A DNA stretch of 64,000 nt from the NCBI GenBank assembly GCA_021648145.1, contig JAKITI010000005.1:1-64000 (forward strand). The letters are read 5' to 3'. Position 1 is the stretch's first letter; every line of letters starts with the position of its first letter. Origin of the DNA: Gammaproteobacteria bacterium (GTDB taxonomy: Bacteria; Pseudomonadota; Gammaproteobacteria; JAADGQ01). The notes below the pieces were generated by a model. That model worked only from the letters and a program-made list of their open reading frames with translations. It was not told the origin of the DNA and searched no databases. A program made the position numbers and the translations under genes. Below are positions 1 through 64,000 of this stretch, piece after piece.

Positions 1-75
1 TATGGCGGCTCCTGACGAAAGAATAAACAGACTTGATAACAAGTGTGTTCGGTAGAAGTTCTTGCGTGATCTCAT
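1..75 (-). CDS. Secreted protein, N-terminal fragment (cut by window edge)
   Basis: Only the first 25 codons are inside the window. The reading starts MRSRKNFYRTHLLSSLFILS and continues SGAAI: basic residues followed by a hydrophobic stretch and small residues, as in a signal peptide. On the minus strand a strong ribosome-binding site (GAGGGG) lies about nine bases before the ATG, which is what makes this more than a chance opening. The gene runs divergently from the secreted-family gene that begins at 431. The mature part is outside the window, so no function can be given; it could be another member of that family. Confidence 0.5.
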   Translation of the reverse strand, partial: MRSRKNFYRTHLLSSLFILSSGAAI

Positions 76-430
76 AGTGTGAGTCCCCTCTTGTAACAAC
101 ATGAGAGACAACCTTGTCAAAAAATTAGTCCTTAAAAAAATAAATTATACACTTATACTTTACTTTAACCCTTAACCTAAACACACAATTTTTAACGAAC
201 TTTCATGTGCTATTATGGTCAATGAAAATATAGGGGGTATCGACTATTTTGAATTTTTCTTTAATCGGATGATGCTTGAATATTAAAGATTATTATTTAA
301 TAACCGATATCTATTCTTGCCGAAAGATATTGTTTACTCCTACAGTCGACACCATCACAGAACAAAATAAGCTTTAAAATAATAATAACAATTTAAAATA
401 AAAACAATAATATACAGCTAGGTTTTTCTC
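76..430. other. A+T-rich intergenic region between divergent secreted genes
   Basis: About 355 bases without a gene, very rich in A and T runs. It must carry the promoters of the two divergent genes on either side, but I could not pick out a convincing -35/-10 pair, operator or RNA structure. No tRNA-like fold was seen. Confidence 0.5.
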
Positions 431-1558
431 ATGAAATTTTCGACTCGAAGCAAAGCGCTTTTGCGTGCACTTGCTATGAGTGAAAAAACGGAACTTATCA
501 CTCAAGCACTCAAAATTTTACCACTCCTGCTTTTGTCAGGAAATGCTTGGTCAGAGACCAACATGACTTTAAATTTCAATGCGGGCTCAGGCAATAACAG
601 TTTTTACCCTGGCGCATGCAATATGAGCGGCCCTGTAGCTGATAATGCCTGCGGTATCTCTCCCATCGAAAACCAGACTGAAGCCGACCCTGACACCACT
701 CCTTTTTTTCAAGGCACCTACACTGACCCAGATACGCAAATAAGTTATTGGCATATGATCGTTGGTGATCCGGCTTCGGGGTTTGCCATGGAGAGTTATA
801 CTCCTGTCATTAACAGTTACGAATCAACAAGCGGCGGCAAACCCTCCAAAATATTCCAGCGAGGAGCAGAGTCATTAGAAACCCGCAGTGGCAATGGCTG
901 GGATCCACTCGGGTTGAATCCTTCCAGAGATTTTGATTACACCGGCAATGCTACGGGTGATCCGTCCAAAACAATCATGCGACAAGTCATGGGGGGCTCC
1001 TGGGATGCTGCCACTAATACCTGGAGCTGTGAGGATACAGATGAATATTGTTCAGAATTTTTGAAAAATAAATTTCTTTTCAAACCCGTAATTACTCAAC
1101 AAATCAATGAAACCGACTTTGTTCACAAATTTGCTTTGGATATGAGTGCAATTGATTATGACGACGACTCAACGGCAGGAGAACTGACCAATACAATCAT
1201 CATTACTGATCCAGACATGCCCGACTTTGATATCAAAGCAGGGGATTTTAAAATGAACAACAATAATATTGAAATCAGCATACCTGACCCACAAATATCG
1301 ACGATAAATCCAGAAATTACGGGGGGACGATATACTTACAATCAATGTGACGATCCACAACTCTCAAAGGGTATCGAGAGTTGCTGGCAAGACAATGATA
1401 TTAATAATTGGGATTATCAAGAAGGAACATACAGTTATGTTGAGGGTAATGCTGATGTCCTCAATTATGAATGGGACATGTACTGGGATCCTTCACAAAA
1501 TGCCGGGCTTGCCGGCAATGAAAGTAAATGTGCGAACAGCTTGGCGGGCAGTTGCTGA
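431..1558 (+). CDS. Secreted protein of an unrecognised three-member family, copy 1
   Basis: A 375-residue protein with a long N-terminal leader: basic residues, then a hydrophobic run (ILPLLLLSG) ending near NAWS at about residue 42, so export is likely. The mature part is acidic and rich in Asp, Asn, Gly and aromatic residues. Blocks shared with the copies at 1671-2807 and 22708-23649 include TPFFQ, YWH-I-GDPA-GFA-E-Y, GGKPS, SGNGWDPLG-NP, MRQVMGGSW, WSC, TGGRYTY and a C-terminal W-Y-GTYSYV segment. Paired cysteines suggest disulfides. No lipobox, membrane anchor or sorting motif was seen at the C-terminus, which ends in Cys. I do not recognise the family and assign no function. The start is supported by alignment of the leader with copy 2. 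Confidence 0.8.
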   Translation: MKFSTRSKALLRALAMSEKTELITQALKILPLLLLSGNAWSETNMTLNFNAGSGNNSFYPGACNMSGPVADNACGISPIENQTEADPDTTPFFQGTYTDPDTQISYWHMIVGDPASGFAMESYTPVINSYESTSGGKPSKIFQRGAESLETRSGNGWDPLGLNPSRDFDYTGNATGDPSKTIMRQVMGGSWDAATNTWSCEDTDEYCSEFLKNKFLFKPVITQQINETDFVHKFALDMSAIDYDDDSTAGELTNTIIITDPDMPDFDIKAGDFKMNNNNIEISIPDPQISTINPEITGGRYTYNQCDDPQLSKGIESCWQDNDINNWDYQEGTYSYVEGNADVLNYEWDMYWDPSQNAGLAGNESKCANSLAGSC

Positions 1559-1670
1559 TTTTTTAGATTTTAATCAAGTAGCCGATAAACAATGTATCAA
1601 GCGAGCTCAACATAACCATCGCTGGGGGAGAAGTATGCCCTTAAATATCATTGTTCAGGCAGAAAGTTTC

Positions 1671-2807
1671 ATGAAACTTTCTATTCAAAGCAAGGGATTG
1701 CATTTTATACCTGCCTTGAGTAGAACAAGGAGTGCTGCCACTCAGTTATTAAAAACCCTGCCATTGCTCTTTCTGTTTGGATCAGTACACGCATCCACAG
1801 GAATGACTCTAAACTTTAATGTTGGACCACATAACAATAGCTTTGCTCCTGGGGCATGCGATATGAGCAATGCACCATCCAGCGCCATCGACTCTAGTTT
1901 GTGTAGCATCGGAAATATGATGACGACCGCAGATCCTGATAATACACGTTTTTTCCATGGTACTTACACTGACCCAGATACATCCGTAGCATACTGGCAC
2001 ACAATTGTCGGCGACCCAAGCACTGGATTCGCCATGGAGAGTTACATCCCTAAAGTCAATAGCTTTGAATCTACCAGTGGCGGCAAGCCCTCTGCAATCA
2101 TGGGATGGAATAGAACACTAGAAGAGTACAGTGGTAATGGCTGGGATCCGCTTGGCATAAACCCTTCCAGGAATTTTGATTACACTGGCAACGGCACTGC
2201 TGATCCCACGAAAGTCATCGTACGCCAAGTGATGGGAGGCTCCTGGAATTCAGTTACAGGCAACTGGACTTGTGAAACTTCAGATGAGTATTGCTCAGAA
2301 TTTATAAAAGATCAGTTTCTATTCAAGCCAAAAATTACTCAGAAAATTAATGAAGCCGATATGACACAGAACTTTGTTCTGGACATGAGTTCAATCACTT
2401 ACAGTGATGATACAACCGCAGGTAATATTATAAATACACTTACGATAACTGACCCTGAAATGCCTGATTTTAACCCTGCAGCGGGTAACTTTCAGATGAT
2501 TAACGGCACCATTACAATCAGCAACCCAGCCTCTGGTTCATCCACTTTCAATCCTAACGTCACGGGTGGACGATACACCTATACAGAGTGCACCAACCCA
2601 ACGAACTACAATGGTGTAGACCATTGCTGGCAAGATAATGATATCAACAACTGGGATTATGAAGAAGGCTCATACAGCTATGTAAATGGTGGTGAAGCCG
2701 ATGTGATGAATTATGAATGGGATGTGTACTGGGATCCATCACAAAATGGAGGTATCGCTGGCAATGAAAGCAAATGTTTAAATGGTATGTCCGCGAATAG
2801 CTGTTGA
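1671..2807 (+). CDS. Secreted protein of the same unrecognised family, copy 2
   Basis: A 378-residue tandem paralogue of the preceding gene, similar along its whole length. The leader begins MKLSIQSKGL, matching MKFSTRSKAL of copy 1, which is why the ATG at 1671 is chosen. An in-frame ATG at 1635 with GGGGAG four bases upstream is an alternative. The hydrophobic run LLKTLPLLFLFGSVHAS ends the probable signal peptide near residue 42. All family blocks are present (YWHTIVGDPSTGFAMESY, SGNGWDPLG, RQVMGGSW, GGRYTY). The C-terminus again ends in Cys. The 112-base gap to copy 1 suggests co-transcription. The stop codon is only six bases from the end of the convergent bioF, leaving no room for a terminator between them. 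Confidence 0.8.
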   Translation: MKLSIQSKGLHFIPALSRTRSAATQLLKTLPLLFLFGSVHASTGMTLNFNVGPHNNSFAPGACDMSNAPSSAIDSSLCSIGNMMTTADPDNTRFFHGTYTDPDTSVAYWHTIVGDPSTGFAMESYIPKVNSFESTSGGKPSAIMGWNRTLEEYSGNGWDPLGINPSRNFDYTGNGTADPTKVIVRQVMGGSWNSVTGNWTCETSDEYCSEFIKDQFLFKPKITQKINEADMTQNFVLDMSSITYSDDTTAGNIINTLTITDPEMPDFNPAAGNFQMINGTITISNPASGSSTFNPNVTGGRYTYTECTNPTNYNGVDHCWQDNDINNWDYEEGSYSYVNGGEADVMNYEWDVYWDPSQNGGIAGNESKCLNGMSANSC

Positions 2808-2813
2808 GTATAG

Positions 2814-3974
2814 TTACGACTTCCACAACTCAAGCAACATATCTAATAGACGACCCACATGATCTTTAGTATGCGTTGCACATAGTGTTACACGCAAACG
2901 AGCCGTTCCCTTTGGCACGGTCGGCGGGCGAATTGCACTGACTAAAATACCTCGCTTTAATAGTGCTTCACTCAACGCAATAGCTCGTTTGGAATCGCCC
3001 ACAATCAACGGTTGTATCGCTGTTTTGGAATTTGATAACGGCAACCCCGCTTCTGCGGCTCTTTGACGAAAATGGGCAATCAGCATTTGCAGGTGGTCAC
3101 GCCGCCAATCATCACGTTTCAATAATTCTAAACTGGTCAGCGTCGCATATGCGACCGCAGGTGGTATCGCTGTTGTATAAATATAGCTTCGAGCCTGTTG
3201 AATGAGTGTTTCGATGAGCAGTTCACTGCCTGCGACAAAAGCACCAAAAGTGCCGAATGATTTGCCCAAGGTTCCGACTAAAATTGGAACATCATTATTA
3301 TTCAGCTTAGAATGATCCACCACCCCACGCCCTTGCTGGCCAAGCACCCCAAAACCATGTGCATCATCCACCATTAAAACGGCATCATGCATTTTGACAA
3401 GTGCAGCTATTTTAGGCAAAGGAGCCACATCACCATCCATACTGAACACACCATCACTCACTACGAGTGCTGACCCATGATATTTAACCAAACGCCGTGC
3501 AAGTGCATCACTGTCGTTATGAGCATAACGTTTTAACTGCGCTCCAGACAACCGAGCACCATCAAGCAATGATGCATGATTGAGGCGATCCTGTAGCACT
3601 AAGTCATTGCGTTGACAGAGCGCTGAAATCACGCCAATGTTCGCCATATAGCCTGATGAAAATAGCAAAACTCGCTCACGCCCCGTCCATTTTGCCAATG
3701 CATTTTCCAGTTCGTGATGAGCACTGCTGTGCCCTGTAACCAAATGTGATGCACCACTTCCCACACCATAAGTCGTCGCCCCCTCTTGCAATGCTGTAAT
3801 AACGTCGGGGTGATTAGCCAATCCTAAATAGTCATTACTGCAAAATGATAGTACAAACTGACCATCAACAACTATTTCAGCGCCTTGAGGTGAAGAGACA
3901 ATGCGTCGATGGCGATAAAGACCTTGTGATTTTTTTTGCTCAAGTGATTCGGATAACGAATCAATGAGTGACAT
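2814..3974 (-). CDS. bioF: 8-amino-7-oxononanoate synthase
   Basis: PLP-dependent enzyme of biotin synthesis that condenses pimeloyl-thioester with L-alanine to 8-amino-7-oxononanoate. The 386 residues are normal for the family. Visible signatures are [11 protein letters not shown] near residue 46, the PLP-contacting [10 protein letters not shown] near 203-212 and the Schiff-base lysine K238 in [14 protein letters not shown]. It lies 12 bases downstream of bioB on the same strand, so the two form a bioB-bioF operon. bioA, bioD, bioC and bioH are not in the window. Confidence 0.96.
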
Positions 3975-3986
3975 GATAAAACCTGC

Positions 3987-5018
3987 TCAAGCGGCATCCG
4001 AACAAGCAGATTCACGACGCTTTTGCGTATCCCCGCGAACGACTACACCAAGATCCTTCAGCATTTGCAAGTCATCTTCGACCTGTCGTCCATTCGTGGT
4101 CAGATAGTCACCAATCATCACCGCAGAAGCCCCTGCCATGAAGACCATCGACTGCAAATCACGCAGGAAAGGACGGCCACCGGCAATGCGAATTTCTGCT
4201 TGGGGCAACATAAAGCGGTATACAGAGATCGTTTTCAAAATCTCCATTGGAGCCATCGGCGTGATATTTTCCAGTGGTGTACCCTCTTGTGGAACGAGAA
4301 AGTTCAGAGGCACGGAATCAATACCTAAATCACGCAGTGTCTCAGCCAGTTCAACACGTTGATCGAGACTTTCACCCATACCCAAAATACCCCCTGAACA
4401 AACTTTCAGACCTGCATCGCGGGCATGTTTGAGCGTATCAACATTTTCCTGAAAAGTATGTGTGGTGCATATATTGGAGAAAAAGCTTTCAGCCGTTTCT
4501 AAATTATGGTGGTAATTTTCCAACCCCATATTTTTAAGGTCCGTGGCAGTCTCTTTATCCAGCACACCTACACTCGCACAACGGCCAATATCTGAGCTGC
4601 CTTTAAGGGTGGTTAGATATTCATGCATCTGCTCACGCTCTTTATCAGAGCGAACGCCCCATCCCTTGGAAACAATACCTAAATCCGTTGTTCCCCAGCT
4701 GCGTGCTTTCTTAGCTTGAGCGGCCACATCTTCAACAGGAATATAGTTATAAGTAGGGGCTTGTCCATCATGGTGGGCGCTTTGAGAGCAGAAAGTACAA
4801 TCTTCAGAACAATTTCCAGAGCGAATATTTGAAATTGCACAAGCTTCAATATCATGACCGCGAAATGTACGACGCAAACGATCCGCCCCCGCCATCAGTG
4901 ATGACAGATACTTTTCATCCAGGCGAATCATCCAACGCCCCTCTTCAGCCGACATCTGTCCACCGCCCAATAAACGCTCTGTCAGGTCGTTAATGCGTTG
5001 ATAAGTTTGGTCTGCCAT
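3987..5018 (-). CDS. bioB: Biotin synthase
   Basis: Radical-SAM enzyme that inserts sulfur into dethiobiotin, the last step of biotin synthesis. The cluster-binding CxxxCxxC motif is visible as CSEDCTFC, followed by SQSAHH. Later blocks such as CSGGILGMGE and RIAGGRPFLRD are typical. The start is set at the ATG ending at 5018 (MADQTYQRIN), which has GGAG six bases upstream and gives 343 residues, close to the usual length. An in-frame start 14 codons earlier has no such support. It is first gene of bioB-bioF and lies back to back with comF. Confidence 0.96.
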   Translation of the reverse strand: MADQTYQRINDLTERLLGGGQMSAEEGRWMIRLDEKYLSSLMAGADRLRRTFRGHDIEACAISNIRSGNCSEDCTFCSQSAHHDGQAPTYNYIPVEDVAAQAKKARSWGTTDLGIVSKGWGVRSDKEREQMHEYLTTLKGSSDIGRCASVGVLDKETATDLKNMGLENYHHNLETAESFFSNICTTHTFQENVDTLKHARDAGLKVCSGGILGMGESLDQRVELAETLRDLGIDSVPLNFLVPQEGTPLENITPMAPMEILKTISVYRFMLPQAEIRIAGGRPFLRDLQSMVFMAGASAVMIGDYLTTNGRQVEDDLQMLKDLGVVVRGDTQKRRESACSDAA

Positions 5019-5090
5019 GCTGCGCTCCGACTTGAATTTCTGGTATTGTAAAGCAGCCAACTATGCAAGGAATGCAAAACGCTGTCAACC

Positions 5091-5106
5091 AAGGAGAAGG
5101 GCTATA
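5091..5106 (+). promoter_or_regulatory. Shine-Dalgarno leading to an apparent ATA start of comF
   Basis: AAGGAG at 5091-5096 is followed after seven bases by ATA at 5104 and then the first convincing ComF residues (VYNWLKKLQ). No ATG, GTG or TTG lies at a suitable distance in this frame. The only in-frame ATG upstream is at 5017, overlapping the divergent bioB start codon. Confidence 0.5.
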
Positions 5107-5799
5107 GTTTACAACTGGCTAAAAAAACTACAAAACAATGTTTTACCACCCCGCTGCCTGCTCTGCCATGCTGACTCAGAAACGGGGCTTGATCTCTGCG
5201 GTGGTTGCTATGACGACCTTCCTTTTCAACATTACGCTTGCCCACGCTGCGCGCTGCCATTACAAACAAGCAGCCTTTGCGGAAAGTGTCAACTACAAAC
5301 GCCTCCTTACACCCAATGCACCGCCCTATTCAATTATGAGCCTCCGTTGGACTACATGATTCAGCAACTGAAATACTCAAAGAAGCTCACTTACGCACGT
5401 TTACTCGGAGAGCTCATGGCTCAACATCTCAAACAAACTGAAATCACCAAGCCCGACCTCATCATCCCCGTCCCCCTGCACCCAAAGCGAACTCGTGAAC
5501 GCGGCTTTAATCAAGCACTTGAACTGGCTCGGCCTGTTGCCAAGTCACTTGAAATCCCTATTGACTATCATTCATTACACCGCATCCGGCATACTCCAAA
5601 GCAGGCCAATCTGACCGCCAGTCAACGCCATGAGAATCTAAAAAATTCATTTCACATCCGAAAAAAAATCAAAGTGCCTCATGTCGTACTATTTGATGAC
5701 GTAATGACAACAGGCACAACCGTTGGGCTATTGGCAGAGGAGCTTATAAAAAATGGGGTGAAACGTGTTGACATCTGGATTTGCGCGCGAACAAGATAA
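5104..5799 (+). CDS. comF: ComF/GntX-type phosphoribosyltransferase-like competence protein
   Basis: ComF-family protein, linked in other bacteria to DNA uptake and recombination of incoming DNA. An N-terminal zinc-finger region has CLLC, CGGC, CPRC and CGKC pairs. It is followed by a type I phosphoribosyltransferase domain ending in the PRPP-binding loop VVLFDDVMTTGTTV near residue 195-208. Length is about 231 residues if translation starts at the ATA at 5104, which has a strong ribosome-binding site. An ATG at 5017 would add 29 residues of non-ComF-like sequence overlapping bioB. The use of ATA, or a base error there, is the odd point. No other competence gene is nearby. Confidence 0.9.
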   Translation: MVYNWLKKLQNNVLPPRCLLCHADSETGLDLCGGCYDDLPFQHYACPRCALPLQTSSLCGKCQLQTPPYTQCTALFNYEPPLDYMIQQLKYSKKLTYARLLGELMAQHLKQTEITKPDLIIPVPLHPKRTRERGFNQALELARPVAKSLEIPIDYHSLHRIRHTPKQANLTASQRHENLKNSFHIRKKIKVPHVVLFDDVMTTGTTVGLLAEELIKNGVKRVDIWICARTR

Positions 5800-5912
5800 C
5801 ACCTGAACAAGACTCAATAACACCTACACTTACTCCGTTTTTAATCCATTAATAAGCAGGTATACTCCAATACAACTTTAATCATCAGCTTAAAAATATC
5901 AAGAGGTTATTT

Positions 5913-6248
5913 ATGGATACCATGAGTCAAATAAAACAACTAGTCGAAAGCAATGCGGTTATTATCTTCATGAAAGGTACGCCACAATTTCCTCAATGCG
6001 GTTTCTCCAGCCGCTCTTCTGAAGCTCTCAAAGCATGTGAGGAAAAGTTTGCATACATTAATATTTTCGAAGAGCCAGAAATTTACAAAAATCTGCCACA
6101 ATTTTCTGACTGGCCCACATTCCCTCAAATCTATATTGATGGCGAACTCATTGGTGGCTGTGATATCACCATGGAACTTTATCAACGTGGTGAATTAAAG
6201 AATATGGTTAAAGACGCGGTGGCCAAACACACACCCAGTGAAAGTTAA
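5913..6248 (+). CDS. grxD: Monothiol glutaredoxin
   Basis: Glutaredoxin-4 type protein of 111 residues that carries or senses [2Fe-2S] clusters, usually with BolA, in the cytoplasm. The CGFS active site is at residues 29-32 (PQCGFSSRS), preceded by the conserved FMKGTP. The glutathione-contacting WPTFPQIYIDGELIGGCDI follows near residues 68-86. AGAGG six bases before the ATG supports the start. It stands alone between comF and trxB. Confidence 0.95.
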   Translation: MDTMSQIKQLVESNAVIIFMKGTPQFPQCGFSSRSSEALKACEEKFAYINIFEEPEIYKNLPQFSDWPTFPQIYIDGELIGGCDITMELYQRGELKNMVKDAVAKHTPSES

Positions 6249-6337
6249 GCGAGTATTTTTCAGGTACATTTTTTCTTGTCATGCGCTAGAATTAAGCAAC
6301 AAATGCCAATCGCCACAGAAAATATACAGGTATGTAA

Positions 6338-7300
<963 letters not shown>

Positions 7301-7312
7301 ATGACCGATACC

Positions 7313-7341
7313 CTCACTACAAATAATTTTTTTGCAGTGAG
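7313..7341 (+). terminator. Hairpin after trxB
   Basis: CTCACT (7313-7318) pairs with AGTGAG (7336-7341), with an inner CAAA/TTTG pairing. There is no T-run after the stem, so it is only a weak candidate for transcript end or stability of trxB. Confidence 0.35.
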
Positions 7342-7392
7342 TCTCAAACTAAAAGTGTAAAAAATATCAGTAACATATTGAAAGGATGCACT

Positions 7393-7695
7393 ATGTTAAA
7401 CAATAATGAGCGAAGAAATTTCCCCAGAATGTCCGCCAAGTGTGACATCACTTATAAAAAAAACAATGAATCAGAAACTTTAAAAGGAGATGTCATTGAG
7501 TTAAGTGCCAGTGGGCTATCATTTCAGGCAAAGCAACCTCTCTCTATTGGTACTACACTGGATATTTCAGTGATTCCAGAAACAAAAATAACGCCTGCCC
7601 TCAATGCTATCATTGAAGTCAAACGCGTTACTCCAGAGAACAATCAGTATAAAATTGCAGCAGAAATCAAGAAAATAAAAAACAATTCCACATAA
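7393..7695 (+). CDS. PilZ-domain protein, probable c-di-GMP receptor
   Basis: A 100-residue single-domain protein. The N-terminal arginine cluster ERRNFPRM and the later ELSASGLSF correspond to the two c-di-GMP-binding parts of PilZ, RxxxR and (D/N)xSxxG, with Glu in the Asp/Asn position. The start is the ATG at 7393 with AAAGGA six bases upstream; an in-frame TTG just before is less likely. Single-domain PilZ proteins act as c-di-GMP adaptors for motility or exopolysaccharide systems, but no partner is nearby. It lies between trxB and aat in the same direction. Confidence 0.8.
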   Translation: MLNNNERRNFPRMSAKCDITYKKNNESETLKGDVIELSASGLSFQAKQPLSIGTTLDISVIPETKITPALNAIIEVKRVTPENNQYKIAAEIKKIKNNST

Positions 7696-7719
7696 CAGTC
7701 AACTCTTTATATTTTTCAT

Positions 7720-8406
7720 GTGAATAATCAAAAACTTTACTGGCTTGAACCCAATACGATCATCGACAACCCATTTCCACCTGTTGAGCATGCATTTAAA
7801 GAGCCCAATGGACTTCTTGCGGCAGGAGGCCAATTAACACCTGGCTGGCTTATTCAAGCCTACCGCCATGGCATTTTCCCCTGGTTCAATAAGGGTGAGC
7901 CCATTTTATGGTGGTCACCTGACCCTCGTGCTGTTCTACTTCCTGATGACTTGAAAGTTTCTCGCAGTTTACATAAAACACTCAACCAGAAACACTTTAA
8001 AATCACTTTTAATAAAGCCTTCACGCAAGTTATGAAAGCTTGTGCTGAGCCCAGAAAAAATACATCCGGCACATGGATTACGCCAGAAATGATTCATGCT
8101 TATAACGAGCTTCACCAATCAGGAATCGCTCACTCTGTTGAGGCCTGGCAAAATGATGAGCTGGTTGGAGGTATCTATGGTATAGCATTAGGTCAGGTAT
8201 TTTTCGGTGAATCCATGTTTCACCGCACGCGTGATGCCTCAAAAGTTGCTTTTGTAAAGCTAATTGAACGGCTTCAGCAACAAGATTTTAAATTAATTGA
8301 CTGTCAAATACGCTCTGATCATTTACAAAGTTTAGGTGCGACTGAAATACCACGTTCAGAATTTATAAAACGCTTAGACCTTCACTGTAATTACAGGAAA
8401 TTTTAA
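7720..8406 (+). CDS. aat: Leucyl/phenylalanyl-tRNA-protein transferase
   Basis: Transfers Leu or Phe from tRNA to proteins with N-terminal Lys or Arg, creating N-degrons read by ClpS-ClpAP. The 228 residues show the family blocks PWFNKGEPILWWSPDPRAVL, GTWITPEM, HSVEAW and GGIYGIALGQVFFGESMFHR. The start is GTG at 7720, which overlaps an out-of-frame ATG; the ribosome-binding site is weak. infA follows, and clpA and clpS lie just beyond, so the N-end-rule components sit together. Confidence 0.95.
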   Translation: MNNQKLYWLEPNTIIDNPFPPVEHAFKEPNGLLAAGGQLTPGWLIQAYRHGIFPWFNKGEPILWWSPDPRAVLLPDDLKVSRSLHKTLNQKHFKITFNKAFTQVMKACAEPRKNTSGTWITPEMIHAYNELHQSGIAHSVEAWQNDELVGGIYGIALGQVFFGESMFHRTRDASKVAFVKLIERLQQQDFKLIDCQIRSDHLQSLGATEIPRSEFIKRLDLHCNYRKF

Positions 8407-8506
8407 ACATCGTGACATTAATAAATGAAATATTTTGATAAAAACGGCACTTTCAGGCACTATACGCCTCTTTTATAAACTGGTAAGAGACCTAAGCAGG
8501 TAATCA

Positions 8507-8725
8507 ATGGCGAAAGAAGAACATATCGAAATGGAAGGCACTGTGATTGACACCCTTCCGAACGCGATGTTTCGTGTAGAACTGGAAAATGGCCACGTCG
8601 TAACAGCACATATTTCAGGAAAAATGCGAAAACATTATATTCGCATTCTGACAGGTGACAAAGTCACTGTTCAATTAACTCCTTACGATTTATCAAAAGG
8701 CCGCATTACTTACCGAGGCCGCTAA
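8507..8725 (+). CDS. infA: Translation initiation factor IF-1
   Basis: A 72-residue single OB-fold protein that binds the 30S A site during initiation. The sequence follows the IF-1 consensus throughout: [18 protein letters not shown], then the [18 protein letters not shown] core, and a C-terminus ending [11 protein letters not shown] seven bases upstream supports the ATG. The order aat-infA facing clpA is common in gammaproteobacteria. Confidence 0.98.
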
Positions 8726-8735
8726 AAGATCGCCA

Positions 8736-8766
8736 GAAGCCCGACCCTGAAAATACCACGGGCTTC
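8736..8766. terminator. Hairpin between convergent infA and clpA
   Basis: GAAGCCCG (8736-8743) pairs perfectly with CGGGCTTC (8759-8766) around a 15-base loop. It lies in the 62-base space between convergent genes and probably ends transcripts from both sides. The following sequence is pyrimidine-rich rather than a clean T-run. Confidence 0.55.
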
Positions 8767-8787
8767 CTCTATCTCTATACGATTCGG

Positions 8788-11076
8788 CTAACTTTCTACG
8801 GGCTCTTCAGCCTCATTAATCTCAAATGATAATTCATCACCTTCCAGACTAATACTCAAGTGCCCTCCTGAAGCAAGGCGACCAAATAGCAACTCTTCAG
8901 CCAAAGGCTTTTTAATACGATCCTGAATCAAACGCTCCATCGGGCGAGCCCCCATCAAAGGATCATAACCTTCACTTGCCAACCAGCTCCGTGCCATATC
9001 ATCCACATCCAGAGTGACACCATTTTTCTCCAGTAGCACCTCCAGTTCAAGAAGAAATTTATCAACCACATTAAGTGTGGTGCGTTTTTCAAGTGATTTG
9101 AACTGCACAATAGCATCCAGACGATTTCGAAACTCAGGAGTGAATGCTCGCTTAATAGCCTCCATACCATCTGTTATATGGTTTTGCTTGGAAAAGCCCA
9201 TAGAGGAGCGTGACATCAGCTCTGCGCCCGCATTACTCGTCATAACGATGATCACATTACGAAAATCTGTTTTACGGCCATTATTGTCCGTCAATGTGCC
9301 ATGATCCATGACTTGCAGTAATAAATTAAATAAGTCTGGGTGCGCTTTTTCAATCTCATCCAGCAACAGTACCGCATGAGGTGTTTTGTTAATCGCTTCA
9401 GTCAACAACCCACCTTCATCGTAACCCACATAACCTGGAGGAGCTCCGATCAATCGAGAAACTGAGTGCCGCTCCATATATTCAGACATATCAAAGCGCA
9501 CCAGCTCAACACCCATAAAGTGCGCGAGTTGACGTGTCACCTCGGTTTTACCCACACCCGTTGGACCTGCAAACAAAAATGATGCGATCGGTTTTTTTGC
9601 ATTCCCTAGCCCTGAACGTGACATACGAATCGCAGAGACGAGTGTGCCAATCGCTTCATCCTGCCCATAAACGACCATTTTTAAATCACGATCCAGATTA
9701 CGTAGCTTATCTCGATCTGAATTAGAGACACTTTCCGTCGGCACCCTAGCTATTTTGGCGACGATCTCTTCAATCTCCTTCACACCCATGGTTGTTTTTC
9801 GTTGCGCAGGCGATAACAAACGTTGATTTGCACCCGCCTCATCAATAACATCAATCGCCTTGTCAGGCAGGTGACGATCTGTAATATATCGTTCCGATAA
9901 TTCAGCCGCAGACTCTAAAGCAGCCTGGGTATATTTGACATTATGGTGCTCTTCAAACCGTGACTTCAGCCCTGTCAAAATCTGAATCGTCTCTTGAACT
10001 GAAGGCTCATTCACATCAATTTTTTGAAAGCGACGCACCAGCGCATGATCTTTTTCAAAAACACCTCGATACTCCTGAAACGTTGTAGACCCCATGCATC
10101 GTAGATCCCCATTTGCCAAAACGGGCTTGATTAAATTTGACGCATCCATCACACCACCAGACGCAGAACCTGCGCCAATAATAGTGTGAATTTCATCAAT
10201 AAACAGTATTGATCCTTGCTCTTTCTTAAGTTGACCTAAAACAGCTTTCAAGCGCTTTTCGAAATCCCCACGATATTTGGTGCCTGCCAACAAAGCCCCT
10301 AAATCCAGCGAATAAATGGTACTTTTCGCGATCACGTCAGGAACTTCACCATCAACAATCATTTTGGCCAAACCTTCGGCAATGGCTGTTTTACCCACAC
10401 CGGCTTCACCCACAAGCAATGGATTATTCTTTCGACGACGACAGAGAATTTGAATCGTGCGCTGCACCTCATGCTCACGACCAATAAGCGGATCAATTTT
10501 ACCCAGCTTTGCTAATTGATTCAGATTAACTGCATAAGCCTCAAGTGGTTTTTTAGCTGTCACCGCACCTTTTTCTTCTTTATCAGAAGAAGTATTACCG
10601 AGCGTGTCTTTTATAGGGTTTGAGCGCTCTTGGCCATCCGCTTCAGCTTTTGTAATACCGTGAGAAACATAGTTCACAACATCCAGTCGAGTCACACCTT
10701 GTTCATTAAGCAGGTAAACCGCCTGTGACTCCTTCTCACCAAAAATTGCAATCAGTACATTAGTGCTTTCGACCTCTTTCTTTCCTGCTGATTGAACATG
10801 AAAAACTGAACGCTGCAAAACACGCTGAAAACCTAGTGTAGGTTGGGTTTCTTTTTCCTCTTTTTCAGGAAGAACGGGGGTATTTTCTTTAATATAGGCT
10901 TGAATATTCTTTTTTAGTTTATCGATATCAACACGGCATGCTCTAAGCATGGTTGCAACTTTAGGGTTATCAAGCAAGGCAAATAGAAGCTGCTCTACTG
11001 TCATAAATTCATAGCGTTGCTCTCGTGCTTCATGGAAAGCCAGATTAAGCGTAAATTCGAGTTCTTTGCTTAACAT
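8788..11076 (-). CDS. clpA: ATP-dependent Clp protease ATP-binding subunit ClpA
   Basis: AAA+ unfoldase that feeds substrates to ClpP. The 762 residues give an N-terminal Clp-N domain (about 1-150), the first AAA module with Walker A GEAGVGKT and Walker [10 protein letters not shown], and the second with GPTGVGKTE and [15 protein letters not shown]-terminal D2-small domain follows. The N-domain type and lack of a long middle coiled coil separate it from ClpB. It lies 28 bases downstream of the clpS stop on the same strand, so clpS-clpA is an operon. clpP is not in the window. Confidence 0.97.
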
Positions 11077-11104
11077 AAAAACCTCTTAAATAATCATTCA
11101 AACA

Positions 11105-11422
11105 TTAACTTTTTTCCATAGCGCATTGTAGTGGATGCTCATTTTCCCTCGCAAACCCATTGACTAATGATACTTTTGTTTCCGCAACCTCGTACGAAAA
11201 CGTACCGCAAATCCCAACACCTTTAGTGTGCACCTGCAACATAACTGCTGTCGCCTGCTCCATCTCCATAAAGAAAAAACTCTCAAGCACATGCACTACA
11301 AAGTCCATTGGTGTGTAATCATCGTTCAGCAACAACACCCGATACATAGAGGGCTGCTTTAACTTTGGCTGTAATTCAGATACCGCCAAATCATCACTAA
11401 AATGATCCGTTTCATTTTCCAT
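11105..11422 (-). CDS. clpS: ClpA adaptor ClpS
   Basis: Small adaptor that delivers N-degron proteins to ClpA. The core [20 protein letters not shown] carries the conserved N-degron pocket residues, and [20 protein letters not shown] is typical. The ATG at 11422 ([10 protein letters not shown]) gives 105 residues, the usual length. A start 18 codons earlier would add an unusual hydrophobic leader and is rejected, though neither has a strong ribosome-binding site. It is first gene of clpS-clpA. Confidence 0.95.
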
Positions 11423-11570
11423 AATACTTAACCAGTATAACCAAAACCTAATAGAAATAATCGAATATTTTTTCATAAAACCACGGAAGATAAAAGATCA
11501 TGAAAGTGCACTGACCTATCTTCATGTTTTGTAAAATAATTACATATGACAAAAAAACATGTAAAAAAAC

Positions 11571-11598
11571 TTGACACATCATAACCTAGTAGTTGTAT
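11571..11598 (+). promoter_or_regulatory. Candidate sigma-70 promoter of the cold-shock gene
   Basis: A perfect -35 element TTGACA (11571-11576) is followed after 16 bases by a poor -10 candidate TTGTAT (11593-11598). It would leave a leader of roughly 180 bases before the coding start at 11786. Long structured leaders are known for cold-shock genes and would fit thermal control, but I have not folded this one. Confidence 0.4.
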
Positions 11599-11785
11599 CA
11601 TTAGCATGGACAATCCAATATATTCGCTTTAATATTACTTTTGAATATTTTTGGGTGTGCAGCACCATAATTTTAATAAAAATATTCAACTATCTGATTT
11701 TCGAGCCGAAAACAAGTTTGAATGGTGTTATTAAGCTATTCTATTTTAATTACAGGTAAGTAACTAACAAAAGAGGTAAATGACT

Positions 11786-11998
11786 ATGGCAAAGGGAGTG
11801 GTGAAGTGGTTCAGCAACGCCAAAGGTTACGGCTTTATTGAGCAGGAAGAAGGAGGCGGGGATGAGGAGGTGTTTGCACATTTTTCAGCCGTCACTATGG
11901 AAGGCTACAAAACTCTAAAAAAAGGACAAAAAGTAGAGTATGAAATAGAAACAGGCCCTAAAGGCCTCTTGGCAAGTGAGATACGACTCGCATCGTAG
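11786..11998 (+). CDS. Cold-shock protein (CspA family)
   Basis: A 70-residue single cold-shock domain that binds single-stranded nucleic acid and acts as RNA chaperone. RNP1-like KGYGFIEQ and RNP2-like VFAHFSAV are visible, and the start [16 protein letters not shown] is typical. ATG at 11786 is chosen because AAGAGG then sits nine bases upstream; the ATG six bases earlier is only three bases from it. The insert [10 protein letters not shown] in the loop before RNP2 is somewhat longer than in CspA. Position next to clpS-clpA resembles cspD, but the sequence alone does not prove that it is the replication inhibitor. Confidence 0.92.
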
Positions 11999-12012
11999 TC
12001 CGCTTCCAAATC

Positions 12013-12044
12013 AAAAAAGGGGCGAAGGTAATCGCCCCTTTTTT
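12013..12044. terminator. Bidirectional intrinsic terminator between csp and icd
   Basis: A perfect 13-bp stem AAAAAAGGGGCGA (12013-12025) and TCGCCCCTTTTTT (12032-12044) with a six-base loop. The T-run on one side and A-run on the other give a U-tract for both strands, so it serves the cold-shock gene and icd, which converge here. Confidence 0.9.
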
Positions 12045-12045
12045 G

Positions 12046-13302
12046 TTACATATGGGAAATTATTGCGTCACCAAAGTCAGTACAACTCAAGCATACGCCC
12101 TCAGCCATCAATGACGATAAATCCTGAGTCACCGTACCCGCAGAGATTGCACCAGTAACACCGTTCATAATCAAATCAGCCGCATCAACCCACCCTAAAT
12201 AACGAACCATCATTTCCGCCGAAAGAATCAACGAGCTTGGGTTTACACTATTTTTTCCAACTAAATCAGGGGCTGTACCATGTGTTGCTTCAAACACACC
12301 AACGGTATCGGAAAGATTGGCTCCAGGTGCAATACCAATTCCACCGACCTGCGCTGCCAATGCATCTGAAATATAATCCCCATTTAAATTCAACGTTGCG
12401 ATCACACTAAATTTTTCAGGCCGCAGCAAAATTTCCTGAAGAAAAGCATCCGCAATAACATCCTTAATAACAATTTGACGACCCGTATTCGGATTTTTTA
12501 TCTGACACCAGGGTCCCTCATCTATCTCTTGAGCGGCAAACTCTTCTTTAGCAAGATGATAACCCCATTCCTTAAAACCGCCCTCGGTGAATTTCATAAT
12601 ATTCCCTTTATGAACAAGGGTCACCGAATCCTGATCATGATCAATAGCATACTGAATAGCTTTACGCACCAAACGTTCCGTACCTTCGCGGGATACAGGC
12701 TTAATGCCGATTCCAGACGTTTCAGGAAAGCGAATTTTGCTAACGCCCATTTCATTTTGCAGGAAGTCAATCACCTTCTTGACTTCAGGCGTACCCGCTT
12801 GCCATTCAATACCCGCATAGATATCTTCAGAGTTTTCACGAAAAATAACCATTTCAGTTTTTTCGGGTGCTTTCAATGGACTCGGCGTTCCGGGGAAATA
12901 ACGAATGGGGCGCAAACAGAGGTAAAGATCCAGCGCTTGGCGTAATGCCACATTCAGGGAGCGCATACCTCCACCCACAGGTGTTGTTAAGGGTCCTTTA
13001 ATTGCAATTCCATATTCACGAATCACTTTGAGTGTTTCGTCTGGCAACCAGATATCCCCCCCATAAAGTGAGTTTGCTTTTTCGCCCGCATAGATCTCCA
13101 TCCATGAAATGCGGCGCTCGCTACCATAAGATTTTTTAATCGCCGCATCGACAACTTTACGCATCACAGGTGTGATATCAGCCCCCACTCCATCACCTTC
13201 AATAAAAGGAATCACTACTTGATGTGGAACATTCAGACCAAGACTCTTATTTACAGTAATTTTTTCACCGGACTTTGGAATGACGACTTTTTCGTAACTC
13301 AT
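12046..13302 (-). CDS. icd: Isocitrate dehydrogenase (NADP+)
   Basis: TCA-cycle enzyme that converts isocitrate to 2-oxoglutarate. The 418 residues match the dimeric bacterial type. The substrate/phosphorylation loop is visible as [13 protein letters not shown], whose serine is the residue phosphorylated by AceK in enterics. The cofactor region [18 protein letters not shown] and [13 protein letters not shown] are intact. aceK is not in the window. The gene is divergent from phoU and ends two bases from a bidirectional terminator. Confidence 0.96.
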
Positions 13303-13413
13303 GTGTACCCCTTAAAATATGACCCAAACACACTTTTATTCATGGATAAAAAACGTACAAATCATAGCACATATTGAATAATCCTAGAAAAATCAAAAAA
13401 AGCATACATGAAG

Positions 13414-13431
13414 CTGTCATATTTATTTGTT
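13414..13431 (+). promoter_or_regulatory. Candidate Pho box upstream of phoU
   Basis: CTGTCAT followed by an A/T tetramer and ATTTGTT resembles the PhoB direct repeat CTGTCAT-N4-CTGTCAT, with the first half exact and the second half weak. It lies 49 bases before the phoU start at the head of the phosphate operon, the expected place. phoB/phoR are not in the window. Confidence 0.4.
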
Positions 13432-13479
13432 AGAATAAAAAAATTCTGTTATTCGCCAAACAAAAACGAAGAGAAAACA

Positions 13480-14193
13480 ATGAGCAACCTCAACATCAGC
13501 CAACACACACACAAACAATTCAATGCTGAACTTAAAGACCTTCACAATCAGGTTCTTGCAATGGGTGGGCTCGTAGAGCAGCAATTAACCGATGCATTGG
13601 TCGCACTAACGGATGGTGACCGTGTACGTGGTGATGCTGTCAACAACAATGATTACAAGGTCAACGCAATGGATGTAGCCATTGATGAGGAGTGTGCGCA
13701 AATTTTAGCATTAAGGCAGCCCGCCGCAAGCGACTTACGTTTTATTGTTTCCGTGATCAAAACAACCACTGATATGGAGCGCATTGGTGACGAAGCTGCA
13801 AAAATTGCTCGCATGGCCGTCCAGCTAGCCGACCAAGAGCGCCCCAAAAACAACTATGCTGAAATTGAGCATTTAGGTCAAAAAGTCCAACAGATGGTTC
13901 GTGACACTCTAAATGCTTTTGCTCGCACTGATGCTGAAGCGGCTCTTGAAATTGCACAGAAAGATGTCAAGGTCGACCGTGAATATGAAGCCGTACTAAG
14001 GCAGCTCATTACACATATGATGGAAGACCCCCGCTCTATTCGGCGAGTGCTTGATGTGATATGGGCCGCACGCGCATTAGAGCGTATTGGTGATCATTCC
14101 AAAAATATCTGTGAATATATTATATATCTCGTTAAGGGCAAGGATGTACGCCACACCCACCCTGATGAGATGGCAAACAAACTGAAAAGCTGA
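13480..14193 (+). CDS. phoU: Phosphate-specific transport regulator PhoU
   Basis: Metal-binding helical protein that links the PstSCAB transporter to PhoR and represses the Pho regulon when phosphate is high. The 237 residues contain two PhoU repeats with the ER-GDEA-KIA motif (MERIGDEAAKIAR) and its second form (ERIGDHSKNICE). The ATG at 13480, with GAAGAG upstream, is preferred to an in-frame ATG 24 codons earlier that lies inside the candidate promoter. It heads the phosphate operon here, whereas in enterics phoU is the last gene. Confidence 0.95.
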   Translation: MSNLNISQHTHKQFNAELKDLHNQVLAMGGLVEQQLTDALVALTDGDRVRGDAVNNNDYKVNAMDVAIDEECAQILALRQPAASDLRFIVSVIKTTTDMERIGDEAAKIARMAVQLADQERPKNNYAEIEHLGQKVQQMVRDTLNAFARTDAEAALEIAQKDVKVDREYEAVLRQLITHMMEDPRSIRRVLDVIWAARALERIGDHSKNICEYIIYLVKGKDVRHTHPDEMANKLKS

Positions 14194-14279
14194 CATATTT
14201 TTGTAATATTCAGTCGTTATTCTAGCTGTTCACAACCAAGACTGATTCTAGATAAAATCTCAGATAGAGGATTTTAAGT

Positions 14280-15326
14280 ATGTTAAAAAAAACTGCCTTA
14301 ACTGCACTGACTTCAATTGCTTTACTAAGCACATCCCAAGCATTTGCTGCCCGTGACTATGTAACAATTGTGGGCTCTTCAACTGTTTACCCATTCTCAA
14401 CTGTTGTTGCTGAACAGTTTGGAAAAACCAGTAAATTCAAAACACCCAAAGTAGAAGCCACAGGCTCTGGTGGTGGTCTGAAGCTATTTTGTTCGGGTGT
14501 AGGCATCAATACACCTGATATTACCAATGCATCACGCCGCATCAAACAGACTGAAGTTGATATGTGCGCCAAAAATGGTGTTAAAGAAATAGTTGAAGTC
14601 AAAGTTGGCTACGATGGCATCGTAATCGCCAACTCTAAAAAATCCAATCCATACAGCCTGACCCGCAAAGAGATATTTCTAGCGCTCGCAAAAGAGGTTC
14701 CAGACCCTAAAGGCAGTGAAACATTAGTACCTAACCCTTACAATAAGTGGAAAGATATTAATAAAGATCTACCCGACACTAACATTGAAGTATTAGGCCC
14801 ACCACCCACCTCCGGCACACGCGATGCTTTTGTTGAACTGGCAATGGAAGGTGGCTGCAAAGAAATTGCATGGATTAAAGCCATCAAAAAACAGGATAAA
14901 AACAGATATAAATCGATTTGCCACACAGTTCGTGAAGATGGAAATTATATTGAAGTGGGAGAAAACGACAACCTGATCGTGCAGAAACTGGTCGCCAACC
15001 CCAACGCCCTAGGTATATTTGGCTTTAGCTTTCTTGATCAAAACTCTGACAAAGTCCAGGGGGCTAGAATTGATGGTGTTTTGCCTGAGTTTGAAGAGAT
15101 CGCTGATGGTAACTACATGATCTCACGACCACTTTATTTCTACCTTAAAAAAGCACATGTTGGCAAGATACCGGGCTTTAAAGAATTTCTCTCAGAATTT
15201 ACCAGTGATAAAGCATGGGGAGAAGAAGGCTACCTGATTGACAAGGGAATGATTCCAATGCCTGAAGAAGAGAGAGCAAAATTTGCATCCGATGTTAAAC
15301 ACCTTAAAAAATTCTCTTTTGAATAA
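14280..15326 (+). CDS. pstS: Phosphate-binding periplasmic protein PstS
   Basis: High-affinity phosphate receptor of the Pst ABC transporter. A clear signal peptide (MLKKTALTALTSIALLSTS, cleavage after AFA) precedes the mature protein of about 325 residues. Phosphate-contacting segments are visible as IVGSSTVYPFSTVVAE, ATGSGGGLKLFC and PPPTSGTRDAFVELA. The gene lies 86 bases after phoU and is separated from pstC by a terminator-like hairpin that would raise its relative transcript level. Confidence 0.95.
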   Translation: MLKKTALTALTSIALLSTSQAFAARDYVTIVGSSTVYPFSTVVAEQFGKTSKFKTPKVEATGSGGGLKLFCSGVGINTPDITNASRRIKQTEVDMCAKNGVKEIVEVKVGYDGIVIANSKKSNPYSLTRKEIFLALAKEVPDPKGSETLVPNPYNKWKDINKDLPDTNIEVLGPPPTSGTRDAFVELAMEGGCKEIAWIKAIKKQDKNRYKSICHTVREDGNYIEVGENDNLIVQKLVANPNALGIFGFSFLDQNSDKVQGARIDGVLPEFEEIADGNYMISRPLYFYLKKAHVGKIPGFKEFLSEFTSDKAWGEEGYLIDKGMIPMPEEERAKFASDVKHLKKFSFE

Positions 15327-15352
15327 AAGGCTGGCATTATAAGCACCATTCT

Positions 15353-15387
15353 CGGTGGCTGGATTTTTTCAGCTACCGTTTGTTTTT
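15353..15387 (+). terminator. Terminator-like attenuating hairpin between pstS and pstC
   Basis: CGGTGGCTG (15353-15361) pairs with CAGCTACCG (15370-15378), with one G-T pair, around an eight-base loop, followed by TTTGTTTTTA. Inside an operon this would release part of the transcripts after pstS, a usual way to make binding protein in excess over membrane subunits. Confidence 0.7.
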
Positions 15388-15409
15388 ATATTATCTCAGT
15401 AAACAATCA

Positions 15410-16792
15410 ATGCAAACCACAACTCTAATTTTGTTACTGCTGGCTTTCAGTGTCATTGCTTACCAATTTGGCAAGCGACGCTCTCTTGTTATTGTCAGTG
15501 GAAAGGTCAAAGAACTGCACTCTTTACCCAGCTACTATGGCTATCTAACAGCAATTTGGTGCGGCATCCCCGCACTGATTATTTTTGGACTCTGGAGTGC
15601 ATTTGAATCAACAATTATTACTCACTTAGTAGTATCTCATTTACCCGAAACACTACAAAACCTCTCAAGCAACCGTTTAAGCCTGTTTATTAATGACATA
15701 AAAAACCTGGCAAATGGCGGCATTATTTCGGGTGAAGTGGATGCCGTTACTACGGCCGCTGCTGAGCACTATAATAATCTACGGTATATCAGCAATGCGG
15801 CTCTAACTGTCTTTGTCTTGGGCATTGCTATCGCCTGCGCCGCTTTTACAGCCAAGAGTATCAGCAAAGAAAAGCGAGCACGCAATGAAGTTGAATTTGC
15901 GATTAAAGTTTTTCTAATCATCTGCTCCACTATCGCAATTTTTACCACACTAGGTATTGTTTTATCTGTGCTGTTTGAGGCCATTCGCTTTTTTAGAGTG
16001 GTACCCATTACTGAGTTTCTATTCTCCGCAGAGTGGAGCCCTCAAATGGCCATTCGAGAAGACCAAGTAGGCTCATCTGGAGCATTTGGCTCGATTCCTC
16101 TGTTTACCGGCACCTTGCTTATCACCGTCATCGCGATGTGTATCGCCGTACCGATCGGTTTGATGTCTGCGCTCTACCTCACAGAATATGCAACACCGAA
16201 ATTTCGCACGGTCGCCAAACCTTTATTAGAAATACTTGCAGGTGTACCCACAGTTGTTTACGGCTTTTTTGCTGCACTGACGGTGGCTCCAATGATTCGT
16301 GATTACGGTGCTTTTTTAGGATTGGATGTCTCATCTGAGAGCGCTCTGGCTGCGGGCATTGTCATGGGCATCATGATTATTCCCTTCGTCTCCTCACTTT
16401 CTGATGATGTCATTAATGCTGTCCCTCAATCCTTGCGTGATGGTGCTTATGGGATGGGCGCAACCAAATCTGAAACCATTCGAAAAGTCATTATTCCAGC
16501 AGCACTGCCCGGCATTGTCGGGGGAGTATTGTTAGCGGTATCTCGCGCCATTGGTGAAACGATGATTGTAGTCATGGCAGCCGGACTCGCTGCTAATCTC
16601 ACCGCAAACCCACTGGAAACAGTCACTACGGTCACGGTACAGATTGTGACGTTACTTGTCGGTGATCAAGAGTTCGATAGCCCTAAAACAATGGCTGCAT
16701 TCGCATTGGGGCTGGTTTTATTTATTATTACACTGACTCTTAATTTCATTGCGCTGTATATCGTCCGTAAATACCGAGAGCAATATGATTAA
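15410..16792 (+). CDS. pstC: Phosphate ABC transporter permease PstC
   Basis: Inner-membrane permease subunit. The 460 residues are longer than enteric PstC: an N-terminal region with about three extra membrane segments and a loop (about 1-215) precedes the permease core. The core carries the EAA-like motif DGAYGMGATKSETIRKVIIP and the preceding GVPTVVYGFFA. ATG at 15410 is chosen over an in-frame TTG at 15380 that overlaps the attenuator; neither has a good ribosome-binding site. Extended PstC forms are known in other gammaproteobacteria. Confidence 0.93.
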   Translation: MQTTTLILLLLAFSVIAYQFGKRRSLVIVSGKVKELHSLPSYYGYLTAIWCGIPALIIFGLWSAFESTIITHLVVSHLPETLQNLSSNRLSLFINDIKNLANGGIISGEVDAVTTAAAEHYNNLRYISNAALTVFVLGIAIACAAFTAKSISKEKRARNEVEFAIKVFLIICSTIAIFTTLGIVLSVLFEAIRFFRVVPITEFLFSAEWSPQMAIREDQVGSSGAFGSIPLFTGTLLITVIAMCIAVPIGLMSALYLTEYATPKFRTVAKPLLEILAGVPTVVYGFFAALTVAPMIRDYGAFLGLDVSSESALAAGIVMGIMIIPFVSSLSDDVINAVPQSLRDGAYGMGATKSETIRKVIIPAALPGIVGGVLLAVSRAIGETMIVVMAAGLAANLTANPLETVTTVTVQIVTLLVGDQEFDSPKTMAAFALGLVLFIITLTLNFIALYIVRKYREQYD

Positions 16793-16832
16793 TTTATTTG
16801 CGATTCTCAATATTAAGAAAAAACAATAAGCT

Positions 16833-18137
16833 ATGAGTAAAAAAAACCCCAACATGCTCGGCAATAGCACGGCTACTCGCGTTCAAGCGGGTTTAAAGAA
16901 GCGTTACGCAAAAGAGCGACGATTTCGTTTTTATGGTGTGCTTGCAATCACACTCAGCTTATTGTTTCTCTCATTTTTATTTATTAATATCAGCAGCAAA
17001 GGTTATACCGCTTTTCAGCAAACCTTTATTCAGATAGAAGTTTACCTTGATGAAAACAGTATTGACCCAGAAGGCTCCCGTGACAGCAATACACTCTCTT
17101 CTGCAAACTATGGTGGACTGGTTAAAAGTAGCCTGCGTTCGCTATTCCCTGATGTAAAAAAACGTAAAGATAAAAAGAAACTCTACAAACTGATTAGCTC
17201 TGGTGCAACGTTTCAGCTTCGTGACATGGTTATGAACGACCCCACACTGATTGGTACGACAACACGCATGTGGGTTCCTGCGGATGATGATTATGACATG
17301 CTCATGAAGGGGCATATTGATCGTACACTTCCAGAAGATGAGCGACGTTTGAAAGATCAAGAGGTGGCCTGGTTTGACCACTTAATTGAAAATGACCAAG
17401 TCAAAAAAAGTTTTAATATCACATTTTTTACTGCGGGTGACTCCCGTGAACCCGAGTTGGCCGGCATATGGGGCGCACTCGTTGGATCACTATTAACACT
17501 GTTTATTACTCTAATCATCTGCTTTCCATTAGGTGTTGCGACTGCCGTCTACCTAGAAGAGTTCGCACCACAAAACCGATGGACAGACCTGATTGAAGTT
17601 AACATCAATAATCTCGCGGCTGTTCCGTCGATTATTTTTGGACTGCTTGGCCTGGCTATTTTTATCAATGTTTTTCACCTGCCACGCTCAGCTCCTATTC
17701 TCGGCGGACTGGTATTGGCATTAATGACTTTACCGACAATCATTATTGCCAGCCGCACAGCGCTCAAATCAGTACCGCCCAGTATCCGCCAGGCTTCACT
17801 TGCAATTGGAGCATCGAAAATGCAAACGATTATGTACCATGTGCTGCCACTCGCCATGCCTGGCATGCTCACGGGTACAATAATTGGCATGGCTCAAGCA
17901 CTAGGAGAAACAGCACCACTGTTAATGATCGGTATGGTTGCATTTATTGTCGATATTCCAGCGGGTGTCACAGATCCAGCAACGGTACTGCCTGTACAAA
18001 TTTTTCTCTGGGCTGATAGCCCCGAACGTGCATTTGTTGAAAAAACATCTGCGGCAATTATGGTGTTACTTGCCTTTTTAATCACGATGAACTCACTTGC
18101 CATTTTTCTTAGAAAACGTTTTGAGAAACGCTGGTGA
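16833..18137 (+). CDS. pstA: Phosphate ABC transporter permease PstA
   Basis: Second permease subunit, 434 residues. A first membrane segment (about 31-53) is followed by a periplasmic-like insert to about residue 205, much longer than in enteric PstA, and then the permease core. Core motifs are NNLAAVPSIIFGLLGLAIF and the EAA-like loop RQASLAIGASKMQTIMYHVL. It follows pstC after 40 bases. The long insert matches the extended form of its partner PstC. Confidence 0.93.
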   Translation: MSKKNPNMLGNSTATRVQAGLKKRYAKERRFRFYGVLAITLSLLFLSFLFINISSKGYTAFQQTFIQIEVYLDENSIDPEGSRDSNTLSSANYGGLVKSSLRSLFPDVKKRKDKKKLYKLISSGATFQLRDMVMNDPTLIGTTTRMWVPADDDYDMLMKGHIDRTLPEDERRLKDQEVAWFDHLIENDQVKKSFNITFFTAGDSREPELAGIWGALVGSLLTLFITLIICFPLGVATAVYLEEFAPQNRWTDLIEVNINNLAAVPSIIFGLLGLAIFINVFHLPRSAPILGGLVLALMTLPTIIIASRTALKSVPPSIRQASLAIGASKMQTIMYHVLPLAMPGMLTGTIIGMAQALGETAPLLMIGMVAFIVDIPAGVTDPATVLPVQIFLWADSPERAFVEKTSAAIMVLLAFLITMNSLAIFLRKRFEKRW

Positions 18138-18162
18138 CAGATACGCAACAACCAAAAATACT

Positions 18163-18180
18163 AAAGGGAATTACCCTTTT
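18163..18180 (+). terminator. Small hairpin between pstA and pstB
   Basis: AAAGGG (18163-18168) pairs with CCCTTT (18174-18179) around AATTA, followed by TTGTTT. It is short and may only reduce read-through or set mRNA stability before pstB. Confidence 0.35.
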
Positions 18181-18207
18181 GTTTACTACTTAAAGGTTTA
18201 AATATTC

Positions 18208-19047
18208 ATGGGAAACTCCAACATAACCGAACATAACAACAATGAAGCTGGCGATCAGTCATACAAAACAGTCGGCCAGATTACTGTTGACAACCCAAGA
18301 ATCAATTGTCATAACGTCAATGTTTATTATGGTGAAAAACAGGCCATACACGATATCACTATAGACATTGGCACCAATGAAGTCATTGCAATGATTGGCC
18401 CTTCCGGCTGTGGTAAATCTACTTTTTTACGCTGCCTTAATCGCATGAATGATACGATAGACACCTGCAAAGTATCAGGTGAAATTCTGATTGATGGCCA
18501 AAATATCTATGACAAAAATATGGATGTGGTCTTGCTCCGTGCAAGGGTTGGCATGGTGTTTCAAAAACCGAATCCTTTTCCTAAGTCCATCTATGAAAAT
18601 GTTGCATTTGGCCCGCGCATTCACGGTTTAGCCAACAACAAAGCCGAGCTGGATGAAATTATCCATACAAGTCTGGAAAAAGCAGGGTTGTTAAAAGAAG
18701 TTAAAGATCGACTGGATCAGCCAGGCACTGCGCTCTCTGGCGGTCAGCAACAACGTTTATGTATCGCCCGAGCTATTGCAGTCGATCCGGAAGTCATTCT
18801 AATGGATGAGCCCTGCTCTGCACTTGATCCGATAGCAACAGCGATTATTGAGCAACTCATGGATGAGTTACGTGAGCAATATACTATTGTAATCGTTACT
18901 CACTCAATGCAACAAGCCGCTCGTGTATCACAACGTACAGCTTACTTTCACCTGGGTAAATTAATTGAAGTGGGCCCTACCGAACAGATTTTCACTAACC
19001 CCAAGCACAAACTAACGGAAGACTATATTACGGGGCGCTTTGGTTAA
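18208..19047 (+). CDS. pstB: Phosphate ABC transporter ATP-binding protein PstB
   Basis: ATPase that powers the Pst importer. Walker [11 protein letters not shown]-loop region [20 protein letters not shown], signature [14 protein letters not shown] and Walker [14 protein letters not shown] are complete, and the switch histidine follows in [12 protein letters not shown]. The 279 residues include a polar extension of about 30 residues before the domain. It is the last gene of phoU-pstSCAB. Confidence 0.97.
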
Positions 19048-19061
19048 GCTCCACCCTGCTG

Positions 19062-19095
19062 AATAACAAAATCATAAGGGGCTGATTTTGTTATT
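19062..19095. terminator. Long A+T-rich hairpin after pstB
   Basis: A perfect 13-bp stem AATAACAAAATCA (19062-19074) and TGATTTTGTTATT (19083-19095) around an eight-base loop, between pstB and a convergent gene. There is no following T-run, but T-rich stem arms on both strands make a two-way transcript end plausible. Confidence 0.55.
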
Positions 19096-19133
19096 CCCTC
19101 ATTGCTGACTTACGCAGCAACTTGGAGCACTGT

Positions 19134-19676
19134 TCAATACCTTCCATGTTGCTTGCTAATATAGTTCGTCAATTCAACATGTTGAATATTCATTCGCAAA
19201 ATTATTTCATGCATATCACGCATAATGGCTTTCATCACTTTATAAACAAGGCGCGGTTCCGTATCCATCAAGCTTTCGAAATCCATTCGTTCAAAGCTGT
19301 ATACGCGCGATTCACCTCTCGAAATTATTGAAGCAGTATGTGGCTTTCCAGTCACAAAACTTAAAGCCCCTGCAATACTTCCAGCTTTGCGTGTATCCAG
19401 CGTCACACAGCCCTGAACATCTGATTTTGCAACGACCAGCGTTCCACTCATAACTCCATACAAATATTGGCTATCGCAACCCTCTTTAATCAGATAAGCT
19501 TTATCTTTTAAAACGTGAAGCTCGACAATACCAATCAGTTTCCTGCATTCATCATCATCCAGCTCTTCGCTCAGAGAAGAATCTCTGACCGCATTAAAAA
19601 GTTCTTGATCCAGAGAGCGCTGCTCTGTTTCATTCGATTCATCCGAGTCGGTCACTCGTAACACAGTATCAAACAT
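19134..19676 (-). CDS. Cyclic-nucleotide-binding-domain protein
   Basis: A 180-residue protein with one Crp-type cNMP-binding beta-roll (about 45-150). Visible parts are DKAYLIKEGCDSQYLYGVMS and GSIAGALSFVTGKPHTASII, the latter in the position of the phosphate-binding cassette, though the canonical Arg-Ala pair is replaced by TAS. A helical C-terminal tail follows, but no helix-turn-helix, so it is not a Crp-like transcription factor. The ATG at 19676 has GGAG eight bases upstream. It may be a stand-alone sensor; ligand and partner are unknown. Confidence 0.75.
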   Translation of the reverse strand: MFDTVLRVTDSDESNETEQRSLDQELFNAVRDSSLSEELDDDECRKLIGIVELHVLKDKAYLIKEGCDSQYLYGVMSGTLVVAKSDVQGCVTLDTRKAGSIAGALSFVTGKPHTASIISRGESRVYSFERMDFESLMDTEPRLVYKVMKAIMRDMHEIILRMNIQHVELTNYISKQHGRY

Positions 19677-19830
19677 GTTTCTTTCTCCGTATATCATTAA
19701 AATTATTAAGAGATCACTTTATTATTAAAGTTCATCACCTGTTCGTGAGCATCATCACATAAATTGTATTATCTATTTTTCAATCTATTTAACGGGTTAT
19801 TCCAACACTATTTTATGAAAGTAATATGAC

Positions 19831-19860
19831 AAAAAAAACCTCACTCCAAAAGGAGTAAGG
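19831..19860 (-). terminator. Intrinsic terminator downstream of the caspase-like gene
   Basis: Read on the minus strand, CCTTACTCC and GGAGTGAGG form a 9-bp stem with one G-U pair and a TTTT loop, followed by eight T. It lies about 130 bases after the stop of the caspase-like gene and probably ends that transcript. Confidence 0.8.
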
Positions 19861-19990
19861 CTTCATTATCGGCATAGCTAATTAAAACTATAGCCACGAC
19901 TCAGATTCTTTCTGAAGTCCAGCACTTCTACGTTAAAACCAACAGTTTACATATTTACGCTCACATTTTTCACTTTGAACAATTACAAAC

Positions 19991-22036
19991 TTACTTCACA
20001 GGCACAAAAAGAAATTCACCCGACTCATGCCCGCCGTGACGAATGGGGGCATATTGAGGCGTTTGTTCAATATTGAATTTTGCTGCTGTTATATGCACTT
20101 TATCAGCCACATCACGATAGACTTTATAACCTTCCATTATATTTTCATTAGACTCCAGAGAATCAAAAAATGCTTGAGCGAAAATAGAGTGGCTACCACC
20201 ACCGCTGTCCATTACGGGCTTTATTCCTCCTGATGTTAACACTGTTCTCGAACGTGTTTTGGCCATGACACCCATCCATTTTTGACGCACTTCATCCGTC
20301 AGATCAATATCGAGTCTAGCAAGAGATGAGCGTGTTAATGAACCCGAATAACAAGAGTCAGCAACCACCAGCACATGCTTGGCTTTCATTGCATTTAACT
20401 GCTCTGTAATTGAGATATTGGAGATCCAGTTTGCAGTACTATTCGGCTCTGCATCCACAGGCAGCCAATACCCCTGCATATTAATCCGATCAATCTCACC
20501 ATGGCCTGCGTAATAGATCAGCAAGTTATCCTGATCGGTTAACTGCTCACGCAACCTGTTTAATTCAGACAAAATATCATATCGCGTTGCATTCAATAAC
20601 AGGCTTGTTTTAAACCCATACTGATCTCGTAATACTTTTTCAGCGCGCTCAGCATCTGATACAGCAGTGGCCAAGTCAGGCATTTTTGGATATCGGTTAT
20701 TACCAATAATCAAAGCATAGTAAGAGCCAAAATCAATTGAACTCACACGCCGTGACTGCGCTTTATCCAGAGGTTTTGTAACTGTTGCAGGGGCATTACG
20801 AAATTTAGGGATGAACATGAAATCAACAGTGGCTCGTCTGCCTTGTTTATCGACAGCAACCACTGAGACTGCTGTATCTGTTTTTTCAATCTCAATATTG
20901 GCTTTGAAGACATTATTATGTGCCAGTTTTTGAGGTTGATCATTCACTGTAATCGCAAGAATTCCAGCCGGTGCCGTCACTTTACCCACAATTAGACGCT
21001 CTTTCACGAAAGTACGTAATTTCACACTGGGAACTCCACGAGTCACCACAACAGGCGGGTCAATGATTTCTATAACAGGCCCTGCCAACTCAGAGTCCTG
21101 ATTTTCACTTAGCTGATGCTCTTGAACCTTAACTGATTCCAGCTCTTTTTTAAGTCCAGTTTTTTGCTGTTTAAGCTCTGTCTGGAGCCAGTCCAGCTCT
21201 TTCTGCTGAGTTATAATTTTTGCTTCTTCCTGTACCAACTCCTGTTTTACAGCTTTTAACTTACTCTTGGCGCCCTCTGTATTTAGAGATTTTAACTGTT
21301 TATTTAAACGTACAACTCTGTTTTCTGCTGTGCTTAAGGCTGTTTTACGTAATTTGAGTTTTTTCTCGGTTTTATCCAGTTGCTGGCGAAGTAATTGTGC
21401 CTCTTGTTTACGGCGCTCAATCTCTTCTCTTAATTTTTGAGTTTTTTGCTCCACCTGTGATGCCACTGTGACTTCAATGGTTGATGAAAACTCCAGATCA
21501 TCATCCGTAAGACCTGATGCTTTACGATACCAATTCAGTGCTTTCGCAACATCTTTCTCAATACCCAGACCTTTTTCATACATATAACCCAAATTAATTT
21601 GAGCGCTGGAGTAATTTTGTTCGGCTGCTTTTTTATACCAGGCATACGCAGATTGATAATCAGACTGAGTACCCAGCCCCTTTTCATAAATTTCACCGAC
21701 ATTGGTTTGCGCTTCTGGATCCCCCGCTTTAGCGCCATCAAGCCAAACTTTTAATGCCGTCCGATAATCAGAACGATCATAAGCGACATATTCCCCACCC
21801 CGAATTTCACAATCAATGGCAGATGTTTTGATCGGAAGGCGCGGTGTCAGGTAGCTCATTTGGCCACCTAATTTACGCACTTGCCCCGGCAACAAACAAT
21901 CTACAATGAACAATTTTTCAACATCGACTTGTTTATTAGCCGAAGTCATACCCACTTGTTTCACCTGTTGCGCACAACCTACGACCGCCACCGTCATCAA
22001 CGCCACAACAACACTCAGTGTTAATTTGTTCACCAT
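19991..22036 (-). CDS. Caspase-like (peptidase C14) lipoprotein with Sel1 repeats and coiled coil
   Basis: A 681-residue lipoprotein with several parts. A signal peptide ends in lipobox VVGC (Cys21). Two Sel1-type TPR repeats follow at about 95-175 (AQTNVGEIYEKGLGTQSDY, AQINLGYMYEKGLGIEKD). Then come a long Lys/Glu/Gln-rich coiled coil at about 190-310, a beta-rich linker, and a caspase-fold domain from about 435. The catalytic His512 is in YYAGHGE and Cys562 in VADSCYSG, so it is probably an active cysteine peptidase. The ATG at 22036 (MVNKLTLSVV) follows AGGTGA. It lies 54 bases after a small membrane protein gene on the same strand. Role unknown; caspase-fold proteins in bacteria have been linked to signalling or cell death. 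Confidence 0.85.
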   Translation of the reverse strand: MVNKLTLSVVVALMTVAVVGCAQQVKQVGMTSANKQVDVEKLFIVDCLLPGQVRKLGGQMSYLTPRLPIKTSAIDCEIRGGEYVAYDRSDYRTALKVWLDGAKAGDPEAQTNVGEIYEKGLGTQSDYQSAYAWYKKAAEQNYSSAQINLGYMYEKGLGIEKDVAKALNWYRKASGLTDDDLEFSSTIEVTVASQVEQKTQKLREEIERRKQEAQLLRQQLDKTEKKLKLRKTALSTAENRVVRLNKQLKSLNTEGAKSKLKAVKQELVQEEAKIITQQKELDWLQTELKQQKTGLKKELESVKVQEHQLSENQDSELAGPVIEIIDPPVVVTRGVPSVKLRTFVKERLIVGKVTAPAGILAITVNDQPQKLAHNNVFKANIEIEKTDTAVSVVAVDKQGRRATVDFMFIPKFRNAPATVTKPLDKAQSRRVSSIDFGSYYALIIGNNRYPKMPDLATAVSDAERAEKVLRDQYGFKTSLLLNATRYDILSELNRLREQLTDQDNLLIYYAGHGEIDRINMQGYWLPVDAEPNSTANWISNISITEQLNAMKAKHVLVVADSCYSGSLTRSSLARLDIDLTDEVRQKWMGVMAKTRSRTVLTSGGIKPVMDSGGGSHSIFAQAFFDSLESNENIMEGYKVYRDVADKVHITAAKFNIEQTPQYAPIRHGGHESGEFLFVPVK

Positions 22037-22090
22037 CACTCTCACCTTTTTTGTAATTATTGACCTATAACACCACACATCAACCGACCA

Positions 22091-22582
22091 TTATGAGTGG
22101 GATGATTTTTCACCTACTCTAGAATTCAACAGTTTTAACAGTTTCAATCTTTGCTTCGGTTCAAACAAATAATAGTCTATAACATCAATAGCCCCTCTAC
22201 GCTCATTCAACTTTATTATTTTTCTAAAAGCACCTCGTACAGTTATTTTTGTAACTTCACTCCAAGAATACTTTTTTTCCCCACCAAACTCTTGAAAAGT
22301 TATACCTTTGTCATCAAGTACCAAGAGGGGTAAATCATATTTTAATAGTTTTATATTGACCCAGTAGTGACCTACCGAATATATCAGCATAACTACAAGC
22401 ATAAAGACAGCGCCAAGTGCAATTTTATTAACGTTAATAGGTGTTGATTGATCAAAGAAGCCAATTGCTACGTTCGCAGCTACTGCACCAACGACAGTCA
22501 GAAATGCCATTTCAAGATTTTTTATTACAGCATTAAATAAATATTGCCACTTTGTTGTAATAAATTCGTATTTATCAGACAT
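22091..22582 (-). CDS. Small membrane protein with PH-like C-terminal domain
   Basis: A 163-residue protein with two membrane segments (about 20-42 and 53-75) and a soluble C-terminal region, LVLDDKGITFQEFGGEKKYS and WSEVTKITV, that reads like a bacterial PH-like domain. Start MSDKYEFITTKW at 22582 follows AGAGG; an upstream in-frame start 30 codons earlier is less likely. It sits between the caspase-like gene and the third secreted paralogue, all on the minus strand, so the three may share a transcript. I cannot name a function. Confidence 0.6.
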   Translation of the reverse strand: MSDKYEFITTKWQYLFNAVIKNLEMAFLTVVGAVAANVAIGFFDQSTPINVNKIALGAVFMLVVMLIYSVGHYWVNIKLLKYDLPLLVLDDKGITFQEFGGEKKYSWSEVTKITVRGAFRKIIKLNERRGAIDVIDYYLFEPKQRLKLLKLLNSRVGEKSSHS

Positions 22583-22707
22583 AAAACCTCTAGTTTCTAC
22601 TGGGAATCTTGTTGTTCCCTTAGTGTTTGACAGTCTAACAATAATTACCGCAAAGCTCGTGCAATACACCACATAAAGTTACAATATTTTCAGAATGAAT
22701 TAATTTA

Positions 22708-23649
22708 CTATTCAATAGGGCCTTCTACAACGTCCCACACCTCTTTAAGTAAACTTTTTGCGCTTCCCACATACTGGTATGTTCCTGCTTCATATTTCCA
22801 AGTGGTAAAATCTTGACCGATACCCCCATCACCTTGATCAACCCAGCCCGCACCTGGCGTATAGGTATAACGACCTCCAGTCACATTGGAACCTCCCGCC
22901 TGGCTGTCAATGGCCATATCGAAGTAACCAGACCCAGGGCTCTCCAGAGGCAGATCAGGGTCACTAATTTTCATGATGTTTATAATTTCACCGGCAAGCG
23001 CATCATTATCATATGCGCTATTACTCATATCCAACTCAAAAAAACTTTGCATATATTCAGCGCTATCATTAATTTGCTGAGTAATTTTGGGTTTTAATTT
23101 CAGGTCAGCTTTAATAAATTCATAACAAAAAGCAGCACCACCACAACTCCAGGTACGGTTTTTTTCATCCCACTCGCCACCCATAACCTGACGCATCACA
23201 ACTTTTGTTGGATCACCCGTACCATTTCCAGTAAATTCAACGCCATTGCCTGGATTGCGTCCTAACGGGTCAAATCCGTTTCCACTTTGCTGCTCATAAT
23301 TACTCAAACGATAAGCCGATGGTTTTCCACCGCTATTAGAGTAGCTCCCTCCCGCACTTTCAACATAAATTTCATAAGCAAAACCTGTTGCAGGATCACC
23401 AATAATCTGATGCCAATACTGCACACCATCCACCATTACAAGATCTTGAAAAAATGGTGTGTCATCCGGTTCAGCCGCACCCGAATCACACATATCACCA
23501 AAACCTCCTCCCACACCACAATTTCCTGGCATTCCAGTATTACCGCCAGGCTGGAAATTTAACGGTCGGGGAAAATCCGAAAAAGCAGGATGTGAATAAA
23601 ATAATGTCAGCAATAAAATAATCAGCACATGCTTTGCAGTAAGCCGCAT
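22708..23649 (-). CDS. Secreted protein of the unrecognised family, copy 3 (short form)
   Basis: A 313-residue relative of the two tandem genes at the left end. The signal peptide MRLTAKHVLIILLLTLFYSH ends near AFS, without the long leader of copies 1 and 2. Family blocks are kept: DDTPFFQ, YWHQIIGDPATGFAYEIY, GGKPSAY, SGNGFDPLGRNP, TGDPTKVVMRQVMGGEW, WSCGG, KPKITQQIN, ISDPDLP and TGGRYTY. It lacks the last 20-25 residues, including the terminal cysteines. GGAGG lies five bases before the ATG. It lies on the same strand as the PH-like protein and the caspase lipoprotein. Function unknown. Confidence 0.8.
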   Translation of the reverse strand: MRLTAKHVLIILLLTLFYSHPAFSDFPRPLNFQPGGNTGMPGNCGVGGGFGDMCDSGAAEPDDTPFFQDLVMVDGVQYWHQIIGDPATGFAYEIYVESAGGSYSNSGGKPSAYRLSNYEQQSGNGFDPLGRNPGNGVEFTGNGTGDPTKVVMRQVMGGEWDEKNRTWSCGGAAFCYEFIKADLKLKPKITQQINDSAEYMQSFFELDMSNSAYDNDALAGEIINIMKISDPDLPLESPGSGYFDMAIDSQAGGSNVTGGRYTYTPGAGWVDQGDGGIGQDFTTWKYEAGTYQYVGSAKSLLKEVWDVVEGPIE

Positions 23650-23770
23650 ACAACCTCCTAATGAAAACAGGTAATATCTGACTTACTCTATCGACAATTC
23701 AGATGACTTTTATAAATATCTGAATGAGAGATTCATCCCATTTCTTTCAAAAAACAGATGTTGTCAGGCA

Positions 23771-23808
23771 AAAAAATACCCCGTCCTAAAAGTAGGAAAG
23801 GGTATTTT
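23771..23808. terminator. Two-tier intrinsic terminator after ilvD
   Basis: AAAATACCC (23773-23781) pairs with GGGTATTTT (23800-23808), enclosing a second stem TCCTA/TAGGA. A-run and T-run flank it, so it can end ilvD transcripts on the minus strand and act the other way too. Confidence 0.85.
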
Positions 23809-23831
23809 AATTGCGTTACGCGATATTAGAG

Positions 23832-25667
23832 CTAGATGTTTCGTACCGCCCCTTTTGAAGCAGATGTTGCCATCGAAGCATAAGCACGCAATGCTTTCGA
23901 AACATAACGCTCACGATTTTCCGGCTGCCATGCAAGACTTCCTTTCGCCTCCATCACTGAGCGGCGCTTTGCCAATTTCTCATCAGAGATATCCAGGTGA
24001 ATGGTTCGGTTTGGAATATCAATATTAATGGTATCTCCCTCTTCAACCAGACCAATCGCTCCACCTTCAGCCGCTTCAGGCGATACATGACCAATCGACA
24101 AACCCGATGTGCCTCCCGAAAAACGCCCATCGGTCAGAAGCGCACAAACTGCACCCAAACCTTGAGATTTCAGGTAGGTTGTCGGATAGAGCATTTCCTG
24201 CATTCCAGGGCCACCGCGTGGCCCTTCGTAACGCACGACAACCACGTCACCCGCTTGAATACTGTCATTCAACATCGCTTCAACAGCCGCTTCTTGGCTC
24301 TCCATCACGCGTGCTCTGCCTGAAAATTTCAAAATACTATCATCAACACCGGCTGTTTTTACCACACAGCCCTCCTCCGCAATATTGCCAAACAGTACAG
24401 CTAAACCACCATCCAGACTGTAAGCATGCTCTTTATCACGGATACAACCATTTTTACGATCCTGATCCAGTGAAGGATAATAAGAGTCTTGAGAGAATGC
24501 TTCAGTTGTTGGAACTCCACCTGGAGCAGCTTTGAAAAATACTTCAACATCTTGAGATGAATTCAGCTGAACATCCCATTGATCAATCGCATCACCCAAA
24601 GTTTTAGTATGAACCGTCGGAACATCACGATGAATCAAACCGGCACGATCCAGCTCGCCAAGAATACTCATAACGCCGCCTGCACGGTGAACATCCTCAA
24701 CATGATACTTAGGCGTACTGGGTGCAACTTTGCACAAATTAGGCACGACACGCGACAGGCGATCAATATCATCCATCGTAAAATCAATTTCACCTTCTTG
24801 TGCTGCGGCCAACAGGTGCAATATCGTATTCGTTGAACCACCCATCGAAATATCCAGGCTCATCGCATTTTCAAACGCATTAAAATTAGCAATATTTCGA
24901 GGCAGCACCGAGTCATCGCCTTGCTCATAATAGCGTTTAGCCAAGCCAACAATGCTGCGACCCGCTTCAAGAAACAGCTCTTTGCGCCGAGCATGGGTGG
25001 CCACCAAAGTACCATTACCTGGCAGAGACAACCCTAACGCTTCTGTTAAGCAGTTCATCGAGTTGGCGGTAAACATGCCAGAGCATGAGCCACAGGTTGG
25101 ACAAGCCGAGCGTTCCATCTGCAAGCTATCTTCATCACTCACATCATGGCTTGCACCAGCGACCATCGCATCCACCAAGTCCAGGTGAATTTCCTGCCCC
25201 CCTTTTTGAATTTTTCCTGCCTCCATGGGGCCACCAGAAACAAAAATCACCGGAATATTCAAACGTAATGCAGCGTTCATCATGCCCGGAGTAATCTTGT
25301 CGCAATTGGAAATACAAACAATCGCATCCGCACAATGTGCATTCACCATATACTCCACAGAATCGGCAATGATTTCACGTGAGGGTAAACTGTAGAGCAT
25401 TCCAGCATGCCCCATGGCGATTCCATCATCAATCGCGATAGTATTAAACTCTTTAGCAATACCGCCCGCTTTTTCAATCTCCCGTGCAACCAATTGACCC
25501 ATGTCTTTCAGATGAACGTGACCCGGAACAAACTGTGTAAAAGAGTTCGCCACCGCAATCAGTGGTTTATCAAAATCCCCTTCTTTCACTCCTGTGGCAC
25601 GCCACAAAGCACGAGCACCGGCCATATTGCGGCCATGAAAAGTGGTTCTGGAACGATATTCTGGCAT
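23832..25667 (-). CDS. ilvD: Dihydroxy-acid dehydratase
   Basis: Iron-sulfur enzyme of valine, leucine and isoleucine synthesis that dehydrates 2,3-dihydroxy acids to 2-keto acids. The 611 residues match the long bacterial type. Cluster cysteines are visible in [12 protein letters not shown] and [19 protein letters not shown], with [10 protein letters not shown] and [15 protein letters not shown] further on. The ATG is preceded by GAGGAG. On its strand a perfect 16-bp hairpin lies 37 bases upstream. No other ilv gene is in the window. Confidence 0.97.
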
Positions 25668-25703
25668 GAGTTACTCCTCTTCTAAAACGACCATCTTTAA
25701 AAC

Positions 25704-25748
25704 CTATAAAACGCAGTTGAACCTCTGTAGTACAACTGCGTTTTATAG
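25704..25748. repeat. Perfect 16-bp inverted repeat upstream of ilvD
   Basis: CTATAAAACGCAGTTG (25704-25719) and CAACTGCGTTTTATAG (25733-25748) are exact inverted copies around a 13-base loop. It lies in the leader or promoter of ilvD on the minus strand and on the right is followed by sequence with decayed genes. It may be a leader hairpin, a terminator for minus-strand transcription coming from the right, or the end of a lost mobile element. Confidence 0.7.
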
Positions 25749-25801
25749 ATTAAAGCTTTTTTCTAAATCATACAAATAGCTACAGATTTTAAGTAGCTTC
25801 C

Positions 25802-25924
25802 ATGCCAGACAGCTCCCTTCACATACTTAAATCTGACTCAAAAACCGTCCGTCAAACCTCAGTGGAAGCGGTGAAGCTCACAGACGCTATTAATCGGGGC
25901 AGGCTGTACCCCATCAATATGTAG
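25802..25924 (+). other. Short open reading frame, possibly a gene remnant
   Basis: Forty codons from ATG, with a C-terminal part SVEAVKLTDAINRGRLYPIN that looks protein-like. There is no ribosome-binding site and a stop lies just upstream in frame. It lies between two perfect palindromes. It might be the 3' end of a lost gene; I do not recognise a family with confidence. Confidence 0.2.
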
Positions 25925-25946
25925 TTGCAAGCAGTGTGATGAACGT

Positions 25947-25970
25947 CATATGAAATTATTTTTTCATATG
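25947..25970. repeat. Perfect 9-bp inverted repeat
   Basis: CATATGAAA (25947-25955) and TTTCATATG (25962-25970) around a six-base A/T loop. It lies in the gene-free stretch between ilvD and the secreted-protein gene at 26310. Operator, hairpin and element end are all possible. Confidence 0.5.
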
Positions 25971-26128
25971 CGAGACTTAAAGCAACTCATTAATTTGAAA
26001 GTTTTATTTGTTAATGAAGAGAGCTCAATAAAATTAATTTAGAGAATAGTTTATAGGGCATGGACTGGGAAAATTTCCCCCTGTCTTCCCACAGTTTAAA
26101 TGTTTGATTGTAGTGGACAAGTAATTTT

Positions 26129-26273
26129 GGCTACGGGTGTTGTTCAAGCCAATGGTGATTTCACCGTCACAGTGCCGGACGACGCAACACTGGTGACATT
26201 AACCACAACCCTTGAAAACCAGACATCAACAATTGATGTCAATATCGACGCAGACTTCAGCACATCAATAACC
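26129..26273 (+). repeat. Direct repeat, left copy
   Basis: This 145-base segment recurs at 28484-28634 with few substitutions and one six-base insertion. The right copy encodes the C-terminal tail of the protein at 26310-28643, so the left copy is a detached duplicate of that tail. Confidence 0.85.
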
Positions 26274-26282
26274 ACCCAATAA
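26129..26282 (+). pseudogene. Remnant 3' end of a secreted-protein gene
   Basis: The reading frame GVVQANGDFTVTV to the stop at 26280-26282 copies the last 50 or so residues of the protein encoded at 26310-28643 (GVVQANGDFTITV...). Nothing upstream matches the body of that protein, so only the tail survives. It stops 27 bases before the next gene, the same relation that gene has to its own downstream neighbour. This suggests a former tandem array that lost most of one member. Confidence 0.65.
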
Positions 26283-26309
26283 TCCGCTCATACGCAGGAG
26301 TAATTTATA

Positions 26310-28643
26310 ATGAACAAAGCAATTATTTTAGCAAAGGTCTGCATTTTTATACTCATTTGTAGCAATAGTGTATTTGCGCAAAGTGTTGTTAGCATTCAAA
26401 TTCAGGAGCAAACCGGCAATAGTCACACAAATGAGCACATCACCTTTGGTCATGTATTCAAGCAAGGTGATGTAGCTACTACAAGCAGCCTTGTTGCCAG
26501 CTCAGGTGGCGGCACACTACCTTTACAGGTGAATAAAAAAAGCACGCACGCGGACGGTTCGCTACGACACGCTATCCTGTCCTTAAAACTGGATAACATC
26601 AATGCTAATGAGCTGGTAGATATCAACCTGGAAGCTGGACAATCACCATTGCCGGGGAGTAATCTGCAACTCGCTGATTTGATGTCTTCCGAGTTTACTT
26701 CTTCCGTTGATTTCGTGTTGGAGGGCGTAAATTATACCGCAAGCCTGACAGACGGTATCGCCGAAGGGAATGTACAAAACTGGCTCGAAGGTCCGCTGGC
26801 TGCTGAATGGCTGGTTCGGGCTTCGGTCAAGAACGCTCAAGGTGTAGTTCATCCACATCTTACTGTTCGTTTTAACGTCAGAACCTATGCAGGATTTGCC
26901 AAAACAAAACTGGATGTGATTGTTGAAAACAGTTGGTCGTATGTTGCCAGTCCAAAAGATTTTACTTACAACGTTACAGTGAATGTAGAAGGTCAATCGG
27001 TTTATAACAAAGCAGGTTTAGAGCATTTTAGCCAAGCTAGATGGAAAAAAACCTTTTGGAATAACGGTGGCACAGGTTTAGATGTGATTTTTGACAAGAA
27101 CTATTTGATGCAAACACGTGCTTTTCCAAATTATGACCTATCGTTACAAATACCTGAAACAACTTTAAGCAGTGTTGAAAGTGAGATTAACGCCTCAAAC
27201 ACTGAACCAATGGGGGTTTCAGTTATTAACCCTTATATGCTTGGCGGTGGTGGTCGCCCAGAGATTGGGCCATTACACAAATGGAGTTCTCTTTATCTGT
27301 TGAGTATGGATAAAAGAGCCAAAGACGGAATGATGAAAATTGGTACTTCTGGTGGTAGTTGGTCTATTCACTATCGCGACCAAAACACAGACCTTCCAAT
27401 ATCGGTGTTAGATTATCCTTATGCATCGGTTCTTGCAGGTGGCTTTAGTACAACTAATCCGAACACAGGGCGGAACGAAGCCTTTCCTCGTTGTGATGAT
27501 GGTGACTGCAATTCTCCATACTCACACGATACAGCACATCAACCTTCATTTGCTTACACTCCTTATTTAATTACTGGTGATCATTTTTACCTCGAAGAAC
27601 TTATGTTTTGGTCAAGTTTCAATATACTTTGGAATCACCCTGTTGATAGAAATCATGAAGAAGGTCTAATAAAAGCTAATCAGGTTAGAGGTCAGGCGTG
27701 GATGTTACGAACTATAGGGCAAGCAGCTTATATTACGCCAGATGGTCACCCACTAAAAAGTTACTATATAGATGTTATCAATAACAATCTTGCATACTAT
27801 AATAATAGGTACTTAGTGGATTCCACCACCTTCAATCCTTTAGGGTTTGTAACTGAAAGCTATGCCATAAATCACGCTGAAAAAAGAGGAAATCCATCTT
27901 GGATGGATGATTTTTTTACTTGGTCTATCGGTTACTTAAAAGCGTTGGGTTTTCAAGATGCAAGCCCGTTATTAGAGTGGAAAGTAACATCAGCCGTAGA
28001 GCGCATGACCAATGCAGATTATTGTTGGATATTAGGGTCTCCTTATTCCTTAATAGTGAGAGATGGTTCTGATTATCCGTTATACACCACTTTTGCCGAA
28101 GTCTATAATGAAACTGTAAATGTAAAACATCCTGAAGTTACTGGTTTGGAATGTGGTAGCCAATCTATGGCAGATGCCCTAGGGTTGTCTTTAGGGGAAA
28201 TGTATGGATACGCAGGTAGTACAGTAGGTTACCCTGCAAATTTACAGATTGCATTAGCAATAGCCACAGAAACTTCGTACCCAAACGCTGCTTTAGCTTG
28301 GCAAGTATTTGAGGGGCGTTCGGTTAAACCCAATTATGCTGACTCACCTCAATTTGCGATAGTACCGTTTGTAAGTGAAATAGCGACTACTCCAGTTGAG
28401 GATATCACCGCTCCAACTGTCACAAATCTTGACATCACGATCACTGGCAATATCCCCAATGCGACGGCTCTGACATCCGGTTCGGCTACGGGTGTTGTTC
28501 AAGCCAATGGTGATTTCACCATCACCGTCACAGTGCCGGACGGCACAACACTGGTGACACTAACCGCAACCCTTGAAAACCAGACATCAACAATTGATGT
28601 CAATATCGACGCAGACTTCAGCACATCAATAACCAACCCATAA
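26310..28643 (+). CDS. Large secreted protein with RIFT-barrel-like N-terminus
   Basis: A 777-residue protein with signal peptide (NKAIILAKVCIFILICSN, cleavage near VFA). Residues about 30-110 (ITFGHVFKQGDV, LPLQVNKKSTHADGSLRHAI) resemble the N-terminal RIFT-barrel domain of PcRGLX/YetA-type polysaccharide lyases. The middle part is rich in aromatics, as in carbohydrate-active helical-barrel proteins, but I see no known catalytic motif. A tail of about 80 residues from DITAPTVTNLDI looks Ig-like and is the duplicated segment. GGAG precedes the ATG. The middle of the gene looks more A+T-rich than its start and neighbours, hinting at transfer or mosaic origin. A role in polysaccharide binding or cleavage is inference only. 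Confidence 0.65.
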   Translation: MNKAIILAKVCIFILICSNSVFAQSVVSIQIQEQTGNSHTNEHITFGHVFKQGDVATTSSLVASSGGGTLPLQVNKKSTHADGSLRHAILSLKLDNINANELVDINLEAGQSPLPGSNLQLADLMSSEFTSSVDFVLEGVNYTASLTDGIAEGNVQNWLEGPLAAEWLVRASVKNAQGVVHPHLTVRFNVRTYAGFAKTKLDVIVENSWSYVASPKDFTYNVTVNVEGQSVYNKAGLEHFSQARWKKTFWNNGGTGLDVIFDKNYLMQTRAFPNYDLSLQIPETTLSSVESEINASNTEPMGVSVINPYMLGGGGRPEIGPLHKWSSLYLLSMDKRAKDGMMKIGTSGGSWSIHYRDQNTDLPISVLDYPYASVLAGGFSTTNPNTGRNEAFPRCDDGDCNSPYSHDTAHQPSFAYTPYLITGDHFYLEELMFWSSFNILWNHPVDRNHEEGLIKANQVRGQAWMLRTIGQAAYITPDGHPLKSYYIDVINNNLAYYNNRYLVDSTTFNPLGFVTESYAINHAEKRGNPSWMDDFFTWSIGYLKALGFQDASPLLEWKVTSAVERMTNADYCWILGSPYSLIVRDGSDYPLYTTFAEVYNETVNVKHPEVTGLECGSQSMADALGLSLGEMYGYAGSTVGYPANLQIALAIATETSYPNAALAWQVFEGRSVKPNYADSPQFAIVPFVSEIATTPVEDITAPTVTNLDITITGNIPNATALTSGSATGVVQANGDFTITVTVPDGTTLVTLTATLENQTSTIDVNIDADFSTSITNP
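28484..28634 (+). repeat. Direct repeat, right copy (encodes protein tail)
   Basis: Matches 26129-26273 with one six-base insertion (an extra ATCACC-type codon pair). It encodes the last part of the 777-residue secreted protein. Confidence 0.85.
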
Positions 28644-28667
28644 CCCCATGAAACATTGGAGAAACTT

Positions 28668-29295
28668 ATGATTAAAATTAAACACACACTCGCAATTCTT
28701 GTCCTTAGCAGTACACTTGCGGCTTGCGGCTTGCGGCGGTGATGGCGGTGGCGACCCTGACCCCATGGATACCACCAAGCCCGTCATCACTCTAACAGGA
28801 GCAAACCCCCAGGCTATCATAGTAGGAAATACCTATACCGAACTGGGCGCAACTGCTACGGACAATCTAGACGGTGACATCACCGCCAATATCGTCGTTG
28901 ATGCCAGTGCAGTCAATACAGATCAGGCAGGAGACTATACAGTTACCTACAATGTGAGCGATGCCGCCAGCAATGCAGCAGACCAGATAGTACGGACGGT
29001 CACGGTAAGTATGGCCGCCGTTCTTGGCACAATCCAGATTGATTCCATCGGTGTCACCATTACCTATGACGAAAAGCTGGACGCATTGAGTGAGACAGTC
29101 ATGAAAATTGACGACGACACCCCGATTACCAACACGGTTGTTTTTGCCGACTCGCCAGACAATACAATCACCATCAATGCTGACCTGAGCGCATATACAA
29201 TTGACAGTAATTTTACAGTGGATATTACGGCAAATATCGAGGATCGCGCTTCAAATGCAGACTCTACAAAAATAACTACAACAATAAATCCATAA
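28668..29295 (+). pseudogene. Ig-like lipoprotein broken by a 7-bp repeat at its lipobox
   Basis: From the ATG at 28668 (GGAG upstream) the frame reads [20 protein letters not shown] and then GLRR and a stop. The following frame continues [20 protein letters not shown] and on to 29295. Three tandem TTGCGGC units cover the break. With two units the sequence would be one lipoprotein of about 205 residues with a proper lipobox (LAAC-GG). After the Gly/Asp linker comes a DUF5011/HYR-type Ig-like domain ([30 protein letters not shown]) and a second beta-rich domain ending TTTINP. It is off in this sequence, either decayed or phase-variable. Confidence 0.7.
28717..28737 (+). repeat. Three tandem copies of TTGCGGC
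   Basis: Heptamer units at 28717-28723, 28724-28730 and 28731-28737 span the lipobox codons of the lipoprotein gene. Two, five or eight units would keep the gene in frame; three units shift it to a stop. Confidence 0.9.
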
Positions 29296-29317
29296 AATGA
29301 GAATAAAAGGGGCATCA

Positions 29318-29491
29318 ATGTCTACTCGACATCTCAAATCAAACTTTATAGAAAAAACACTTTTCTTATGTTTTTTCTTTTTATTGGGAACTGCAAATCT
29401 ATTGGCGCAATCCAGATTGATTCCATAGGTGTCGGCCCACCACCTATGGCGAAGAGCTGGCCGCATTGAGTGAGACAGTCATGGAAATTGA
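29318..29491 (+). pseudogene. Signal peptide joined to a decayed copy of the lipoprotein gene
   Basis: An ATG at 29318 with GGGG five bases upstream opens a clear signal peptide (HLKSNFIEKTLFLCFFFLLG, then TANLLAQ), which stops at 29426-29428. From 29402 to 29491 the DNA is a degraded copy of 29024-29111 of the lipoprotein gene, including GCATTGAGTGAGACAGTCAT, with an indel that breaks the frame. The remnant runs into the end of the convergent rbgA at 29497. It appears to be another lost member of a local array of secreted Ig-like proteins. Confidence 0.65.
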
Positions 29492-29496
29492 ATGCC

Positions 29497-30324
29497 TTAT
29501 ACCGGATGCTCTAAACTCACACGTCCCAAAGCACCCGACCTAAGATCATGAATCAAAACTTCTGATGCTTTATGCAGATCAACAACTCCACCCGGTCGCA
29601 AACCACCTCTTTTTCTGCCGATAATATCCAGAAGCTGCTCATCGCTTTCAGGTATTTTTTTCAATTTGTAACGATCCATTACACGCTGTGGATAGCTTTC
29701 CAATAAAAACCCAGCAGCATAAAGTGCAATATCTTCATACTCAATGGCTGTATTTTTAATTGCTCCAGTCACGGCAAGACGATACCCGCTATTTTCATCT
29801 TCAATTTTGGGCCAGAGAATCCCTGGGGTATCCGATAGAACAATGCCATTATCTAAATAGATTTTTTGCTGAGATTTTGTAACAGCAGGTTCATTACCTA
29901 CTTTTGCAATAATTTTTCCGGTGAGAATATTAATCAATGTCGATTTACCAACATTGGGAATTCCCATAATCATGGTACGAATACGCTGCTCTTTCTGGAC
30001 TTTTTTAGGTAACATCTGCCTGCAAATACTCGATATTTTTCGAATCTGTCCAGGCTTTTCTGAAGTCATTGCTAAAGCCTTCACACCCCGCTCCTGCTCT
30101 AGGTGATCCAGCCACGCCTTCGTGACCAAAGGATCAGCCAAATCACTTTTGTTCAAAATTTTAATACAGGGACGATTGCCTCGAAGTTCAGTGACCAGTG
30201 GATTTTCACTACTAAAAGGCAGCCGCGCATCCATCACCTCAATGACAATATCAATCTTTGGCATCGCCTCAACAATCTTCTTGCGAGCCTTGTGCATATG
30301 GCCGGGATACCACTGAATCGCCAT
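29497..30324 (-). CDS. rbgA: Circularly permuted ribosome-biogenesis GTPase (YlqF/RbgA)
   Basis: GTPase of the YlqF/YawG family that helps late assembly of the 50S subunit. The permuted motif order is visible: G4 NKSD at 58-61 comes before G1 GIPNVGKST at 121-129 and G3 DTPG at 165-168. N-terminal WYPGHM-KA is characteristic. The 275 residues fit the family. It lies 24 bases downstream of the DEAD-box helicase gene, so the two may be co-transcribed. Confidence 0.94.
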   Translation of the reverse strand: MAIQWYPGHMHKARKKIVEAMPKIDIVIEVMDARLPFSSENPLVTELRGNRPCIKILNKSDLADPLVTKAWLDHLEQERGVKALAMTSEKPGQIRKISSICRQMLPKKVQKEQRIRTMIMGIPNVGKSTLINILTGKIIAKVGNEPAVTKSQQKIYLDNGIVLSDTPGILWPKIEDENSGYRLAVTGAIKNTAIEYEDIALYAAGFLLESYPQRVMDRYKLKKIPESDEQLLDIIGRKRGGLRPGGVVDLHKASEVLIHDLRSGALGRVSLEHPV

Positions 30325-30348
30325 AATCGCTCCTAAACTAACGAATAA

Positions 30349-31668
30349 CTACCGAGTTGATCTCGAGTGGTTTGTTCTTGAGTGACCTGAACCTGACCTT
30401 GATTTTTCATTTTGGCCACCACCATGCCCACGATGCTTAGAATCAGCACTGTGTCCTTCATGACGAATTTTTGGCTTCTTTGGCTTTTTAGGGGTTCTGG
30501 GGCCACCTTTACGAGGTTCTGTCAGTGGTACCGTATGTTTAGGTTCAAAACCCACTTCAGTTTCACGTGGCAAACGTTGTTGAATCAAGGTTTCAATTCC
30601 TTGCAACAACTTCGCTTCATCGGCGCTCACTAAAGATATCGCTTCACCTTCAGAGCCTGCACGTCCGGTACGCCCGATACGATGCACATAATCTTCAGCA
30701 ACATTGGGCAATTCAAAATTGACAACATGGGGCAATTGTTCAATATCAATACCACGCGCGGCAATATCAGTTGCCACTAATACACGAACGGCTCCCGACT
30801 TAAACTGCGCCAAAGCTTTGGTTCGTGCGCCCTGGCTTTTATTGCCGTGTATCGCCGCCGCTTTGATGCCATCTCGCTCAAGCTTTTGTGTAAGACGGTT
30901 CGCACCATGTTTAGTGCGGGTAAACACCAATACTTGTTGCCAATTATTATCACTGATTAGAAAGCTCAGTAGAGCAGTTTTACTGCTCTTATCCACTTCA
31001 AAAATAGTTTGCTTAACACTCTTCGCAGCCGCATTGCGTGGGCTCACTTCGATCTGGATCGGGTCATGCAAAATACCACCAGACAAGCGGCGTATTTCAT
31101 TAGAAAACGTGGCTGAAAAGAGTAAGTTCTGGCGATATTTTGGTAACGCAGCAAGAATTTTGCGAATATCACGGATGAACCCCATATCCAGCATACGGTC
31201 TGCTTCATCCAGAACCAATATTTCCACTTGGGAAAATTTAACCGCATTCTGATTAAAAAGATCCAGTAAACGCCCAGGTGTTGCCACCAACACATCCACT
31301 CCACCACGCAACTTTTGCATCTGCGGATTAATCTTTACACCACCAAACACCACCGTTGAAGTCAGTGAAAGGTGCTTGCTATAGGTCGCTACACTTGCAG
31401 CCACCTGTGCGGCCAATTCGCGTGTTGGGGTTAATACTAACGCCCTCACACAATTGGGTTTTGCTTTCTCGCCACCTGACAACTGTTGCAATAACGGCAA
31501 AGTAAAACCTGCTGTTTTACCTGTTCCGGTCTGCGCAGCCGCCATCACATCGCGCCCTGCAAGTATTGCAGGAATCGCCTCTTTTTGTACGGGAGAAGGG
31601 GTGTCATAACCCTGCTCACTGACGGCACGCAAAAGAGAGTCGGATAAACCAAGGGAAGAAAATGTCAT
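30349..31668 (-). CDS. rhlE: DEAD-box RNA helicase, RhlE type
   Basis: ATP-dependent RNA helicase of 439 residues. Q motif ([13 protein letters not shown]), motif I AQTGTGKT, Ia [15 protein letters not shown] in [19 protein letters not shown] and [12 protein letters not shown] are all present. The C-terminal tail of about 70 residues is rich in Lys, Arg, Gly, His and Ser, as in RhlE-type enzymes, and should bind RNA. It precedes rbgA on the same strand, fitting a joint role in ribosome assembly. Distinction from other DEAD-box subfamilies rests on the short core and tail. Confidence 0.92.
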
Positions 31669-31853
31669 AAAATTAGGTACTCAAAAAACTTAGGTAATAA
31701 AATATAGCTATCAAATATTTCTTAAAGATATCATGCGGGAACTCACAGCCAAGCATCAAAACTGACTCCGAGTTGTATAAAGCAAATGGTATAAATGATC
31801 GCATTATATCAAATCATGAAGAAATGAGACCTTATTATTTTATGAACGTTCAT

Positions 31854-32125
31854 CTAACACTGCTTATGCTTCCAACATCGTTTCCGCCAATCACTCGGAT
31901 AAACAGGCTCATCCTGCTGCCAAACGCCTAAACCGGCTTCTTTTGTTCTTTTTGCAGCCGAATAACTCGCCTGATTCCTCACCCACGCAGACTTAAGCTA
32001 TCACTATCATCGACCTTCACCACTTTACCGTCCAAGATAAAATAAACTTCGCTTTCAGGCACTGAAGCCACAACTCCGCTCCAAGCAAAAACAGATAAAT
32101 ACAATACAATATTTGCTCTTTTCAT
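31854..32125 (-). pseudogene. Staphylococcal-nuclease-like gene with internal deletion
   Basis: From the ATG at 32125 (AAGGAT upstream) a signal peptide NIVLYLSVFAWSGVVAS leads into FILDGKVVKVDDSDSLSLRG and a stop at 31979-31981. The start of the Ig-free OB-fold of thermonucleases (V-DGDT-L) is recognisable. The next frame at once reads VRNQASYSAAKRTKEAGLGV, then WQQDEPVYPSDWRKR to a stop at 31854. This matches the family C-terminus (A-RGLW-DP-PP-WRR). The catalytic middle part is missing, so the gene is dead. The divergent gene starts at 32272. Confidence 0.7.
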
Positions 32126-32160
32126 AATCATCCTTGATAAGTAAAGACAAGATCACCATT

Positions 32161-32203
32161 TGGTAATTTACTGGTAATGTTCAGGTGATGTCTATCTTAT
32201 AAA
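32161..32203 (+). promoter_or_regulatory. Three 11-bp direct repeats ahead of a -10 box (OmpR/PhoB-type operator)
   Basis: TGGTAATTTAC, TGGTAATGTTC and AGGTGATGTCT lie head to tail at 32161-32193, followed four bases later by TATAAA at 32198-32203. Direct repeats spaced 11 bp and placed over the -35 position are how OmpR/PhoB-family activators usually bind. The regulator encoded at 33344 is the obvious candidate. Confidence 0.6.
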
Positions 32204-32271
32204 ATCGCATTTCAAAGTAAATATAAGTTGTGAAATATACCTTTAAACAAAGAAAGAAGGAAAAAAATAGT

Positions 32272-33207
32272 ATGCAGTATCAAATATTTAGAAAGTGGTT
32301 TTTTTTACTCACTTATTTTTTTGTTTTTGGTTTGCCAGCCGCCGCCTTTGCCAGTGGTGGCCACTCTGACAGCGGTGTTGAAAGCAACATCGAAATTGAA
32401 TTCTTTAGTGTAGGTGATTCGAAGTCGAATATAGGAAATGCACAAGTTGGCACCTCTGGTGTGCTTATTGAGGCTGAGTACGAAAAAAATGACTTAAGCT
32501 TTTCATTTGGTTTCGAAAGGTGGAATTATAACTGGTCAAACTCGGAAAGCCTTCCTTTTGTTTCCGGTATAACCAGTACTCCCTGGAGTACTTTCAACAC
32601 GCTGCAATTTGGTGCTGCTTATGAGCAAGAAGTAAACGACCAATGGGAACTTCAATATTATGTTGAAGCTGAATCTTCCTTTGAAAAAGAGAGAAGTCAA
32701 TCAAATGAGTATGAAGTAGGTGTCGATTTTACTTATGAAGCATCGAAACAGTGGCATTTTACATTAAATACAAACTATGAATATTTAGATGCGGAGGGAG
32801 GAGAGCTTGGAGTAGATCTTGAAATCGAGTGGAATCATGACAGCAAAGATGGCTGGTCAGGTGAGTTTGAAATAAGCAGTGAATTTCCAGAGACAAGTTT
32901 GACTTATCACTTCATTGAAGAGTTTTCGACGACTATGTTTTATAATGAAAGCGGAACTAACACAATCAGGCTTTCTGACAGCAGCCCAGTGACTGGCATG
33001 CAAGGTGGTTATTTAGAGGACGAGTATAACAGCCTTGGCATTCAACTTGATTATGAGTTGGTGCCTGATAGTTATTTGTCATTGTCACTTCAAAAAAATA
33101 CTGGAAGACAATTAAGCTTTACCGATAGTGCAGGGGGAGAAGGGGAGTCTATATACAAATTTGGTGATACTAACGAAATATCCATTATGTATTCACACAC
33201 ATTCTAA
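32272..33207 (+). CDS. Outer-membrane beta-barrel-like protein
   Basis: A 311-residue exported protein: hydrophobic signal sequence (FRKWFFLLTYFFVFGLPAAA, cleavage near FAS), then alternating polar and aromatic strands, many Glu, Ser, Tyr and Trp, and a C-terminal Phe (IMYSHTF) as in outer-membrane barrels. Repeated strands such as LQYYVEAESSFEKE and FTLNTNYEYLD support a barrel. ATG at 32272 with AAGGA about ten bases upstream is preferred to a GTG 14 codons earlier. It lies just before a two-component system and has a response-regulator-like operator. Substrate or role is unknown. Confidence 0.7.
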   Translation: MQYQIFRKWFFLLTYFFVFGLPAAAFASGGHSDSGVESNIEIEFFSVGDSKSNIGNAQVGTSGVLIEAEYEKNDLSFSFGFERWNYNWSNSESLPFVSGITSTPWSTFNTLQFGAAYEQEVNDQWELQYYVEAESSFEKERSQSNEYEVGVDFTYEASKQWHFTLNTNYEYLDAEGGELGVDLEIEWNHDSKDGWSGEFEISSEFPETSLTYHFIEEFSTTMFYNESGTNTIRLSDSSPVTGMQGGYLEDEYNSLGIQLDYELVPDSYLSLSLQKNTGRQLSFTDSAGGEGESIYKFGDTNEISIMYSHTF

Positions 33208-33233
33208 CCCGTAATTTTAACGTGACAAATCTC

Positions 33234-33268
33234 AACCCTTTCGTCTGGGATCAGCTTGAGGGTTTTTA
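33234..33268 (+). terminator. Probable terminator after the barrel-protein gene
   Basis: AACCCT (33234-33239) pairs with AGGGTT (33259-33264) around a long loop, followed by a T-run. The stem is short, so termination may be partial and some transcripts may reach the response-regulator gene. Confidence 0.5.
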
Positions 33269-33343
33269 ATACAATGTATAAAGAACTATCATGTTTAAAA
33301 AATATGATGCAGGTTTTGCATTAAAGTAGGAAAAATTACTGTA

Positions 33344-34015
33344 ATGAGAATCTTAGTTATCGAAGACGACCTGGTCATTGCTAACTTTATTGTTAAGGGA
33401 TTGAAAGAAGCAGGCTATTGTGTCGATCATGCTGTCGACGGACTAGAAGGGTTGGATCTCGCACTCAATAATAGCTACGATATCAACATCATTGATATTA
33501 TGTTGCCTAAACTGGATGGATTGTCGATTATAGAAAGGATGCGTAAACAGAACATCGAGACACCCGTTATTATTGTCAGTGCTAAACGATCTGTTGATGA
33601 TCGTGTAAAAGGGCTGCAAAGTGGCAGTGATGACTACCTCATTAAACCGTTTTCATTTAGTGAATTATTAGCACGCATACAAGCACATTTGCGACGATCC
33701 AGTAATGTGAGTGAAACGACCCGTTTAACTGCTCATGACTTATCACTCGACTTATTGGCAAGAACAGTCATTCGCGAAGGAAAGAAAATAGAACTGCAAC
33801 CTAAAGAGTTTACACTTTTGGAATATCTTATGCGCAATGCTGGGAACGTTGTCTCAAAAACCATGATTATGGAACGTGTCTGGAATTATAATTTTGATCC
33901 ACAAACCAATGTCGTAGAAGCACGTATTAGTAAACTTAGAGAAAAGGTAGACAAGGATTTTGGTACCTCTTTAATCCACACAATACGTGGTCTTGGTTAC
34001 GTCTTTAAAAAATAA
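33344..34015 (+). CDS. Response regulator, OmpR/PhoB family
   Basis: A 223-residue two-domain regulator. The receiver has the acidic pocket EDD at 7-9, phospho-acceptor D51 in IIDIMLPKLDG and K101 in YLIKPF. The C-terminal winged-helix domain shows LQPKEFTLLEYLMRNAGNVV and the DNA-recognition part NVVEARISKLREKVD, ending TIRGLGYVFKK. Its stop is two bases before the histidine-kinase start. Likely targets are the barrel-protein promoter with 11-bp repeats and the glycosylation genes downstream. The exact subfamily (CusR-, PmrA- or QseB-like) cannot be fixed. Confidence 0.92.
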   Translation: MRILVIEDDLVIANFIVKGLKEAGYCVDHAVDGLEGLDLALNNSYDINIIDIMLPKLDGLSIIERMRKQNIETPVIIVSAKRSVDDRVKGLQSGSDDYLIKPFSFSELLARIQAHLRRSSNVSETTRLTAHDLSLDLLARTVIREGKKIELQPKEFTLLEYLMRNAGNVVSKTMIMERVWNYNFDPQTNVVEARISKLREKVDKDFGTSLIHTIRGLGYVFKK

Positions 34016-34017
34016 AA

Positions 34018-35406
34018 ATGATTCGTTTCCCTAATACTCTGGCATTCAGGTTAACCTTTTGGTACACGTTAGTTGTTATTATTTTAATAACGATCATTTT
34101 TAATGCCTCCTACTTTTCACTCAAAAAAATATTAGACCAAAACATAGAGGATGACCTTCTTGAGGGTACCGTCGAATTTCAAATATTGTACCAAAACGAA
34201 GGGCTGGACGGAGTTAAGAGGGAGATAGAGAGAGAAATAAGTCTAGGAGAGGAGCAAGATTTTTTTTTCCAGCTATTTAACAATGAAGGCATTCAGATTT
34301 ATAGCTCTGATTTATCTCATTGGCAATTTTTACCTGAAAACCAGCACATTATTAAACAAGTATTTTCCACCAGCAAACCTATCTTTCAAACTATAAGTAT
34401 TCAAGAAACAGAATATAAAGCTAAAACCATTCACGATTTAATTGCGCCTGATATTCTGCTGTATACCGGTGAATCAACGGAAGATATACAGGATATAATG
34501 ACATTTTTGTCCAATGTCTTCATCAGCATGTTTTTAATTGTCATTCCAATTGCATTTGGAATAGGTTGGTTAATGGCAGGGCATGCCGTCAAAGATATTA
34601 AAGAAGTCAGCCGTATTGCTTCGGAAATAGAAAAAGGAAAATTAGATCGACGTGTTTCTGTCTCTGCACAAGGAGATGAAATTACACAACTGGTTAATAC
34701 ATTTAATGCCATGCTCGACAGGATAAGGGTCTTGATATTCGAGATGACAGAAATGACCGATAATATTGCGCACGATTTGCGCAGTCCGTTGGCACGTATC
34801 AGAGTGATTTCAGAAACGACACTGTCAAACGAAAACACCCCTAAGGAGTTCAAGTCTGCTGCATCAGATACCATAGAAGAGTGTGACCGATTATTGCAAA
34901 TGATCAATTCAGCGCTTGATGTTGCAGAGGCTGAAGCTGACACAATTCAATTACTGAAACAAAAAGTGAACATCTCACATCTGGTTCAAGATGCCTGTGA
35001 ACTCTTTGAAACGATGGCCGAGAAAAAGGGCATCAAGCTGGCTTGTCGTCTGGATAATAGTTGCTACGTTTACGGTAACATTCAAAATCTGCAACGTATG
35101 CTCGCCAATCTTTTGGACAACGCTATAAAATATACTTCAGCTAATGGCAGGGTGGATGTCGTTTTAACCTGTACCAAGAAGAATATCGAAATTATGGTAA
35201 TGGACACAGGCATGGGTATTCCAAAGGACGATCAAGAGCGGGTATTCGATCGTTTTTTCCGCTGTGATCAGAGCCGCACTCATGATGGGTGTGGTCTGGG
35301 ATTGAGTTTTTCCAGAGCGGTTGCACGCTCCCACAGCGGCGATATAAGTCTGAGCAGTCGCTTAAAAAAAGGCAGCCGTTTTACTATCAAGTTACCCGTC
35401 ACATAA
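34018..35406 (+). CDS. Sensor histidine kinase
   Basis: A 462-residue membrane kinase paired with the preceding regulator. A first membrane segment (about 13-34), a periplasmic sensor of about 130 residues and a second segment (about 165-188) are followed by a HAMP region. The dimerisation domain carries H252 in NIAHDLRSPLARIRV, and the ATPase domain has NLLDNAIKYTS, DTGMGIP and GCGLGLSFSRAV. The ligand is unknown. The sensor domain is acidic, which would suit cations or cationic peptides, but that is only inference. Confidence 0.92.
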   Translation: MIRFPNTLAFRLTFWYTLVVIILITIIFNASYFSLKKILDQNIEDDLLEGTVEFQILYQNEGLDGVKREIEREISLGEEQDFFFQLFNNEGIQIYSSDLSHWQFLPENQHIIKQVFSTSKPIFQTISIQETEYKAKTIHDLIAPDILLYTGESTEDIQDIMTFLSNVFISMFLIVIPIAFGIGWLMAGHAVKDIKEVSRIASEIEKGKLDRRVSVSAQGDEITQLVNTFNAMLDRIRVLIFEMTEMTDNIAHDLRSPLARIRVISETTLSNENTPKEFKSAASDTIEECDRLLQMINSALDVAEAEADTIQLLKQKVNISHLVQDACELFETMAEKKGIKLACRLDNSCYVYGNIQNLQRMLANLLDNAIKYTSANGRVDVVLTCTKKNIEIMVMDTGMGIPKDDQERVFDRFFRCDQSRTHDGCGLGLSFSRAVARSHSGDISLSSRLKKGSRFTIKLPVT

Positions 35407-35545
35407 AAACCTCAACAATTTTTTCAAATTTCAATTGATTCAGCTGAAATTTCACGCTTTCTCGTAACGTGACATCTAGATAAAACCCATTTAATTGGAG
35501 TTTGCTATAACTGCACAACGCGAGCGAAAAAGTTCACCTCTCCAT

Positions 35546-36019
35546 ATGGTAATGAGTTCCAACACAGTAAAAGTTTACACTGCTAAAATGATAAATGCAG
35601 GTAAACAAATCATCAACACTTCCAAAGGGAATTCACTGATTCAGCCCATACGATTTGCCCTATCGGGTAGCTTGGCTACGGCTTCCCATTGGTTAGTCAT
35701 GGCTCTCATGGTCAATTCGGGCACTCTGCCTGCTATAGCAACCGCTGTCGGTGCATTCATCGGTGCAATTGTCAATTACATACTGCAACGCAATGTGACC
35801 TTTCAATCTAATGTCGCGCATCGCTCTGCACTTCTACGCTATGTCGCTATCTGTACGCTGACATGGTTTTTAAATCTCGCCTTTTTTCTCATTTTCTACC
35901 AAGTTTTCCAGCTCTCCCTCATTGTTGCTCAGGGCATAACGACCTTAGCAATCGCACTCATGAGCTATTTTTTATACAAGAGGATTGTCTTCAATGAGCA
36001 TCAGTCACAGTCTATTTAA
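35546..36019 (+). CDS. GtrA-like membrane protein
   Basis: GtrA-family protein with four membrane segments, thought to help move lipid-linked sugars across the inner membrane. PIRFALSGSLATASHWLVMA and AIVNYILQRNVTFQS are typical. The start is unsure: ATG at 35546 or 35552 lacks a ribosome-binding site, while GGAG at 35497-35500 would lead to an ATA at 35507 in the same frame. About 157 residues as given. The 3' end overlaps the following glycosyltransferase by 26 bases, indicating coupled translation. Confidence 0.8.
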   Translation: MVMSSNTVKVYTAKMINAGKQIINTSKGNSLIQPIRFALSGSLATASHWLVMALMVNSGTLPAIATAVGAFIGAIVNYILQRNVTFQSNVAHRSALLRYVAICTLTWFLNLAFFLIFYQVFQLSLIVAQGITTLAIALMSYFLYKRIVFNEHQSQSI

Positions 36020-37034
36020 TGAGAACAGTCGTCATCAGCCCACACTCAGCATCATTATTCCCGTTTTTAATGAACGTGAAGTTTTGCCACTGTGTTTGCA
36101 GCGGCTGAATACCGTGACAAAGCAACTCGGTATCGCCACTGAGCTGCTATTTATCGACGACGGTAGCCAAGACGGAAGTGCTGAGTATCTGGCGATGCAA
36201 GCCACCATGGAGTCATCCATTCGCGTTATCATGCTCAGTCGTAATTTTGGCAAAGAGGCTGCGCTCACCGCAGGGCTCGATTATGCTCGTGGTGAGGCGG
36301 TTGTTTTTCTGGATGCGGACTTGCAAGACCCTCCAGAGCTGATTCCAGAAATGGTCGCGCAATGGCGAAAAGGGGCCGACGTGGTACTGATGCAGCGACG
36401 TTCACGAGCAGGAGAAAGTTGCTTTAAACGCACTACAGCACATCTATTTTATCGTCTTTTGCAGCGTATGAGTCACTGTCAAATACCGACCGATACCGGT
36501 GATTTTCGCCTGATGAGCCGCCGCGCGGTTGATGCTTTAAAACAACTTCCAGAAAGAAATCGTTTTATGAAGGGGCTATTTGCCTGGGTTGGTATGCCAA
36601 CCGTAATATTAAAGTATGACCGTGACCCACGCGCAGCAGGAGCAAGCAAATGGGATTATCTCGGCTTGCTACGGCTGGCTCTCGAAGGTATCACTTCATT
36701 TTCAATTAGCCCGCTTCGTTGGTCAATGAGTGTGGGCATACTTGCTGCTTTGGTTGGTGGTATTTTTGGTTTATGGATCGCCTTTAAAGCATTTATTCTG
36801 GGTGATCCGGTTCATGGTTATCCCTCACTGATCTCAATCATCACTTTTTTGGGAGGTATTCAGCTAATCGCTTTGGGAATTGTGGGTGAGTATGTCGGCA
36901 AAACCTATATCGAAAGCAAACAACGACCCAACTACCTAATCCGCGATATCGAACATATTCCTGAAGTCAAAAATATAAAATTAGACAGCCAAACTAAGCA
37001 CACTGAGGAAGAGATTCATGCTCAAGCGTCTTGA
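35994..37034 (+). CDS. Family 2 glycosyltransferase (polyprenyl-phosphate sugar synthase type)
   Basis: A 346-residue DPM1/GtrB/ArnC-type enzyme that loads a sugar from a nucleotide donor onto undecaprenyl phosphate. The GT-A core has LSIIIPVFNEREVLP, LFIDDGSQDGS and VVFLDADLQDPPELI, and the acceptor-side RNRFMKGLFAWVG. Two membrane segments lie in the C-terminal third. The ATG at 35994 follows AAGAGG. It overlaps both neighbours and is the middle gene of a three-gene glycosylation set. The sugar is unknown. Confidence 0.9.
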   Translation: MSISHSLFNENSRHQPTLSIIIPVFNEREVLPLCLQRLNTVTKQLGIATELLFIDDGSQDGSAEYLAMQATMESSIRVIMLSRNFGKEAALTAGLDYARGEAVVFLDADLQDPPELIPEMVAQWRKGADVVLMQRRSRAGESCFKRTTAHLFYRLLQRMSHCQIPTDTGDFRLMSRRAVDALKQLPERNRFMKGLFAWVGMPTVILKYDRDPRAAGASKWDYLGLLRLALEGITSFSISPLRWSMSVGILAALVGGIFGLWIAFKAFILGDPVHGYPSLISIITFLGGIQLIALGIVGEYVGKTYIESKQRPNYLIRDIEHIPEVKNIKLDSQTKHTEEEIHAQAS

Positions 37035-38490
37035 TTTTCTATTCTGGTTATTAGCAATCATCGTTCTAAGCCGACTGTTTTCAATGATCTTGGTGCCGAT
37101 GATTGATACCACCGAAGCAAGATATGGTGAAATTGCCCGCATCATGGCAGAAACGGGCGACTGGATTACGCCGTGGTTCGACTATGGCGTGCCATTTTGG
37201 GGGAAACCTCCGTTGTCATTTTGGACAGAAGCGCTTTCATTTAAACTCTTTGGCGTGACAGAATTCGCTGCACGTCTGCCATCATGGCTGGCAAATCTGG
37301 GTATGCTGGGGCTGATCTACACCTTGACATACAATATCGCCGGACATCGCCAAGCACTGATCAGTACGCTAATTTTTTCTACCATGGCGCTCAGCTTTGT
37401 CATGTCTGGTGCCGTGTTAACAGACCCCTTTTTGGCACTGGGCACAACTCTTTCTCTTGTCAGTATCATTCTTGCATTAAGGAAGCCCAAATCACTTTGG
37501 TGCTGGTGGTTTTTTGTCGGCCTCTCTATTGGTCTATTAGCAAAAGGACCACTGGCACTTGTATTGGTCGGCGGCCCAATTTTTTTATGGGCAATATGGC
37601 AATGGCATGATCTACGTAAAATCCCCTGGGTGCGCGGAATACTTCTCACCGCCCTGCTCTCTCTTCCCTGGTATATTGCTGCGGAGCTGAAAAGCCCAGG
37701 TTTTATCAACTACTTTATTGTTGGCGAACATTTTTTGCGTTTTGTCGATTCAGGCTGGAGCGGTGATCTTTATGGCAGTGCTCATGATCAGCCTTTTGGA
37801 ACGATTTGGCTCTATTGGATATGGGCCTCTCTTCCCTGGGGGCCGATCGCTATTATTTTGCTTATTTGGCGTTGCATCGCCACAAGAAAATGCAATCCAC
37901 TTATTAAACAAAAGTTAAGCGATGAACAGCGCCTGCTCCTGCTTTTTGCACTATTTCCCAGTCTGTTTTTTACCTTTTCAGGCAATATTTTGTGGACTTA
38001 TCAGCTGCCCGCACTGGCACCGCTTGCCATATTGATCGCAATGCTGCTGGCAAAATCAAACACGACAACTATGCCAGCTAAATCTGGCCTTATAACTGCC
38101 GTCGCATTTGTACCATTCGTGGTCATGTTTATTGGTTTCTACGCACATTTTTATCCTGATAAACTTAAAACGGAAAAAACACTGATAGCGTATTACAATG
38201 AACACAAAATTAACGACACCCAGCCGCTTATCTATATTGAAAAAGCACCCTTCTCTGCTCGGTTTTATTCCGGTGGACGTGTTAAAACAATGGAGTTAGA
38301 CGAAGTAAAATTATTGATAAAAAATGGGGCTGAATCAGTATATTTTGTCGCCGTTGCTAACGGAAACAGGGATGAAATTATTTCATCCCTGCCCGGTCAA
38401 GTTAAAGTAGAATTAACCAATCGGCGCTTTACTTTATTACAAATCAATAGAGTAGCCCAAACTGAGATGGAGCGAAATATTGTCCTCTAA
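37018..38490 (+). CDS. ArnT/PMT-type membrane glycosyltransferase (GT83/GT39)
   Basis: A 490-residue polytopic enzyme that transfers a sugar from undecaprenyl phosphate to a periplasmic acceptor such as lipid A. The N-terminal segment carries DTTEARYGEIARIMAETGDW and the PFWGKPPLSFW loop, as in ArnT, where these acidic residues are catalytic. About ten to eleven membrane segments and a soluble C-terminal part follow. It overlaps the GT2 gene by 17 bases. With GtrA, GT2 and an upstream two-component system, the locus looks like regulated sugar decoration of lipid A or another envelope lipid; no arnA or arnB is nearby to prove aminoarabinose. Confidence 0.88.
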   Translation: MLKRLDFLFWLLAIIVLSRLFSMILVPMIDTTEARYGEIARIMAETGDWITPWFDYGVPFWGKPPLSFWTEALSFKLFGVTEFAARLPSWLANLGMLGLIYTLTYNIAGHRQALISTLIFSTMALSFVMSGAVLTDPFLALGTTLSLVSIILALRKPKSLWCWWFFVGLSIGLLAKGPLALVLVGGPIFLWAIWQWHDLRKIPWVRGILLTALLSLPWYIAAELKSPGFINYFIVGEHFLRFVDSGWSGDLYGSAHDQPFGTIWLYWIWASLPWGPIAIILLIWRCIATRKCNPLIKQKLSDEQRLLLLFALFPSLFFTFSGNILWTYQLPALAPLAILIAMLLAKSNTTTMPAKSGLITAVAFVPFVVMFIGFYAHFYPDKLKTEKTLIAYYNEHKINDTQPLIYIEKAPFSARFYSGGRVKTMELDEVKLLIKNGAESVYFVAVANGNRDEIISSLPGQVKVELTNRRFTLLQINRVAQTEMERNIVL

Positions 38491-38525
38491 TTTACAAACC
38501 GGTAAAAAACACTTGAAGTTAATAA

Positions 38526-38561
38526 AAAATAGAGGCTGAAATGGGTATTCAGCTCTATTTT
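38526..38561. terminator. Bidirectional terminator after the glycosylation genes
   Basis: AAAATAGAG (38526-38534) plus CTGAA (38536-38540) pair with TTCAG (38548-38552) plus CTCTATTTT (38553-38561); one G is bulged. It separates the ArnT-like gene from the convergent ybcJ-like gene and has A- and T-rich flanks. Confidence 0.8.
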
Positions 38562-38573
38562 CCATCAAAATAA

Positions 38574-38792
38574 TCAGTCCATAACCTCCACTAAACTCCC
38601 TTCAAATTCAACTATCTGATCTTGCTTTATCTTACAACGCTTGCGCAGCTCAACCTCGCCATTGACCTTAACCTGACCATTAACAATCAGGGTTTTTGCC
38701 TCACCCCCACTGTTACACCACCCCAAAACTTTGAGCAATTTATAAAGCTCGATAAAAGGCTTACCACTCAAGCTGAATTTCTCTTTATCCAT
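38574..38792 (-). CDS. ybcJ: S4-domain RNA-binding protein, YbcJ-like
   Basis: A 72-residue single S4 domain protein that probably binds structured RNA. The core LYKLLKVLGWCNSGGEAKTL followed by IVNGQVKVNGEVELRKRCKI is diagnostic of S4. Its start codon overlaps the stop of the AlkC-like gene by one base, indicating an operon with it. The cellular role of the family is poorly known. Confidence 0.88.
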   Translation of the reverse strand: MDKEKFSLSGKPFIELYKLLKVLGWCNSGGEAKTLIVNGQVKVNGEVELRKRCKIKQDQIVEFEGSLVEVMD

Positions 38793-39931
38793 TAACTGTC
38801 CTGCTTTATACGTAGTTCAAAATCAGTGATAGCTTGACTCACGCCATTCACCATAATTTCAATTCGATGCTCGCCAGGGTAATAAACGCGGGTTGTAACT
38901 TTTTTAATCGCATGTTTTTTTTGTACCGTGATAGTTTTTTCTGGATGAAGTGTAATGTTTTTCCATTTAAAAACCTTCGGTGTCATCTCTCCGTTGGCTT
39001 TTTTATGGTGAATAATGTAGTCAATAATCAATGGCTGTGCATTTTGACTCATGGATGTCAGTGATAACTCAAAGATCAACTTCTGACCAAAATCAACTGT
39101 GGGTGTCAGAACAACTAAGTGATTCAGTTTTACGTTTGGCTGACCATAACCTAATGCTTTCAAGGCTTTTTTATGCCCTTGTTTTATCAGAGTACGGCAA
39201 GCGTGACGTACAAGCTTTTCACGAGCTTTATTCGCATCAAGCAACCAACCCTCTGCAATTTCAGCCACTAAATCTGGATGATCTTTTGCAATATCATTGA
39301 GACTATTCGCAACAGAGCGGCGCACATATTCTTCAGAGTCATCTTTAAGTGCTTCGAGCAGTGGCAACAGCGGCGTTGGGTCTTTGACAAAAGCGGATAA
39401 CTGCATCGCCCACGGCAGTCGTGGCCGTGTACCTTCTGAGACCAAACGACGTACATGTCGGCTTTTATCATTTGTCCACTGGTTCAGTATTTCCAAAGTT
39501 TCATCTTGTTTTTCCTGCAATAAAAAACGAATGCCAAACTCGGAGGTAAAACGTTTGGTCAGCTCTTTAAGTAAATTCATCGCAAGCTCAAGATTATCAG
39601 CCCCATGCAGGCCCACATAATGTGTCATCGGCATAATCGCCCAACCGGCAATACCATCACTGGTAACAGTAATGCCTGATATATCCCCATCATCATCTGG
39701 CGTGAGACTGGCTAAAATGATTTCACCTGACTTTTCAAAATTACAGGGCAAATATTGAGCCATCGCTTCAGCAATTTGGTTGGAACGCTCTTTAAGCTCC
39801 AACGCGTCTAGGTGATGTGTTGCCGTCTCAACAAAGCCGACACGATCAAACTCAGGCCAGGCACTTAAAAAATGCTCAGCCATCCCTTTGATAATTTTTG
39901 TATTAAATGAGTTTTTAAAGGGTTCAGCCAT
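38792..39931 (-). CDS. alkC: AlkC-type DNA alkylation-repair glycosylase
   Basis: HEAT-like-repeat DNA glycosylase that excises cationic alkylpurines. The 379 residues begin MAEPFKNSFNTKIIKGMA. Helical repeats (about 1-260) include TNDKSRHVRRLVSEGTRPRL and DDSEEYVRRSVANSLNDIAK, which carry the Arg/Asp residues typical of AlkC and AlkD. A C-terminal beta-rich part (about 270-375) ends in YYPGEHRIEIMVNG and looks like the Ig-like domain found in AlkC but absent from AlkD. The ATG at 39931 is preferred to a TTG five codons earlier. Confidence 0.85.
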   Translation of the reverse strand: MAEPFKNSFNTKIIKGMAEHFLSAWPEFDRVGFVETATHHLDALELKERSNQIAEAMAQYLPCNFEKSGEIILASLTPDDDGDISGITVTSDGIAGWAIMPMTHYVGLHGADNLELAMNLLKELTKRFTSEFGIRFLLQEKQDETLEILNQWTNDKSRHVRRLVSEGTRPRLPWAMQLSAFVKDPTPLLPLLEALKDDSEEYVRRSVANSLNDIAKDHPDLVAEIAEGWLLDANKAREKLVRHACRTLIKQGHKKALKALGYGQPNVKLNHLVVLTPTVDFGQKLIFELSLTSMSQNAQPLIIDYIIHHKKANGEMTPKVFKWKNITLHPEKTITVQKKHAIKKVTTRVYYPGEHRIEIMVNGVSQAITDFELRIKQDS

Positions 39932-40020
39932 GTTTATATCCAACAATGCGATTGAGCAGGGGCGTTGTTGAGTATAGTATATGAAATCAATAAGTTCTTT
40001 TTGAGGACATAAGCTGAATT

Positions 40021-40110
40021 ATGCCACCCATATTAAAAAAAATTATTGGTTTTATTTTATTATCAGCCACTGTCGGGCTGATTGCTATTCAAGTTCCTTT
40101 TTATATTTAA
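40021..40110 (+). CDS. Possible small membrane protein (29 residues)
   Basis: MPPILKKIIGFILLSATVGL continues IAIQVPFYI: one basic cluster and one membrane helix. It stops four bases before the start of the XpaC-like gene, which lacks its own good ribosome-binding site. The small frame may thus be translated and couple to it. Its own ribosome-binding site is weak (GAGGA about 14 bases upstream). Confidence 0.35.
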   Translation: MPPILKKIIGFILLSATVGLIAIQVPFYI

Positions 40111-40114
40111 AGCC

Positions 40115-40948
40115 ATGCGCCCTATTCTAAACACATTAAATCCCAATAAAGTCACTGCGGGTCTTAAAGGGCTTTGGTTATACCTCATGCCAACACCTAT
40201 TTTTATTGCCGCCATCATTGCACTGGTCAAAGGGGACTTTCTAAATACACTGCTGGCCGCAGCTTCATTCAGCGGTTTTATGCTGTCAGCAATTATTGCC
40301 CGACGTGGTTTCAAACAAGAAAACCAATACAAGCAGAAACATCTCGCCCGCGCACCTCGCTTACCTTTTAAAACAGTGGCTGCATCACTGCTTTCCATCA
40401 CTACGGGTGCGACTGCTTTTTTGCTCGCTGATTATGGCCTGCTAAGCAGCATACTGATGGGCTCCACCACACTATTAGGCTTTTATTTTTATTACGGACT
40501 TGACCCACGCAGAAATAAAATCGGTGAGCGCTGGTTTGAAAGCAGTCAAACAGAACTTTTTGAAGCACTGGAAGCCGCAGAGATAAAAATCAGTGCGATT
40601 GAAGCCGCACAAAAAAGCATTGGCAACATCGAATTCGACCAACGCCTAAACCGTATTATCAACAAAGCTCGCAATGTGCTCACCATCATCGCTGATGATC
40701 CCGGTGACCTCTCTCGTTCCCGAAAGTTTTTAAAAGTATACCTGGATGGCACGCAACGAGTCACAGAAAGTTATGCCAAAACGCACAAAAAAGAGGCCAC
40801 CACCGAAGCTTTAGATACAAATTTTTTCAATGTTCTCGAGTCCATTGAAAAAACCTTTGATGAGCAACACAACAAGCTATTAAAAAATGATCAGTTTGAC
40901 CTTGATGTCAAAATTGAAGTATTAAAAACCCAACTAAAACAAATGTAA
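40115..40948 (+). CDS. XpaC-like membrane protein (5-bromo-4-chloroindolyl phosphate hydrolysis family)
   Basis: A 277-residue protein with paired membrane segments near residues 20-65 and 90-130, and a helical C-terminal half (GDLSRSRKFLKVYLDGTQRV) matching the XpaC/PF10112-type. Members usually stand beside TelA, as here. Start at ATG 40115; an upstream TTG start is less likely. The family name reflects an old hydrolysis phenotype; biochemical function is not established. Confidence 0.8.
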   Translation: MRPILNTLNPNKVTAGLKGLWLYLMPTPIFIAAIIALVKGDFLNTLLAAASFSGFMLSAIIARRGFKQENQYKQKHLARAPRLPFKTVAASLLSITTGATAFLLADYGLLSSILMGSTTLLGFYFYYGLDPRRNKIGERWFESSQTELFEALEAAEIKISAIEAAQKSIGNIEFDQRLNRIINKARNVLTIIADDPGDLSRSRKFLKVYLDGTQRVTESYAKTHKKEATTEALDTNFFNVLESIEKTFDEQHNKLLKNDQFDLDVKIEVLKTQLKQM

Positions 40949-40989
40949 CTGCTCAGGTTGCCCCTGAAATCTGTCAGTTCAAGGAAAAA

Positions 40990-42144
40990 ATGATGCAAAA
41001 AAATAATACGACTATAGCGGAACCTGCTCTGATCCCCGGCACTGAAACTGTTCTTTCAAAAGTGCCACCCAAAGAAATTGCAACTTATCAGCAAGCCACC
41101 CCCGAAGACCAACCCAAGCTTCAAACCTTAGTGACTGAAATCGACACCAGTGACCGCTCCACCATTATGTTTTTTGGCAGCAAAGCTCAAGAAGAGATGA
41201 GCACCATTTCAGAAAATATGCTTGAAGGTGTACGTAATAAAGACTTAGGAAAAGCCGGTGATTCATTAAACAACATGATTACTGCGATTAAAGGCTTTGA
41301 TATTGATCACCTCAACCCAAACAAGAAGCTAGGTTTTTTTGCCAAACTGTTTGGCAAAGCAAAACCCATTGTAAAATTTCTAAATCAATATGAAGATGTG
41401 GGGAAACAGATCAATCGCATCAGTGATCAACTGGAAGAACACAAAACCCAAATTCTCACCGATATTATTTCATTAGATAAACTTTACGATGCTAACCTCG
41501 ATTATTTTCACAATCTGGAACTCTACATTGCTGCAGGTGATGAAAAGCTGCGCCTGATTAATGATGAAGAAGTGCCCGCTCTGACCCAAAAAGCCGAGGC
41601 CAATCAAGATAACCTGCTCGCTGCACAAAGTTTGCGAGACCTGCACAGCGCCCGAGATGATCTGGAACGCCGCATTCACGACCTGCGCCTGACTCGCCAA
41701 GTTGCAATGCAAAGCCTGCCCAGCATCCGTATGGTTCAAGAAAACGACAAAATGCTGATCAACAAAATAAATTCAACTCTGACCAATACCGTTCCACTTT
41801 GGAAAAATCAGTTAGCACAAGCCGTCACTATTTTTCGTATGAGCGATGCCGCAAAAACAGTAAAAAGTGCCACCGACCTGACCAATGAACTGCTTGAAAG
41901 TAATGCCAACAACTTGCGTACCGCCAATATTGAAGTACGCAAACAAATGGAACGTGGTATATTTGATATCGAATCTGTGAAAAAAGCGAATCAAGCATTG
42001 ATTGGAACAATCAACGACAGTTTGCAAATTGCCGAAGAAGGCAAGGCCGCACGCGCCAAAGCCAGCATAGAGTTGGAATCAATGGAAGGTGAGCTGCGTC
42101 AAGTACTTATGTCAGCCAAGGCACGCACCGAACAAGCCACATAA
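40990..42144 (+). CDS. TelA-like toxic-anion-resistance family protein
   Basis: A 384-residue helical cytoplasmic protein of the TelA/KlaA family, linked to tellurite and other stress resistance. Segments such as LGFFAKLFGKAKPIVKFLNQ, DKLYDANLDYFHNLELYIAA and RQVAMQSLPSIRMVQENDKM are typical. AAGGA precedes a double ATG. It lies 41 bases after the XpaC-like gene, the common xpaC-telA pair. The link to tellurite is by family name; the native role, perhaps envelope stress, is uncertain. Confidence 0.9.
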   Translation: MMQKNNTTIAEPALIPGTETVLSKVPPKEIATYQQATPEDQPKLQTLVTEIDTSDRSTIMFFGSKAQEEMSTISENMLEGVRNKDLGKAGDSLNNMITAIKGFDIDHLNPNKKLGFFAKLFGKAKPIVKFLNQYEDVGKQINRISDQLEEHKTQILTDIISLDKLYDANLDYFHNLELYIAAGDEKLRLINDEEVPALTQKAEANQDNLLAAQSLRDLHSARDDLERRIHDLRLTRQVAMQSLPSIRMVQENDKMLINKINSTLTNTVPLWKNQLAQAVTIFRMSDAAKTVKSATDLTNELLESNANNLRTANIEVRKQMERGIFDIESVKKANQALIGTINDSLQIAEEGKAARAKASIELESMEGELRQVLMSAKARTEQAT

Positions 42145-42175
42145 CACTATAAATTAATTATCTTGACTATTTGGG

Positions 42176-42418
42176 GTGCTAAACCCCACTCAAACTCATC
42201 AATATCAAAGATATATTTCGGGTATTCTCTGTCCGGCTGTGGGCACACATGATGAAAAATTTTCGCCCTATTTACTTGATATGAAAAACCTTGACCAGCC
42301 ATTTATTACCACTTACCTCGTCATAGACCCTCTTAGCCCAATAGCACATGATATGCTTCTTTTGATTAGATATATTCAACATTTACATTCAACAACTGAG
42401 AATCAACATGTTCACTAA
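42176..42418 (+). CDS. Possible small protein ahead of the NRAMP-like gene
   Basis: Eighty codons from GTG, with a protein-like stretch RYISGILCPAVGTHDEKF and a helical C-terminal part. It overlaps the transporter start by 11 bases, as coupled genes do, but its start has no convincing ribosome-binding site and I recognise no family. It may be a chance frame in a 263-base intergenic space. Confidence 0.25.
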   Translation: MLNPTQTHQYQRYISGILCPAVGTHDEKFSPYLLDMKNLDQPFITTYLVIDPLSPIAHDMLLLIRYIQHLHSTTENQHVH

Positions 42419-43700
42419 ACTCTCAAAAACAATGTCCTGCTTAGGGCCGGGGCTTCTTTACGCGGGCGCAGCGGTCGGTGTATCGCATTTGGTCATGTCG
42501 ACCAAAGCTGGAGCAAGCTATGAATTTTTGTTCCTGCTATTAATTCCTTTGATTCATTTGATCAAGTATCCATTTTATAAATTTGGCCCTCAATACACTG
42601 CGCTGACAGGGCGCAACATATTGCATGGCTATCACGCATTGGGAAAATGGGCATTGGCGATTTATGTCATTATGACTATTTTATCCATGTGCCTGATTCA
42701 AGCCGCTGTCACCATCGTCACCAGCTCGATAGCCATTCACTTTTTTGGCCTGAATTTACCTGCTGAATATATGCCCCACATTCCAGCCATTATGGTGCTC
42801 ATTGCCGCTGCCATCATTTTATATGTTGGGCAATACAGCCTGCTGGACAAGATGATGAAAGCTATCATCATTATTTTAACTCTGACCACCGTCACAGCAT
42901 TAAGCATGGTTCTTTTAAGCACACAAGGCGATACTGACCCCAGCGCGACACCACTTTTCAAACTTTATGAACACGCCGACCTTATCTTTTTAGCGGCTTT
43001 CATTGGCTGGATGCCCGCACCGATGGATGTCAGTGTTTGGCATTCTGTTTGGTCTGAGGAGAGCAACCGTAAAAATGGAAGTCGCTTGCCCATGCGCCAA
43101 GCGATGCTGGATTTTAGAGTTGGGTTTTTTGGTACGGCTCTTCTGGCAATGGCCTTTTTATCGCTCGGTGCAATGGTGATGTTTGGCAGTGGTGAGCCAC
43201 CTTCACAAAGTGGCGCTGTATTTGCAGGTCAACTCATTGATATGTACACAAGCTCACTGGGAAGCTGGGCCTATCCGCTCATTGGTATAGCTGCGTTAGC
43301 GACCATGTTCAGCACAACATTAACGTGCCTGGATGCCTACCCCAGAACATTGGAAGAGAGCTATTTCATATGGAAAGGACAGGGGGAATATGAGTCGCGT
43401 CACGGCGCTACCAAAACTGTTTACCGCACTTTGCTGGCTGTTGCCGTTATAGGCACAATCACCATATTTCTAGTCATCAAAAACATATCCGGCGCGATGG
43501 GTTTGATTGTCACCGTCGCAACCGTTGTCTCCTTTATTTCAGCGCCCGTTATCGCCTACATCAACTATAAAGTGATGCATGGTGATACAATCAAAAAGGA
43601 AGATCGCCCCAATAAATTGATGACACTATGGAGCCAGTCAGGAATCGCCATTATGACACTTTTCAGTCTAAGCTATCTGATCTTGATTATCACCAAATAG
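42408..43700 (+). CDS. NRAMP-like LeuT-fold transporter with altered metal site
   Basis: A 430-residue membrane protein with about eleven helices that resembles Mn/Fe NRAMP transporters (GPGLLYAGAAVGVSHLVMST at the N-terminus). In true NRAMP proteins the first helix has DPGN and the sixth MPHN. Here the matching places read GVSH and WMPAPMD, so the metal-binding residues are not conserved. It is probably an NRAMP relative with another substrate, such as those found for Mg or Al or of unknown use. Convergent with a NikL/CbiL-like gene; no regulator nearby. Confidence 0.8.
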   Translation: MFTKLSKTMSCLGPGLLYAGAAVGVSHLVMSTKAGASYEFLFLLLIPLIHLIKYPFYKFGPQYTALTGRNILHGYHALGKWALAIYVIMTILSMCLIQAAVTIVTSSIAIHFFGLNLPAEYMPHIPAIMVLIAAAIILYVGQYSLLDKMMKAIIIILTLTTVTALSMVLLSTQGDTDPSATPLFKLYEHADLIFLAAFIGWMPAPMDVSVWHSVWSEESNRKNGSRLPMRQAMLDFRVGFFGTALLAMAFLSLGAMVMFGSGEPPSQSGAVFAGQLIDMYTSSLGSWAYPLIGIAALATMFSTTLTCLDAYPRTLEESYFIWKGQGEYESRHGATKTVYRTLLAVAVIGTITIFLVIKNISGAMGLIVTVATVVSFISAPVIAYINYKVMHGDTIKKEDRPNKLMTLWSQSGIAIMTLFSLSYLILIITK

Positions 43701-43701
43701 C

Positions 43702-43740
43702 AAGCCACCCACTGCTGGCTTTAGGAACGTGCGCGTTCCT
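43702..43740. terminator. Two adjacent hairpins between convergent genes
   Basis: AAGCCA (43702-43707) pairs with TGGCTT (43716-43721), and AGGAACG (43723-43729) pairs with CGTTCCT (43734-43740) around a TGCG loop. They fill the short space between the NRAMP-like gene and the convergent NikL-like gene and probably stop both transcripts. Confidence 0.6.
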
Positions 43741-44351
43741 TATTGTTTACGCGCCTGAAAATAGAGTATGACACCGAGAATACCAAAAATAAAACCGATC
43801 CCTCCAATAATGTCACTCATTGATGCTTTTTTCTGCGCGTCTTCAAGACTTCTTATTAAAGGCGTATTAGCTTCATGAACCGCTTTATTGATCATGATCT
43901 GCAAAGCTTTTTCATCGAACCCTACTGCGGCTGAATGAGTGACCACTTCAGATTTTTCAGAAGTAACCGCTTGCGTTTGCACCAGCTCACTTGCGGCTGA
44001 AGTTGAAATAGCTGGAACAGAATTATTCACCTCTTCCCACTCATCAGCCTTTAATTCATACTCCGTTTTATGCCCTAAACCCGCATCAAGTGTGATACGT
44101 AACGCGCCCTTATGAGTCGGTATAAAAGCAAACACTCCCTTATCATCTGTTTGGCCACTCAATAATAATTTATCTTGCTCATCATAAACAACAACCTCAC
44201 TTTTTTGTGATTTTCTACCATCAGCAAAATAACCTTCAACAAAAACCTGACCCGCCTCTTGATAAACAAACATATTAACTTTATGTGCATATACCATCGA
44301 AGAAAGCATCGCTGATAATAAAAATAAGCTAACAATCATAAAAATCCGCAT
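43740..44351 (-). CDS. NikL/CbiL-like membrane-anchored periplasmic protein
   Basis: A 203-residue exported protein: signal peptide (IFMIVSLFLLSAMLSSMVYA), then a beta-sandwich region (HKVNMFVYQEAGQVFVEGYF, GVFAFIPTHKGALRITLDA) like the NikL/CbiL accessory proteins of nickel and cobalt importers. A polar linker follows, then a C-terminal membrane anchor (IIGGIGFIFGILGVILYFQA). The N-terminal His after cleavage resembles the metal-binding end of such proteins. ATG at 44351 follows GGAG eight bases upstream. No nikM/cbiM, Q or O gene is close, so the partner is not visible. Confidence 0.7.
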   Translation of the reverse strand: MRIFMIVSLFLLSAMLSSMVYAHKVNMFVYQEAGQVFVEGYFADGRKSQKSEVVVYDEQDKLLLSGQTDDKGVFAFIPTHKGALRITLDAGLGHKTEYELKADEWEEVNNSVPAISTSAASELVQTQAVTSEKSEVVTHSAAVGFDEKALQIMINKAVHEANTPLIRSLEDAQKKASMSDIIGGIGFIFGILGVILYFQARKQ

Positions 44352-44445
44352 ACTGAAAACTCCGTGGTAGCACAAAAATAATTATCGTATTACGGAACCT
44401 GGTGTGAGTCAACTTTAAGGAACGAGCACTTACAGGGTTTTAGGG

Positions 44446-44715
44446 TTATACCTCTTCACCAAAGCGATTTGAGACCAGCAAGATCAGCGCCTCAATGGCA
44501 GCATCCTCATCCTCTCCCTCTGTCACCAAAAGTAACTCAGTGCCTTGGCTTGCCGCAAGCATCATTACGCCCATAATACTTTTACCATTGACTTTTTGAT
44601 GCTCTCGCTCCAATACCACTTGGCTTTGATATTCTGCTGCCAGCTTCACAAAACACGCCGCTGCCCGTGCATGCAGACCCAGTTTATTGACAATGATGAT
44701 TTTTTTTCGTTGCAT
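44446..44715 (-). CDS. ptsO: HPr-type phosphocarrier (NPr)
   Basis: An 89-residue HPr-fold carrier. H15 in KLGLHARAA accepts phosphate from EI-type enzymes, and S46 in GKSIMGVMML is the site used by HPr kinase, encoded nearby. In this rpoN-linked setting it is the nitrogen-PTS carrier rather than a sugar PTS part. It overlaps the EIIA gene by one base. ptsP (EI-Ntr) is not in the window. Closely related HPr (ptsH) cannot be excluded by sequence. Confidence 0.92.
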   Translation of the reverse strand: MQRKKIIIVNKLGLHARAAACFVKLAAEYQSQVVLEREHQKVNGKSIMGVMMLAASQGTELLLVTEGEDEDAAIEALILLVSNRFGEEV

Positions 44716-45119
44716 TAATCCACGCCATTGGAATCAAAAGAGACGATACCATTACGGCCACCTTGATAAGCCGCCACCGCAAGTTCTTTCAATTCAAGCT
44801 GGGAGTAATTAAAGATACGAATTAACATGGGTAAATTAACCCCAGCAATAACAGCTGAATTGACTGTTTCCGACACTAACTTGTTAGCAATATTACTTGG
44901 CGTAGAGCCGAACAGATCCGTTAACACCAATACACCATGACCTGTATCCAGTGCTTGCAAGTATTGGCTCGATTTTTTCACCAAACCCTCAAAATTACTG
45001 CGTGGATATACAGATAAAACTTTTACCGACAACGGAGATGATTTAAAGATATCCGAAGCAGCTTCAAGCAGAGCTTCTCCCACCTGATTATGTGCAATAA
45101 CCAACAACCCCACACTCAT
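44715..45119 (-). CDS. PTS EIIA component, mannose family
   Basis: A 134-residue EIIA-Man-type domain with phospho-acceptor H10 in LLVIAHNQVGEALLE, and VLVLTDLFGSTPSNIANKL. No EIIB, EIIC or EIID gene is close, so it is likely regulatory, as in other proteobacteria with this gene order. It overlaps rapZ by four bases and ptsO by one. Confidence 0.9.
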   Translation of the reverse strand: MSVGLLVIAHNQVGEALLEAASDIFKSSPLSVKVLSVYPRSNFEGLVKKSSQYLQALDTGHGVLVLTDLFGSTPSNIANKLVSETVNSAVIAGVNLPMLIRIFNYSQLELKELAVAAYQGGRNGIVSFDSNGVD

Positions 45120-46006
45120 GATAAATCCCTGTGCCGAACCAGCACATTATCTCTTTGCGCCTGAAAACAGTCTGTTATTCGTTGTGCAAGATAAACAGAG
45201 CGGTGTCGACCTCCCGTGCAACCAATTGCTACATTCAAATAACTACGATTTTCTGCTTCAAAATGAGGTGCCCAATATTCAACAAAGTTTTTTACTTGGC
45301 CAAACATCTGCTCCACTAACTTCTGTTTTTTCAAAAAATTTATAACAGGTTGTTCAAGTCCAGTCATGGGTCTTAAGGCAGTTTCCCAATGAGGATTAGG
45401 CAAACAACGAACATCAAAAATAAAATCAGTATCAACGGGAATACCATTTTTAAAACCAAATGATAAAAACAGCAGCGACATGGTCGATTCATCTGGCTTT
45501 CCAACAATGCGTTCTTGAACAACACTGCGCAGCTCATGGAGATTCGTGTGTGTTGTATCAATATGTAGATCAGCACCCTCAGAAATTACTTTTAACAGCT
45601 CTCGCTCAATCTTAAGCGCTTCTGCCAGTGAGACATCAGAGCGTGTTAATGGGTGTTTACGGCGTGTTTCACTAAATCGTTTTAGTAATTCAGTATCATC
45701 CGCATCCAGAAAAACAACCTCACAAGTAACCCCTTCAGATTTCAAGTCAGCAATAATTGCTGGAAAGTGTTGCAATCCACCCACAATATTACGCGCATCA
45801 ATACCTACCGCCACATGGCTCAATGCTTTATTCACCTCTTCAGAGGAAGCCCCCCCTTGACGCAATATAATGCGTGCCTGCATTGCAAATTCAGAGAGCA
45901 GACCAAGCGGTAAGTTATCAATACAGTAATAGCCAAAATCTTCCATGGCCTGCAGTACGATACTTTTCCCCGACCCTGACAGGCCACTTATAATCGTCAA
46001 TTTCAT
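45116..46006 (-). CDS. rapZ: RNase adapter RapZ
   Basis: A 296-residue nucleotide-binding protein (formerly YvcJ/YhbJ) that in enterics directs RNase E to GlmZ and so controls glucosamine-6-phosphate supply. Walker A GLSGSGKS is at 8-15. The C-terminal part has FSFGFKNGIPVDTDFIFDVR and the conserved GCTGGRHRSVYLAQRI. It is packed between hprK (no gap) and the EIIA gene (four-base overlap). Confidence 0.95.
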   Translation of the reverse strand: MKLTIISGLSGSGKSIVLQAMEDFGYYCIDNLPLGLLSEFAMQARIILRQGGASSEEVNKALSHVAVGIDARNIVGGLQHFPAIIADLKSEGVTCEVVFLDADDTELLKRFSETRRKHPLTRSDVSLAEALKIERELLKVISEGADLHIDTTHTNLHELRSVVQERIVGKPDESTMSLLFLSFGFKNGIPVDTDFIFDVRCLPNPHWETALRPMTGLEQPVINFLKKQKLVEQMFGQVKNFVEYWAPHFEAENRSYLNVAIGCTGGRHRSVYLAQRITDCFQAQRDNVLVRHRDLS

Positions 46007-46948
46007 CTATTGTCCCTCAGCGATACAGGCACGTTGTCGCTCCATAAAATGCTGGGCTGCATTATAACCACGATACGATAAAATATGATTACGTACAGCC
46101 CCCTCTACCAAAACAGCCAGACTACGACCAGGGGCGACAGGCAAAGTAATTTGAGGGATATCAACATCTAATATAGAGCTCTGTTGACCACTGCCGTGTA
46201 ATCGATCAATCTGGTTTAAATCTTCATCCGTCATCTGTTTAAAGTGAATCACCAAACGTAAATATTTGCTCTGCTTAATTGCACTGTCACCAAACATTTC
46301 ACGAACATTGATAACGCCCAAACCTCGCACTTCCAAAAAATCTTGTAGCACGGGAGGACACGCGCCACTCAAAGTATCCAAAGCAATGCGTGAAAATTCA
46401 GGTGCATCGTCTGCGATTAAACGATGCCCACGATTTAATAGTTCGAATGCCACTTCGCTTTTACCAATGCCACTATCCCCGGTAAGCAATACGCCAATAC
46501 CGATCACTTCCATAAAAACACCATGCAACGTTGTTTTAGCTGCAAACCAGTTAAAAAGAGAGTAGCGAATACGCTCAATTAATACGTGACTGGAAACCTT
46601 TGATGAAATTAATGGAATTTTTTCTCTTGAAGCATACTCCATGAAGTCTTCACTCACCATTTCATTGTCAGCAAAAATTACCATGGCAGGCTGGCCAGCA
46701 AATAGTGCAGCTAATGTATCGTGATAGGAGTTTTTCTTTAAGCGCTTCAAATAAAGCAACTCGGTATGACCCAACACTTGAATTCGACTTGGATGAATTA
46801 AATTCAAATGCCCCACTAATACGGAGCTCGGTTTATCATCCAGACAAACCAAACGCTCTCCACCTTCGTGCCCAGCGTTCCAGACCCAATCCAGTTTGCC
46901 TTGTAATAGTTTAAAAAGTGTGTCGCTATTGAGAGGTGGGGGTATCAT
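46007..46948 (-). CDS. hprK: HPr kinase/phosphorylase
   Basis: Bifunctional enzyme that phosphorylates and dephosphorylates HPr on Ser46. An N-terminal domain of about 130 residues precedes the kinase domain with P-loop GDSGIGKS at 157-164, followed by ELLNRGHRLIADD and the signature VRGLGVINVREMFG. Length is 313 residues. It overlaps ptsN by 23 bases. In proteobacteria the enzyme belongs to the nitrogen PTS and not to carbon-catabolite control as in Firmicutes. Confidence 0.95.
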   Translation of the reverse strand: MIPPPLNSDTLFKLLQGKLDWVWNAGHEGGERLVCLDDKPSSVLVGHLNLIHPSRIQVLGHTELLYLKRLKKNSYHDTLAALFAGQPAMVIFADNEMVSEDFMEYASREKIPLISSKVSSHVLIERIRYSLFNWFAAKTTLHGVFMEVIGIGVLLTGDSGIGKSEVAFELLNRGHRLIADDAPEFSRIALDTLSGACPPVLQDFLEVRGLGVINVREMFGDSAIKQSKYLRLVIHFKQMTDEDLNQIDRLHGSGQQSSILDVDIPQITLPVAPGRSLAVLVEGAVRNHILSYRGYNAAQHFMERQRACIAEGQ

Positions 46949-47411
46949 GAGTCAGTGGTTGCCATTGGGTCAGCAGGTCATGCAGAGATTGTCGTGATTT
47001 TGCAAGGCGTAACTGATCACACAAAGCTTTATCTTTGAACATCAGTGACAACTGAGCAAGCAATTTCAGATGGATTTCAGTCGAATCCTCAGGAACTAAA
47101 AGTGCGAATAAAAGATCCACACCCTCTCCATCTGGGGAGTCAAAATCAATACCTGACTCTAGCTGAACAAATGCCCCTAATACTGTTTTCAAGCCATTTA
47201 TTCGGCCATGAGGAATCGCGATTCCATAACCAATTCCAGTACTTCCCAAGCGCTCCCGTGAATGCAAGCTACTAAATACTTCCGGGGCAGAAATTTCTTC
47301 ACTATTTTCGACCAATACATCTCCGAGCACTTCCAATGCCCGCTTACGACTTGCAGCACGAATGCCACAAGCCACATTGTCGGCAGACATAAAATCGGAC
47401 AGCGGTATCAT
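46926..47411 (-). CDS. ptsN: PTS nitrogen regulatory EIIA (EIIA-Ntr)
   Basis: Phospho-relay regulator of 161 residues that in other bacteria controls potassium transport and sigma-54-linked functions. H68 in GIAIPHGRI is the phosphorylated residue, and the C-terminal half has VDLLFALLVPEDSTEIHLKL. It overlaps hpf by four bases and hprK by 23, so translation is coupled. Confidence 0.95.
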   Translation of the reverse strand: MIPLSDFMSADNVACGIRAASRKRALEVLGDVLVENSEEISAPEVFSSLHSRERLGSTGIGYGIAIPHGRINGLKTVLGAFVQLESGIDFDSPDGEGVDLLFALLVPEDSTEIHLKLLAQLSLMFKDKALCDQLRLAKSRQSLHDLLTQWQPLTHDTPTSQ

Positions 47412-47728
47412 TCTAATTCATCAATTTCTGGCTGTGGCCCACGATGACTCGACTGCTTTTCTTTATGTTTAATGAGTTGCCTATCCAGCTTTCCCGTTAA
47501 GGCATCAATAGAAACATACATATTTTCTCCTGCCGCATCAGCAAAAACAGTCCCGCCATTAACTTGTATTGTTGCTTCCGCTTTTTGAATTGATTTTTCT
47601 ACACTGAGAATCACTTTCGCATTGCCTGCACGACTCATATGGCGACTCAAACGACTAAATTTTTCTTCTATATGGTTGCGCAGTGCTTCTGTAATTTCAA
47701 CATGGTGTCCACTAATATTAATTTGCAT
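47408..47728 (-). CDS. hpf: Ribosome hibernation-promoting factor
   Basis: A short HPF/RaiA-type protein of 106 residues that binds the 30S subunit and favours 100S dimers in stationary phase. MQINISGHHVEITEALRNHI is the typical start, and NMYVSIDALTGKLDRQLIKH the second half. Lacks the long C-terminal domain of long HPF. It lies 36 bases after rpoN, as in most gammaproteobacteria. Confidence 0.95.
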   Translation of the reverse strand: MQINISGHHVEITEALRNHIEEKFSRLSRHMSRAGNAKVILSVEKSIQKAEATIQVNGGTVFADAAGENMYVSIDALTGKLDRQLIKHKEKQSSHRGPQPEIDELE

Positions 47729-47764
47729 TAAGTTATATCTCCTGTTGGTAATATAAAGTCATTC

Positions 47765-49252
47765 CTAAATGAACTGTTTTCGCTCTCTAAATGAAGGTAC
47801 CGCCATCGCTTCACGATATTTTGCGACCGTTCTACGTGCCACATTAATTCCTTCTTTTTCGATTAAACCTGCAATTTTACTGTCACTTAGAGGCTTATTT
47901 CCATTTTCATTCGCGATGAGTTTTTTAATTAAAGCACGTATTGCCGTAGACGAGCATGCGCCACCGTTCGCTGTACTCACATGGCTTGAGAAGAAGTATT
48001 TTAGTTCAAAAATCCCTCTAGGGGTATGCATAAATTTTTGGGTGGTCACTCTTGATATTGTTGATTCGTGCATCTCTACCATTTCAGCTACATCATGCAG
48101 AACTAAAGGTACCATACCCTCCTCACCTCGTTCAAAAAACTCCTGCTGACGTTCGACAATACTCGTCGCCACTTTTAACAACGTTTCATTACGGCTCTGT
48201 ATACTCTTAATAAACCAGCGCGCTTCCTGCAAGTTATTTTTAAGGTATGTATTATCGGTACTGTTATCCGCACGTCGAACCAAGCCTGCATACTGAGCAT
48301 TCACACGCAAACGTGGCAAACCTTCCTGATTCAAATCAACGCGCCAGACACCTTTGTGCTTTCTGACAAAAACATCAGGAATAACATACTCGGGTTGGCT
48401 TTGTGCAATTTGATAACCCGGACGAGGGTTTAAAGACTGAATCAAAGCAACAATTTCCTGTAGCTCATGCTGAGTTAACCGCATACGCCTCATAAGCTGT
48501 TTAAAATCACGATTTGCCAACAACTTCATGTACGTTTCCACCAGCAGCTGCGCCTGCGATAAGCCAGGAGACTGTGGATCCAGTGATTTTAATTGTAGCT
48601 GCAAACACTCTTTTAAATCACGCGCCGCCACACCTGGTGGGCCGTAACCTTGTATCGCATGCAGCACCGCTTCAACTTCATCCAGCTCAACCTCATACTC
48701 TTGCAGGTCGTGCCCCTGCTGAATTTCTTCCAGCGGTGTGTGTAAATAGCCACCTTCATCAATCGAGTCAATAATGGCGATTGCAATCGTCTGGTCTATT
48801 TCGCTAAACGGTGTGAGTTGAACATGCCATAAAAGATGATCAGCTAACGTCTGCCCTGTCACTGTAGAGCGATGGTCTTGTGGGTAGTCATCTGTATGAG
48901 CGCTACTCCCTGAAAAAGTCCGGTCAACATCAAAGGTATCTTCCCAATGACTATCCATCGGGAGCTCTTCCGGGATTTCATTTGATGTTTCCAAGTCAAC
49001 GGTTGCATCTTGAGAAGCACTTAGAAGTGGCTCTGTTTCTTGAACAGCCTCCGTTGTTTTACTGCCTATTTCCGAAGCTGGCCTGTTTTCCTGATGCTCT
49101 TCTTCCATTTCGAGCAAAGGGTTAGATTCCAACGCTTCTTGAATTTCAGTCTGTAACTCTAACGAGGATAGCTGCAACAAGCGTATTGCCTGCTGCAACT
49201 GAGGTGTCATCGACAGTTGCTGGCCGATTCGAAGTTGAAGTGATGGTTTCAT
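47765..49252 (-). CDS. rpoN: RNA polymerase sigma-54 factor
   Basis: Sigma-54 of 495 residues. The Gln/Leu-rich activator-interaction region is at the start ([20 protein letters not shown]), followed by an acidic linker, the core-binding domain, a helix-turn-helix and the RpoN box [10 protein letters not shown] near the end. All parts are present. It follows lptB after 62 bases and heads the PTS-Ntr genes. Activators are not in the window. Confidence 0.97.
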
Positions 49253-49314
49253 TGAATGTTATAAATTCATCCCGCTGAATTATTCATACCCATGTTAACT
49301 CCATTGTAACCTAC

Positions 49315-50040
49315 TCATAGATGAAAGCTATCCCCTAAATAAACACGTCGCACCTGTTCATCATCCAAAATAGCTTCAGGTGTTCCTTGTGCAATCACTC
49401 TTCCTTCATTCATGATATAGGCACGGCCACAGATGCCCAGTGTCTCTCTAACATTGTGATCGGTAATCAGTACCCCGATACCTTTATCTCTCAAGTGACC
49501 AATAATGCGCTGAATATCCAGCACTGAAATAGGATCAACCCCCGCAAAAGGTTCATCTAACAAAATAAATTTTGGGCGTGTCGCCAATGCGCGAGCAATT
49601 TCTACTCGCCGACGCTCACCACCCGACAAACTCATACCTAATTGGTCGCGTATATGCGTAATATGCAGCTCTTCCAGCAACTCTTCCTGTTGCACCTTCT
49701 GATCGACGGAGGATAGCCCAGGGATTGTTTGCAAAATAGCCATAATATTATCGGCCACAGTCAGTTTTCTAAAAACCGATGCCTCCTGAGGCAGATACCC
49801 AACCCCTTTACGTGCACGCATATGCATGGGCAAGTTTGTAATATCATCATCCCCCAGAGTGATTTTTCCACTATCACAGGGGACTAATCCAACAATCATG
49901 TAAAAGCAGGTTGTTTTCCCTGCGCCATTAGGCCCTAACAAGCCAACGACCTCACCTCCATCAATTCGAACTGACACATCACTCACAGCTTTCCTGGAGC
50001 GGTAATGTTTAGCAAGCTGCTGCGCCTCAAGCCTACTCAT
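49315..50040 (-). CDS. lptB: LPS export ABC transporter ATP-binding protein LptB
   Basis: ATPase of the LptB2FGC complex that extracts lipopolysaccharide from the inner membrane. Walker [10 protein letters not shown]-loop [11 protein letters not shown], signature [15 protein letters not shown] and Walker [14 protein letters not shown] are complete; 241 residues. It overlaps lptA by one base. Confidence 0.97.
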
Positions 50041-50558
50041 TATTTAGACTCGACATCTTTTTTTCGTGGCTGAATAATAACTTTTACTCGCTCCTGACTT
50101 CCTTCCACTCGCTTGGCATTCACTCTGTTATGGCGCATATCATACTCAATATAATCACCCATAAATTCATCAAAATCACGCCATAAGTGAGCTTTACCTT
50201 CAAAAATCAGTTGCTCTGTCTCCACAAGATATTCAAGCGTCTGAGCCTCGCCACGGATTTTTTGCATCACCCCTGATGATGCTTTTTTCAATGTTTGACT
50301 GAAACGTATTGGCTGACCTTTAGCGATAATTTTTTCCAGATCCTGACCGCCAGTAACAACAATGCTATCCGCAAACAGCTCCATACTTCCTTGCTTTAAA
50401 GAGACATTGCCACGATATGTGCTGATGTTTTTTTTCACATCAGCAATAAATTCATCCGCTTCAATATAGATAGGCTGCTGTTGATCACTCTCTAACGCCA
50501 ATGCCATGACAGGAAAAAGCAACCACCCGATAAAAATTAATTTAATGTAACGATTCAT
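50040..50558 (-). CDS. lptA: LPS transport periplasmic protein LptA
   Basis: A 172-residue periplasmic bridge protein for LPS. A signal peptide ([17 protein letters not shown]) precedes the OstA-type beta-jellyroll with [20 protein letters not shown] and [20 protein letters not shown]. The 3' end touches lptB and the 5' end overlaps lptC by 17 bases, so lptC-lptA-lptB are translated together. Confidence 0.93.
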
Positions 50559-51123
50559 AACGACCTCTGACTTGTGATAAAAATGTCAATCGTTCATTCA
50601 AAAGATCAGCTTGCATACCAACAGCTTTGATCTCACCCAATTCGTTTGTCAATGTGACGGGTTGATCTGTTTCAGCTTTTGATTGGTTCGGCCAAACAGT
50701 CAGTGTTTCAGTTTTTAAAGAAAATCCATCCGTCTCGCGAAATAGGTTCACATCACCGCGCAACTCAAATTGATCACCATCATTAATCACTGTTCCAGAA
50801 TTCGCGCTAACCCGCCAAACCTGTTCGCCACTTTCAAACAAGTTGATCACCGGAAACTCCAATGTTGATCTATTGCTATCTGAGTAGTGATACAACATCG
50901 CAGCCGATAGTTCATAGTGAATTTGGCCAGTTTCATCCATTTTAGTGGATTTAAATTTTGAAAAAAAAGAGTCAGGCGTTTCATTGGTTTTTGGCGTAGT
51001 GTCCAAGACGGTCGGCTGTAAGCTTTTCCACCCCCAAACCACTGCAATCAACAAACCTACCACAAGCAGCCATCGGCTTAGCGCAACGTTTTTAAACGTT
51101 AATATATTTTTGAAGTTGAGCAT
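50542..51123 (-). CDS. lptC: LPS export protein LptC
   Basis: A 193-residue inner-membrane protein with one N-terminal anchor (WLLVVGLLIAVVWGWKSL) and a periplasmic beta-jellyroll that receives LPS from LptB2FG and passes it to LptA. Sequence conservation is weak in this family, so position between kdsC and lptA is the main support. It overlaps kdsC by 32 bases. Confidence 0.9.
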   Translation of the reverse strand: MLNFKNILTFKNVALSRWLLVVGLLIAVVWGWKSLQPTVLDTTPKTNETPDSFFSKFKSTKMDETGQIHYELSAAMLYHYSDSNRSTLEFPVINLFESGEQVWRVSANSGTVINDGDQFELRGDVNLFRETDGFSLKTETLTVWPNQSKAETDQPVTLTNELGEIKAVGMQADLLNERLTFLSQVRGRYESLH

Positions 51124-51622
51124 CTAGTGTGCCCTGTGCTTTCATAATTAATTCACACGCATCCCGTGCTGCACCACACCCGCCATTACGGACTGTTTGC
51201 CAATGGCTGTATTGTTTTACATGCTCCTCCGCATCAGCAACGGCAATGGCTAACCCCACACGCCGCATAATTGCTAGATCAATAATATCATCACCGACAT
51301 AAGCCACCTGCGTAGGCTCTAGCTGTGCTTTTTCCAATAAATTTTCAAATGCAGGAACTTTGTTCTGCTGCCCTTGGTAGACATATTCAACACCCAGTGC
51401 CTCCATGCGCAGAGCCACTGCTTTTGAACGCCGTGCAGTAATGATTCCAATGGACACTCCGCTTGACTGCAACATATTCATGCCGAGTCCATCGCGTACG
51501 TGAAACGTTTTGTACTCATCGCCTTCGTTACCAAAGTAGAGCCGACCGTCCGTCAAGACACCGTCAACATCAAAAATGACCAATCGAATCTTTGCCGCAC
51601 GTTGATAAATATCATCCATCAA
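51092..51622 (-). CDS. kdsC: 3-deoxy-D-manno-octulosonate 8-phosphate phosphatase
   Basis: HAD-type phosphatase that makes KDO for lipid A. The 176 residues show motif [17 protein letters not shown], motif II IITARRS and motif [15 protein letters not shown]. No large cap domain, as expected of tetrameric KdsC. It overlaps kdsD by four bases. Confidence 0.96.
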
Positions 51623-52602
51623 ACGACTCCTGCTTTTAAAAGGTCATGCATGTTAAATGCGCCAATCAATCGGCCTTCACGATCCACCACAGGGAGCGCA
51701 CTGATTGCAGATTGTTCCATCAACTGTAGTGCTTCTACGGCCAACAGGTCGGCACCCACCGTTTTACATTGCCGTGTCATGACTTCGGTAATCGGTGTGT
51801 TATGAACGTCCAGTTTATGATCGATCACACGCCGCAAGTCACCATCGGTAAAAACACCGCTGACTCGACCTTTGTTATCTACAATTACCGTCATACCCAA
51901 ACTTTTCTTGGTCATTTCCACCAGAGCATCACCCAGCAAGGCTTTTTCTGTAACGACAGGAATTCTATCACCTGTATGCATAATATCCTGAATATGCAGC
52001 AGTAAGCGTCGCCCTAAACGGCCGCCTGGATGAGAAAATGCAAAATCTTCTGCCGTAAAACCCCGAGTTTCCAATAGTGAAACAGCCAGCGCATCCCCCA
52101 TGACTAAAACAGCGGTGGTACTGGATGTGGGTGCTAAACCTAATGGGCATGCTTCTTTTTCAACACTGACATCAATATGCACCGTCGATGATTTTGCCAG
52201 TGCTGATTGCGGATTCCCGGTCATTGAAATAAGCGGGATTCCCAAGCGTTTGATCAGAGGTACAATGGTAAGAATTTCGTCCGTTTCGCCAGAGTTAGAA
52301 AGGGCTAGCACGACATCTTTGTTCGTGATCATTCCCAAATCACCATGACTGGCTTCACCTGGATGAACAAAAAATGCAGGGGTTCCTGTGCTGGCTAATG
52401 TTGCGGCAATTTTACCGCCAATATGGCCTGACTTCCCCATACCAATAACAACAATGCGACCTTCACAGACCAACATATGGCCACATGCCTTTGCAAAGTA
52501 TTCGTCAACACGAGCTACCAATGCAGCCACAGCCGCCGCTTCAACTTCAATCACGGCCTTGCCTAAGGCACAAAGCTTTTTTTCATCCATCAAGGGTTTC
52601 AT
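51619..52602 (-). CDS. kdsD: D-arabinose 5-phosphate isomerase
   Basis: Converts ribulose 5-phosphate to arabinose 5-phosphate, the first KDO precursor. An SIS domain ([33 protein letters not shown]) is followed by two CBS domains (about 205-325). ATG at 52602 overlaps the stop of the exchanger gene (TGATG); 327 residues. All genes from here to ptsO are closely spaced and probably form one long transcript unit with internal promoters. Confidence 0.95.
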
Positions 52603-53579
52603 CAAGAAACAGCTGTCAAATATAGATAGACCATATAGGCAATAAAAGCAGATAGCAGCATTGCCCCTTCCAGTCGTGTAATTTTACCCGCACCTTTTCG
52701 GCCAAAAGCCATGGCCAACAAAACAACTGTCAGTATGGCCATAAAAGGAAAATCCCGACTCATTACTTCGCCGTCCAGTATTGCCGGTGCCGCAATTAAA
52801 CCGGGCAACGCTAATACACCCAGAATATTAATCATATTCGAGCCGATGATATTACCTATTGCAAGATCATCCTCTTTTTTGAGCACACTCATCACAGAAG
52901 CAGTCAGCTCAGGCAAACTGGTTCCTATCGCAATGATCGTCAAACCGATCACTAAATCACTCACACCAAATGATTCGGCAACATTTACAGCGCCCCAGAC
53001 CAGTGCTTTGGAACTCGTTAACAATAAAACCAAACCAACAAAGAGCCACAGTAATGCTTTTGACATCGGCATGTCTTTAGGGATTTCATCATCGTATTCC
53101 TGTTCAACAGGATCGTCTCCAGCCTTTTGACCTTGAAGCCCCAAATGAACAACCCAGACAACCATGGCAACCAATCCAGCGACTAATACCATTCCGTCAA
53201 TTTGTGATAATTGGCCATCCACCATTAAAATAAATGCCAACAGAACGACAGCGAGTAAAATAGGAAATTCACGTCGCACTGTTTTGGAGCTCACTATCAA
53301 AGGTGAAACCAATGCTGTCACCCCGACGACTAATGCAATATTCGCGATATTAGAACCAATGGCATTACCCACTGCCAAGCCTGGATTGCCCTCCCAGCTC
53401 GCCAGACCTGAAACCAGAAATTCAGGGGCCGAGGTTCCAAAACCAACAATGGTCAAACCAATGACCAGCGGTGAAACCCCCAAATTACGTGCAAGCGCAG
53501 AAGCACCCGTCACACAACGATCTGCTCCCCAGATCATGACAATCAAACCTAATGAAATCGCAATGTATGAAGCCAGCAT
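52602..53579 (-). CDS. yrbG: Sodium/calcium exchanger family antiporter, YrbG-like
   Basis: A 325-residue K-dependent-type Na/Ca exchanger with ten or so membrane helices and two alpha repeats. The repeats carry [14 protein letters not shown] with [16 protein letters not shown], and [14 protein letters not shown] with [16 protein letters not shown]. An acidic loop ([13 protein letters not shown]) lies between halves. The ATG at 53579 gives the family's usual length. The place just before kdsD is typical of gammaproteobacteria; substrate in bacteria is uncertain. Confidence 0.93.
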
Positions 53580-53592
53580 AAATTTAATTTTC

Positions 53593-54504
53593 CTACGTAC
53601 AATAACTTGATGCGGCGTAATGTAACAAAATGCCGCCAAAGATAGCAGCGCCAAACCAATTATTATTAAGAAATGCCTTAAAACAGTTTCGTGGATGACG
53701 CTTATAAATTAACGTTTGCTGGTGAACAGCAAGTACAGCAGCAATAGATAGACCAATAAAATAAAAGGGGCCTAATTTCAGTTGATAACCCACAATAAGC
53801 ATTACAATCAAAGTCAATACCTGTAAAAATCCGATCATCAACCGGTCAGCTCTGCCGAACAAAATTGCTGTAGATTTGACACCAATCAACAGATCATCTT
53901 TTCGATCAACCATCGCGTACATTGTGTCGTAAGCCGTTGTCCATAATACTGTCGCAATGAAAAGTAACCATGCGATCTGCGGTATCTCACCTGTTTGCGC
54001 TGCAAATGCCATTGGAATCGCCCACGCAAATGCCATACCAAGCACAACTTGTGGTAAATATGTCCAACGCTTCATAAAGGGATAAATTGCCGCAAGCAAT
54101 ACACCTACAAAAGAGAGCATAATCGTTAAACGATTCAGCAACAGTACGAGTAAAAATGCCACAACACACAATATTACAAAAAGCACCAGAGCTTCTTTCT
54201 CGGGCAAGTAACCCGCAACCAAAACCCGGCCACGAGTACGTTCAACTTTTCCATCGACTTTTCGGTCTGCATAATCATTGATCACGCAACCCGCAGAGCG
54301 CATTAGAACCACACCCAGAGTAAATACAACAAAAACTAATGGGTCAGGTACGCCGCTGGCTGCAATCCATAAAGCACCCAATGTTGGCCACATTAACAGG
54401 TAGATTCCGACAGGACGATCCAGGCGCATCAGACGTGCATAAAGATAAAGGCGCTTTTCCCAATACGCCCATCGTTTATATTGAGGAGGTAAACTTATTT
54501 TCAT
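53593..54504 (-). CDS. ubiA: 4-hydroxybenzoate octaprenyltransferase
   Basis: Membrane prenyltransferase of ubiquinone synthesis. Both aspartate motifs are visible: [18 protein letters not shown] and [13 protein letters not shown], with about eight membrane helices over 303 residues. An AGGAGG-like site (TAGGAGCAAG) precedes the ATG. It follows ubiC on the same strand, so product and next substrate enzyme are adjacent. It lies 13 bases before the exchanger gene. Confidence 0.96.
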
Positions 54505-54524
54505 GCTTGCTCCTAAGGAACGGC

Positions 54525-54553
54525 CACGAAATAACCTGGATAATTATTTCGTG
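54525..54553. repeat. 10-bp hairpin between ubiC and ubiA
   Basis: CACGAAATAA (54525-54534) pairs with TTATTTCGTG (54544-54553) around a nine-base loop, in the leader of ubiA. No T-run follows; it may be a processing or stability structure. Confidence 0.45.
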
Positions 54554-54560
54554 TACGTTA

Positions 54561-55127
54561 CTAAGTATGGGGTATACCAGGTAAAAAAAACTCACTTACC
54601 AACAAAGGCTGCCCCTTTAGTTTAAACACAGAGCGCCGTCCCCAAATAGTTTCAGGGGCGCACTCCAGACATGCAGTCATATCATTAAAAAAAGCAGAAG
54701 CCGAGTCACACGCAGTGATCTCGATTTCACTTCGAAACAGGCTTTTATCTGAAAACAAAACCACTCCCAGAGGTTTATCCCCCAAGTATGTCAAGTGCCG
54801 CAAAGCCCCACTCAAAGATGTCACTGGAATCACTGTTCTCGCAAAAACCCATGGTTTCCCTTGACCCAACAACAACACATGCCGCACCAAAGCCTGCTGC
54901 CGGTCGGGCAACTGCAATACCTGACGTTCACTCCACATCGGACGTTCACGACACAGCCGCACCACACGCACCTGAAACGCGCCTTGCGCTGCGCTTCTCA
55001 AGCGCTCCGTCAAAGAACCCGTATCAACCAGCCATTGCCAAAATTTATCTGGCGTTTTATGTCGTAATTCAGAGCCTACCTTGTACCATTCGGGCTCACC
55101 TGTAATGCCTCGCCTTCTACTCACCAT
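54561..55127 (-). CDS. ubiC: Chorismate pyruvate-lyase
   Basis: Splits chorismate to 4-hydroxybenzoate and pyruvate, the first step of ubiquinone synthesis. The 188 residues contain the family blocks VRVVRLCRER, RHVLLLGQGKPWVFARTVIP and LGVVLFSD, and a C-terminal RRSVFKLKGQPLLVSEFFLP with the late glutamate. The start at 55127 overlaps none; it begins three bases after the preceding transaminase stop. Confidence 0.9.
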   Translation of the reverse strand: MVSRRRGITGEPEWYKVGSELRHKTPDKFWQWLVDTGSLTERLRSAAQGAFQVRVVRLCRERPMWSERQVLQLPDRQQALVRHVLLLGQGKPWVFARTVIPVTSLSGALRHLTYLGDKPLGVVLFSDKSLFRSEIEITACDSASAFFNDMTACLECAPETIWGRRSVFKLKGQPLLVSEFFLPGIPHT

Positions 55128-55130
55128 AAA

Positions 55131-55997
55131 TCAGAGCAGTGCATTGTCTCGAATATTTTGTTTATATTCCTGATACAACGCGATCATTTGTTGCCATAAA
55201 ACACCTGGACTTCCACGGCCAACGGGTGAACCATCCAGCTCAGTCACGGGTAAAATCTCTTTAGTTGAACTGGTCAGCCAGATCTCATCTGCATCGCTCA
55301 ATGCTTGCGCTGTAAAGTCAGCTTCTTTAAACGAGATGCCATGGTTTGCTGCCAGTGTTAACACGAGGTCACGAGTAATTCCTGGGAGTAAATAGTCACT
55401 TTTAGGCGGCGTAATCAGCTCTCCACTCTTTACGATAAAGACATTACTTGCAGCGCCTTCCGTGACTTTACCATCACGAATCAAAATAGCTTCTGACGCG
55501 CCTTGATCCAGCGCTTGCTGACGCAACATAACATGACCCAGCAAAGAGATACTTTTGATATGACAGTATTTCCAGCGAATGTCCTCCTCAGTCACTGCCG
55601 CAATACCACTTTTATAAACTTCATCAGAAACAGCTTTCAATGGATTTGACATCAAAAATAGCGTGGCTGGCACATCAACAGGAAAAGCATGATCCCTCAC
55701 CGCCACACCGCGTGTCACCTGAAGATAGACTGACTGGTCTCCTCCCCCATTTTTTACAATCAACTCTGTGATTACCTTTCGCCACTGCGAAATTGATAAT
55801 GGATTATTGATTTTAACGGAACTCAAACTATCGGCTAAACGCTTCAAATGTTCATCCAGGCGAAACAAGCAACCGCCATACGCTGGAATAACTTCATAAA
55901 CACCATCACCAAAGATAAAGCCGCGATCCAATACCGAGACAGACGCTTTCTCTACGGGTAAAAATTCACCATTCAAATAGACAATTCCTGAACTCAT
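55131..55997 (-). CDS. dat: D-amino-acid transaminase (fold-type IV PLP enzyme)
   Basis: A 288-residue class IV aminotransferase, probably D-alanine transaminase. N-terminal GDGVYEVIPAYGGCLFRLDE, catalytic Lys in CHIKSISLLGHVM, and the PLP-binding EGAASNVFIVK and TSSTKEILPV are clear. IlvE or PabC relatives are alternatives, but RGVAVRDHAFP and position beside dacA favour D-amino-acid metabolism. ATG at 55997 is preferred to the preceding TTG. Confidence 0.87.
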   Translation of the reverse strand: MSSGIVYLNGEFLPVEKASVSVLDRGFIFGDGVYEVIPAYGGCLFRLDEHLKRLADSLSSVKINNPLSISQWRKVITELIVKNGGGDQSVYLQVTRGVAVRDHAFPVDVPATLFLMSNPLKAVSDEVYKSGIAAVTEEDIRWKYCHIKSISLLGHVMLRQQALDQGASEAILIRDGKVTEGAASNVFIVKSGELITPPKSDYLLPGITRDLVLTLAANHGISFKEADFTAQALSDADEIWLTSSTKEILPVTELDGSPVGRGSPGVLWQQMIALYQEYKQNIRDNALL

Positions 55998-56009
55998 CAA
56001 AAAGCTCTC

Positions 56010-57164
56010 TTATTCAAACATTAAATAAACTTCATCAATCATACGTTGAAAAAAACCACCCTCTTCAACGCCATTGAGTGCGATTAATGGCTGTGAACCT
56101 AGCTCCTGGCCATTCATTTGAATATTCACTGAACCCAGTTTTTGACCGTGTTTTACAGGGGCATAAATAAGATTATTAACACTCATTGAAGCATCAAGTT
56201 TTTTATACTGACCTCGCGGAAATGTCAGATAAAAATCATTCTCAACACCCAGCGACACCTCTTCAACTTCACCTTTCCAGACTTTAGTTTTAGTCAAACC
56301 CTCATTCGCTGAATAAAGCTTACGGGTTTCATAAAAACGAAAACTATAATTTAACAAGCGCTGACTCTCCTGAGCACGCCCCTCTTCACTGTTTGCGCCA
56401 ATCACCACAGAAATCAAACGCATGTCATTACGTTTTGCTGAAGTAATCAAGCAGTAACCTGCTGATTTTGTATGGCCGGTTTTCAGGCCATCCACCGATT
56501 TATCACGCCATAACAGTTTGTTACGATTGAATTGTTTGATTCCATTATAGCTATACTCCTTGATGGAGTACCATGAATAGTATTCAGGAAAACGTTCAAT
56601 AATCTGCTGTGTCAATTTGGCCATATCCCGAGCCGTTGTATAATGATCGTCATCGGGCAGACCCGTGCTGTTCATAAAGTTGGTATTTTCCATGCCAAAT
56701 TCACTGGAATAACCATTCATCATCGCAACGAACCCCTCTTCGCTACCGGCGACATGCTCAGCCAAAGCCACACTAGCATCATTACCTGATTGGATAATTA
56801 AACCTTTAAGCAGTTTTTCAACAGCGATTTGTTTGTTGACTTCAACAAACATTCTTGAACCTTCCATACGCCATGCTTTCTCACTGATCGTCACTGACTC
56901 ATCTAAAGTGATTTCACCTTCACGTAACTTTTCAAAAACAACCATTGCCGTCATTAGTTTGGTCAGACTTGCAGGTTCCAGTCGTGCATCTGCATTTTTT
57001 TCTGCAATCACATAACCGCTATTAAAATCTTGAACAATATAGCCGCGCGCGGCAACACTGGGAGGCTTTGGAATAATTTTAGGGATTGCAAAGGCACTAT
57101 TACAGACGATACTCAGCAAAACGACTAAGGTACAGCCGTAAATAATTGATATTTTTTGTTTCAT
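56010..57164 (-). CDS. dacA: D-alanyl-D-alanine carboxypeptidase (PBP5/6 type)
   Basis: Trims terminal D-Ala from peptidoglycan stem peptides. Signal peptide at 1-26, then the serine-peptidase motifs S66-L-T-K69, S126-G-N128 and K228-T-G230, all intact. A C-terminal beta domain and an amphipathic tail (EGGFFQRMIDEVYLMF) anchor the protein to the membrane surface. Length 384. It lies 35 bases after rlpA and ends nine bases before the transaminase gene. Confidence 0.96.
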   Translation of the reverse strand: MKQKISIIYGCTLVVLLSIVCNSAFAIPKIIPKPPSVAARGYIVQDFNSGYVIAEKNADARLEPASLTKLMTAMVVFEKLREGEITLDESVTISEKAWRMEGSRMFVEVNKQIAVEKLLKGLIIQSGNDASVALAEHVAGSEEGFVAMMNGYSSEFGMENTNFMNSTGLPDDDHYTTARDMAKLTQQIIERFPEYYSWYSIKEYSYNGIKQFNRNKLLWRDKSVDGLKTGHTKSAGYCLITSAKRNDMRLISVVIGANSEEGRAQESQRLLNYSFRFYETRKLYSANEGLTKTKVWKGEVEEVSLGVENDFYLTFPRGQYKKLDASMSVNNLIYAPVKHGQKLGSVNIQMNGQELGSQPLIALNGVEEGGFFQRMIDEVYLMFE

Positions 57165-57198
57165 TTTTTACTTTTCAGCCTATAAATTTAAATTGTAA

Positions 57199-58008
57199 TT
57201 AATCAACAATCACATGGGGTTGCTGATTAATATGAGGTCGAATGCGTGCCGCAAGTTTCAGTAATATTTCATCATTATCAACGGGACCAATACGCACCCT
57301 GTAGAGAGAGTTGTTTTTATGGATATGCACATTTGAAAAGTGCTTATTGATCAGTGATTTTTTTAATTTTTCGGCATTATTATGCTGGCTAAACGCACCC
57401 ACCTGCAAATAGATTCGAGATGCAACGGCCTCTTCTTTTGCCACAGCACGGGCACCTTGCTTTACATCAATCGCACGAACTTTGACTCGCCCTGTACCTC
57501 GATGCGCAATATCCAGCTTAGCTGCAGCTACATACGAAAGGTCAATCAAGCGGTCATCAACAAACGGACCGCGATCATTCACTTTGACGACTATTTTTTT
57601 GCCATTATCCAGATTTGTCACCTCTACATAGGTCGGTAATGGCAAGCTCTTGTGTGCCGCTGTCATACCGTACATATTATAGATTTCCCAGCTAGACGTG
57701 CGTCGCCCATGAAATTTAGAGCCATACCATGAAGCAACCCCTTCAGCAACATACCCTTGGCTGCTCTCCATTGTATAATAACGCCGATTACCAACCACAT
57801 ATGACTCAGGGTTTCCATATCGGCTTTTTGCCTCAAACTTTGGTGTTGCATCTGTAATTGATGTGACATCAACACTCTGTGGAGGTGGCCCATCTTTTTT
57901 GGTGCCAACTCCAGTGGCCACTGGAGTACTGCTACATGCACTCAAAAACAGCCCAATGCCGAGATACAATAGATAATTCAGATGAAACTGTTTTATAAAA
58001 TATTTCAC
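57199..58008 (-). CDS. rlpA: RlpA-type lytic transglycosylase lipoprotein
   Basis: A 269-residue lipoprotein (lipobox LSAC near residue 25). The double-psi beta-barrel carries GVASWYGSKFHGRRTSSWE and VVKVNDRGPFVDDRLIDLSY, with the catalytic glutamate replaced or placed at the SSWE segment as usual. A C-terminal SPOR domain (about 195-269, YLQVGAFSQHNNAEKLKKSL) binds denuded glycan strands at the septum. It lies between mltB and dacA in the elongation cluster. Confidence 0.94.
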   Translation of the reverse strand: MKYFIKQFHLNYLLYLGIGLFLSACSSTPVATGVGTKKDGPPPQSVDVTSITDATPKFEAKSRYGNPESYVVGNRRYYTMESSQGYVAEGVASWYGSKFHGRRTSSWEIYNMYGMTAAHKSLPLPTYVEVTNLDNGKKIVVKVNDRGPFVDDRLIDLSYVAAAKLDIAHRGTGRVKVRAIDVKQGARAVAKEEAVASRIYLQVGAFSQHNNAEKLKKSLINKHFSNVHIHKNNSLYRVRIGPVDNDEILLKLAARIRPHINQQPHVIVD

Positions 58009-58013
58009 TTTTG

Positions 58014-59018
58014 CTATTTTACTTTCTCTGTTTGGTTTTCACGCGCATCACGAATCGCCACTGCTAACTGATACACGGCCATGGCATAGCGCTTGCTGTG
58101 GTTATAGCGTGTAATCGTATAAAAATTTTGCAAGCCAATCCAGTACTCTGGCCCTGATTCTGCCTCATATTTTAATAGTGCTGCAGGCAGTTCATCAGAA
58201 AATTTATCACTGATGATCACACCTTTTTCTCTAAAGTATTTCAAATCATGTTTTGGTTTAATCCCTTCTTTCAGCAAAGCAAGATAACCATCGCCTTTAA
58301 CCTTCACCTGACTCACTACAGGCTGCCCCGATTGCCAACCGTGTCGCTGAAAATAACTTGCAACACTGCCAATCACATCCGCCCGATTATTCCACAAATC
58401 ACGTTTGCCATCCCCATCAAAATCAACCGCATAATGACGATAGCTGCTTGGAATAAATTGAGGTATCCCCATCGCCCCTGCATAAGAACCAACAGGCACC
58501 AAAGGATCCTGGGCTTCGTCACGCATCAATAACAAAAAATGCTCAAGCTCACTACTAAAAAATTTAGCCCGTTTTGGATAGTCAAAGCCCAGCGTAGCCA
58601 AGGCATCAATCACTCGATGCTTGCCAACATAACCACCATAACGTGTCTCAACACCAATAATGGCTGTAATAATTTCGGGTGGCACCCCATACTCTTTCTC
58701 TGCCCTTAGCAAAATTTCACTGTTTTCATTCCAAAATTTGACTCCACCCTGAGTTCGCTTTTTAGTGACAAAAATAGGCCGATATTCATGCCAGGGTTTC
58801 CCTTCAGCAGGCCGAGTCATTAACTCAATAATATCTTCACGCATCTCCACTTTTTTAAACAACTGAAGTAATTCAGTGGATTTAAAATCATGTTTATCCA
58901 CCATCAATTGCACAAAAGCCTTTACATCATCTCGCTGCTCCACAGATGCAGCTTGCAATGACGAGCCCATAGTTGCTGAGGCGACTAAAAATACTAAAGC
59001 TATTTTTTTCATTTTCAT
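58014..59018 (-). CDS. mltB: Lytic murein transglycosylase B
   Basis: Cleaves peptidoglycan glycan strands. Catalytic E124 lies in GVETRYGGYVG, followed by YPKRAKFF and PSSYRHYAVDFDGDGKRDLW; 334 residues. Unlike E. coli MltB, the leader (KIALVFLVASATMGSSLQAA) has no lipobox cysteine, so the enzyme should be soluble in the periplasm. It lies five bases upstream of rlpA and after rodA. Confidence 0.94.
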   Translation of the reverse strand: MKMKKIALVFLVASATMGSSLQAASVEQRDDVKAFVQLMVDKHDFKSTELLQLFKKVEMREDIIELMTRPAEGKPWHEYRPIFVTKKRTQGGVKFWNENSEILLRAEKEYGVPPEIITAIIGVETRYGGYVGKHRVIDALATLGFDYPKRAKFFSSELEHFLLLMRDEAQDPLVPVGSYAGAMGIPQFIPSSYRHYAVDFDGDGKRDLWNNRADVIGSVASYFQRHGWQSGQPVVSQVKVKGDGYLALLKEGIKPKHDLKYFREKGVIISDKFSDELPAALLKYEAESGPEYWIGLQNFYTITRYNHSKRYAMAVYQLAVAIRDARENQTEKVK

Positions 59019-59028
59019 CTCTAAACTA

Positions 59029-60165
59029 TTAACGAACCAGTAAACGCCTGTGCGTATGAATTGACATCAAAATACCAAATGCCGCCATCAAGGTCACCAT
59101 TGATGTTCCCCCATAACTTATCAAGGGCAGAGGAACCCCTACAACAGGCAGTAAACCTGTCACCATACCTATATTGACAAAGATGTAAACAAAAAAAGTG
59201 AGCACCAGACTCCCTGCCAGCAATCGATTAAATGAAGTTTGCGCCTGTGTGGCGATATAGAGACCACGCACAATGATAAACAGATAAAGCGCTAATAGCA
59301 GCAAAATCCCCAGCAAACCAAACTCCTCACTAAAGACTGCAAAAATAAAATCTGTTGAACGTTCCGGTAAAAATTCTAGCTGTGATTGGCTGCCATTTAA
59401 CCATCCCTTGCCATAAATACCACCCGAACCAATCGCAATTTTTGACTGAATAATATGGTAACCCGCACCCAAAGGATCATTTTGCGGATTTAAAAACGTT
59501 AACACTCGAGAACGCTGATAATCATGCATGACCATCCAGAGAACAGGTGCACAGGCAAGCGCCAGCAGAGTCATCCCACCAATTACCCGCTTTCGAATGC
59601 CTGACAAGAAAAGCACCCAGAGCCCCGCAACTGCAATCAGTAAAGAAGTTCCCAAATCAGGCTGTTTAGCAATTAATAAAGTAGGCAGTAATATCAACAA
59701 TACAGCGCCAAAAGCTCTTTTTGGTTTCGGTGGTAAAGGCCGGTCGGCTACATACCAGGCCACCATCATCGGCACTGCAATTTTCATTAATTCTGACGGT
59801 TGAAAGCGAAACAAACCAAAATTTAACCAGCGCTGAGCACCTTTACCAACCACTCCAAAAATCAGCACAGCGACCAATAAAACCACACCCACACCAAATA
59901 TCCACGGAGCCCAGCGCTGAAATTGATAAGGGTTGATCTGAGCAACGAAAATCATCGCAGCAAAAGCCAAACCTAAGCGCACCCCTTGCCTCTCGATAGA
60001 CTCTATATCTTGCCCACTTGCACTATAGAGCACAAACAAGCCCGTAATTGACAAAAGCAGCAGCCCCAAAGTCAATGGCCAATCCAAATGTAATCGTGCA
60101 GCGAACCAGCGGCTGCTCGCACTACCACTCCAGTATGAGTGCGATTCAAAATTCATGTTTGCCAT
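59029..60165 (-). CDS. rodA: Rod-shape-determining protein RodA
   Basis: SEDS-family glycan polymerase of the elongasome, with about ten membrane helices in 378 residues. FGLFRFQPSELMKIAVPM, PDLGTSLLIAVAGLWVLFLS and the C-terminal PLISYGGTSMVTLMAAFG are diagnostic; the Asp in PDLGTS and the QSQLEFLPERSTDFIFAVF loop are present. It lies 15 bases after mrdA. Confidence 0.97.
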   Translation of the reverse strand: MANMNFESHSYWSGSASSRWFAARLHLDWPLTLGLLLLSITGLFVLYSASGQDIESIERQGVRLGLAFAAMIFVAQINPYQFQRWAPWIFGVGVVLLVAVLIFGVVGKGAQRWLNFGLFRFQPSELMKIAVPMMVAWYVADRPLPPKPKRAFGAVLLILLPTLLIAKQPDLGTSLLIAVAGLWVLFLSGIRKRVIGGMTLLALACAPVLWMVMHDYQRSRVLTFLNPQNDPLGAGYHIIQSKIAIGSGGIYGKGWLNGSQSQLEFLPERSTDFIFAVFSEEFGLLGILLLLALYLFIIVRGLYIATQAQTSFNRLLAGSLVLTFFVYIFVNIGMVTGLLPVVGVPLPLISYGGTSMVTLMAAFGILMSIHTHRRLLVR

Positions 60166-60180
60166 ATTATGCTGCCATCA

Positions 60181-62013
60181 CTATTTTTTTAAATAAGCAT
60201 CCATCACCCGCCGGGCAATCGGCGCTGCCACGCCACCACCACTGCCACCATTTTCAACGACAACAGCAATAGCAATCTGTGGGTCATCAATAGGTGCGAA
60301 GGCAATAAACAGCGCATGGTCACGCAACCTTTCTGCAATATCCTCTTTAACATACACCTCACCTTGTTTGATACCGAAAACCTGTGCTGTTCCTGTTTTC
60401 CCTGCAATATCATATGTTAAGTTACGAGAAATTTTGTATGCACTTCCAGATGGACTGTGTACGACACTGCGCATGGCTGAAATAATATAGTCCATATTAC
60501 CTTCATCAATATCAGCAATTTTATGCAATAACTCTGGCGGTTTAACAATTGGAGCCATTCGACCTGCGACCGAAGTTGATGCAACAATATACGGCTTCAT
60601 TTGAATACCATGGTTCGCCAGTGCCGCTGTTGATGAGGCTAATTGCAATGGTGTTGATAACATGAACCCCTGACCAATTCCTGTAATCAAAGTTTCCCCT
60701 GGAAACCAGATACGCTGGCGTTTATCTCGCTTCCATTGCCTTGATGGCATTAAACCACTTAACTCGCCACTAATATCAACTTCTGTAAGCAAACCAAAAC
60801 CAAACTGCTTCATAAAAGGTGAGATACGATCAATCCCTAGACGTAAGGCTAAATCATAGAAATAAACATCACACGATTCGCGAATAGATTTTTTTAGTGA
60901 GGTCATGCCATGACCCGTTTTTTTCCAGTCACGATAACGGTGATCATCCCCCTCCAGAGAGAACCAACCCGGACAAAACACCTCCTGCTGTGCTTCATTA
61001 AACTCTAGCCCTGCCAAACCAATAAATGGCTTAATAGTTGAGCCTGGTGGATAACGGCCTAGTAAAGCGCGATTAAAAAGTGGGCGATCAAGCGACTCAA
61101 GCAGCGCTCTATATTCAGCATGGCCAAACCCGGCGACATACTGATTTGGATCGTAACTAGGCGTGCTGACAAAAGCCAGAATTTCACCCGTTTTTGGCTT
61201 AATAGCCACGACAGCACCCCGATGCTTACCCAGCGCCTCGCTTGCGACTATCTGCAAGCCAATATCAATAGTCAGGTTAAGGCTGTCACCTGCAACGGGC
61301 ACTTTACGCTCAATAACATGCAAAACACGCCCTTGAACGTTAGTCTCTACTTTTTCATAGCCCACCTGGCCATGCAATTGCTTTTCGTAATACTTTTCAA
61401 CACCCGTTTTACCAATATGATTTGTTGCGCTGTAATTGGATACATCAATCGTTTTCTGCTCTTTTTGATTAATGCGGGCAACATACCCCAGCACATGGGT
61501 TGTCAATAAACCATGAGGGTAATGGCGCACCAGACGCGCTTTAATCGTTACACCTGGGAAGCGATACCCTGTGACTGCAAATTTTGCAACTTCTTCATCC
61601 GTAAGCCAGTAACGCAAAGGCACGCTGTCAAAGCGACGTTGTCGTTTCAAATCACGACGAAAACGCTCTACATCAGCATCGCTAATTGCAATGATACTGC
61701 GCAATTCAACCAGCATCACCTCTAGGTCACTAATCTTTTCGGGGATAACCTCCAGTATAAATGAGGTTTGATTTTGTGCCAGAATGATACCGTTGCGGTC
61801 ATAAATCAAGCCACGAGTCGGCGCGATGGGAATAATTTTCACGCGATTATTCTCTGCCTGTGTTGTGTAATGTTCGTAGTCCACCACCTGCAAATAGACC
61901 AACCGCCCAAAGATGACTGACACCAAAGCTCCCACCAATACTAAAGCAGCGGCCGATCGGCTGTTAAATTTGCGGCTTTCCCGAATATGATCTTTGATAT
62001 CACGACGTGACAT
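60181..62013 (-). CDS. mrdA: Penicillin-binding protein 2
   Basis: Elongation-specific class B transpeptidase. A membrane anchor (AALVLVGALVSVIFGRLVYL) is followed by the dimerisation domain and the transpeptidase domain with PPGSTIKPFIGLAG (SxxK), RESCDVYFYDLA (SxC/D) and the KTGT in AGKTGTAQVF. ATG at 62013 (MSRRDIKDHI) with AGGG upstream gives 610 residues; an in-frame start 35 codons earlier has no such leader. It heads mrdA-rodA-mltB-rlpA-dacA. mreBCD is not in the window. Confidence 0.96.
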   Translation of the reverse strand: MSRRDIKDHIRESRKFNSRSAAALVLVGALVSVIFGRLVYLQVVDYEHYTTQAENNRVKIIPIAPTRGLIYDRNGIILAQNQTSFILEVIPEKISDLEVMLVELRSIIAISDADVERFRRDLKRQRRFDSVPLRYWLTDEEVAKFAVTGYRFPGVTIKARLVRHYPHGLLTTHVLGYVARINQKEQKTIDVSNYSATNHIGKTGVEKYYEKQLHGQVGYEKVETNVQGRVLHVIERKVPVAGDSLNLTIDIGLQIVASEALGKHRGAVVAIKPKTGEILAFVSTPSYDPNQYVAGFGHAEYRALLESLDRPLFNRALLGRYPPGSTIKPFIGLAGLEFNEAQQEVFCPGWFSLEGDDHRYRDWKKTGHGMTSLKKSIRESCDVYFYDLALRLGIDRISPFMKQFGFGLLTEVDISGELSGLMPSRQWKRDKRQRIWFPGETLITGIGQGFMLSTPLQLASSTAALANHGIQMKPYIVASTSVAGRMAPIVKPPELLHKIADIDEGNMDYIISAMRSVVHSPSGSAYKISRNLTYDIAGKTGTAQVFGIKQGEVYVKEDIAERLRDHALFIAFAPIDDPQIAIAVVVENGGSGGGVAAPIARRVMDAYLKK

Positions 62014-62213
62014 AAAATTACCCTGAATCCGTATCTTCAAATTCAATATTATCTGAATAAACCCTTTATTTACAGCCTGATTTTCACTCACAAGACCGGA
62101 GAAGAGCCGTTTGTACAAGCCTTCTCGATCAAAAATAACAGGTCATTCTTGATCACACCCCCAAAGCATTGTTACGCTGCCAACAATTAAAATTTCTATA
62201 GATACAAGTTTAT

Positions 62214-63983
62214 ATGGTTTCCAGGATTTTACGTTGCATGCGCCCACTGTTTTTTCTTGTATTATTTACGTTGATACTGACACTGGCGCTACGCTGGGTG
62301 ATACAGACACAATTTGAAATTGAACTGGATCATGCCTTTTGGTATCGAGATTTTATTGGCAATTTAGTTGTCACATTGCTGTGCTATGTCATCAGTGGCA
62401 CAGCAACACGAGCGGTGATCCTCTCTTCACTGTTAATTATCGGGTTCCAGCTCAGTAACGCTGGCAAACAGGTGGTACTTGGCACGCCAATCAGTCCCGA
62501 CGATTTCATTCAGATACGCAATCTATTTTGGTTATGGCAGGGCTGGATATTATGGGGCACTGTCGCTATCGTAGCCCTGCCTGCTCTGGCTTTACTGATG
62601 CTGATAAGTTGGCGTAAATGGAGTACTTGGCTAACATTTTCGGTGCTCATCATTGGCATCTCAATCATCGGCCAGTACCGCAGTGAAACACGGGATTGGC
62701 TCGACTTAGAATTCGGCCACTCGGTTTGGAATCAGCCAGAAAATTACCGAAAACGCGGCTTGGTACTGCATATAACACAAGAAGCGATAAGGGCTTGGGC
62801 CAAGGTTAATGACATCCCGACACAACAAGAGATTGCCGCTATAACACGCCCAACCACACCATCACCCACCGCCAAAGCAAATAAACGAAACGTTCATTAC
62901 GTAGTGCTTGAATCGTTCTTCGACCCCAACACTCTTGGCAAAACTCTGGTTCCAAAAGACCCACTACCTAAAGCGTTCCATGATCTCTGGCAACAGACGG
63001 GGCAAAGCACAATACTTTCACCCGTCTGGGGCGGTTATACAGCAAACGCTGAATTTGAAGCGCTGTGCGGTTTCCCAATTACGGAAGACGCGGTATTTTT
63101 TGAGGGGTGGCTGCGCCAAAAAGCGCCCTGTTTGCCGCGTGTATTGTCCGAAGCTGGTTATCAAACAATCGCATCCCATCCCAATGTTGCTGGTTTTTGG
63201 AACAGAACCTTGGCATATCAGCTAGTCGGTTTTGAACAGTACTGGGATAAACGCCAGTTTGATCTCTCCGATCAAGTAGGCGGCATACTGCTGGATCATA
63301 GCTTCTATCAACAAATTTTTGCAAAAATAGCGCGCGACGATTCTCGCCCTGTTTTTAACTACATGCTGACATACCATGGTCACCTGCCTTTTCCAAGCAA
63401 TGAGCAGTATCCAGAAATCATTCCTAGTGGTGAAGCATCACCACTGCTACGCGGTTTTCTCAACCACATGTACTACAAGTCTCGAGATTTGATGACCATG
63501 CTGGATGATCTAAGGCGACAAGATCCTGATAGCTTAATTATTATATTTGGTGATCATTTGCCATTTCTTGGCCCAAATCATGAGACTTATGTCGCGGCAG
63601 GTAAGCTAGCTCAACGTCGAGATCAATTTACAGCAGAGATGTTTTCTTATTTGGTGAGTACCCCGTTGATTGTAATTGATGGGAAAAGAGGCCCACTCAA
63701 TCTTGGACAACTCCCGTTGTATCGACTGCCCGACCTGGTGCTGCAATTGTTAGGCATCGGTGAATATAAAATGCTGCACTGGACCGAGAACCCTGAGAAT
63801 GAAATCATCAGACCTTTGCCCGGTATGCATGTCGTGATTAAAGACGGCATAGCGATTATCTGTCGTCCAGAAACCAAGAATCCCGATTGCAAAAATAGCC
63901 GAGAGTGGGTGGGTGACATGACCATCATTTCCCGGGACGTGTTCAGTGGAGATCAGCACAGCCTGAATTCCTCTTCGGACTGA
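62214..63983 (+). CDS. LTA-synthase/OpgB-like membrane sulfatase-fold enzyme
   Basis: A 589-residue protein with an N-terminal membrane domain of about five helices (about 10-155) and a periplasmic alkaline-phosphatase-fold domain (about 225-530). Metal-site E233 in VVLESFFDP, nucleophile T276 in WGGYTANAEFEALCG and IIFGDHLPF fit phosphoglycerol transferases of the LtaS/OpgB group. It could add a phosphorylated group to glucans, lipids or LPS; substrate is not known. It stands divergently from mrdA with a 200-base gap. The start ATG lacks a good ribosome-binding site; an ATG eight codons on is possible. Confidence 0.85.
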   Translation: MVSRILRCMRPLFFLVLFTLILTLALRWVIQTQFEIELDHAFWYRDFIGNLVVTLLCYVISGTATRAVILSSLLIIGFQLSNAGKQVVLGTPISPDDFIQIRNLFWLWQGWILWGTVAIVALPALALLMLISWRKWSTWLTFSVLIIGISIIGQYRSETRDWLDLEFGHSVWNQPENYRKRGLVLHITQEAIRAWAKVNDIPTQQEIAAITRPTTPSPTAKANKRNVHYVVLESFFDPNTLGKTLVPKDPLPKAFHDLWQQTGQSTILSPVWGGYTANAEFEALCGFPITEDAVFFEGWLRQKAPCLPRVLSEAGYQTIASHPNVAGFWNRTLAYQLVGFEQYWDKRQFDLSDQVGGILLDHSFYQQIFAKIARDDSRPVFNYMLTYHGHLPFPSNEQYPEIIPSGEASPLLRGFLNHMYYKSRDLMTMLDDLRRQDPDSLIIIFGDHLPFLGPNHETYVAAGKLAQRRDQFTAEMFSYLVSTPLIVIDGKRGPLNLGQLPLYRLPDLVLQLLGIGEYKMLHWTENPENEIIRPLPGMHVVIKDGIAIICRPETKNPDCKNSREWVGDMTIISRDVFSGDQHSLNSSSD

Positions 63984-64000
63984 TGCGCTGTTAGCTGTCC

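Follow-up and report, generated by a model that had tools for sequence, protein, structure and literature searches.

Three genes in the window, by which we mean the whole 64,000-nucleotide stretch of DNA analysed, encode members of a secreted protein family without a name (family A), to which a second secreted family (family B) is related. Our leading reading, held tentatively, is that families A and B constitute a Sec-exported, disulfide-bonded superfamily of beta-meander proteins acting beyond the inner membrane, in all likelihood at the cell surface, and that the family A proteins most likely serve as accessory subunits of giant surface proteins. As far as family status is concerned, a new superfamily with a candidate beta fold of its own is well supported. 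The accessory-subunit role is the best fit to gene order and would cover part of the members only.

The preliminary description had reported three homologous reading frames at 431-1558, 1671-2807 and 22708-23649, and each of them was found there (Table 1). Copy 2 shares 62% identity with copy 1 (E 3e-155), and the copy at 22.7 kb shares 44% identity with copy 1 (E 4e-61). The gene calls are mechanical; the mechanical open reading frame of copy 2 starts at GTG 1347 and overlaps copy 1, and this start was rejected in favour of ATG 1671, which is backed by same-genus orthologues. Copies 1 and 2 do have the long leader (about 41 residues) and C-terminal cysteine ascribed to them, the C-termini of the three copies being SC, SC and PIE. 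The leader is restricted to the tandem copies and their orthologues, and the remaining family A members have ordinary signal peptides. Signal peptides are found throughout the family. Compared with same-genus orthologues, dN/dS is 0.076 for copy 1, 0.088 for copy 2 and 0.088 for the 22.7 kb copy, with dS of 0.8-1.4. Values of about 0.08 at dS near 1 indicate that the window copies are functional genes under purifying selection. The similarity is thus not a matter of composition: it runs over the full length with invariant columns and under selection. The same values refute the idea that these are decayed, non-functional reading frames conserved by chance; members are intact in many genomes, nothing was found in favour of decay, and we regard it as almost certainly wrong. 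A caspase-like (Peptidase_C14) protein with Sel1 repeats is encoded at 19991-22078 (-) near the 22.7 kb copy, and the order of the two genes is conserved in the same-genus genome G001.

Table 1. Positions of the family A and family B genes and associated features (window coordinates, or contig:position elsewhere in the same genome).
Feature	Position	Strand	Remarks
Divergent FG-GAP surface-protein gene	1..75	-	first 25 codons, signal peptide MRSRKNFYRTHLLSSLFILSSGAAI; cut by contig end
Divergent intergenic region between FG-GAP gene and copy 1, putative promoter	76..430	.	
Family A copy 1	431..1558	+	375 aa; ATG 431; signal peptide spans roughly residues 1-41
Mature beta-rich domain of copy 1	554..1555	+	334 aa; modelled, pLDDT 82.9, pTM 0.85
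Family A copy 2	1671..2807	+	378 aa; ATG 1671
Family A third window copy	22708..23649	-	313 aa; ATG 23649; signal peptide about 24 aa
Family A paralogue outside window	C3:115029		
Family A paralogue outside window	C7:71357		
Family A paralogue outside window	C1:83336		
Family A paralogue outside window	C26:10150		
Family B gene outside window	C5:119901-120821	-	
Family B gene outside window	C13:28196-28969	+	

The three paralogues first described are real copies of a larger family. The window's own genome (G000, 2.66 Mb) has seven family A paralogues, three in the window and four on other contigs, and a profile search detected the family in 22 of 369 gammaproteobacterial genomes from eight families of the class, nearly all of them with two to seven matches each. 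Among 398 genomes sampled from the whole phylum, family A occurred solely in the window's own genome; both genome sets are drawn samples. Named family A records all come from metagenome-assembled Gammaproteobacteria, and several of their isolate names suggest vent, groundwater or biocathode sources. No member was found among plasmids and viral contigs, and neither PHROGs nor PADLOC gave a family A match; on these empty results, phage, plasmid and defence origins were set aside. The arrangement of the genes varies. One contig (G038:C27, locus L118) carries a tandem array of four family A genes, with one open reading frame of 602 aa, and some members of the array have long C-terminal tails rich in Gly, Ser and Thr. 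At three other loci (L137 and L142 with a tandem pair each, L134 with one gene), family A genes are convergent with a carbamoyltransferase-like gene, and the pair members beside it have Gly-rich C-termini.

Family A was searched against libraries of known families and folds, and its novelty is relative to Pfam, NCBIfam, the PDB, BFVD, PHROGs and PADLOC as searched. At a threshold of E 0.01, none of the 62 members matched Pfam, where the window copies had no significant match, or NCBIfam. PDB sequences gave no family A match by phmmer or by profile, the first 30 kb of the window had no Rfam match, and we located no description of the family in the literature. The AlphaFold2 model of mature copy 1, built with 62 sequences, is confident and mostly beta. 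Foldseek compared this model with the PDB (best E 0.11) and BFVD (best E 0.038), with TM-scores below 0.2, where fold membership was set at E 0.001 or better. The profile search and the structure prediction proposed with the preliminary description therefore both bear out its view that the family is secreted, unrecognised and lacking any domain that can be named.

Family B is an unnamed secreted family whose genes adjoin family A genes in several genomes (L122, L136, L138 and L092), and its proteins have either a single domain or two, each about 300 aa long. Profile-profile alignment by hhalign of family A (62 sequences) with family B (45 domains) gave an E of 1.2e-6 and a probability of 91% over an N-terminal module comprising Cys...Cys, F-L/F-Q, Y.H/Q.IV and F..E.Y/F-I/V, compared with E of 0.33 and 0.35 for reversed profiles and 0.18 for the best of 40 column shuffles. 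Bridging members match the profiles of both families, and the B profile also recovers the family A member on contig C26 of the window's own genome. Across the superfamily we found a signal peptide, the C...C pair, the (T/G)-F-(L/F)-Q module, and the G..Y.(H/Q).I(V/I) and F..E.(Y/F)(I/V) strands. Family B is present in 24 of the 369 gammaproteobacterial genomes, including 21 of the 22 with family A. With seven family A and two family B genes, the window's own genome has at least nine superfamily genes. The family B model is a beta-meander (pTM 0.77) whose best PDB match has an E of 1.4; none of the 45 domains fell below 0.058 against Pfam, and NCBIfam returned single-member chance matches alone, the best at 0.006. 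In one 571-aa protein (L187:9178-10890, +), a propeller-like region and then a GlyGly-CTERM-type tail come after the B module.

The gene order around family A connects it with giant surface proteins. A giant gene (at least 900 aa) lies on the same strand no more than 120 bp downstream of 9 of 93 family A genes, as against 9 of 1220 other genes. This is 13 times the background rate (odds ratio 14, p 9e-7), for immediate adjacency to giant genes rather than general nearness to GlyGly-CTERM genes, in a sample of 60 genome regions plus named loci whose counts come from about six genera and are not phylogenetically independent. The remaining 84 of the 93 members have no giant gene directly downstream. 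The giants differ in kind across lineages: they comprise TpsA, SBBP propellers, proteins with FG-GAP, Calx-beta and choice-of-anchor U, and NHL/Ig proteins, after which a choice-of-anchor U protein is encoded. In three f81 genomes (L114, L117 and L128), a family A gene immediately precedes a TpsA-like gene, which at L114 encodes a 1113-aa TpsA with a TPS domain and is followed by TpsB (ShlB/FhaC). Of the strong FG-GAP loci encountered around family A members, every one has an FG-GAP gene within 400 bp of an A gene. On contig C3 of the window's own genome, the family A gene and its FG-GAP neighbour (1939 aa) share an ATGA overlap at the neighbour's start, which suggests translational coupling of the two genes. 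In the tree, the window copies and the FG-GAP-coupled members form one supported clade (98/96), and the sister group of the 22.7 kb copy consists of members whose genes precede giant FG-GAP genes.

An FG-GAP gene also starts beside the tandem pair. The fragment at 75-1 (-) was identified from its translation and from DNA alignment to same-genus loci; its intact counterpart in S141_38 (G001) and HyVt-476 is a 937-aa FG-GAP_2 plus cadherin/Big_9 gene starting 393-394 bp from copy 1. The intergenic region has the same layout in these two genomes, with conservation below that of the flanking coding ends. Fragments related to this FG-GAP gene are found on contigs C24 and C14. Both same-genus genomes have three tandem family A copies ahead of bioF. 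Each G000 copy groups with its own orthologues in the tree, and the extra copy forms a separate branch of weak placement (87/40). The triplication therefore probably predates the split within the genus, G000 having lost the third tandem copy.

The cysteine content of both families points to a compartment outside the cytoplasm. After the signal peptide, the number of cysteines is even (0, 2, 4, 6 or 8) in all 62 aligned family A members, 52 of which have the first cysteine pair, and it is even in 44 of 45 family B domains. Full pairing of the cysteines in disulfides, formed in an oxidising compartment, would produce such counts, and on this basis the family A proteins are very probably disulfide-bonded and exported. 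The earlier proposal of a surface or secreted function finds support in the signal peptides, the even cysteine counts and the surface-protein gene neighbours, but any more exact function is an inference.

Polar residues are conserved as well. His108, Lys212 and Lys218 are invariant in the 62 divergent family A members, Gln223 and Asp237 are nearly invariant, and these residues fall mostly within predicted strands of the copy 1 model. Lying on neighbouring predicted strands, they could form the binding or catalytic site of a stand-alone exported enzyme or ligand-binding protein to which the giants would be incidental, and this reading is the main rival to the accessory-subunit role. It would suit the many family A genes that stand solitary among housekeeping genes, for example about 400 bp or less from metG in nine loci. 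As the preliminary description had noted, no catalytic motif was found, and there is no fold match to any enzyme; the enrichment beside giant surface-protein genes is also left without explanation, and we consider the enzymatic or ligand-binding reading somewhat unlikely. The metG-adjacent members are not one clade in the tree, and we therefore do not derive them from one ancestral orthologue beside metG.

Two further readings concern assembly and the outer membrane. The many paralogues, the arrays with as many as four tandem genes, the two-domain B proteins, the Gly-rich tails of some members and the even cysteine counts would be compatible with a self-assembling subunit of an extracellular matrix, sheath or S-layer-like structure, the paralogues giving mixed polymers. 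Neither the strong sequence divergence nor the lack of a dominant conserved copy agrees with such a polymer, which is unlikely. Porins, BamA and TamA are among the weak top PDB matches of the B model and would hint at outer-membrane beta-barrels, but these matches have E of 1.4 or worse and probability of 0.12 or less. The even cysteine numbers, the invariant charged residues in strands and the lack of an aromatic C-terminal beta-signal in the window copies likewise speak against barrels, a highly improbable reading.

Rhombosortase and GlyGly-CTERM form a sorting pair, and the genomes carrying it generally also have type II secretion (PMC3237569). Rhombosortase (TIGR03902 above cut-off) is present in all 25 genomes with family A or B, compared with 11 of 37 genomes with neither (Fisher p 5e-9 when genomes are counted and 1.5e-4 when families are), and this co-occurrence may reflect shared ancestry. 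GspD is present almost everywhere and does not separate family A genomes from others, so the link to type II export is unspecific. Family A proteins have no anchor, in line with what had been described, and no sorting signal: the GlyGly-CTERM signal (Gly-rich motif, transmembrane helix and basic cluster) is found in none of their C-termini and is present in their neighbours. The superfamily resembles the rhombosortase/GlyGly-CTERM proteins (PMC3237569, PMC6219818) in occurring in the same genomes, in the adjoining position of several genes and in one B fusion, but family A and most B proteins differ from them in lacking the Gly motif, helix and basic tail. It shares with the FG-GAP/Calx-beta and cadherin-like giants an immediate gene neighbourhood of family A and presumably the place of action, whereas A and B have no FG-GAP, Calx-beta or cadherin domain. 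Two-partner secretion is similar in that a family A gene precedes the TpsA-like gene in the three f81 genomes; unlike TpsA, family A proteins have no TPS domain, and they mostly occur without TpsAB.

According to the accessory-subunit reading, a family A protein would be exported via Sec and oxidised in the periplasm before transport further out, for which the type II secretion system is a possible route. At the surface, which is its predicted location, it would dock onto a giant repeat protein of the FG-GAP/Calx-beta or cadherin-like, NHL/Ig or SBBP type, or onto a two-partner-secretion filament, and act there as an accessory or capping subunit; rhombosortase/GlyGly-CTERM processing probably retains several of the giants. 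Such a physical partnership may have a part in attachment or matrix formation, where the duplicated paralogues would provide varied binding faces for different giants or surfaces. A broader proposal, that the superfamily with its own fold supplies interchangeable secreted subunits to several giant classes and thereby represents an unrecognised surface-recognition repertoire in largely uncultured Gammaproteobacteria, is doubtful at present. The window's own genome, at 2.66 Mb, devotes no fewer than nine genes to the superfamily, which is multi-copy, under selection and left unnamed by current annotation libraries in several families of the class. Profile definitions of families A and B would name dozens of genes, and the superfamily offers a testable handle on surface building in mostly uncultured environmental Gammaproteobacteria.
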